Shown here in pieces: positions 1 through 33,564 of a DNA stretch of 33,564 nt (position 1 is the first letter of the stretch; the number at the start of each line of letters is the position of its first letter). The stretch is from NCBI GenBank assembly GCA_031263195.1, contig JAISGD010000032.1, forward strand, positions 1-33,564, written 5' to 3'. Both the position numbers and the translations under genes were made by a program. The notes beneath the pieces are model-generated. The model worked only from the letters and a program-made list of their open reading frames with translations. It ran no database searches and had not been told where the DNA came from. The stretch is from Campylobacteraceae bacterium. Lineage in GTDB: Bacteria; Campylobacterota; Campylobacteria; Campylobacterales; Campylobacteraceae.

Positions 1-52
1 CGTATAGTGTGATATTGTTGAACTCTCTTAAAGAGGAATGCGGTTATTTATT

Positions 53-112
53 CCCCTTAAGACCCCCTCGCATAGAGAATTAGGTTCTCTTTAGGGGTGA
101 AATGCGAGGGGG
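53..112. repeat. Nested inverted repeats over the 3' end of the DJ-1 gene
   Basis: A 10-bp perfect inverted repeat (63-72 with 103-112, CCCCCTCGCA / TGCGAGGGGG) encloses a 6-bp one (74-79 with 85-90). A third pair (53-57 with 93-97, CCCCT/AGGGG) crosses the first, so two mutually exclusive folds or a pseudoknot are possible. The stop codon of the DJ-1 gene lies in the inner hairpin. There is no T-run after the stem on either strand, so it is not a textbook terminator. It could act as an RNA-end stabiliser or be the remnant of a small repeat element. Confidence 0.6.
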
Positions 113-670
113 GGAGTAAGTTAAAACAGCTTGACGGATAGATGCTGCTTTGACTTTACCTTCCAATTTTTCCAATATAAACAACGCGAAATCGATAGCC
201 GTAGCGGGGCCTTGCGAAGTGATAATATTCTCACTGTTTGCCACGACTTTTTTATCCGCAGTATATGATAAGCCCCCCCCCATACCAATCGCATGTTCCA
301 TTGACGGGTAGCAGGTATATTCGCCCTTTAAAACTCCGGCTGTTTTTAGGACATACGGTGCAGCGCATATCGCAGCAAGCGTTTTGCCCGCTTTTTCATG
401 AGCTCGCAGCATATCCAGCAGTTTTGCAGATTTGGCGAGATTTTTATGCCCTTCGTTGCCTCCTGGTAATACTATCATATCAAAATCGCTCTCTTTTACG
501 TCTTCCAAAAGCGTATCTGCCGTAACGACGACATTATTCGCACCCTTAGCGCTCTGCTCCAAAAGCGATGCTGTTACAACCTCAACGCCGCCCCTTCGCA
601 AAACATCTATAACGGCTATCGCCTCTATCTCTTCAAAACCATCTGCCAATGGCACTAAAACTCTTGACAT
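80..670 (-). CDS. DJ-1/PfpI (YajL/ThiJ-like) family protein
   Basis: A 196-residue cytoplasmic protein of the DJ-1/PfpI superfamily (stress-associated deglycase/chaperone-like proteins; the exact substrate cannot be told). The conserved acid is in GFEEIE (about residue 14), the nucleophile elbow Cys is C102 in AICAAPY, and a TSQGP segment follows at 151-155. The ATG at 670 is preferred over an upstream in-frame start because AAGGAG lies seven bases upstream and the family begins with this residue pattern. Two oddities: residues 130-133 are encoded by a run of nine G on the coding strand (273-281), and the last 15 or so residues (from about TYSPPR) have no family counterpart and are encoded by the hairpin region at 53-114. 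It is transcribed after mutS2, with about 110 bases between them. Confidence 0.9.
   Translation of the reverse strand: MSRVLVPLADGFEEIEAIAVIDVLRRGGVEVVTASLLEQSAKGANNVVVTADTLLEDVKESDFDMIVLPGGNEGHKNLAKSAKLLDMLRAHEKAGKTLAAICAAPYVLKTAGVLKGEYTCYPSMEHAIGMGGGLSYTADKKVVANSENIITSQGPATAIDFALFILEKLEGKVKAASIRQAVLTYSPPRISPLKRT
273..281 (-). repeat. Homopolymer G9 tract inside the DJ-1 gene
   Basis: Nine consecutive C on the plus strand read as G9 in the coding strand, spanning the G of an ATG codon and three glycine codons. Runs of this length are the classic slipped-strand phase-variation sites of Campylobacter and Helicobacter. The present length keeps the gene in frame. Confidence 0.85.
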
Positions 671-778
671 TTCGTACTCCTTGTTTAGAATTTTATGGCG
701 CAAACGCCAAACCCGCCCCTGCTGATCAATAAATACTGAACTCTTGTCGGATAGGATATTTTACACTATACGGTTAAA

Positions 779-2977
779 TCAAAGCTTTACTATCACGGCT
801 CCCGCTCCGCCTTGATTGACGGGAGCGTCAAAAAACTCTTTAACACTTGGGTGCGTTTTTAAAAAGTTTCTCACGGCGAATGCCAGTTTTCCCGTGCCTA
901 CGCCATGATATATACGTACTTCGTCAAATCCCGCTAAAAGCGCGTCGGATAGAAATTTATCGCTCTTTTCTATAGCTTCGTCGGCGCGCAAGGCATGCAA
1001 ATCAAGTGTAACGCTCGCCGATTGCGGACGCTCATGAGAGATATTTGTTTTTACAACCTTTTTCGGCTCTAAAGCAGATATTTTTTTCAAAGAACTCTTC
1101 AAAAGACGCATTGTGATACCGTCCGTATCCACGCTCGCTTCATCTTTTTTAAGAGCCGTTATAACGCCTTTTATCGTACCGTATTTGACTCTGTCTCCTA
1201 CTTTTAACTCTTCGTTTTTAAAAGGCTTTGGCGGAGTAATATTTTTTTTAGCTTTGTCGGCTCTGTTTAAAAGTTTGTGCACCTCTTTGCTCTCATTTTG
1301 ACGTGCGGCAGCTTTGGCGAGATTTACCGCTTCTTGATACTCGCGTTCAAATCCAAACCTCAACGCTTCAAACTCTTTAACCTGAATCTCTTTTTGCTCT
1401 TCCAGCGAGTCGGAGAGTTTCTCTATTTTACGCGTTTTTTCCTCTATCTCTTTGAGTTTTTCTCTTGTTTTTAACTCCAAATCTATATTTTTTTGTATCA
1501 AATCGTTTAGTTTCTCTTTATCCTCGCCGTATAAAACACGTGCCTTTTCCACGATATTTTGCGCTATGCCATATCTCAAAGCCGTTTCAAACGCATAGCT
1601 TTTGCCTATAGTTCCGGCTAAAAAACCGTATGTCGGACGCTGCGTTTTTTCATCGTATAAAGCTGCCAAAAGCTCCACTTGTTCGTTCGCTGCGAGCATT
1701 GAAGCAAGCCGCTTATGGTGAGTGGTGATAATAATTTTTATACCTTTTTTGATCAAAAACTCCAAAATGGCGCAAAAGAGATTTGCTGCCTCGTCGGCGT
1801 CCGTACCGAGCTCTATCTCATCTACACCTACCAAAGCGGCGTTTAGCGTAAAAAGTCTGTTAAACTCCATCATGCGTCCGGCGAATGTAGAGATATCGTT
1901 TTTGACGTTTTGCGTATCTTCTATCACGGCTCTTATATGCTTGAAACTTCCGATATGCGAATGCACTGCGTCTATTTTCATCGGCAACAGGTATTTTGCT
2001 AAAAACGCGGCGCTTAACACAGACTTTAAAAGCATCGTTTTACCGCCGGCATTCACGCCCGTTATAAGCAAAATACTCTTTTTAAATTCAACGCTCACTC
2101 TTTTGGGCTCTTTTAGCGCCGGATGAGCGAACTCTTTTAAAACCATCTCTTTATCTCTGCCGGGCAAGATAAATTCCATATCGTTCGCTTTGGCGAACAT
2201 AACGCGCGATAAGTAGTTGTCAAAACGGTCGAACTCTCTATTGATAAACTTCAAAAAAAGTCTTTCTTTCTCAAACTCAGCGCTTATTTTTTTAGCGTAC
2301 TCGTATATAAGAGCTTCTTTTTGACTTAAAATATCCGCTTCTTGCTTTTGATAACCAGTAAGCGCGCTTGGCGTAACATAAAAATACCCGCCGGCACTGC
2401 GTCCCGCAACCGTTCCTTTAATCGCGCGCATATACCCGCCGCGCAACAATAAAGCCTCTTGAGAGTTGATAAAATGTATCTGTGTATCCACCAAAAATTC
2501 TTGCAGTTTTGAAGATGATATGAGTGACTTTAAAACTCCGCTTATCTTCTCTTTGACTATTTTAAGAGAAGAGTTTATCGCGGCAAATCTTGAGTCTATC
2601 TCTTCTTTCAATCCGCCTTTATCGTCAAACCAGCTCTCTATATTTAAAACAGAATGCGGGATATTTATACCCAAGATCCACTCGGCTGCCATACCTTCAA
2701 ACTTTTTTGATTTGAGATATAAAAAATAGCGCACTATTTTGACAAATTCCCAAATCTCGTCTATGTGCAGTGTACCGCGTTTTGAAAGGTGTATGAGTTT
2801 AACGTCAAGATTTGGCACGGAAGGAGGCGGTGTGAGTTCATATCTGCAAAGCTCATTTATAAAACGAAAATGTAAAGCGCTGTCTCCCTCTATAAAGAGT
2901 GGTTTTTCACGCGCCAGATAGTTTTTGTAACGCGCGATATAATCGTCCAGGTCGAGAGAGGCTATAAGTTTGTCCAC
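779..2977 (-). CDS. mutS2: MutS2 family ATPase with C-terminal Smr domain
   Basis: A 732-residue MutS2 protein, a cytoplasmic DNA-binding ATPase/endonuclease linked to suppression of homologous recombination and, in some bacteria, rescue of collided ribosomes. The N-terminal two fifths are MutS-like lever/clamp. Walker A GVNAGGKT is at 307-314, with a Walker B/Glu segment VGVDEIELGTD further on. A charged coiled coil lies at about 480-590, and the C-terminal Smr nuclease domain (about 658-732) carries LDLHA and HGVGTG. MutS mismatch-recognition domain I is absent, as expected for MutS2. The start is GTG, sharing one base with the TAG of the upstream membrane-protein gene (TAGTG), implying translational coupling. 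From memory, mutS2 - membrane protein - murC is also the C. jejuni order. Confidence 0.96.
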   Translation of the reverse strand: MDKLIASLDLDDYIARYKNYLAREKPLFIEGDSALHFRFINELCRYELTPPPSVPNLDVKLIHLSKRGTLHIDEIWEFVKIVRYFLYLKSKKFEGMAAEWILGINIPHSVLNIESWFDDKGGLKEEIDSRFAAINSSLKIVKEKISGVLKSLISSSKLQEFLVDTQIHFINSQEALLLRGGYMRAIKGTVAGRSAGGYFYVTPSALTGYQKQEADILSQKEALIYEYAKKISAEFEKERLFLKFINREFDRFDNYLSRVMFAKANDMEFILPGRDKEMVLKEFAHPALKEPKRVSVEFKKSILLITGVNAGGKTMLLKSVLSAAFLAKYLLPMKIDAVHSHIGSFKHIRAVIEDTQNVKNDISTFAGRMMEFNRLFTLNAALVGVDEIELGTDADEAANLFCAILEFLIKKGIKIIITTHHKRLASMLAANEQVELLAALYDEKTQRPTYGFLAGTIGKSYAFETALRYGIAQNIVEKARVLYGEDKEKLNDLIQKNIDLELKTREKLKEIEEKTRKIEKLSDSLEEQKEIQVKEFEALRFGFEREYQEAVNLAKAAARQNESKEVHKLLNRADKAKKNITPPKPFKNEELKVGDRVKYGTIKGVITALKKDEASVDTDGITMRLLKSSLKKISALEPKKVVKTNISHERPQSASVTLDLHALRADEAIEKSDKFLSDALLAGFDEVRIYHGVGTGKLAFAVRNFLKTHPSVKEFFDAPVNQGGAGAVIVKL

Positions 2978-3315
2978 TATTTGATCTCACAGTTTTCTAT
3001 AGAAACGATAGCCTGTCCCCTACTGTTTTTATGAGTGAAGACTTTTGTGCCGCCGACAAACGTAAAATCGTCCGATGTTACTTCATGCCCTTCGCAAACG
3101 AGGGTTTTATTTTGGTCGAAAGCATTTAAAATCTCTCTGTCTACCCTGCTTTGCTTTGCATAGTTTATCTCGTATAATGCAATAATGCCGATAAGCGACA
3201 GTATCAATGCGCCGACAATAAAACGCTTTGCGAGTGTAAATCTACCGCCTTTCAAATATAAAATAAACAGTAGCATAAGCAGCAAAATAGCCGCCAAGCG
3301 TATAAAAATCACCAT
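2977..3315 (-). CDS. Small conserved inner-membrane protein
   Basis: A 112-residue protein with two hydrophobic helices (about 2-20 and 32-49) separated by a short positively charged loop, then a soluble tail of about 60 residues. The tail has two Cys (about 74 and 108), which could form a disulfide if it is periplasmic. The charge pattern is compatible with that. Its start overlaps the murC stop by one base (TAATG), and its stop overlaps the mutS2 GTG by one base, so the three genes are tightly coupled. I recognise the position, because C. jejuni has an integral membrane protein here, but not a function. Confidence 0.85.
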   Translation of the reverse strand: MVIFIRLAAILLLMLLFILYLKGGRFTLAKRFIVGALILSLIGIIALYEINYAKQSRVDREILNAFDQNKTLVCEGHEVTSDDFTFVGGTKVFTHKNSRGQAIVSIENCEIK

Positions 3316-4625
3316 TAAAAAGTTCCTCTTAACTGATATGTGATATCACCAGCGCCAAAACCGATAACAAGCCCTTTGTCTATCTTTTTTATAACGTTGT
3401 CGTCTTTTAAAACCAAAACGGCATTCTCTTCTCTTTCAACTCTATCGGCAAATATCGGACTGTATGAACCAAACTCGCTCTTAAAATCTATGTCTATTTT
3501 CGCTTCGCCTGCTGCATAAACAGGCAGGATTATCAACTCTCCAACGCCTTCAAAGCAACGCGTGAAAGCCTTCAGGTTATCTATAACGCGCGAATATTTA
3601 TGCGGCTGCCATATCGCCGTTATCTTATCAAAGTCCGCCGTTTGGGCGTAAATATCCGTAGATTCCAAAGTCGCTTTTATCTCTGTTGGATGATGCGCGT
3701 AATCGTCTATAACGGTAAAATCTTTTGAGTTTTTTATGATATCAAATCGTTTTTTAATACCTCTAAACTCTTTTAATTTTTCTCTTATCACTTCAAGCGG
3801 CAAATCATTTAGCGCCGCTAAAATCGCCAAAGAAGCGTCAAGCGCGATATGATAGCCGATACCGTACACTTCAAATAAACCCAAATCTTTAAGCGTAAAA
3901 ACAGTATACGGCTCGCCATTTTTTATGATATAACGCAGCTCCTTTATATCGCGGCTCGGGAAAAGTCTTATCGCTTCAAGCTTTGTCAAAGTACTCAAAA
4001 AATCGTCTTCAGCATTTATAACTCTTATCTTCGCGCTTAAAAGAAAATTTGTATACGCTCCGTAAAAACGGTTTAAATCGTGCCCGTAATGTTCCATATG
4101 CTCAGGTTCGGCGTTAGTCACTATAGCGATATAAGGGTTTGAATTCAAAAAACTCTCATCACTCTCGTCCGCTTCGAATACGATATTGCTGCCGTCACGC
4201 AAAAGCATATTTGAGTTGAACTGCTTGCTTATCGCGCCTATTATCATTGAGCCGTCTATAAGGGACGACAACATCGCGCTTGTAGTGCTTTTGCCATGCG
4301 CTCCGCATACTGAAAATACACGCTTTTCCTTTAAAATAAAAGGCAAGGCATCTTTTCTGGAGAAGATAGTTTTGCCATTGTTTTTAGCTTTGACAAGCTC
4401 TGTGTTGGACTCTTTTATGGCCGCCGAATAAACCACAAAATCTTGATCTGCGACAGCATTTTCATCATGAGGAATAGTTACTTTTACGCCCTCATCCTCA
4501 AGCTCTTTCGTTATCCTTGAAGCTTTGATATCAGAACCCGTTATCTCGTATCCTTGCTGTTTTAAAAATCTCGCCAATGCCGAAATACCGATGCCGCCAA
4601 TGCCTATAAAATGTATCTTTTTCAA
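3315..4625 (-). CDS. murC: UDP-N-acetylmuramate--L-alanine ligase MurC
   Basis: Cytoplasmic ATP-dependent ligase that adds L-Ala to UDP-MurNAc, the first amino-acid step of the peptidoglycan stem peptide. The 436 residues begin with the MurC nucleotide-binding motif HFIGIGGIGIS. The ATP loop GAHGKSTT is at 108-115, an EADESDESF segment follows, and the C-terminal domain carries DDYAHHPTEI. The start is TTG, directly after the TAA of the aminotransferase gene. It is chosen because the protein begins exactly at the canonical MKKIHFIGIGG of campylobacterial MurC and no ATG is nearby. Downstream it shares a base with the small membrane-protein gene. Confidence 0.96.
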   Translation of the reverse strand: MKKIHFIGIGGIGISALARFLKQQGYEITGSDIKASRITKELEDEGVKVTIPHDENAVADQDFVVYSAAIKESNTELVKAKNNGKTIFSRKDALPFILKEKRVFSVCGAHGKSTTSAMLSSLIDGSMIIGAISKQFNSNMLLRDGSNIVFEADESDESFLNSNPYIAIVTNAEPEHMEHYGHDLNRFYGAYTNFLLSAKIRVINAEDDFLSTLTKLEAIRLFPSRDIKELRYIIKNGEPYTVFTLKDLGLFEVYGIGYHIALDASLAILAALNDLPLEVIREKLKEFRGIKKRFDIIKNSKDFTVIDDYAHHPTEIKATLESTDIYAQTADFDKITAIWQPHKYSRVIDNLKAFTRCFEGVGELIILPVYAAGEAKIDIDFKSEFGSYSPIFADRVEREENAVLVLKDDNVIKKIDKGLVIGFGAGDITYQLRGTF

Positions 4626-5747
4626 TTATTTGCCTTTTATAAAGTCAGCTATTCTTTGTAAAGCATCTCTTAACTCTGTGCTTTCCAAAACAAGCGCTAT
4701 GCGTATATACTCTTTGCCGACACCTTCGCGTCCAAGATAACTTCCGGGTAAAACTTTGACATTTTTTCTCTTATAAAGCTCTTTCGCGAACTCTTCGTCA
4801 TTTTTAACTTTAAGCCAAATATAAAATGTCGCCTCGCTTTTATCAATGCCCAAAATCTCTTTTGCTATCTCAAAATTTTTAACATATTTCAGTCTTATTT
4901 TTTGCGTATGTTCGTCATCGCTCCACGCTTTAGCGGCAGCAAGCTGCATAGGAACGCCTGCCGTGCAACCTGCGTATGTTCTGTATTTGGCATACTCTGT
5001 CAATAAAGAGTTGTCTCCAGCTGCAAAACCGGAGCGCAAAGATGGCGCGCAAGAGCGTTTGGAGACAGAGTTTAATATTAAAATATTTTTAAAGCTACTG
5101 TTTCCCACCGCTATGCTCGCTTCTAAAAGCGAATGAGGCGGTTGATCGCAATAAATCTCGCTGTAACACTCATCATTTATCAATATAAACTTGTATTTCA
5201 ACGCCAACTCTACCCACTTTTTCATCTCTGCCAAGCTCATAACCGAAGCGGTCGGATTGGAAGGGGAGTTTAAAATCACCAAATCGCAACTGCTTAATAG
5301 TTTCTCATTAATACGCGGCTTAAAATCATTGTCCAATTCCAAGTAAACACTGCGTGCCCTTGAGGCTATTGCCGCACCCTCATAAATCTGATAAAAAGGA
5401 TTCGGATAAGCCATCAGCGGATTTGATTTGTTAAAAAGCAAAAATTGAGGCAGATTAAATAATACTTCTCTTGTGCCAAGAGTCGTTACAAGTTCATTTG
5501 GATGCAAAGAAATACCAAAACGTCTGCGCACAAAATCTATCTGCGCCTCACGTAACACTTGCTCACCCGCTGTTTTCGGATATTTGTTTAAAAAGCTCGC
5601 GCTGTTTTTGAAAGTCTCTATGATGAACTCAGGGGTTTCAAACTGCGGCTCGCCTATCGTTAAAACAAGCGGTTTCAGACTCTTATCGGGAACAATAGAG
5701 TCTAATAGGGTATTTAATTTCTCAAACGGATATGGTTGAAAACGCAT
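4626..5747 (-). CDS. PLP-dependent class I/II aminotransferase, DapC-like
   Basis: A 373-residue fold-type I aminotransferase. Substrate-loop and PLP motifs are visible: TIGEPQFETP (30-39), NSPSNPT (160-166), NDECYSEIY (191-199) and the Schiff-base Lys K230 in NSVSKRSCAPSLRSG. Campylobacterota members of this family are usually annotated as succinyldiaminopimelate transaminase (DapC, lysine and meso-DAP synthesis), which would suit its position directly upstream of murC. The substrate cannot be proved from sequence. Of two adjacent ATG codons (5750 and 5747) the second is preferred, because GAGGA sits at a normal distance and family members start near RFQPYPFEKL; a longer reading from 5813 has no ribosome-binding site. 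The gap to murC is zero bases. Confidence 0.9.
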   Translation of the reverse strand: MRFQPYPFEKLNTLLDSIVPDKSLKPLVLTIGEPQFETPEFIIETFKNSASFLNKYPKTAGEQVLREAQIDFVRRRFGISLHPNELVTTLGTREVLFNLPQFLLFNKSNPLMAYPNPFYQIYEGAAIASRARSVYLELDNDFKPRINEKLLSSCDLVILNSPSNPTASVMSLAEMKKWVELALKYKFILINDECYSEIYCDQPPHSLLEASIAVGNSSFKNILILNSVSKRSCAPSLRSGFAAGDNSLLTEYAKYRTYAGCTAGVPMQLAAAKAWSDDEHTQKIRLKYVKNFEIAKEILGIDKSEATFYIWLKVKNDEEFAKELYKRKNVKVLPGSYLGREGVGKEYIRIALVLESTELRDALQRIADFIKGK

Positions 5748-5817
5748 CATATTCCTCAAAAAAGCCAAATTTGGTAATTTTATCAGACAACGGCTTAAAA
5801 TAGTGGGTTTCATGAAT

Positions 5818-5834
5818 GCTATAAAAATTATAGC
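5818..5834 (-). promoter_or_regulatory. Candidate promoter and palindrome upstream of the aminotransferase-murC operon
   Basis: A perfect -10 hexamer TATAAT lies on the minus strand at 5832-5827, about 80 bases before the aminotransferase ATG. It sits inside a perfect 7-bp inverted repeat with a 3-base spacer (GCTATAA-AAA-TTATAGC, 5818-5834). No good -35 box is seen, which is common in Campylobacter. The palindrome could be an operator or simply a result of AT-rich sequence. Confidence 0.45.
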
Positions 5835-5881
5835 TTATCATATATCTATTTTCAGTTATTTATGATAGAATTTTAAAAGAT

Positions 5882-5925
5882 TTTGTGACAATCAAAGAAT
5901 AATTAAATTCAGTTTGTGATAAAAT
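5882..5925 (+). promoter_or_regulatory. Candidate promoter with CRP/FNR-like site for the multiheme cytochrome
   Basis: TAAAAT at 5920-5925 is a plausible -10 box about 35 bases before the cytochrome start codon. Upstream, 5882-5895 reads TTTGT-GACA-ATCAA, a 5-4-5 arrangement like an FNR/CRP-family site with one good half. Its centre is about 43 bases before the expected transcription start, close to the class II activator position. This would suit a respiratory gene, but the left half-site is poor. Confidence 0.35.
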
Positions 5926-5959
5926 TTCTTGATTGACACTTTTATTTAGGATTTATATT

Positions 5960-7180
5960 ATGAAAACAAAGCTAGTCTGTTTTGCGGGATTGATGATATT
6001 CTTGGCTTCTTTTGCTTACGCGCAATTAAGCGGAGCTGTTACAAGCTCTTATGTGTGTTTCAGCTGCCATAAGGATCAAGCCAAAGATTGGGCTACTACT
6101 TGGCATTCACGCTCTCACATTGACAGCAATCCTATATATAAAGCTATGATAAACTATATCAGCCGCGTTACGTATCAACCTGAAGAGAGCATACTTGTAG
6201 GCTGTGCGCAATGCCATAACCCAAAGATGACTATTAAAGAGATTAGCGGTAAAGATTCATTCAATTTAGCCAAAGTCTTGAATGTTGAAACAGAACAGAC
6301 AAAACGGGTAGAGGCTTCTGTCGGCGACGCCAATATCAAAGACGGTATCAGCTGCAATATCTGCCATAATGTTGAAAAGATAAACGAAAGTATGAATATG
6401 GAAATGAGAGGCTTTAAAGCCGTGGAGTGGGGTCCAAACGATGTGATTTTCGGACCTTTTGAAGATGACGGAAGAGCAGGCATCCACAAATCCATACAAA
6501 AAGAGCATTTTACCAATCCCGATAAACTTTGCATGGCTTGCCATTTCGGCGGAGAAACGGACAATAAAAACGGAGTTGAGCTATACGCAACAGGCAAAGA
6601 ATTTTTAGGAAGTGACGATACAAATCAAAGGTGCGCCGATTGTCATATGAGTACAAAAAGGAAAGGTATCATAACTCCCGAAATAACAAGACCCGGCATC
6701 GTAGCAAAAGAGAGAGAGATTCGTTCACACCTGTTTGAGGGTGCCAGAAACAGCGATATATTAAAAGATACAATAGCGCTTAATGCAAAACCTGAAGGCA
6801 ATAACATAATACTCGAACTTACAAATCTCACGCCTCACAAAGCCCCGACCGGTTTTGGCGGCAGAAGTATGGATGTAAAGATAGAGTTTAAAAACGGCGC
6901 GAACGTTGTGAATACGCAGACTTATACGCTTGAAATAGTATATGTAGACAAAAAAGGCAAAGAGATGGTGCCGTATATAGCGGCATCAATCAAAAGCGAT
7001 AACAGACTTGCTCCGAATGAGACAAGAAAATTGAGTATTCCGAAATTTCCCGGCGCCACGGATGTGAAAGTAACCGTAACTTACAGACTTGTAAGCGACA
7101 GAATATTAAAACTTATCAACTTTAGCGATGCTATATTCAGTAAAGATTATCCGGTCACGTCACTGGATGTAAAACTGTAG
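5960..7180 (+). CDS. Exported multiheme (five CxxCH) cytochrome c
   Basis: A 406-residue periplasmic c-type cytochrome. A signal peptide (residues 1-21, cut near AYA/Q) precedes five heme-binding motifs: CFSCH (33-37), CAQCH (82-86), CNICH (132-136), CMACH (191-195) and CADCH (225-229). Further His residues (for example H49, H53, H175, H183) could act as distal ligands. The heme region resembles cytochrome c554-type multiheme proteins. The last 150 or so residues lack Cys and look like a beta-sandwich domain. The ATG at 5960 is chosen over an upstream TTG because it starts the signal peptide. The gene stands alone, divergent from the aminotransferase and convergent with the nitrilase-like gene. 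The electron-transfer partner and substrate are unknown; heme attachment would need CcsBA, encoded at 17896-21006. Confidence 0.88.
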   Translation: MKTKLVCFAGLMIFLASFAYAQLSGAVTSSYVCFSCHKDQAKDWATTWHSRSHIDSNPIYKAMINYISRVTYQPEESILVGCAQCHNPKMTIKEISGKDSFNLAKVLNVETEQTKRVEASVGDANIKDGISCNICHNVEKINESMNMEMRGFKAVEWGPNDVIFGPFEDDGRAGIHKSIQKEHFTNPDKLCMACHFGGETDNKNGVELYATGKEFLGSDDTNQRCADCHMSTKRKGIITPEITRPGIVAKEREIRSHLFEGARNSDILKDTIALNAKPEGNNIILELTNLTPHKAPTGFGGRSMDVKIEFKNGANVVNTQTYTLEIVYVDKKGKEMVPYIAASIKSDNRLAPNETRKLSIPKFPGATDVKVTVTYRLVSDRILKLINFSDAIFSKDYPVTSLDVKL

Positions 7181-7181
7181 C

Positions 7182-7216
7182 AAAAAATAAAAAGGGGGCA
7201 AGGTTTAACTTGCCTC
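7182..7216 (-). terminator. Rho-independent terminator between convergent genes
   Basis: Stem GGCAAG (7197-7202) / CTTGCC (7209-7214), extendable by a G-T and a G-C pair, with loop gtttaa. Read on the minus strand it is followed by CCC, T5, A, T6, an excellent terminator for the metX-xseB-nitrilase unit. On the plus strand the same stem lies just after the cytochrome stop but lacks a good T-run. The remaining bases 7217-7323 show nothing else. Confidence 0.75.
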
Positions 7217-7323
7217 TGATTTAATCCCGCGTTTTTATTAACAGCAGAAAAAACTACTTACGGCAGACTAAAAAATTCCACTCTTAGAATCGTAAAAGGC
7301 AACCGAACAGATTTACCAAGTCT

Positions 7324-8124
7324 TTACAAAAGATCTTTTTTAATGAGTTGATTTCTAAATCCCCATGCTTTTCTGGCCTCAGAAACAGTATCGACATCTA
7401 TTTCGCTTACAAGCATCTCTTCGCCGTCGCCCAATGAAGCTTCGATTATACCATCAGGCGAATAAAGCGCACTATTGCCGTAAAAATGCCATGCGTGCGT
7501 TTTATCCTTAAAACTTCCTATTCTATTAACACGCAGAATATAAGTGCCATTTAAAAACGCTCTGGTTTTTAATAGTTCGTTCCACCTCGCGCATGATTCA
7601 AACGCGCTGACACTGGGCATCAAAACCAAATCCACCCTCTTTTTCATTACCTGCTGCCAAAGTAAATCAAAATGTGCCTCAAAACCGCTGATAATACCTA
7701 TCTTTAATCCATCATGCGTAAATATCGGCACGGATATATCTTTTGCGTTATTGGCAAAAAACCTATCTTCGTCCCAATGTTTGTAATTTATCAAAAACTT
7801 TTGTTCATAAAATAGCGTAATGCTTGGCGTAAAACGCGCAACAACTTTGTAAAGTCCCTCTTTTTTGTACAAAATCACAGGTGCTATTATCGTAATGTTA
7901 TGTTCTTTGGCGAGCTTTCTGAAAAGTGTGAGCTTATGTTCGGATTGCTCTTTTATCATAGAGACGGGAATCTTCTCAAGCTCTTTAAAAAAGCTGTTCA
8001 GCACATATTCGCCAAGCACTATGAGATTGATACCGCTTTTAGCGCAAACTCTCGCGTAGTAGTCCGCTTTTGCCTCACTCATAGGAAGCGTTTGGAGTTG
8101 AATAGCCGCTATTTTGATACTCAT
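7324..8124 (-). CDS. Carbon-nitrogen hydrolase (nitrilase) fold protein lacking the catalytic Cys
   Basis: A 266-residue protein of the nitrilase/CN-hydrolase superfamily. It opens with IKIAAIQLQTLP; the expected Glu is E39 (LGEYV) and the Lys K109 (YEQKFL). At the nucleophile position, normally G-x-x-x-C-(Y/F)-(D/E), it reads GIISGFEAHFD, with Gly147 where Cys should be. It is therefore probably not an amidase or nitrilase of the standard mechanism, unless another residue substitutes. From memory, related Campylobacter proteins at this locus have a similar GFEAHFD segment, so this may be lineage-wide. ATG overlaps the xseB stop by four bases (ATGA). It is the last gene of the unit before the terminator at 7182-7216. 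Confidence 0.85.
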   Translation of the reverse strand: MSIKIAAIQLQTLPMSEAKADYYARVCAKSGINLIVLGEYVLNSFFKELEKIPVSMIKEQSEHKLTLFRKLAKEHNITIIAPVILYKKEGLYKVVARFTPSITLFYEQKFLINYKHWDEDRFFANNAKDISVPIFTHDGLKIGIISGFEAHFDLLWQQVMKKRVDLVLMPSVSAFESCARWNELLKTRAFLNGTYILRVNRIGSFKDKTHAWHFYGNSALYSPDGIIEASLGDGEEMLVSEIDVDTVSEARKAWGFRNQLIKKDLL

Positions 8125-8318
8125 GAATCAATCTCGTTTGACAAAATCTCAAACTCCTGCTTAGCCTCTTCCAGCAGATTTGACGCTTCTTTTAAGATTT
8201 TTATCCCTTCTTTATAATGAATCATACTATCTTCAAGCGTCAATGTCGGCTCGTTCAGCTTATCCAAAAGCGCTTTCGCTCTTTCAAGTTTATCTTCAAA
8301 CTTTTCTACTTTAGCCAT
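8121..8318 (-). CDS. xseB: Exodeoxyribonuclease VII small subunit
   Basis: A 65-residue, almost entirely helical, charged protein with the XseB pattern FEDKLERAKALLDKL ... LTLEDSMIHYKEGI. It partners XseA (not in this window) in exonuclease VII, which degrades single-stranded DNA to oligonucleotides. The ATG at 8318 is chosen over a TTG two codons upstream because GAGGAG lies eight bases before it. It begins two bases after the metX stop and ends in a four-base overlap with the nitrilase-like gene. Confidence 0.88.
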   Translation of the reverse strand: MAKVEKFEDKLERAKALLDKLNEPTLTLEDSMIHYKEGIKILKEASNLLEEAKQEFEILSNEIDS

Positions 8319-8320
8319 TG

Positions 8321-9430
8321 TCAAATCTCCTCTGTCAAAGCTTTTTTTATGTGAAAATCAAACTTTTCATACTCTACCAAAAACGCATCGTGTCCGTAAT
8401 CGCTGTCAACGCAGACAAACTCCGTCATACTTTTTCTGCCGAGCTCATAAAGGGTATCTCTCATCAATTCCATCTCATCTGGCAAAAACAGCAAATCGCC
8501 CTTAAACGCGATAAGATAAACTTTCGCCTTTATAGAGCTAAAAGAGTCTTTCAAAGACTCGTAGTTTCTCGCCGCGTCAAAAATATTCATCGCTTTTATA
8601 ATATAAAGATAGCTTAGAGGATCAAACCTTCTTGAGAAACTATAACCGTTATACTCCAAATACCGTTCAGCCTGGAAACGTCCGAAAAGTTCGTAAAGAC
8701 CGTCCGTATCTACATAATTTCTATCAAATTTTCTGCGCATTGAGTGCGGGGAGAGAAAACTTATATGCCCTGCCATTCGCCCAAGAGCCAACCCTAAAAG
8801 TCCATCGTCTTTAAAAGCATCTTCATCATATTGCCCGTTTTTAAACAATGGGTCGTTTAGAATACCGTCCATCGCTATTTTGTTGAATGAGATAGCCCAT
8901 GGAGACGTCGCGGAAGTACCTGCCAAACAGATAACGCGCTTAGCAAAATCAGGATACTCTATAGAACAGCAAAGAGCCTGCATAGCGCCCAAACTGCCGC
9001 CGATAACGGCATAAGCGTTTTTAAGTCCAAGTCTTGAAAAGAGATTTTGCTGTACGCGTACCATATCGCTTATCGTAATAACGGGAAATTTCAAACGGTA
9101 CGGTTCGCCCGTGGACTGGTTAACGGATATAGGTCCTGTCGTGCCATTACAACCGCCTAAGATATTAGAGCAAATGACAAAAAACTTTGAAGTATCTATT
9201 GTTTTGCCATCTCCTATAAGCGAATCCCACCAACCCGTTTTATTATCGCCGTCGTAACGCCCGGCAGCATGCTGCGAACCTGTAAGTGCGTGAAAAACAA
9301 CTATAAGATTACTTTTATCGGCGTTTAACTCGCCGTATGTTTCGTATGCGACATTGTAAGATTCCAATATCCGTCCGCTCTCCAAATATAGCGGCGAATT
9401 GAAATATTCAATATTTTGAGCTATGACCAC
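8321..9430 (-). CDS. metX: Homoserine O-acetyltransferase MetX
   Basis: A 369-residue alpha/beta hydrolase that acetylates (in some lineages succinylates) L-homoserine for direct-sulfhydrylation methionine synthesis in the cytoplasm. Visible family signatures are YETYGELN, HALTGSQHAAG, NILGGCNGTTGP, the nucleophile elbow GGSLGAMQAL (Ser about 145), and late Asp and His of the triad in FKGDLLFLP and DYGHDAFLVE. The start is GTG with AAAAGG six bases upstream; no closer ATG fits the family N terminus. It heads a short unit with xseB and the nitrilase-like gene. Confidence 0.95.
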   Translation of the reverse strand: MVIAQNIEYFNSPLYLESGRILESYNVAYETYGELNADKSNLIVVFHALTGSQHAAGRYDGDNKTGWWDSLIGDGKTIDTSKFFVICSNILGGCNGTTGPISVNQSTGEPYRLKFPVITISDMVRVQQNLFSRLGLKNAYAVIGGSLGAMQALCCSIEYPDFAKRVICLAGTSATSPWAISFNKIAMDGILNDPLFKNGQYDEDAFKDDGLLGLALGRMAGHISFLSPHSMRRKFDRNYVDTDGLYELFGRFQAERYLEYNGYSFSRRFDPLSYLYIIKAMNIFDAARNYESLKDSFSSIKAKVYLIAFKGDLLFLPDEMELMRDTLYELGRKSMTEFVCVDSDYGHDAFLVEYEKFDFHIKKALTEEI

Positions 9431-9456
9431 ACACGACCTTTTCAGTAAAATTCGCT

Positions 9457-9462
9457 ATTATA
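9457..9462 (-). promoter_or_regulatory. Candidate -10 box of the metX unit
   Basis: The minus strand reads TATAAT at 9462-9457, about 27 bases upstream of the metX GTG; no convincing -35 box. The same 100-base gap holds an imperfect long hairpin (AAACACA 9487-9493 with TGTGTTT 9512-9518) that could serve as the end of the guaB transcript, but it has only a weak T-run. Confidence 0.5.
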
Positions 9463-9530
9463 TCTACTTTTAAACAAAACTCTTCTAAACACATATTTGC
9501 CTATACTTTTGTGTGTTTATCAGATCTATT

Positions 9531-12348
<2,818 letters not shown>

Positions 12349-12415
12349 ACTAAGCCTCTACATTTACCCGCGAAAAATATCGCAGCTGCAATATATACAA
12401 ACCTGACAGGCGTTA

Positions 12416-12532
12416 TCACTTTTTCTCCTTTAGTATATTTACTACAAATATTCCCGCCGCAATACAAAAACATATGACAACCACACCGATAACTACAAAT
12501 GAAAATGGCAATGGACTTGATAAATCAACCAT
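12416..12532 (-). CDS. 38-residue single-span membrane protein between ileS and gatA
   Basis: A short ORF read directly from the sequence. It starts [10 protein letters not shown], has one hydrophobic helix (about 11-33, with two Cys at about 21 and 23) and ends in NILKEKK and TGA. Its ATG overlaps the last eight bases of ileS and it stops 67 bases before gatA. From memory, C. jejuni has a very short hydrophobic ORF at the same place, which supports it being real. The lysine-rich C terminus suggests that this end faces the cytoplasm. Function unknown. Confidence 0.6.
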
Positions 12533-15272
12533 TTATGACACCGTCACAGCGTGCACACAAATATTCTTCGTGTGCGCTTCTTAATTTCCAGCATCTTGGA
12601 CATTTGTGTTTTTCGGCTCTTACGATAGTAAATGCCTCGCCGTTAACTTTAAAACTGCCTAAAACCTCTCCTTTGGCGCTATTGGCAAATTCGCTTACCG
12701 TAAACCAGTCTTCCGCGTCTTTTGCGCCCATTTTTATAAACTCTTCAGCAGTGGAAGTGATATTTAATTCTAATGTGGATTTAATGATTTTATCTTTTTT
12801 GAGAGTATCTATCGTTTCAAAAAATTTTTCTCTGGCAAGGGTCAAAAACCCGCTGTCAAGCTCGCTTTGTATATAAGGAAGCGGTTTATATACCAAGTCA
12901 AAAGCGTCGGCTTTTTTGATAATCCTCGGTGCATACTCCATAATCTCATCAACAGTATATGTAAGTACGGGCGCGACAAGCGGCAACATCGCCTCAAGTA
13001 TCAAAGCCATCGCACTTTGTGCACCTCTGCGCTCGCTTGAAGATTTGTCATCACAATAGAGTCTGTCTTTGCAAATATCCATATATATACCGCTAAGTTC
13101 ATTAGCTATAAAAGAGTTCAAAAGCGAATACCCTCTTAAAAAGTCGTAATTCAAAAAGGCTTCATTTGCCTCATCAAATACCTTTTTGGCGGTTTTAAGT
13201 ATCCACCTATCTATCGCGCTCAACTCCTCAACCTTTGAGATATTGTCCAAATCGCTTATGGATGCCAATAAAAATCTAAATGTATTTCTTATCTTTCTAT
13301 ACTGTTCCGATACTTGCTTTATGATATTTTCGCTGATTTTAAGCTCGCTTCTATAGTCGCTTGTAGCTACCCAAAGCCTCAAAATCTCACTGCCGTAACG
13401 TTTGAGTATATCTTTGGGGTCAACTCCATTGCCTTTGGATTTACTCATCTTTTCACCTTTTTCGTCGACGGTGAAACCATGAGTTAAAATATTTTTATAT
13501 GGTGTTTTACCATTGACTGCCGTACTTACCAAAAGCGAACTTTGAAACCAGCCTCTATGCTGGTCGCTTCCTTCAAGATACATATCCGAAGGATATGCGC
13601 CGGCATCGTAATTGGGCGAATCTAAAACCGCTCTCCAAGTGCTTCCGCTGTCAAACCAAACGTCCAAAATATCCATTGTTTTTTCAAGATTATCAGGATT
13701 TAGCGTTGAATTTTCCGGTAGCAGTTCTATTATCTTTTTATCCCACCAAATATCTGCGCCGTATTTTTCAAAAAGATCTGCCGTATGGCGCAAAATCTCA
13801 TCGTCATATATAACTTCGCCCGTTGTTCTATCTCTGAAAAACGCTATCGGCACACCCCAATCACGCTGTCTTGAAATGCACCAATCGGGACGGTTTTCTA
13901 TCATACTGTCAAGTCTCGTAAAACCGGATTCCGGATAAAATTTTAGTTTTTTTATCTCTGTTTTTGCCATATCACGCAGCGATATACCGTTTTTGTCGTC
14001 ATCCATAGCTATAAACCACTGTTTTGTAGCGCGATAGATAACAGGCGTATGCGTCCTCCAACAATAAGGGTATGAGTGGACAAATCTGGAGCACTTCAAG
14101 AGCGAACTGCCCAAAAGCTCCAAAATCTTTTCATTGGCTTTAAATACATGAACGCCGACAAACTCTTCCGGATTCGGCAAAAGCTTTTCACGTATGACGC
14201 TTTGGTCATACTTGCCGTCGTCATCTACGGGCATCAATATCTCAATACCGTATTTCAGCGCAGCTTTATAGTCGTCGTCTCCGTGCCCCGGAGCAGTATG
14301 AACCAGTCCGGAACCTCCGTCCATTAAAACGTGATTTGCCAAAATCAGACGCGATTTGCGTCCGTTTAGAGGATTTACCGCGTAAGTATTTTCTAAAATT
14401 TCGGCTTTAAAACTCTTTTTGATTTTACCGCTTGTGATACCAAGTTCTATCAAAGCTTCCAGCCGTGCTTTGGCAAAAATAAAACTCTCTTCGGTTAAAA
14501 CATACTCTTCGTCGGGATTAAAAGCGATGGCCATATTAGCGGGCAATGTCCACGGAGTAGTCGTCCAAATAACAGCTTTAGCTTCCTCCGCACCAAGTTT
14601 TGACAACGCCTCTTTTTCAAGTTCAAATGCAACAAATATAGAGTAATCCTCTTTGTCTTGATACTCCACTTCGGCTTCAGCCAATGCGCTTCTGGCTGCC
14701 CAAGACCAAAATACCGGCTTACTTCGTTCAACCAACAGACCTTTTTTAGCTATATCGCAAAGCGCGCGGTAAATATCCGCCTCGAAAGCAAATTTCATCG
14801 TTAAATACGGGTTTTCCCAATCCCCTATAACGCCAAGCGATTTGAAGCCCTCTTTTTGGATTTGTATATATTTTTTTGCATGTTCGCGGCATAAAGAGCG
14901 AAATTCGCTTTTGCTCATAGCGTCTTTCTTTTCTTTGCCTATCGCCTTTTCTACCTGCTGCTCAATAGGCAGTCCGTGACAGTCCCAACCAGGCACATAA
15001 CGTACGCTCTCGCCCGCAAAATAGTGAGTTTTGACGACAATATCTTTCAAAATCTTATTTAATGCATGTCCCAAATGTATATCGCCGTTAGCGTATGGAG
15101 GACCGTCGTGAAGATTAAAACTTTTTGCCGCGTTTTGGCGGGTTTTTTTCATTTTTTCATAAACATTTCTATTGTTAAACCATTCGTTGTAACGCTTAGG
15201 CTCATTCTCGGGAAGATTTCCGCGCATAGGAAATAGAGTTGCGGGCAAAAGGAGCGTATCCTTGTAATCCAT
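12525..15272 (-). CDS. ileS: Isoleucyl-tRNA synthetase
   Basis: A 915-residue class I aminoacyl-tRNA synthetase charging tRNA(Ile). The ATP-binding HIGH motif appears as HLGH at 66-69 after [10 protein letters not shown], and the second signature is KMSKS in [11 protein letters not shown]. The editing (CP1) domain lies between them, with a [12 protein letters not shown] segment. The C-terminal zinc finger has four Cys (CPRC and CARC), as in bacterial-type IleS. AAGGAG precedes the ATG. It appears to be the first gene of an ileS - small ORF - gatA - guaB unit. Confidence 0.97.
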
Positions 15273-15306
15273 TATATTTGCTCTCCTTACTGTTTTAAGA
15301 GATAGT

Positions 15307-15336
15307 TTTATACCGAGGCTTTAAAAAATTGGACAA
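15307..15336 (-). promoter_or_regulatory. Candidate sigma-70 promoter of ileS
   Basis: On the minus strand, TTGTCC (15336-15331) and TATAAA (15312-15307) are separated by 18 bases, placing a transcript start about 25 bases before the ileS ATG. A second -10-like TAAAAT lies at 15341-15336. Confidence 0.4.
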
Positions 15337-15385
15337 TTTTAGCTAAAAACTATTTAAGAAGCTCTTACATAGAAAGATTTCACGT

Positions 15386-15730
15386 TCATTTGGGACTTTT
15401 GGAACGCGCGATTTTTATCATCTCGTCAAAAAGCAAATAGAGTTTTTGCGTACCGTTTTCAAGCGCGTAATAGTGCGCGATGTAAAATATAAGAAGCACA
15501 GTCAAAAGCGCGCTTAAAATAAGTGCGGAGTAGCTTACACTTATCGTTATTATGACTATACTTATCATATCACAAAGTCCGACGAAAACAGTTGCTATCA
15601 AATGTATAAGCCTCTCATGCCTGAAAAACTCAATCCATCCTTTAAAATCGTCCAAATCATCTTTATTCAGGTTTTTTGTTTTGACAAGATTTTCAGCCAA
15701 AGAGATTTTACGCGATAACGTCTTTTTCAT
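15386..15730 (-). CDS. Small two-helix membrane protein, unknown function
   Basis: A 114-residue protein. The charged N-terminal 40 residues (with KTKNLNKDDLDDFKGW) are followed by two long hydrophobic helices (about 42-62 and 65-87) and a basic C-terminal tail. It starts MKKTLSRK at ATG. It lies between the ileS promoter region and the porin gene, in the same orientation. I do not recognise a named family. Confidence 0.75.
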   Translation of the reverse strand: MKKTLSRKISLAENLVKTKNLNKDDLDDFKGWIEFFRHERLIHLIATVFVGLCDMISIVIITISVSYSALILSALLTVLLIFYIAHYYALENGTQKLYLLFDEMIKIARSKSPK

Positions 15731-15765
15731 AACGCGCCATTATACTGTTTTCTCGAAAATTGGTA

Positions 15766-15787
15766 TAAGGGACATTTCCGCCCCTTA
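15766..15787 (-). terminator. Weak hairpin overlapping the porin stop codon
   Basis: TAAGGG (15766-15771) pairs with CCCTTA (15782-15787) around a 10-base loop, with only a short T-run further downstream on the minus strand. It may end the porin transcript. Confidence 0.3.
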
Positions 15788-16876
15788 AAAAGAGTAAATC
15801 GCTTGCGCGATTATTTTATTGTAATCGTTATCTCCCTCGCCGTTACCATTGACAAACGCTGCGGAAAGATTAAAGTGTTCAGTCAAGTCATATGCTATCG
15901 TTAGATCAAGTTCTCTCATTTTACCGCCGGCATACTCCGTACTGCCGAATATCCCGCCGAATTCGAACTTATTCCACGCACCGTTCACTCCGATATAAAA
16001 TGTTCGCGCGTCTATCTCAAATATTTGATCGCCGTCCTCAAAAAAATTGACATTGTCGCCTGCAGCTCTGATAGAACCGACACCACCGTCTTTATCTGTT
16101 TTCAAAAAACCTAAAAAGGCGTTTACGCCTGCAAATGTTCCTCGCGCTTCGGCTTGCAAAAATGAACCGTCATTGATATTATCTTCATCGCTTAGCACGT
16201 ATTGAAGCGTACCGCCGATTTTAAACTCGCCGAAATCACCGTCATAAGCAGCCTTAGCTCCTGCCCATAACGCAACGTCATCAGCATAATAAACATACGG
16301 ATTTAGTACAAGGTACTCTATTCCATCATATTTAATATCCGCAACAAATGCGCCGTTATCGGCGATATCGCCGATTTCTGCAAAACCGCGCAAAGGTTTA
16401 TCGCCGTCCGCTACCGCAACTCTTTGCGTATATCCAACCGTTATCGTAGTATAAGGCAAAGCTCTTGTAACACCCACTAACGCTTCATGAAAATCCTCCA
16501 TCCACTCAAGGTTTATCTCTTGTCGTCCGAGTATCACATCAAGGTGAGGATGCGAATAAGCGATATTTGCCGTATGCAAAACAGCTTTATCGATTTGAGC
16601 GTATTCGCCGCCGTCTATTTCCCAAAAAGCGTGATTAGCGCGCGAACCGACATCAAGCTTAAAGCCATATAACGAATCCGTCGTAAAACCAAGATTAAAC
16701 GAACCGGAACCAAATCCCTCGTTATCCGCACCTTTAATGTCGGATTGCTCGGCATAAATGAAAAATTCGCCGTTTATCTTTCCGTTTTTAAGCGCATCGG
16801 CGATATTCGTAGAGTCCGCAAACAGGGCTGAACTTGCAAACAGACAAGCGCTGATCAGACTGATTTTAATCCTCAT
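15785..16876 (-). CDS. Outer-membrane porin-like beta-barrel protein
   Basis: A 363-residue exported protein. The signal peptide (residues 1-20, cut after ALFA) is followed by a long alternation of short hydrophobic and charged segments rich in Gly and aromatic residues. It ends in IIAQAIYSF, the terminal Phe typical of Bam-inserted beta barrels. It resembles the Opr-type porins found in Campylobacterota. The pattern with LGRQEINLEWMEDFHEAL in the N-terminal third also fits this family. The ATG at 16876 is preferred because GAGGAG is six bases upstream and the signal peptide starts there. Specificity cannot be told. Monocistronic by layout. Confidence 0.82.
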   Translation of the reverse strand: MRIKISLISACLFASSALFADSTNIADALKNGKINGEFFIYAEQSDIKGADNEGFGSGSFNLGFTTDSLYGFKLDVGSRANHAFWEIDGGEYAQIDKAVLHTANIAYSHPHLDVILGRQEINLEWMEDFHEALVGVTRALPYTTITVGYTQRVAVADGDKPLRGFAEIGDIADNGAFVADIKYDGIEYLVLNPYVYYADDVALWAGAKAAYDGDFGEFKIGGTLQYVLSDEDNINDGSFLQAEARGTFAGVNAFLGFLKTDKDGGVGSIRAAGDNVNFFEDGDQIFEIDARTFYIGVNGAWNKFEFGGIFGSTEYAGGKMRELDLTIAYDLTEHFNLSAAFVNGNGEGDNDYNKIIAQAIYSF

Positions 16877-16898
16877 ACAAAACTCCTCAATCAATTAA

Positions 16899-16918
16899 AT
16901 TATAAACTTTGCATTATA
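16899..16918 (-). promoter_or_regulatory. Two candidate -10 boxes upstream of the porin gene
   Basis: On the minus strand TATAAT occurs at 16918-16913 and again at 16904-16899, in a very AT-rich stretch. The farther one gives a sensible leader of about 30 bases. No clear -35 box. Confidence 0.5.
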
Positions 16919-17021
16919 TAATATTTTTCTTAAAAGCAAATTGCCGTAAGTTTCAAAAATCGTGCTGTCTCGAAACAAAAAACTATTCGGAAAAAAAATT
17001 GTGAAATTAAGCTGTTTTATC

Positions 17022-17050
17022 TTGACAAAGGTATTTTTTTTACATATAAT
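17022..17050 (+). promoter_or_regulatory. Consensus sigma-70 promoter of the tRNA cluster
   Basis: TTGACA (17022-17027) and TATAAT (17045-17050) with exactly 17 bases between them, 18 bases before tRNA-Lys. Both hexamers match the consensus perfectly, as expected for a strong stable-RNA promoter. Confidence 0.93.
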
Positions 17051-17067
17051 TTCACTCTTTGTTTTTT

Positions 17068-17143
17068 GACCCGCTAGCTCAGTTGGTAGAGCATCTCCCT
17101 TTTAAGGAGGTGGCCGAAGGTTCAAATCCTTCGCGGGTCACCA
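17068..17143 (+). tRNA. tRNA-Lys (anticodon TTT)
   Basis: A complete cloverleaf: acceptor GACCCGC/GCGGGTC, D arm GCTC/GAGC, anticodon stem TCTCC/GGAGG around loop CTTTTAA (anticodon at 17101-17103), T arm with GTTCAAAT, discriminator A, and encoded CCA. First gene after the strong promoter. Confidence 0.97.
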
Positions 17144-17151
17144 TGTTGTTT

Positions 17152-17227
17152 GACCCTTTCGTCTAGTGGCCCAGGACTCTGCCCTCTCACGGCAGCAACA
17201 GGGGTTCAAATCCCCTAAGGGTCGCCA
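17152..17227 (+). tRNA. tRNA-Glu (anticodon CTC)
   Basis: A complete cloverleaf: acceptor GACCCTT/AAGGGTC, D arm GTCT...GGAC, anticodon stem CTGCC/GGCAG with loop CTCTCAC, T stem AGGGG/CCCCT, discriminator G and encoded CCA. The body is the classic bacterial tRNA-Glu, but the anticodon at 17186-17188 is CTC rather than the usual TTC. It would read only GAG codons. It lies eight bases after tRNA-Lys and is followed by a terminator. Confidence 0.95.
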
Positions 17228-17233
17228 TTTTTG

Positions 17234-17265
17234 CGCTGATTGGTGAGAGTCTCAGCGAGTTTTTT
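17234..17265 (+). terminator. Rho-independent terminator after tRNA-Glu
   Basis: CGCTGA (17234-17239) pairs with TCAGCG (17252-17257) across a 12-base loop, followed two bases later by six T (17260-17265). It would end the Lys-Glu transcript. Confidence 0.75.
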
Positions 17266-17308
17266 AAATTTTGAGTTCATTTTGGACTAATCAAAAAATT
17301 TAAAAAAC
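17259..17308. repeat. 14-bp AT-rich inverted repeat between tRNA genes
   Basis: GTTTTTTAAATTTT (17259-17272) and its exact complement (17295-17308) flank a 22-base spacer. The left arm overlaps the T-run of the preceding terminator. It could strengthen termination or be the relic of a small element. Confidence 0.7.
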
Positions 17309-17316
17309 AGGTTTTT

Positions 17317-17325
17317 TGCTAAAAT
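17317..17325 (+). promoter_or_regulatory. Extended -10 promoter for tRNA-Val and tRNA-Asp
   Basis: TGCTAAAAT is an extended -10 (TG-N-TAAAAT) preceded by a T-run, in the gap after the Lys-Glu terminator. The start would lie about 95 bases before tRNA-Val. No -35 match. The gap (17266-17428) holds no convincing gene; a short ORF there runs into tRNA-Val and is rejected. Confidence 0.5.
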
Positions 17326-17428
17326 GACAAACTGTTTTTGCGAAAGCATAAAGCGGAGTATTTTTTATTGAAGAGCAATGAAAAATTTATCCGACAAAGC
17401 TGCAGCGCAAAAGAGAAGGTCAAAAAAC

Positions 17429-17504
17429 GGTCGCTTAGCTCAGTTGGTAGAGCGCCACCCTTACAAGGTGGATGTCATAAGTTCGAGTCTTATAGCGACC
17501 ACCA
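17429..17504 (+). tRNA. tRNA-Val (anticodon TAC)
   Basis: A complete cloverleaf: acceptor GGTCGCT/AGCGACC, D arm GCTC/GAGC, anticodon stem CCACC/GGTGG with loop CTTACAA (anticodon at 17462-17464), GTTCGAGT T loop, discriminator A and encoded CCA. Confidence 0.97.
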
Positions 17505-17516
17505 TTCTATTTTGGT

Positions 17517-17593
17517 GCGGCGGTAGTTCAGTTGGTTAGAATACCTGCCTGTCACGCAGGGGGTCGCGGGTTCAAGTCCCGTCCGTCGCGCCA
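17517..17593 (+). tRNA. tRNA-Asp (anticodon GTC)
   Basis: A complete cloverleaf: acceptor GCGGCGG/CCGTCGC (one G-T pair), D arm GTTC/GAAT, anticodon stem CCTGC/GCAGG with loop CTGTCAC (anticodon at 17551-17553), T arm GCGGG/CCCGT, discriminator G and encoded CCA. It lies 12 bases after tRNA-Val. Confidence 0.97.
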
Positions 17594-17598
17594 CTTCT

Positions 17599-17800
17599 TT
17601 AAAATAATTTTATATTTATGCAATGCTGTAATCTATTTGCTCTTAAATCGCAAACTTTGCATGATATTCTGCAGCATATTTATCCTGCTTTACGCCTATG
17701 CCGGCATAATATAAATCACCAATTCACAAGCTTTTTTTATGATATTCAAATGATTTGGCACAGTCATGTTCTATGCCTTTATCGAAGACTTTTTAAAAGC
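17599..17800 (-). pseudogene. Degraded Sel1-like (Cys-rich) repeat gene remnant
   Basis: No intact ORF, but translating the minus strand with frame changes gives a recognisable Sel1-like repeat. DKGIEHDCAKSFEYHKK is followed, after a seven-A run, by ACELG, then in another frame LYYAGIGVKQDKYAAEYHAK, then CDLRANRLQHC in a third. The middle part aligns with the repeat of the intact lipoprotein at 27700-28275 (SYYLGLGVRQNLATAVEFY then GKGCDL). At least three frameshifts or small deletions break it, so it is a dead fragment. It lies between tRNA-Asp and the ccsBA stop, the only content of that 300-base gap. Bases 17801-17895 are too decayed to read. Confidence 0.7.
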
Positions 17801-17895
17801 TCAAAAGAGTTATTCGCCAATAATATACTTGACAAAACAGTAACAATAAAGCCAATTTTAATATTACAGCTCCTAAAGTATTTGCCCTACTAATA

Positions 17896-20800
17896 CTAAA
17901 GCTTCTTGCTATCTCCTTTTTTTATAAAAGCCAAAACAGTTATTATAAAAAGAACAATTACCGTAATGTATATGTATATTGGTATCGGTATAGGGTCGCC
18001 AGCAGCATATGAGTGCATGCCGGACAAGTAAAGATTAACACCAAAATAGGTCATAATGATAGAAAAATAGCCGAAAACAGAAGCGACGCAAAACGCAAAT
18101 TGTCCGTTTAGAAACGGTATAAATCTGAAATGCACAATCACCGCGTATATCAAAATGGATATAAGTGCCCAAGTCTCTTTCGGATCCCACCCCCAATATC
18201 TGCCCCAGCTCTCATTTGCCCATACGCCACCCAGAAAATTACCTACAATCAGCAGTGAAAGTCCCAATATCATAGACATTTCATTTATTCTCACGGCTTC
18301 CGTGATATTGTTCTCAATCTCCTTTTTATGTGAAATATTTTTCACAAAGCCTTTAATGATATATAGTATAAGCGCAAAAAAACCAAGTAGTGCGCAAAGT
18401 CCTAAAAATCCGTAACTAGCCGTAATGATTGAAACATGTATCGTAAGCCAGTGCGACTTAAGCACGGGAGCGAGATTGGTTATCTGCGGGTCAAGCCAGC
18501 TCAAATGCGCTGTAAAGAGAGTAATACCTGCCATTATGGATGAGAGAGCCATAGATATGATAGATGTACGCGAAAAGAAAAGTCCCGACAACGCTATCGC
18601 CCACGCTATATATATCATAGACTCATAGCTATTACTCCACGGAGCATGTTCGGCAACATACCATCTAAGCGCAAGACCGCATGTGTGTAACGCAAATGTC
18701 AACAAATTCACAGCAAAGACGAACATAGCAACCGGCTTGATATTAAATCCGGGCAGAGCCATTCGCACAAAGATAAATAACAGCAATAATAAACCGCTTA
18801 AAAGATACAGTGGATATATCCTGTCAAAAATCTTTATTTTATTGAAAAATATTTCTGCTTTTATCTTATGTTCGCTGGGGATTAATTCCGGCGGAGAGAC
18901 TTGAACCTGATAATTTTTAATAATATCCACCATTTTATCAGCTGCGCTCCAGTTGCCGCTCTCTTTAGCCATCGCGACAGAGTCAAAATAGAAGCCAAAT
19001 ATTATCTGCGCATTTTCACTCTCATTAGATGAAAAACTTGCCATAGCCTCGTTGATTGAGTACCATTTATTCTCACCATTTTTTGGTATAATGCGCAAAA
19101 TATTCATATTGAAAACCGCGTAAAGGATATTGAGACGCTCGTCCACTTTTATCACATCTTTGTCGAATTGATTGCGCTCGCTCTCTTTTTTACGATTGGC
19201 TATCTCGGAGACTTGCATCAACTTATAGTTTCTGTCATCATCAAAAAAATCTGCTGCTGCTGCGTAATTGCCGCTGATACCGATAAGTTTTTTAAGTTCA
19301 TCATGCGAAACTCTAATAACAGGTTCATTGTACCACCTCTGCGCATTCGAAATCATTTCAAGCAGCACTTCATTGGCTCCAAGAGAGTTGTAGCTCTCCT
19401 GACGGTAGAGTTTGTTTAAAACTTCGCGCGCAACTGTATCGACAGGGTATATACGACCATCTAAACCTTGAACCGGTATTGTGCCGAAATTTTCAGCGTG
19501 ATCTTTTGCACTGTTAGCGTATGAAGGCGTAAAGATACAGCTTAGAGCCAATGTTAAAAACACAATGGATACAGCGGAAGTTTTGCCACGTTTTAAATTT
19601 ATATCTTTATGTATCATTGAAGCTAATTTCCTAAATCTGCTTTTTGGATTGAAAAGATTTAAAAACAATCCCAAACTTAATAAAAAATAGCCTATATAAG
19701 TAGGTATTTTACCGGGATCTTTATTGACAGACAGTATAGTACCGCCCTCATCTTCATCATAAAACGCTTGAAAAAAGCGATACCCTTTATAATCCAAAAC
19801 ATTGTTCATATAAACGCGATAAGGCATCGTAAAATTACCGTCATTAACCGTTATCTCGCTCGCGTATGACGAAGGCGAACGCGAACCCGGATATCTTTCA
19901 AGCTGAAAATCATTAAGATGGACTGAAAACGGCAATGCAAACTCCGCAGAGCCCCACTTAAGAGCAAACATCGCATTATCTATCATAACGCGGGCGGGCG
20001 TACCGCTATATCCCCTGCCGCGCCCTCTTAAAATAACCTCTTTTGAGACGTCTTTATAAGTAAGAGTTACCACCAAAGCGTCCGTATACATAGCAGTAGT
20101 TTGCGGCGTGATTTCGCCGCTTATTAATTTTTCTTTGCCTTTAAGTCCTATATATTTCGCTGCAAAATTCGTATTTCCCAAAGTGTAAAGATGCTTATCG
20201 TCAAACGACTCTTTTTCGCTTTTTTTATACTTTCCCAAAGTCGCGTCGCTCATTTTAAACCAACTCAAATCTTCGCTTGATATAAGTGAAAATTCGCCAT
20301 CCTGCATTATAAATCTCACAAGCGGTTTTGAGGCGTTTTCTATCTTTTTATTGAATGTGAATATCACCTCATCGCTCTCTACAACTTCCTCCTCGCGCAG
20401 TACAATATCAGCCCTGTTTTCTCCCTGTGAAATGACAATGGTTATCATTGGCACGCCGTCTTTATCATCCTGTATAGTATTAACGGCATTTTGTATATAC
20501 TCTTTGAAAGCCACGCGCGCAATATTATCGCCGACTTTAAAAGAAAAATCAAAATCGTTGAAACCGATTTTAGAGATAAAGCGCTTATATTCAGCGCCGT
20601 ATAAAACGCCGTTTGCAAAAGCTTGAGCTTGCACAAATGATTCTAAGGATTTGACTATATTATTACTCTCATTCTCCCTTATATGCAGTGTACCCTCATA
20701 TCCGCCGTAACGCGTTAAAGCTGAACCTAAAAGGATAAAGAGAAAACTCACGTGAAAAATAAGAACAGGCAGTTTTTCTTTTTTATGAAGCTTAAAATGT

Positions 20801-21006
20801 AAAATATTATATACAAGATTAAACGCCAAAAAGAGTTGTATTATCTCAAACCACTTCGCCGTATATACAATAGCCCACGCTGTCTCAGTTCCGAAATCAT
20901 TTTCTATGAATGTCGCCACAGCACAGGACAGTGCAAATACAATCAACAAAACAGCCATAAACCACATAGAGAAAAACGCTTTTAGACAACTTTCAATTAT
21001 CTTCAT
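17896..21006 (-). CDS. ccsBA: Cytochrome c synthase CcsBA (ResB-CcsA fusion)
   Basis: A 1036-residue integral membrane protein, the single-chain system II cytochrome c biogenesis machine typical of Campylobacterota. It exports heme and ligates it to CxxCH motifs in the periplasm. The N-terminal ResB/CcsB part has helices near 10-30, 50-70 and 78-97. The large periplasmic domain follows, and a helix pair around 430-500 ends in a segment resembling a signal peptide. A second periplasmic stretch comes next, then the CcsA part with the tryptophan-rich WWD motif at about 934-950 (WGRYWGWDPKETWALIS). Flanking His residues include one in LTIHVSIITA and H998 in SGMHSYAAG. Its ATG lies 31 bases after livF, so it may be read from the liv transcript. 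Confidence 0.96.
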   Translation of the reverse strand: MKIIESCLKAFFSMWFMAVLLIVFALSCAVATFIENDFGTETAWAIVYTAKWFEIIQLFLAFNLVYNILHFKLHKKEKLPVLIFHVSFLFILLGSALTRYGGYEGTLHIRENESNNIVKSLESFVQAQAFANGVLYGAEYKRFISKIGFNDFDFSFKVGDNIARVAFKEYIQNAVNTIQDDKDGVPMITIVISQGENRADIVLREEEVVESDEVIFTFNKKIENASKPLVRFIMQDGEFSLISSEDLSWFKMSDATLGKYKKSEKESFDDKHLYTLGNTNFAAKYIGLKGKEKLISGEITPQTTAMYTDALVVTLTYKDVSKEVILRGRGRGYSGTPARVMIDNAMFALKWGSAEFALPFSVHLNDFQLERYPGSRSPSSYASEITVNDGNFTMPYRVYMNNVLDYKGYRFFQAFYDEDEGGTILSVNKDPGKIPTYIGYFLLSLGLFLNLFNPKSRFRKLASMIHKDINLKRGKTSAVSIVFLTLALSCIFTPSYANSAKDHAENFGTIPVQGLDGRIYPVDTVAREVLNKLYRQESYNSLGANEVLLEMISNAQRWYNEPVIRVSHDELKKLIGISGNYAAAADFFDDDRNYKLMQVSEIANRKKESERNQFDKDVIKVDERLNILYAVFNMNILRIIPKNGENKWYSINEAMASFSSNESENAQIIFGFYFDSVAMAKESGNWSAADKMVDIIKNYQVQVSPPELIPSEHKIKAEIFFNKIKIFDRIYPLYLLSGLLLLLFIFVRMALPGFNIKPVAMFVFAVNLLTFALHTCGLALRWYVAEHAPWSNSYESMIYIAWAIALSGLFFSRTSIISMALSSIMAGITLFTAHLSWLDPQITNLAPVLKSHWLTIHVSIITASYGFLGLCALLGFFALILYIIKGFVKNISHKKEIENNITEAVRINEMSMILGLSLLIVGNFLGGVWANESWGRYWGWDPKETWALISILIYAVIVHFRFIPFLNGQFAFCVASVFGYFSIIMTYFGVNLYLSGMHSYAAGDPIPIPIYIYITVIVLFIITVLAFIKKGDSKKL

Positions 21007-21037
21007 AAATCAACCTTATTTTTACGGAAAAACGGCA

Positions 21038-21733
21038 TCATCCGCCAAGATATTTTTTCCTTATCATATCGTCTCCTATCATTGTAGAAGCGATACCTTC
21101 CATAACTATTTTACCATTCTCCAAAACGTACGCATAATCGCTTATTTTGAGCGCCGCGAAAGCGTTTTGTTCCACAAGCAGTATCGTTATACCCTCATTT
21201 TTGAGTCTTACTATAGTATCAAACACTTCGCCGACGATTTTGGGAGCAAGCCCAAGACTTGGCTCATCCAGCATTAAGAGTTTGGGTTCGCTCATCAAAG
21301 CTCTTGAAATAGCCAGCATTTGTTGTTCTCCGCCGCTTAAAGTACCGGCCATTTGGTGGCGTTTATCTTTTATACGCGGAAAAAGTTCATACATCACATC
21401 TTTCAACTCTTCGTAATTATCATCGTTATTAAATGCACCGATACGCAGATTTTCTTCGACAGTAAGATTTATGAAAATACGCCTGCCCTCCGGCACCAAC
21501 GCCATACCATTTTTAACTAAAGTATGCGTTTTATGTTTTCTTGTCTCATAGCCGCCGAAATTTATCTCGCCTTTTCTCTTAACACTGTTTAAAAGAGCAT
21601 TGAGTGTAGATGTTTTACCAGCTCCGTTTGAACCTATAAGCGAAACGATACTGCCTGACTCTACTTTAAAACTTATGCCTTTCACCGCTTCTATCAGTCC
21701 GTAATATACATATAAATCTTTAACTTCAATCAT
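21038..21733 (-). CDS. livF: Branched-chain amino-acid ABC transporter ATPase LivF
   Basis: A 231-residue ATPase of the HAAT (branched-chain amino acid) importer. Walker A GSNGAGKTST is near residue 36, the ABC signature is LSGGEQQML, Walker B is LLMLDEPSLGL and the switch His is replaced by the usual LivF Gln (LVEQN). The ATG at 21733 overlaps livG by eight bases; an upstream TTG adds two residues and is less likely, as GGGGGA is well placed for the ATG. Cytoplasmic; pairs with LivG on the LivHM permease. Confidence 0.95.
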   Translation of the reverse strand: MIEVKDLYVYYGLIEAVKGISFKVESGSIVSLIGSNGAGKTSTLNALLNSVKRKGEINFGGYETRKHKTHTLVKNGMALVPEGRRIFINLTVEENLRIGAFNNDDNYEELKDVMYELFPRIKDKRHQMAGTLSGGEQQMLAISRALMSEPKLLMLDEPSLGLAPKIVGEVFDTIVRLKNEGITILLVEQNAFAALKISDYAYVLENGKIVMEGIASTMIGDDMIRKKYLGG

Positions 21734-22493
21734 TTGCAAAATCCCCCAAATATGCCGCTACAACATCTTTATGGCTAATCACTTCGGCAGGCGTACCTTC
21801 GCATATGGATTTACCGTAGTCAAGCACCAAAACTCTATCGCAGAGTTGATTTACAAATTTCATATCGTGTTCTATGAGTAAAACGGCAAGATTAAAATCC
21901 TCTTTGGCTCTTTGCAAAAGAGTCGCCAACTCTTTTGTCTCGGCAGGATTCATTCCAGCAGCCGGTTCGTCAAGAAGTAAAATTTTAGGATTTGTGGCAA
22001 GAGCGCGGGCGATTTCCACTTTACGCTGCTGTCCGTAACTGAGACTTACCGCTGTTTCATTTTCAAAAGCGTCTATCTCTAAATATCTCAAAATCTCCCT
22101 CGCTCTAAATCTTATCTCCCGTTCAAATTTGAAAAATCTCGGCAAGCGAAACATCCCTTCAAAAAATGTATATTTGGCATAGTGGTCAAAACCGATAAGT
22201 ACATTTTCCATAACGCTCATAGAGTTAAAAAGACGAATATTTTGAAAAGTTCTCGCTACACCTTTACGTACAATCTGATAAGGCATCAACCCCGATATGA
22301 CCTCTCCGTTCAACTCTACAACACCGCTTGTGGGTTTGTAATTGCCCGTGATAATATTGAACATTGTGGTTTTACCGGCACCATTAGGACCGATAAGTCC
22401 AAAAATACGACCTGTCTCAACGCTAAAAGAGGTATCGCTTATAGCTGTTACACCGCCAAAACTCTTCGTTATATTTTTTATCTCAAGCATCAT
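21726..22493 (-). CDS. livG: Branched-chain amino-acid ABC transporter ATPase LivG
   Basis: A 255-residue ATPase. Walker A GPNGAGKTTMFN lies near the N terminus, followed by the LivG-typical GVARTFQNIRLF segment, signature LSYGQQRKVEIARAL, Walker B LLLDEPAAGMNP and switch LIEHDMKFV. Two ATG codons are adjacent (22493 and 22490); the first overlaps the livM stop by four bases (ATGA), the second by one. Part of the livJHMGF block. Confidence 0.96.
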   Translation of the reverse strand: MMLEIKNITKSFGGVTAISDTSFSVETGRIFGLIGPNGAGKTTMFNIITGNYKPTSGVVELNGEVISGLMPYQIVRKGVARTFQNIRLFNSMSVMENVLIGFDHYAKYTFFEGMFRLPRFFKFEREIRFRAREILRYLEIDAFENETAVSLSYGQQRKVEIARALATNPKILLLDEPAAGMNPAETKELATLLQRAKEDFNLAVLLIEHDMKFVNQLCDRVLVLDYGKSICEGTPAEVISHKDVVAAYLGDFAND

Positions 22494-23515
22494 TGTTTCT
22501 TACTTCTTATTTTTTTTAAAATATCTCCCGCTTCACTATTGCCAAACAATCCTCGTCTTGCAAAAAGCATAACAAGTATAAGTATGACCGAAAAAACTAC
22601 CATTCTAAGACCGGGCATTGCGGGAGTTTCATAACCGAACACTCTTATGGGCTCATCTAAAAATCGCAACCACTCGCTGCCGCCGATAACAAGTACGGTG
22701 CCAACAACCGCTCCCGTCGTACTTCCAAGTCCACCTAAAACTATAATGATAAGCAGTTGAAACGTAAGAAAAAATGTAAATTGATCCGGCGATACGGTTG
22801 TCAAAAGAACAGCCAATAATCCGCCGCCTATACCTTCAAAAAACGCACTTGTACAAAAAGCTGTGGTTTTAATTTTAAATGTATTGATGCCCATAGCTCC
22901 AGCCGCATCCTCATCATCTCGTATTGCTTTCATCGCGCGACCGTATTTGGAGTTCACAATATTCAGGATAAAAATCACAGTAAACAGAGCCGCAAACCCT
23001 GTCCAGTAAAAATTCGCGTATTCTGGTATATCATTCAGCCCTAAAGAGCCATTTGTAATCTGAGGATTATTTATAGCCAAAATCTGTATGATAAATCCAA
23101 ATCCCAAAGTCACAATAGCAAGATAATCGCCTCTTACGCGAAAGACGGGAAAAGCGAGCATAAGCGCTACAGCAGAAGCTGTCAATCCCGATACAATAAG
23201 CGCTGTTATGAAACCCGAATTTATCCATAAAATCAATGCCGTCGGTTCCTCTACTACAAATTGATACATCTTTTCATCCGCACTTAAAAGCAACAGTGCC
23301 GTAACGTACGCTCCTATCGCCACAAAACCGTTCGGCTCCAAAGAGAATTGTCCCGTTACGCCGTTGATAAGGTTATAGCTGACAGCTAAAATAGCAAAAA
23401 TCGCTATATTATTTAAAATGCGCATACTGTATTCGTCAAAAATAGCAGGCGCAAAAAATATAAAACCGGCTGCAATTAAAAAAACGGCGCTGTTGATAGC
23501 TATTTTATATCTCAT
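22490..23515 (-). CDS. livM: Branched-chain amino-acid ABC permease LivM
   Basis: A 341-residue inner-membrane permease with about nine or ten hydrophobic helices. It carries LivM signatures YNLINGVTGQFSLEPNGFVAIGAY, RGDYLAIVTLGFG and GRAMKAIRDDEDAAGAMGIN (the cytoplasmic coupling loop for LivG/F). The ATG at 23515 begins one base after the livH stop and is preferred over a TTG/ATG-type extension that would overlap livH by about 60 bases. Substrate by homology is Leu/Ile/Val or a related amino acid. Confidence 0.94.
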   Translation of the reverse strand: MRYKIAINSAVFLIAAGFIFFAPAIFDEYSMRILNNIAIFAILAVSYNLINGVTGQFSLEPNGFVAIGAYVTALLLLSADEKMYQFVVEEPTALILWINSGFITALIVSGLTASAVALMLAFPVFRVRGDYLAIVTLGFGFIIQILAINNPQITNGSLGLNDIPEYANFYWTGFAALFTVIFILNIVNSKYGRAMKAIRDDEDAAGAMGINTFKIKTTAFCTSAFFEGIGGGLLAVLLTTVSPDQFTFFLTFQLLIIIVLGGLGSTTGAVVGTVLVIGGSEWLRFLDEPIRVFGYETPAMPGLRMVVFSVILILVMLFARRGLFGNSEAGDILKKIRSKKQ

Positions 23516-23516
23516 A

Positions 23517-24413
23517 TCAGAACCTGCTCTTTTCAAAATTGTAACCAAGTATACCGGTTGGTTTAAAGAGTAAAACAAATATCAGAAATATAAATGCAAA
23601 GGCATCTTTATAACCCCCAAGTTCCGGGAAAAATGCGACCGCGACAACTTCCGTGAAGCCTATTATAAAGCCTCCCAAAACAGCCCCTGTAACGCTTCCG
23701 ATACCACCTACAACTGCCGCGGCAAAAGCTTTAAGTCCTATCAAAACTCCCATCATCGGGTCAATCGCAGGATAATTTAATGCCCAAAACACACCGCCTA
23801 CAGCAGCAAGCGAACTGCCCATTGCAAAGACCAGCATGATAATTTTATTTGCATCTACACCCATAAGATTGACGGTTTTAACATCAAATGCCAATGCTCG
23901 TATTGCTACGCCGTACTTTGTGCGAAAGAGTACATATAAGATAATCATCAGTAAAATTATCGTGATGATCGGTACCAAAAGGGCCGACATGGAAAATGTA
24001 AGTCCAAAAACCGTAATAACTTTACTCATATAAGACGGAACTAAAAATCCTTTCGGCACGCCGCCGAAAAGCACATTAAAACTATTTTCCAAAAAGTAAC
24101 TGATACCTATGGCTGTTATTAAAAGCGAGATACGCGGGGCATTACGCAGAGGTTTATAAGCTATCTTATCTGTCAAAATTCCAAGGAGACAAGCGCCTAA
24201 AACAGCCATAATAGCGGCGGCAAAAAACGGCAATCCAAATACCGCCATACCAAAATAACACAAAAACGCTCCAACCATCATAATATCGCCGTGTGCAAAG
24301 TTGATAAGCCTCAAAACGCCGTAAACCATCGTATACCCGACAGCTATGAGCGCATACATACTGCCTAAACTGAATCCGTTTAGCATCTGCTGCATAAAAG
24401 TTATAAAATCCAA
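23517..24413 (-). CDS. livH: Branched-chain amino-acid ABC permease LivH
   Basis: A 298-residue inner-membrane permease with about eight helices. Typical LivH features are QQMLNGFSLGSMYALIAVGYTMVYG at the start (read as two adjoining motifs), INFAHGDIMMVGA and a RALAFDVKTVNLMGVD coupling loop. The start is TTG at 24413, chosen because AGGAG lies six to seven bases before it; an ATG six codons in (24395) has no such site. It is separated from livJ by a hairpin terminator, so expression is probably lower than that of livJ. Confidence 0.93.
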   Translation of the reverse strand: MDFITFMQQMLNGFSLGSMYALIAVGYTMVYGVLRLINFAHGDIMMVGAFLCYFGMAVFGLPFFAAAIMAVLGACLLGILTDKIAYKPLRNAPRISLLITAIGISYFLENSFNVLFGGVPKGFLVPSYMSKVITVFGLTFSMSALLVPIITIILLMIILYVLFRTKYGVAIRALAFDVKTVNLMGVDANKIIMLVFAMGSSLAAVGGVFWALNYPAIDPMMGVLIGLKAFAAAVVGGIGSVTGAVLGGFIIGFTEVVAVAFFPELGGYKDAFAFIFLIFVLLFKPTGILGYNFEKSRF

Positions 24414-24470
24414 AAAATGCTCCTATATTCACAACGCCACCAATCATAATTGGCACCGCAATAAATATTT

Positions 24471-24505
24471 AAAAAAAATAGGCTCCTTGCACAAAACAAA
24501 GAGCC
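24471..24505 (-). terminator. Intercistronic terminator/attenuator between livJ and livH
   Basis: Read on the minus strand, a 9-bp stem with one G-T pair (24505-24497 with 24489-24481, GGCTC...GAGCC core) and a 7-base loop is followed by TA and eight T. This is the strongest intrinsic terminator in the window. Its place, after the binding-protein gene and before the permease genes, would give partial read-through and more LivJ than transporter. The rest of the gap 24414-24555 has no gene. Confidence 0.85.
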
Positions 24506-24555
24506 GTTTAAAAATCTATAAATCCAAATGTAAAATCTGTATTTTAACAAAAAAC

Positions 24556-25671
24556 TTACGGATTTACTGTTGCTTTATATATAAATTTACCGTCTTTTAC
24601 CTCTTTGATAACAGCCGAGCGCACAGGGTCGCCGTTTGGCAGCATATTGATAACTCCGCTGACACCTTCAAATCCCTGAGCAGCTTTTATCTGCTTGTTA
24701 ACGCATACGCCGTCTTCCGGATTTTCACATTTATTCATAGCGTCTATTATCAAAAAGTAAGCGTCCGCGCCTAACGCGGTAAACGAAGCCATCTCTTTGT
24801 TGCCGCTTGTCTTTTCATACTCTTTTATAAAATCTTCGGAACGTTTTGTAGGAGGCGCGCCGTAATCAAACGTATCTGTAAACATGTATCCTTCAACAGC
24901 GCTTTTGCCAAGCTCTAAAAATGTAGGGTTAGCGACGCCGTCGCCTGAAAACATCGGCTTATTTAATCCTATCTCTTTGGCTTGGATAGCTATCATAGAC
25001 GCCTCAGGATGATATAACGGCAAAAATATCATATCAGGATTTGCGCTTTTGATTTGCGCTACTACAGCTTTGAAGTCTTTATCGCCGGAGTTTACAGAAA
25101 TCTTTTTGATGATTTTACCGCCGTTAGCTGTAAAAACATCTTCAAACGTTTTACCCAAACCTATAGAGTAAACCTGCGCTTGGTCTATAAGAAGCGCGGC
25201 TGTTTTAAGTCCTAAAGTATTGTAAGCGTAGTTAGCGACAACAGCTCCCTGAAACGAGTCCGTAAAACAAACGCGGCTTACAAACTCGCGTTTTTGCGTC
25301 AATCTATCGCTTGTAGCAGCAGGAGCTACAACGGGAACTTTAGCCTTTTCAGCTATGGAAACGACTTGGTCTGTATTTGTACTGATAAGTTCGCCAACTA
25401 TAGCAGAGACTTTTTCAGATGAGATAAGTCTTGAAGCGGCGTTGGCAGACTCCACCTTTTCGCCTTTGGTATCAATCAAAACTACTTTGACGGTATCGCC
25501 GTTTTTCAAAGTCGGTTCCAATTTGTTCGCTAAAGACAATCCCTCGTATGCTGTTTGTCCATAAGCGGCGATAGATCCGCTCATAGGCATAATAGCGCCT
25601 ATCTTTATCTCTTTAGCCGACAATGTGCCAACAAGAGCCGCAACCAATGCAATTGATAGCGATTTGTTCAT
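24556..25671 (-). CDS. livJ: Periplasmic branched-chain amino-acid binding protein LivJ/LivK
   Basis: A 371-residue type I periplasmic binding protein. The signal peptide (MNKSLSIALVAALVGTLSA, about 19 residues) precedes EIKIGAIMPMSGSIAAYGQ, the family start with its substrate-contact Ser/Ala/Gly loop. Later motifs include GELISTNTDQVVSIAEKA, VPVVAPAATSD and FSGDGVANPTF. Two Cys near the C terminus (in CENPEDGVC) may form the usual surface disulfide. AAGGAG precedes the ATG. Only one binding protein is present here; from memory C. jejuni has two (livJ and livK), so the symbol is a choice between near-equals. Confidence 0.93.
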   Translation of the reverse strand: MNKSLSIALVAALVGTLSAKEIKIGAIMPMSGSIAAYGQTAYEGLSLANKLEPTLKNGDTVKVVLIDTKGEKVESANAASRLISSEKVSAIVGELISTNTDQVVSIAEKAKVPVVAPAATSDRLTQKREFVSRVCFTDSFQGAVVANYAYNTLGLKTAALLIDQAQVYSIGLGKTFEDVFTANGGKIIKKISVNSGDKDFKAVVAQIKSANPDMIFLPLYHPEASMIAIQAKEIGLNKPMFSGDGVANPTFLELGKSAVEGYMFTDTFDYGAPPTKRSEDFIKEYEKTSGNKEMASFTALGADAYFLIIDAMNKCENPEDGVCVNKQIKAAQGFEGVSGVINMLPNGDPVRSAVIKEVKDGKFIYKATVNP

Positions 25672-25696
25672 ATTATCTCCTTATTAAAATAAATTT

Positions 25697-25702
25697 TTTA
25701 TA
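25697..25702 (-). promoter_or_regulatory. Candidate -10 box of livJ
   Basis: TATAAA on the minus strand at 25702-25697, about 25 bases before the livJ start codon, followed by an A-rich leader with AAGGAG. No -35 match. Confidence 0.45.
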
Positions 25703-25746
25703 CTACAAAAGCTTTACTTTAAAATAGTTAAGATGATGCTCTACTA

Positions 25747-26343
25747 TTATTTAAGTGAATCTATATAAGAAGCGATATCGCGCATTTGACTCTCATTGAG
25801 CATGATGGCTTGCACTCTCATAACAATTCCCGCACTCCCGCCATATCCTGAATCTCTTCTGTAATTTTTAAGCTGGTCGACTATCTCGGCTTTAGAGAGT
25901 TTTATCAAATCCCTCGCGCTTAAATAGGAGCTTTTTTCAGCCCTCTCGCCATGACATTTGGTACAGTTTTGTTTGTATAGTTTCTCACCCTGCGCGATAT
26001 CACCGTCTATATCTTTCTCGCCGAAAAGCATATCCATCACACCAAAACTCTTCTTCTCTTCTGTCTTTGAAGTTTGATTATATATGCTGTCGTTTACATC
26101 TACGATAACTATCTCATCATCGCTATTGGACTCTTCATTTTCAACAGCGTCAATTTCATCTGCCGCCTTAGTTGTATTTTCACTGATTATCTCAATGCTG
26201 CCGTTTACATTACTGGTTTGGTACTTTTCCATCAATTCCTTAAGCTCTTTCGCAAATTCGCCTGTAGCCTTTATCGTTATCTCCTCTTCGGCAAATAACA
26301 TACAACAGCAAGATATAGCAAAAAATATCAACAATTTACGCAT
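25747..26343 (-). CDS. Periplasmic monoheme cytochrome c
   Basis: A 198-residue exported protein. The signal peptide is unusual in containing three consecutive Cys (residues 12-14), with likely cleavage after MLFA. It is not a good lipobox. Residues 20-100 are a charged, acidic linker. The C-terminal cytochrome c domain carries CTKCH at 127-131 and a Met-rich segment (GIVMRVQAIML, about 172-182) for the axial ligand. It sits upstream of livJ, and a cytochrome c is also found next to the liv genes in C. jejuni by memory. The ATG has AAAGGA five bases upstream. Confidence 0.9.
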   Translation of the reverse strand: MRKLLIFFAISCCCMLFAEEEITIKATGEFAKELKELMEKYQTSNVNGSIEIISENTTKAADEIDAVENEESNSDDEIVIVDVNDSIYNQTSKTEEKKSFGVMDMLFGEKDIDGDIAQGEKLYKQNCTKCHGERAEKSSYLSARDLIKLSKAEIVDQLKNYRRDSGYGGSAGIVMRVQAIMLNESQMRDIASYIDSLK

Positions 26344-26368
26344 AAAAATCCTTTACATAGTGTGGCGG

Positions 26369-26374
26369 ATTATA
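26369..26374 (-). promoter_or_regulatory. Extended -10 promoter of the cytochrome c gene
   Basis: On the minus strand TGATATAAT gives an extended -10 with a perfect TATAAT (26374-26369), about 26 bases before the start codon. The rest of the gap 26344-26445 has no gene. Confidence 0.6.
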
Positions 26375-26445
26375 TCAATATTTTAATTAATAAAAACTAT
26401 CGCCCGCTTAGGTAATTTTAATGGTTTTTATTTTAAGCATCATCT

Positions 26446-27285
26446 TTACAATATCACACTATTATGCTCGTCAAATTGAAAAAATGACTGTTTTATCGCG
26501 TGTTTGTTCTGGTTCAGCGCGCTTATCGTCTTAATCTCATCCATGCTTAACTCAAAGTCAAAAATATCCGCATTCTCTTTGATACGCTGCGCATGCGACG
26601 ATTTTGGTATCGGAATAATATCATTTTGTAAATGCCATCTAAGTATAATTTGCGCCGGACTTTTGCCATATTTTTCGCCTATTTTGATAAGCTGCGGAGT
26701 TTTCAATATCTTAGCGCGCCCAAGCGGCGAATACGCTTCCACCACAATACCTTCCTGTTTGCAAAATTCACGTAAAGACTCTCTGGTGATAAATGGCGAA
26801 ATCTCTATTTGATTGACCATAGGCGGAATGTGAGCGGTTTTATAAATCTCATGTATATGAAACTGCGTGAAATTACTAACCCCGATAGCGCGAACCAGTC
26901 CGTCATCATAAAGTCGCTCCATAGCTCGCCAAGTATCGGCAAACTTCCCTTGTACAGGCCAATGTACAAGATACAAGTCCACAAAATCAACTTCAAGCTT
27001 TTTAATACTTGTTTCGAAAGCTTTTAGAGTAGTATCGTAACCCTGCTCTTCGTTCCAAACTTTTGTAGTGAGGAAAAATTCATCTCGGCGAAAATCTTTC
27101 AATCCTTCACCCACACCTTTTTCATTGTCGTAAATAGCGGCTGTATCTATCAACGCATACCCAACTTTCAATGCCTCGCACACACAGTCGGCAACTTCCC
27201 CACCATCACTTATTTGCCATACACCAAAACCAAATTTCGGCATTTTCACACCATTGCTTAGAGTTACAGTGCTTTTGATATTCAT
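26446..27285 (-). CDS. Aldo/keto reductase
   Basis: A 279-residue cytoplasmic NAD(P)H-dependent carbonyl reductase of the AKR superfamily, closest by eye to the 2,5-diketo-gluconate reductase type. The catalytic tetrad is complete: D47 and Y52 (LIDTAAIYDNE), K75 (FLTTKVW) and H108 (YLVHWP). Further signatures are AIGVSNF, NQIEISPF and the cofactor segment IPIPKSSHAQRIKENADIFDF. The ATG at 27285 has AAGG upstream. It stands alone; substrate unknown. Confidence 0.93.
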   Translation of the reverse strand: MNIKSTVTLSNGVKMPKFGFGVWQISDGGEVADCVCEALKVGYALIDTAAIYDNEKGVGEGLKDFRRDEFFLTTKVWNEEQGYDTTLKAFETSIKKLEVDFVDLYLVHWPVQGKFADTWRAMERLYDDGLVRAIGVSNFTQFHIHEIYKTAHIPPMVNQIEISPFITRESLREFCKQEGIVVEAYSPLGRAKILKTPQLIKIGEKYGKSPAQIILRWHLQNDIIPIPKSSHAQRIKENADIFDFELSMDEIKTISALNQNKHAIKQSFFQFDEHNSVIL

Positions 27286-27655
27286 CTTAACCGCCTTAAA
27301 TTTTTCGTAATTATACTACTTAAAATACAAATAAATCAAATATTTTAATATTGATACTTTGCATCTGTGAGAATCTTATCTTTTAAGAAGGATTATTATT
27401 GCGCAGTAAAAACACTTGTTTTAGGAAATACTATACATCTTCGCGACATTACTTATCATAATATTAAATTCATATATACCATATAACTTTAAAACGCTTA
27501 TAAATTCTAAATCAATTAGTAAAATTATGCTTACTTTAATACTACTTTAAAGTCTTTTCAAATTAAATCAAAATTTAAAAAAGTCAAAACTAACATTGCA
27601 ATCCCAACAGGTAAAAATATGGGGTTGTAGTATACAGAGTTGAAATAAGAGGCAA
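27286..27655. other. Gene-free AT-rich spacer
   Basis: About 370 bases between the divergent aldo/keto reductase and Sel1 lipoprotein genes. It is very AT-rich with stops in all frames. I see no tRNA, conserved ORF or repeat apart from scattered -10-like sequences. Confidence 0.6.
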
Positions 27656-27685
27656 TATAAAAATTCAACTTCACTAAGTAGTGAA
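27656..27685 (+). promoter_or_regulatory. Candidate -10 box and palindromic operator of the Sel1 lipoprotein gene
   Basis: TATAAA at 27656-27661 is followed by a perfect 7-bp inverted repeat with a 2-base spacer (TTCACTA-AG-TAGTGAA, 27670-27685), ending three bases before the ribosome-binding site. It could be a repressor site or an mRNA hairpin affecting translation. Confidence 0.45.
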
Positions 27686-27699
27686 AAAGAAGGAAAAAA

Positions 27700-28275
27700 A
27701 TGAAAAAGGTTTTAGTTTTATTGGCGACAGTTCTGCTTTTTATCGGATGCGAGGATACGGATTTTGAGCAAGGCAAAAAGGCTTACGAGAAGAAAGATTA
27801 TATAACCGCGAAACCTCTCTTTGAAAAATCTTGCGACAGCGGTAACGCGGAAGCTTGTGAAAATCTTGGGAAATTATACTATTGGGGCAAAACCACAGGC
27901 AAGGAGTATGATACGTCAAAATCCTTTTCTGAAAGAGCCGAAGAATCAAAACCTTTTTTTGAAAAAGCGTGCGATAAGAAAAATGGCAAAGCGTGCGATT
28001 ATTTGGGGACTATCTATAGCAAAAATTATCAGGGTAGCGGCGGAGATTATTTTAAAGGCAATGAATATGAAGAAAAATCTTGCAAATATGGGCATGCACT
28101 TGGTTGCGTTAGTCTTGGACACAGTTATTATCTTGGGCTTGGCGTAAGACAAAACCTCGCAACAGCGGTAGAATTTTACGGTAAAGGATGCGATTTGGGA
28201 GCGCAGGAAGGTTGTAAATATTATAAAGAGACAAGCGCAAAACTATTTTTTAGAGAAACGATAGAAAATAAATAA
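27700..28275 (+). CDS. Cys-rich Sel1-repeat lipoprotein
   Basis: A 191-residue protein with a lipoprotein-type signal ending LLFIGC (lipid Cys at 17), then Sel1/TPR-like repeats. Conserved pairs such as KSCDSGNAEACENLGKLYYWG, KACDKKNGKACDYLGTIY (two motif blocks) and GKGCDLGAQEGCKYY place Cys residues at the seven-residue spacing seen in the Helicobacter cysteine-rich (Hcp) family, where they form disulfides. Probably periplasmic, membrane-anchored and a protein-interaction scaffold; the partner is unknown. AAGGA precedes the ATG at normal distance. The remnant at 17599-17800 is a decayed relative. It stands at the edge of the accessory Rhs region. Confidence 0.88.
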   Translation: MKKVLVLLATVLLFIGCEDTDFEQGKKAYEKKDYITAKPLFEKSCDSGNAEACENLGKLYYWGKTTGKEYDTSKSFSERAEESKPFFEKACDKKNGKACDYLGTIYSKNYQGSGGDYFKGNEYEEKSCKYGHALGCVSLGHSYYLGLGVRQNLATAVEFYGKGCDLGAQEGCKYYKETSAKLFFRETIENK

Positions 28276-28519
28276 AATTACCTAAAGCAGCAAACTCTCT
28301 AATTTTTTAGCGAGCGCATTCTCAATAAGTGTTGTCAGTTTTTCAGACAGGTTATCTTATCATCTATCAATAAAAACGATCTTTTTATGCTGAATTGATA
28401 CACTGTGAGATATGCGTATACGTTCGCATTAATCCACGTTTTCCTCATCACATTTTAATAGGTTCAAGGTTGGTATATTGGCAGGAGATGGGGAAATCAT
28501 TATGGATTATTTTATTAGT
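28276..28519. other. Intergenic region, no gene seen
   Basis: About 245 bases between the convergent Sel1 lipoprotein and the 114-residue protein. Neither strand gives a coherent conserved peptide. A longer plus-strand reading that starts here is the shadow of the minus-strand gene. Confidence 0.5.
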
Positions 28520-28864
28520 TTATTTTATCTCTTTTAAAAAGTCGTTATATTTATCTTTTTGCCTATCACTGCAATATTTTTCTAAAAATATACGTAGAGC
28601 TTTTTTTATTTTTGGATTTATATCTTTATGTTTTCTATATACATTGACTGCTGCATTGTGGTCTTTTTCTATAAAATAATAAAAATTTGTCAATTTTCTA
28701 ATTGCTGTCAGATTGTTATTTTCAGCTATTATATGTAACTCCTCAATCTCTTTTTGGGACAGTTTGAAATGATAATCTGAGATATAGTTCAGAGAGATTA
28801 AAACTATAAAATACGCTATACCGATAACAAAAAGTATTAAATAAGCTTTTTGTATTTTAATCAT
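28520..28864 (-). CDS. Membrane-anchored Sel1/TPR-like small protein, possible immunity protein
   Basis: A 114-residue protein with one N-terminal membrane helix (about 5-27), then a soluble helical domain: KLSQKEIEELHIIAENNNLTAIRKLTN, a Sel1-like half-repeat followed by YYFIEKDHNAAVNVYRKH. The same opening pattern (KLS-x2-E ... TA-x2-KL-x-N-x-Y) is in the protein at 32107-33063, which follows a Rhs tip. By position and form it may be an orphan immunity protein of the Rhs region. The ATG at 28864 overlaps the previous gene by eight bases; a longer start at 28894 is less likely. Confidence 0.65.
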   Translation of the reverse strand: MIKIQKAYLILFVIGIAYFIVLISLNYISDYHFKLSQKEIEELHIIAENNNLTAIRKLTNFYYFIEKDHNAAVNVYRKHKDINPKIKKALRIFLEKYCSDRQKDKYNDFLKEIK

Positions 28865-29048
28865 ACAAATAAAATTCACAAAGTCTTTCCTCATGATTCC
28901 AACCCCCTAAGTAATCAACACAAGGTTTAAGTTTCCAAAAATCCACTTCGGCAGTAATATAATACAAGAATATAAGTGTTGATACCAAAAAAAAGATAAT
29001 TATGCATAACTTAAGAATAAGTTCTATAAATTTAGCAAGAATAAACAA
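28857..29048 (-). CDS. 63-residue membrane protein with paired-Cys motif
   Basis: Starts at TTG with GGAGG six bases upstream. A long N-terminal hydrophobic helix (about 8-32) is followed by a short tail, probably periplasmic, with C-V-D-x2-G-G-W-N-x-E-x3-C-E-F. Small proteins with this type of Cys/GGxWN motif occur near polymorphic-toxin loci, by memory; the function is unknown. It overlaps the 114-residue gene by eight bases, so the two are likely expressed together. Confidence 0.6.
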   Translation of the reverse strand: MFILAKFIELILKLCIIIFFLVSTLIFLYYITAEVDFWKLKPCVDYLGGWNHEERLCEFYLYD

Positions 29049-29186
29049 TATTTTCCTCCATTTTATAATAAAAACTCCTGTCCGCTTTTTTCACATTTAA
29101 ATGACAACATATTACTCTCCTGTAAAACATATTAGAATAAAAATTGAATTTGCATCATTTATTTTTGAAATTATTACGCACATAAC
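29049..29186 (-). other. Short gap holding a possible 15-codon leader ORF
   Basis: A tiny ORF (29110-29063; MLSFKCEKSGQEFLL, then TAA) has a good AGGAG and lies just upstream of the 63-residue gene. It may be a leader or the tail of a decayed gene. Nothing else is seen. Confidence 0.25.
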
Positions 29187-29762
29187 TTACTCTTTTAGCC
29201 TCACGCCTTCAAAGAATTTGTTGTATTGGGATTGAAAGTTATTGAAAATATCAACATCATACGAATAATAAAAAGTGTAAAAATCCTCACCTTTATATAC
29301 AATATGTTTATCTACAAGGTCGCTTCTTGACTTTGTTACACAACTATACACTTCAGCTTCCCAATTATTTATTTTTTGAGTCGTTTTTTCTAAAGATTCA
29401 TCGCAATATATTTTTAAAGCTTCCAAAGTATCATCGGTAAAGTTGTCCAATACCATTATAGGTAAAACAGTGTAGTCTTTATTGCCGAAAAAGTGAGAAA
29501 AGAAAGAACTGTTGAATAATGAATTTTTACTTAAATCAACAGGAATTCCGATAAAAAACAGTTGCCCGCTACTATTATTATCTTTATATTTACCAATCCA
29601 ATGAAATTTAGGCACATCAATGATAAAGTTTTTTGTCTCAAATTTAGTTTGTTGAAAAATATTTTGCTGAAACCAAACGATATTTTTAGAGTAAAATATA
29701 TTCAATATAATATATACTAGAAATATAATACCAATAATTGTACTTATAGTTTTTTTATTCAC
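29187..29762 (-). CDS. Membrane-anchored protein of the Rhs region, possible immunity protein
   Basis: A 191-residue protein with one N-terminal hydrophobic helix (about 7-24) and a soluble domain, probably outside the membrane, with two Cys (about 119 and 142). No known family recognised. It starts at GTG, overlapping the previous stop by four bases (GTGA), with AAAGGA provided by the last codons of that gene. The coupling suggests that the two act together, for example as immunity proteins. Confidence 0.65.
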   Translation of the reverse strand: MNKKTISTIIGIIFLVYIILNIFYSKNIVWFQQNIFQQTKFETKNFIIDVPKFHWIGKYKDNNSSGQLFFIGIPVDLSKNSLFNSSFFSHFFGNKDYTVLPIMVLDNFTDDTLEALKIYCDESLEKTTQKINNWEAEVYSCVTKSRSDLVDKHIVYKGEDFYTFYYSYDVDIFNNFQSQYNKFFEGVRLKE

Positions 29763-30166
29763 AATGTTCCTTTACTGCTAAATAAATCAATATGTTTTGA
29801 TTTGTCTACTTTTAAACTAAAAACTACAGGGTCGCTACAAAAATATATTTTATATTGTTTGCCTCCGCATTTTAATCTTGTAGAAAACTCAAAATCATCC
29901 GCAAAATAAAGAGAGTGCGAGAAATATTCTAAATTTGATATCAAAGATTGAATACTTATCCATATATTGTCATTGCTATGATTAATAAAATGTCCAGGTA
30001 TCATAATTTCAGTATTTTTGCCCATCAAAACATCAATACAATTTAGAAATTTGTGCAAAGCAATACTAAACGCCTTTTCATGTTTTTCCTCATCTAACTT
30101 ACTTAATTCGTCAAAAACCAAAACATAGTTATCTGGTATTACAATATTATCTATTTCCAACGCCAT
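29759..30166 (-). CDS. 135-residue protein of the Rhs region, candidate immunity protein
   Basis: A cytoplasmic-looking acidic protein without signal or membrane helix. It starts MALEIDNIVIPDNYVLVFDE at an ATG that overlaps the broken orphan tip upstream by 16 bases, the layout of a toxin-immunity pair. Its last residues, [14 protein letters not shown], are nearly the same as the end of the Rhs tip at 30951 ([13 protein letters not shown]), backed by an exact 25-base DNA repeat (29779-29803 and 30968-30992). This suggests recombination between cassette 3' ends. Function inferred from context only. Confidence 0.65.
   Translation of the reverse strand: MALEIDNIVIPDNYVLVFDELSKLDEEKHEKAFSIALHKFLNCIDVLMGKNTEIMIPGHFINHSNDNIWISIQSLISNLEYFSHSLYFADDFEFSTRLKCGGKQYKIYFCSDPVVFSLKVDKSKHIDLFSSKGTL
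29779..29803. repeat. 25-bp direct repeat, copy 1 (cassette 3' end)
   Basis: Identical to 30968-30992. In both places it encodes the end of a protein (SKHIDLF) on the minus strand. Confidence 0.85.
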
Positions 30167-30306
30167 GGCATACCTTTATTAAACCAATCACTCCAAGTAA
30201 AGCCTCCAGGATTTTTAGGACCAAAATGCCATTTTGGATGATTGCTATTAGAATAGTCCTAATGATTTCTATAAAACTCTAGTAAATTTTGCATGTAGTT
30301 TTTCAC
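30151..30306 (-). pseudogene. Broken orphan Rhs C-terminal tip
   Basis: The minus strand from 30306 reads (GTG)KNYMQNLLEFYRNH, a TAG stop at 30261-30259, then in the same frame DYSNSNHPKWHFGPKNPGG and FTWSDWFNKGMPWRWK before TAG. The second part looks like the conserved end of a secreted toxin tip. It has no start of its own and overlaps the next gene (ATG at 30166). The GTG shares one base with the stop of the 77-residue ORF. It is read here as a displaced Rhs tip inactivated by truncation and a nonsense codon. Confidence 0.55.
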
Positions 30307-30539
30307 TATATATGCTCATTGCATAATTCAAAAGTTACTATATTAAGAGCTTCAATTTTGAGATTTACCAATCTTCCTTTGTTGTCTTTAACGGTAACGT
30401 CTTTATCTTTACTGTTAAACCACTCTAAGTCATATTCCATTTCATTTCCACTATTAAAAGTATATATTTCACCATCCTCATGAAATATAACGGTGATTGG
30501 AAAAATTGGTTTACCAATAGTATTATTTTTTATTGCCAT
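30306..30539 (-). CDS. 77-residue protein, possible immunity protein
   Basis: A small soluble, beta-rich-looking protein (FPITVIFHEDGEIYTF ... DNKGRLVNLKIEAL) with a single Cys and no membrane segment. It lies between the 120-residue candidate immunity gene and the broken orphan tip, on the same strand. The ribosome-binding site is weak. No family recognised; role inferred from neighbours. Confidence 0.55.
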   Translation of the reverse strand: MAIKNNTIGKPIFPITVIFHEDGEIYTFNSGNEMEYDLEWFNSKDKDVTVKDNKGRLVNLKIEALNIVTFELCNEHI

Positions 30540-30591
30540 AATCTATTTTCTTCCCAAATATTGTATATATTTGAAAAATAATCTATTTATT

Positions 30592-30954
30592 TTATAATTT
30601 ACTTCCTTTAAAAATATTTATTCTTGAAGTCATTTTTTGAACTGGTTTAATTCCTCTTATTACAGATAAAATTGCTTCAGCAAAAGAAGAGATTAATTCA
30701 TTTGCATTATCAAAAGCATACTTTTCAAAATAATATGAAATCTCACTACAAGAAAACATACATTCATCTACATATATCCAAGCATTTACACAAACATTAT
30801 CTTTGCTTGAAATTTCCACAACAAGGTATGTTTCCGAAATACCATCTGTATAAAAATTCTTTATATCTAAATCATTTTTTAAAGCAACGCTATTTAATGT
30901 ATCAAAACACTGTTTTTGAAAGCTGGATAGATTTGATAATTCTACAAGTTTCAT
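30592..30954 (-). CDS. 120-residue candidate immunity protein of the left Rhs tip
   Basis: Starts at an ATG overlapping the stop of the Rhs tip by four bases (ATGA). Its ribosome-binding site GGGAGG is formed by the last codons of the tip (Lys-Gly-Gly), the standard gene order and coupling for toxin then immunity. The protein is soluble, acidic, mixed alpha/beta ([20 protein letters not shown] ... [13 protein letters not shown]). It ends in INIFKGSKL, similar to the tail of the Rhs tip itself. Partial truncation or fusion at the end is possible. Confidence 0.65.
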
Positions 30955-30967
30955 AATCGTCCTCCCT

Positions 30968-30992
30968 TAAATAAATCAATATGTTTTGATTT
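30968..30992. repeat. 25-bp direct repeat, copy 2 (cassette 3' end)
   Basis: Identical to 29779-29803, about 1.2 kb away. It encodes the SKHIDLF end of the Rhs tip. Confidence 0.85.
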
Positions 30993-31361
30993 TGTATTTA
31001 CTAGATTTCCAGAAATTCTAAATACATTATATCCATTATGCTTACCCCAACCAATTCTTAAATATCTATTGCTATTTGTCCAACCTCCAGGCGCAAATGC
31101 TTTTCCAGCCACTCTTGCTGCTCCAGCGCCTCCAACAGCCACTTGAGCCGCAGTTCCAGCATAGCCACCATTTTTATAAGCATCCGAACATTTATTTACA
31201 ACATCATTTGTACCCATTTGGTCTCGTATCCAATCTGTTGCGCCAAATGATACAGTATCCCCAAACCCAGCAACACCATCTACAAGCCATTGAGGAAAGT
31301 CAGGTATATAATCAGTCCACTCTAAACCTTCAGGATCCACCAAATTAACAGGGTCATTAAC

Positions 31362-31424
31362 CACATACCCATAAAGATTTGAACTTCCTCCTCCAAAGTC
31401 AATAGGATCTTTGCTTGTCCATCT
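31362..31424. repeat. Rhs core direct repeat, left copy
   Basis: 63 bases matching 33482-33544 with one mismatch (the first 48 are identical), encoding [21 protein letters not shown]. The two Rhs tips share this core and diverge on its toxin side, as expected for a recombination point for tip exchange. Confidence 0.9.
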
Positions 31425-31514
31425 GCCTGTATGACTATCGTATTCTCTGTATACGAATTTGATTAACTTAGTATCCTGATCGTATAATCCTCCCGCGAAG
31501 CCAAACGGAATATC

Positions 31515-31805
31515 AAGATTTTGATTTGCCGATATAGAGTTTGTATTTGTATTTTGATTTGCCGCAACATTTCTTTGAACAATATTGCTATTCGTATCTT
31601 GATTTGAGTTTGTGCCATAACTCGCACTTTGTGCGTTTGCATTGCCTGATACAGTATTTACGTTCGTATTATAATTTCCATTGTAAGAATTTATGTTTGC
31701 ATTGTAATTGCTTGTTACAGTATTCTGATTGCCATTCACAATATTCCCATTACCATCATACTTTGTCTTTTGAATAATACCCCCATTCCCATCATAATAC
31801 ACCTC
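31515..31805 (-). other. Asn-rich low-complexity insertion in the Rhs core
   Basis: About 97 codons between [10 protein letters not shown] and [12 protein letters not shown], which are normally about 10-15 residues apart. It starts with YYDGNGG / KYDGNGN half-repeats and continues as Asn/Thr/Ser/Gly/Gln-rich sequence (for example [18 protein letters not shown]) with no internal stop. Confidence 0.75.
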
Positions 31806-32106
31806 TTCCAATATATTCCCGAAACTGTCGTAATCTATGGATTTTAGTATTTGATTGTTTTGGTTAGTGATGGCTTTTAAGCTTCCTTGATGATTGTAAC
31901 TTAGATAGTATACGTTACTATCTTTATCCGTATATGATATTGGGGTTCTTTCGTCTACATACGTAAATCTATACTTTATGTTATTGTCTTTATCATATAT
32001 GGCTAAAAGCGTTATTTGGTCTAACCAAAGATACTTCTCTTCTATTTGGTTGTTTATTAGTTTTACCGTTCTTTGATTATTTGCGTTATACATGTAAGAT
32101 ATTTTA

Positions 32107-33063
32107 TCACTGTTTGGTAAGATTACCTCTATAGTATTGCTGTTGATTTTTAAGATACTCGTCAATCAAATCCCCGATATCTTTATTATTAATTTCTACT
32201 ATCCAAAACAAATAAGGAGGGTTGTCGTAAAGATTATGTAACAATGTAAATTGGTTGTTTCCAATTACTACTTCAATTATCTCGTAGTCCATTGTTTTTT
32301 TGTCTTTGTCTAATTTTTGCTGAATACTTAAAACCTTATAATCAGCTCCTATGGTTTTATAATGTTCTCTAAGCCACTTGAGATGTTTAGATGGCTGTAA
32401 ATAACAATCATTGACAGATATTTTTTGACATTCTTTTGAGTTTAACTCTAAATCTTTTGATTTGCATTCTCTATAATTAAAATCCATTTCAGGTTCTCCG
32501 CCACAGTTTCCACCTCCTCCTACAAATTTTGAGTATTCATATGCAGTTGGCTCGCTATTTCTTGTCAGTAATTCCATAAAATCATTTATGTTGCTAACTT
32601 TTTGACTATAATGTTTGTATATATCTGAACTATTGCAGAAGTCGTCAAGAGAGCAAAATTGTATGAACAATTGCATTCTAGTGGTATTACTATCTAAAAA
32701 ATTATACAATTCTTTTTTTTCATCTAAAACCCACTGATATTTTTTCAATTTTTCTTTAGCTGTCTCATTCGTAGTTTCTATATATTCTGATAGTTGTTTG
32801 TATTCATCATCTAAAAGAGAATATCTTGTTTCATATACTTTATACTGATAAAATGCATACATTCCTGCTTTACTGCCTATATAATGGTTTCCTAATTTCA
32901 TCATAGCTGTATCATTTCCTTGATTTGCTTGCTCTATCATCTCTTTGTATTCTACTTTTGATAGTTTATAGTTTCCTCTGCAACAAAAAAATGGAAAAGT
33001 GAGTAAAAGAAAAAATATTGCAAGAAATAATATAAAAACTAAATAAAATATTTTTAATTTCAT
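32107..33063 (-). CDS. Membrane-anchored Sel1-like candidate immunity protein of the right Rhs tip
   Basis: A 318-residue protein with one strong N-terminal membrane helix (about 3-27). A Sel1-like segment ([20 protein letters not shown]) follows, then a helical region, a Cys-containing stretch (about 187-223) and a mixed C-terminal part ending [19 protein letters not shown]. The ATG at 33063 overlaps the TGA of the frame-corrected Rhs toxin by four bases, hence the immunity assignment. An upstream GTG (33084) is possible but its ribosome site is too close. The final 17 or so codons are an alternative frame of the Rhs DNA of the next cassette, so the original end may have been replaced. Confidence 0.7.
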
Positions 33064-33564
33064 TTCGGATGAGCCACTCTCCACCCTCCTTTATTAATAC
33101 CATTAAAGGGTGCTATTGATGGAAATCCACCTGGAGAACTAAAAAATGGATTGATAAAACCTGTATTGTATACTACGGGAAGTCCTGATTGATTTGCAAG
33201 ATATTGCGCACTGCTAATAGAGTTACCACTATTTTCCTTTCCTTGTTCACAAGCTATTAATACAACACTTTTTTACCTGAATTCTTTGCTCTTTCAGCAG
33301 CTTTTCCTAAATCTCCTCCAGTTAGCATTCCATCTCTTCCATGTCCAGCTATACTATAATAATCATCAAAATTATATCCATTGGATGCATGATGTAGAGC
33401 ATAATCATAAGGTCCTGATGTTGGTATCCAATTCTCATCCACAAGTCCCGTCGGGTCAACATAATTCACCGGATCACCCAACACATACCCATAAAGATTT
33501 GAACTTCCTCCTCCAAAGTCAATAGGATCCTTGCTTGTCCATCTTCCTGTATTGCTATCATATT
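33060..33564 (-). pseudogene. Rhs tip with frameshifted caspase-like (His/Cys) peptidase toxin domain; 5' end outside window
   Basis: The minus strand enters the window inside an Rhs core ([19 protein letters not shown] ... DPTGL). It continues as a toxin region with YYSIAGHGRDGMLTGGDLG, then stops at TAA 33257 after NSGKKVLY. One base back at the A6 run (33269-33274) the other frame continues VVLIACEQGKENSGNSISSA, QYLANQSGLPVVYNTGF ... WRVAHPK and ends in TGA 33062-33060, overlapping the immunity ATG. A hydrophobic block plus His-Gly, followed by a hydrophobic block ending in Cys, is the clan CD cysteine-peptidase signature (caspase, CHAT, C80). In the frame as given, the catalytic Cys is lost. 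It may be a homopolymer error, phase-variable OFF state, or -1 slippage. Confidence 0.75.
33482..33544. repeat. Rhs core direct repeat, right copy
   Basis: Matches 31362-31424 with one mismatch over 63 bases, and similarity continues with more mismatches to the window end. Confidence 0.9.

Follow-up and report, generated by a model that had tools for sequence, protein, structure and literature searches.

SSR-mediated translational phase variation is known from Campylobacter, and in the portion of PMC6321876 available to us, 9 is the length of 53% of the poly-G/C tracts in 77 Campylobacter genomes. The core phasomes given there include MurD, AnsA, 3-oxoacyl-ACP synthase, and other enzymes. A stress-related precedent is C. 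jejuni cj0275 (clpX), which has an in-frame G8. According to the accessible part of PMC4965091, only G8 was found in 390 colonies and no variant was found in more than 2,000 colonies from infected birds; a review table, seen in an excerpt of PMC8355987, records a repeat change in cj0275 after human passage. Neither clpX nor cj0275 is named in PMC13317227. Tracts that alter the C terminus of a protein are described for Helicobacter canadensis, with eight tracts of G10 to G14, most of them near the stop codon and varying in reads (PMC2823697, in the part available).

Here we describe a G9 tract in a DJ-1 family gene of a Campylobacteraceae bacterium. The gene lies in a contig of 33,564 nucleotides, analyzed over its whole length and referred to below as the window. 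We favor, at a probability of roughly 0.58, the reading that the tract is a recently gained, slippage-prone repeat in a conserved DJ-1/YajL-type gene that is ON as assembled, and that it is probably an unselected by-product and not an evolved switch.

The DJ-1/YajL-type gene and its 3' end

The gene occupies positions 80 to 670 on the minus strand and encodes 196 amino acids. It begins with an ATG at 668-670, preceded on the same strand by a ribosome-binding-site-like AAGGAG at 677-682, and is full length (ON) in the assembly. The frame that contains it (80-703) matched the Pfam profile DJ-1_PfpI (PF01965) at 8.6e-43 (146.4 bits against a cut-off of 26.6) and the NCBIfam profile TIGR01383 with 195.1 bits against a curated cut-off of 131.25. 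When it was aligned with 44 of the 80 named loci, E13, E16, and C102 were invariant, and inspection of the alignment by eye identified them as the counterparts of E15, E18, and C106 of human DJ-1. The AlphaFold model of the protein (pLDDT 95) had TM-scores of 0.89 to human DJ-1 and 0.87 to YajL, which places it in the DJ-1 fold. By sequence and model, the gene is a DJ-1 family member and a candidate cPGA hydrolase, deglycase, or glyoxalase.

The gene is common among relatives. It was found in 144 of 150 genomes of the family at E 1e-20, and in 12 of 14 genomes of the genus, our own included. Its upstream neighbor is a MutS2-type gene at 779-2977 (minus strand), assigned from its MutS_V and Smr Pfam profiles. 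In 5 of 11 genus loci mutS2 adjoins the DJ-1 gene, and the flank sequence of the other 6 gave no mutS2 match. Horizontal gain of the DJ-1 gene was rejected on the basis of its distribution in the family and of this shared neighborhood.

At its 3' end, the gene has a TAC codon (116-118, minus strand) at the position of a TAA stop in 9 of 11 genus orthologues, and the frame runs 12 residues further to a stop at 80-82. Of the two remaining orthologues, one (L089) stops, by eye, with TGA one codon earlier and the other (L086) leaves its contig. The extension passes a C7 run on the coding strand (108-114) into a strong hairpin at 63-112 of the minus strand (MFE of -29.6 kcal/mol for 45-130, z of -3.8), with the stop codon in the apical loop. 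A known RNA at the hairpin was rejected, as Rfam at the gathering threshold gave only four tRNAs in the window. These four genes form two pairs on the plus strand at 17068-17590. A repeat or mobile origin of this 3' end, which lies at the contig start, was also rejected; positions 1-125 occur only once in the genome, where the next match is 19 bases long with an E value of 0.1. Near the other contig end, at 30951-32165, lies an Rhs/YD-shell-type gene whose match is below the curated cut-off.

The G9 tract and its probable recent gain

Positions 273-281 are nine C in a row on the plus strand and thus G9 on the coding minus strand. The tract spans nucleotides 390-398 of the coding sequence (ATG GGG GGG GGC), and the reading frame stays open through it. 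It falls in codons 130-133 (M-G-G-G), within ...HAIGMGGGLSYTADKK... (...IGMGGGLSY...), in a coil of the model (residues 129-134) that follows helix 122-128. This confirms the sequence-only reading, which had placed a G9 tract in a DJ-1 family gene: the tract is there, it is in frame, and both profiles score over their cut-offs. The gene carries, as G9, the poly-G of 7 or more inside a reading frame that serves as one criterion for phase variation.

Long G runs are commoner than expected by chance. The window contains 4 overlapping G7 matches against 0.64 expected, a count reached in 2 of 100 shuffles. Among the 19 other genes of the window, the longest coding-strand G run is 5, and GGG makes up 40 of their 571 glycine codons. 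When the DJ-1 protein was recoded synonymously, a run of at least nine G was reached in 104 of 20,000 recodings.

A length of nine could be an assembly or sequencing artefact, with a different true length, since homopolymers are error-prone and the contig starts only 272 bases from the tract. However, with nine G the frame continues unbroken across the conserved C-terminal part, and an off-by-one error would break it. We consider an artefact very improbable.

The sequence-only reading proposed comparing the loop in close relatives, and this comparison set the gene apart. From the YP motif to the next conserved strand, the loop has 26 residues here, compared with 22 to 23 in the 11 other genus orthologues and 19 to 24 in the 80 loci, a set from outside the genus search in which two (L002 and L003) appear to duplicate two of the genus records. 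The insertion is absent from all 11 orthologues, whose genes contain no G or C run longer than 5; the same limit applies to 18 further family loci. Of 397 class genomes, a single one, our own, yielded a run of G7 or more at the loop site; these genomes were drawn from a larger class and include two other members of the genus, and some could be missed because the pattern requires a TSxGP-type anchor, seen in 23 of 26 Campylobacterota loci. Retention of a tract among homologues, which would support phase variation and is not required for it, was thus seen in 0 of the 11 other genus orthologues, and the single class genome with a run is our own.

Since relatives lack the insertion and a G run at the site was found in our own genome only, while the gene is widespread, the tract is best read, from these comparisons, as a lineage-specific, recent gain. 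The earlier suggestion of a recent insertion is borne out in this form. The accompanying net insertion of three residues also adds L-S. That the family normally has no poly-Gly at this loop holds as a statement of rarity and not of absence; 1 of the 80 loci, from an archaeal MAG (L018), has Gly-Gly-Gly there, in a gene whose G and C runs do not exceed 4. The corresponding residues of human DJ-1 in the alignment are M-N-G-G, and the loop has 24 residues in two C. concisus loci (L008 and L014), so its length varies within the family. Two further loci (L025 and L026) contain G7, but over a conserved PGG motif outside the loop. Judging by these sequences, the DJ-1 family does accommodate loop growth and glycines; what is foreign to it is the G run.

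One other family genome has its DJ-1 gene in two frames (L216, G408:C8:17800-18800). This genome is 57% complete, and the locus may be a broken gene or an assembly error. It was rejected as a second case of the tract because the 1-kb stretch has no G/C run of 6 or more. In G414, the DJ-1 match extends to the contig end.

Poly-G tracts elsewhere in the genome

The genome contains 13 distinct runs of at least eight G. Tallied by hand, in a count that reproduces the 96 overlapping matches, it has 28 runs of length 6, 6 of length 7, 6 of length 8, 5 of length 9, none of length 10 to 13, and 2 of length 14. Extrapolating the decay from 6 to 7 predicts 1.6 runs of at least 8 (13 observed) and 0.35 of at least 9 (7 observed). 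Under a pessimistic decay that counts the excess in, the predictions are 7.7 and 3.1, respectively, with a P value of 0.04 for the latter. Such runs are common in the genus, with a G9 match, counted with overlap, in at least 13 of 14 genomes, our own among them; when 29 genus G9 loci among the matches listed (L126-L154) were scanned, most runs lay in no long frame.

Several runs in our genome lie in frame within genes. A G8 is found in an FtsW/RodA-type gene (L203, C5) and, by eye, in a repeat-rich surface-like protein and in each of two TonB-receptor-like proteins; a G9 is found, also by eye, in a VirB4-like protein. A G14 lies in a protein with a citrate lyase ligase C-terminal domain (L102, C14:30782-30795) and another in an FkbM-like protein whose match is below the cut-off (L111, C16:5449-5462). 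RecJ (L190, C21) has a C9 on its own coding strand. A G9 on C15 is in no long frame.

Other runs coincide with breaks in frame. A C5 cytosine DNA methyltransferase (L121, C25:70901-70909) is split between frames at a G9, with profile positions 1-181 before it and 273-322 after it, so that the gene is likely phase variable and OFF as assembled. An FkbM methyltransferase (L124, C28:8864-8871) is probably split at a G8, where its match ends at profile position 134 of 173. The piece after this run, in another frame, looks by eye like the continuation; alone it has no Pfam match, and the split is accordingly not counted as proven. At the G8 of L118 (C18:69075-69082), an Rhs-type core tail and a serum-amyloid-A-type tip are in different frames and the gene is probably split; the tip matches serum amyloid A (PF00277, 2.1e-27), and the core-tail match is weak and below the cut-off. 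A 2025 eLife paper (PMC12419801) reportedly mentions serum amyloid A, RHS repeat, and toxin domain. As sequences go, this set of tracts has the look of a genome with contingency loci.

A different origin applies to two of the in-frame runs. The RecJ C9 lies over TPPPV, a motif whose PPP is shared by 8 of the 12 other genus orthologues. The FtsW/RodA-type G8 lies over SVGGA, with GGA in all 12 others matched. Within these motifs, runs reach at most 5 and 4, respectively, in the 12 other genus orthologues of each gene. By this comparison, both runs arose by synonymous change in core genes, and these cases, of 9 and 8, indicate that a tract alone does not make a switch. The DJ-1 tract, unlike them, came with an insertion, so simple base drift does not account for it.

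These tracts bear on whether the DJ-1 tract is an evolved contingency switch, in which selection keeps the tract and a subpopulation without the DJ-1 enzyme provides bet-hedging of carbonyl or cPGA defense. G9 is the modal switching length in the available part of PMC6321876, which agrees with the sequence-only reading that nine G is a commonly phase-varying length. The frame-split methyltransferase, the arrival of the tract by insertion in a tolerant loop and not by synonymous change, and the clpX repeat change recorded in the excerpt of PMC8355987 also favor a switch. On the other hand, none of the relatives examined yielded the tract at this site (11 genus orthologues and 397 class genomes, with our own the sole match), it lies two thirds into the gene, core genes of the same genome carry similar runs by synonymous change, and our literature search, partly judged by title, turned up nothing on phase variation of a DJ-1 family gene. 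We regard an evolved switch as somewhat unlikely. That the DJ-1 enzyme is under ON/OFF phase variation, such that the lineage stochastically makes cells lacking a DJ-1/YajL-type enzyme, is unlikely on the sequence evidence; if true, it would extend contingency switching beyond surface structures to core metabolite-damage control in a Campylobacterota lineage. The earlier view that a switchable cytoplasmic stress protein would be unexpected was overstated, given the precedents of the clpX G8, MurD, AnsA, and 3-oxoacyl-ACP synthase in the sources as available.

Possible slippage, its predicted products, and comparison with known systems

Neither MutL nor MutS1 was found over the cut-off by profile search in our genome, which is 99.68% complete, and each was found over the cut-off in 11 of 14 control genomes. 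The only MutS1-profile match in the genome falls, below the cut-off, at the MutS2-type gene described above. Together with the excess of G runs, this result makes slippage plausible. It also argues against a stable, incidental tract, which would vary too little to matter or whose variants would always be purged, as does the statement that evidence of variability exists for every poly-G/C tract of at least 8 in strain NCTC 11168 (PMC6321876, in the part available). The clpX G8 colonies in the accessible part of PMC4965091 and the RecJ and FtsW/RodA-type runs of our own genome speak for stability. We consider a stable tract improbable.

Changes of one base were modeled in silico. G8 gives a 182-amino-acid protein with a foreign tail, and G10 gives a 139-amino-acid truncation. 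Of the 196 codons, 63 follow the tract, and either change would exchange or cut off the C-terminal third of the protein. Both products would lack the final strands, the GP motif, the two closing helices, and P155. P155 is by alignment the counterpart of P158 of DJ-1 and YajL, which is essential in both proteins; its change to alanine or its deletion abolishes activity, and its deletion misfolds DJ-1 (PMC12135873, as available in part). The G8 and G10 products are probably null.

The preferred reading, a mutable and unselected site, would work as follows. As the tract lies in a length-variable loop, three-base changes should be tolerated. Polymerase slippage at G9 in a cell with no detectable MutS1 or MutL would produce -1 and +1 variants at rates that we infer to be like those of C. 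jejuni poly-G tracts, given as 1e-4 to 1.6e-3 per division and as 4.2e-4 to 4.1e-3 in the accessible parts of PMC8355987 and PMC4235727, respectively. A one-base slip would yield the 182- or 139-amino-acid product, and a further slip would restore the frame, so that the site would behave like translational phase variation. OFF cells would be rare or counterselected, and the tract would most likely be a by-product of a tract-prone genome, with no selection for it, as suggested by its lack of conservation and by the comparable synonymous runs in RecJ (C9) and the FtsW/RodA-type gene (G8). Against this reading, the DJ-1 tract came with the insertion that the RecJ and FtsW/RodA-type runs lack, and several other tracts of the genome lie in the kinds of gene for which selection for switching is usual. 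The clpX precedent can be read either way, with no variant in bird colonies but a change after human passage.

If length variation were shown, this locus would be a natural case for asking under what circumstances a core-gene repeat acts as a switch or as a mutational burden. The same genome provides the DJ-1 gene, with a tract and an insertion, RecJ and the FtsW/RodA-type gene, with synonymous runs, and a frame-split DNA methyltransferase that is likely a real switch. If the tract does not vary, it would warn against inferring phase variation solely from the length of a tract.

Compared with the DJ-1 family (TIGR01383, human DJ-1, and E. coli YajL), the protein has the same sequence features, fold, and catalytic Cys and Glu positions; it differs in a loop that is 3 residues longer than in its nearest relatives and contains GGG, and in its 12-residue C-terminal extension. 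With Campylobacter SSR-mediated phase variation, as described in the available part of PMC6321876, it shares an in-frame G9 that leaves the gene ON in one of three length classes, a surplus of G tracts in the genome, and the lack of MutS1 and MutL over the cut-off, but the DJ-1 tract was not found at its site in relatives, lies in a core, cytoplasmic-type enzyme, and is known from one assembled sequence. The H. canadensis tracts (PMC2823697, in part) are similar in that a late poly-G tract alters the C terminus, whereas a shift in the DJ-1 gene would cost conserved parts of the protein. Like the C. jejuni clpX G8 of PMC4965091 and PMC8355987, as far as these sources are available, the tract is a poly-G in a conserved, stress-related cytoplasmic gene in its ON frame; the protein is a different one, and the clpX tract was counted in colonies, whereas the DJ-1 tract is known from the assembly.
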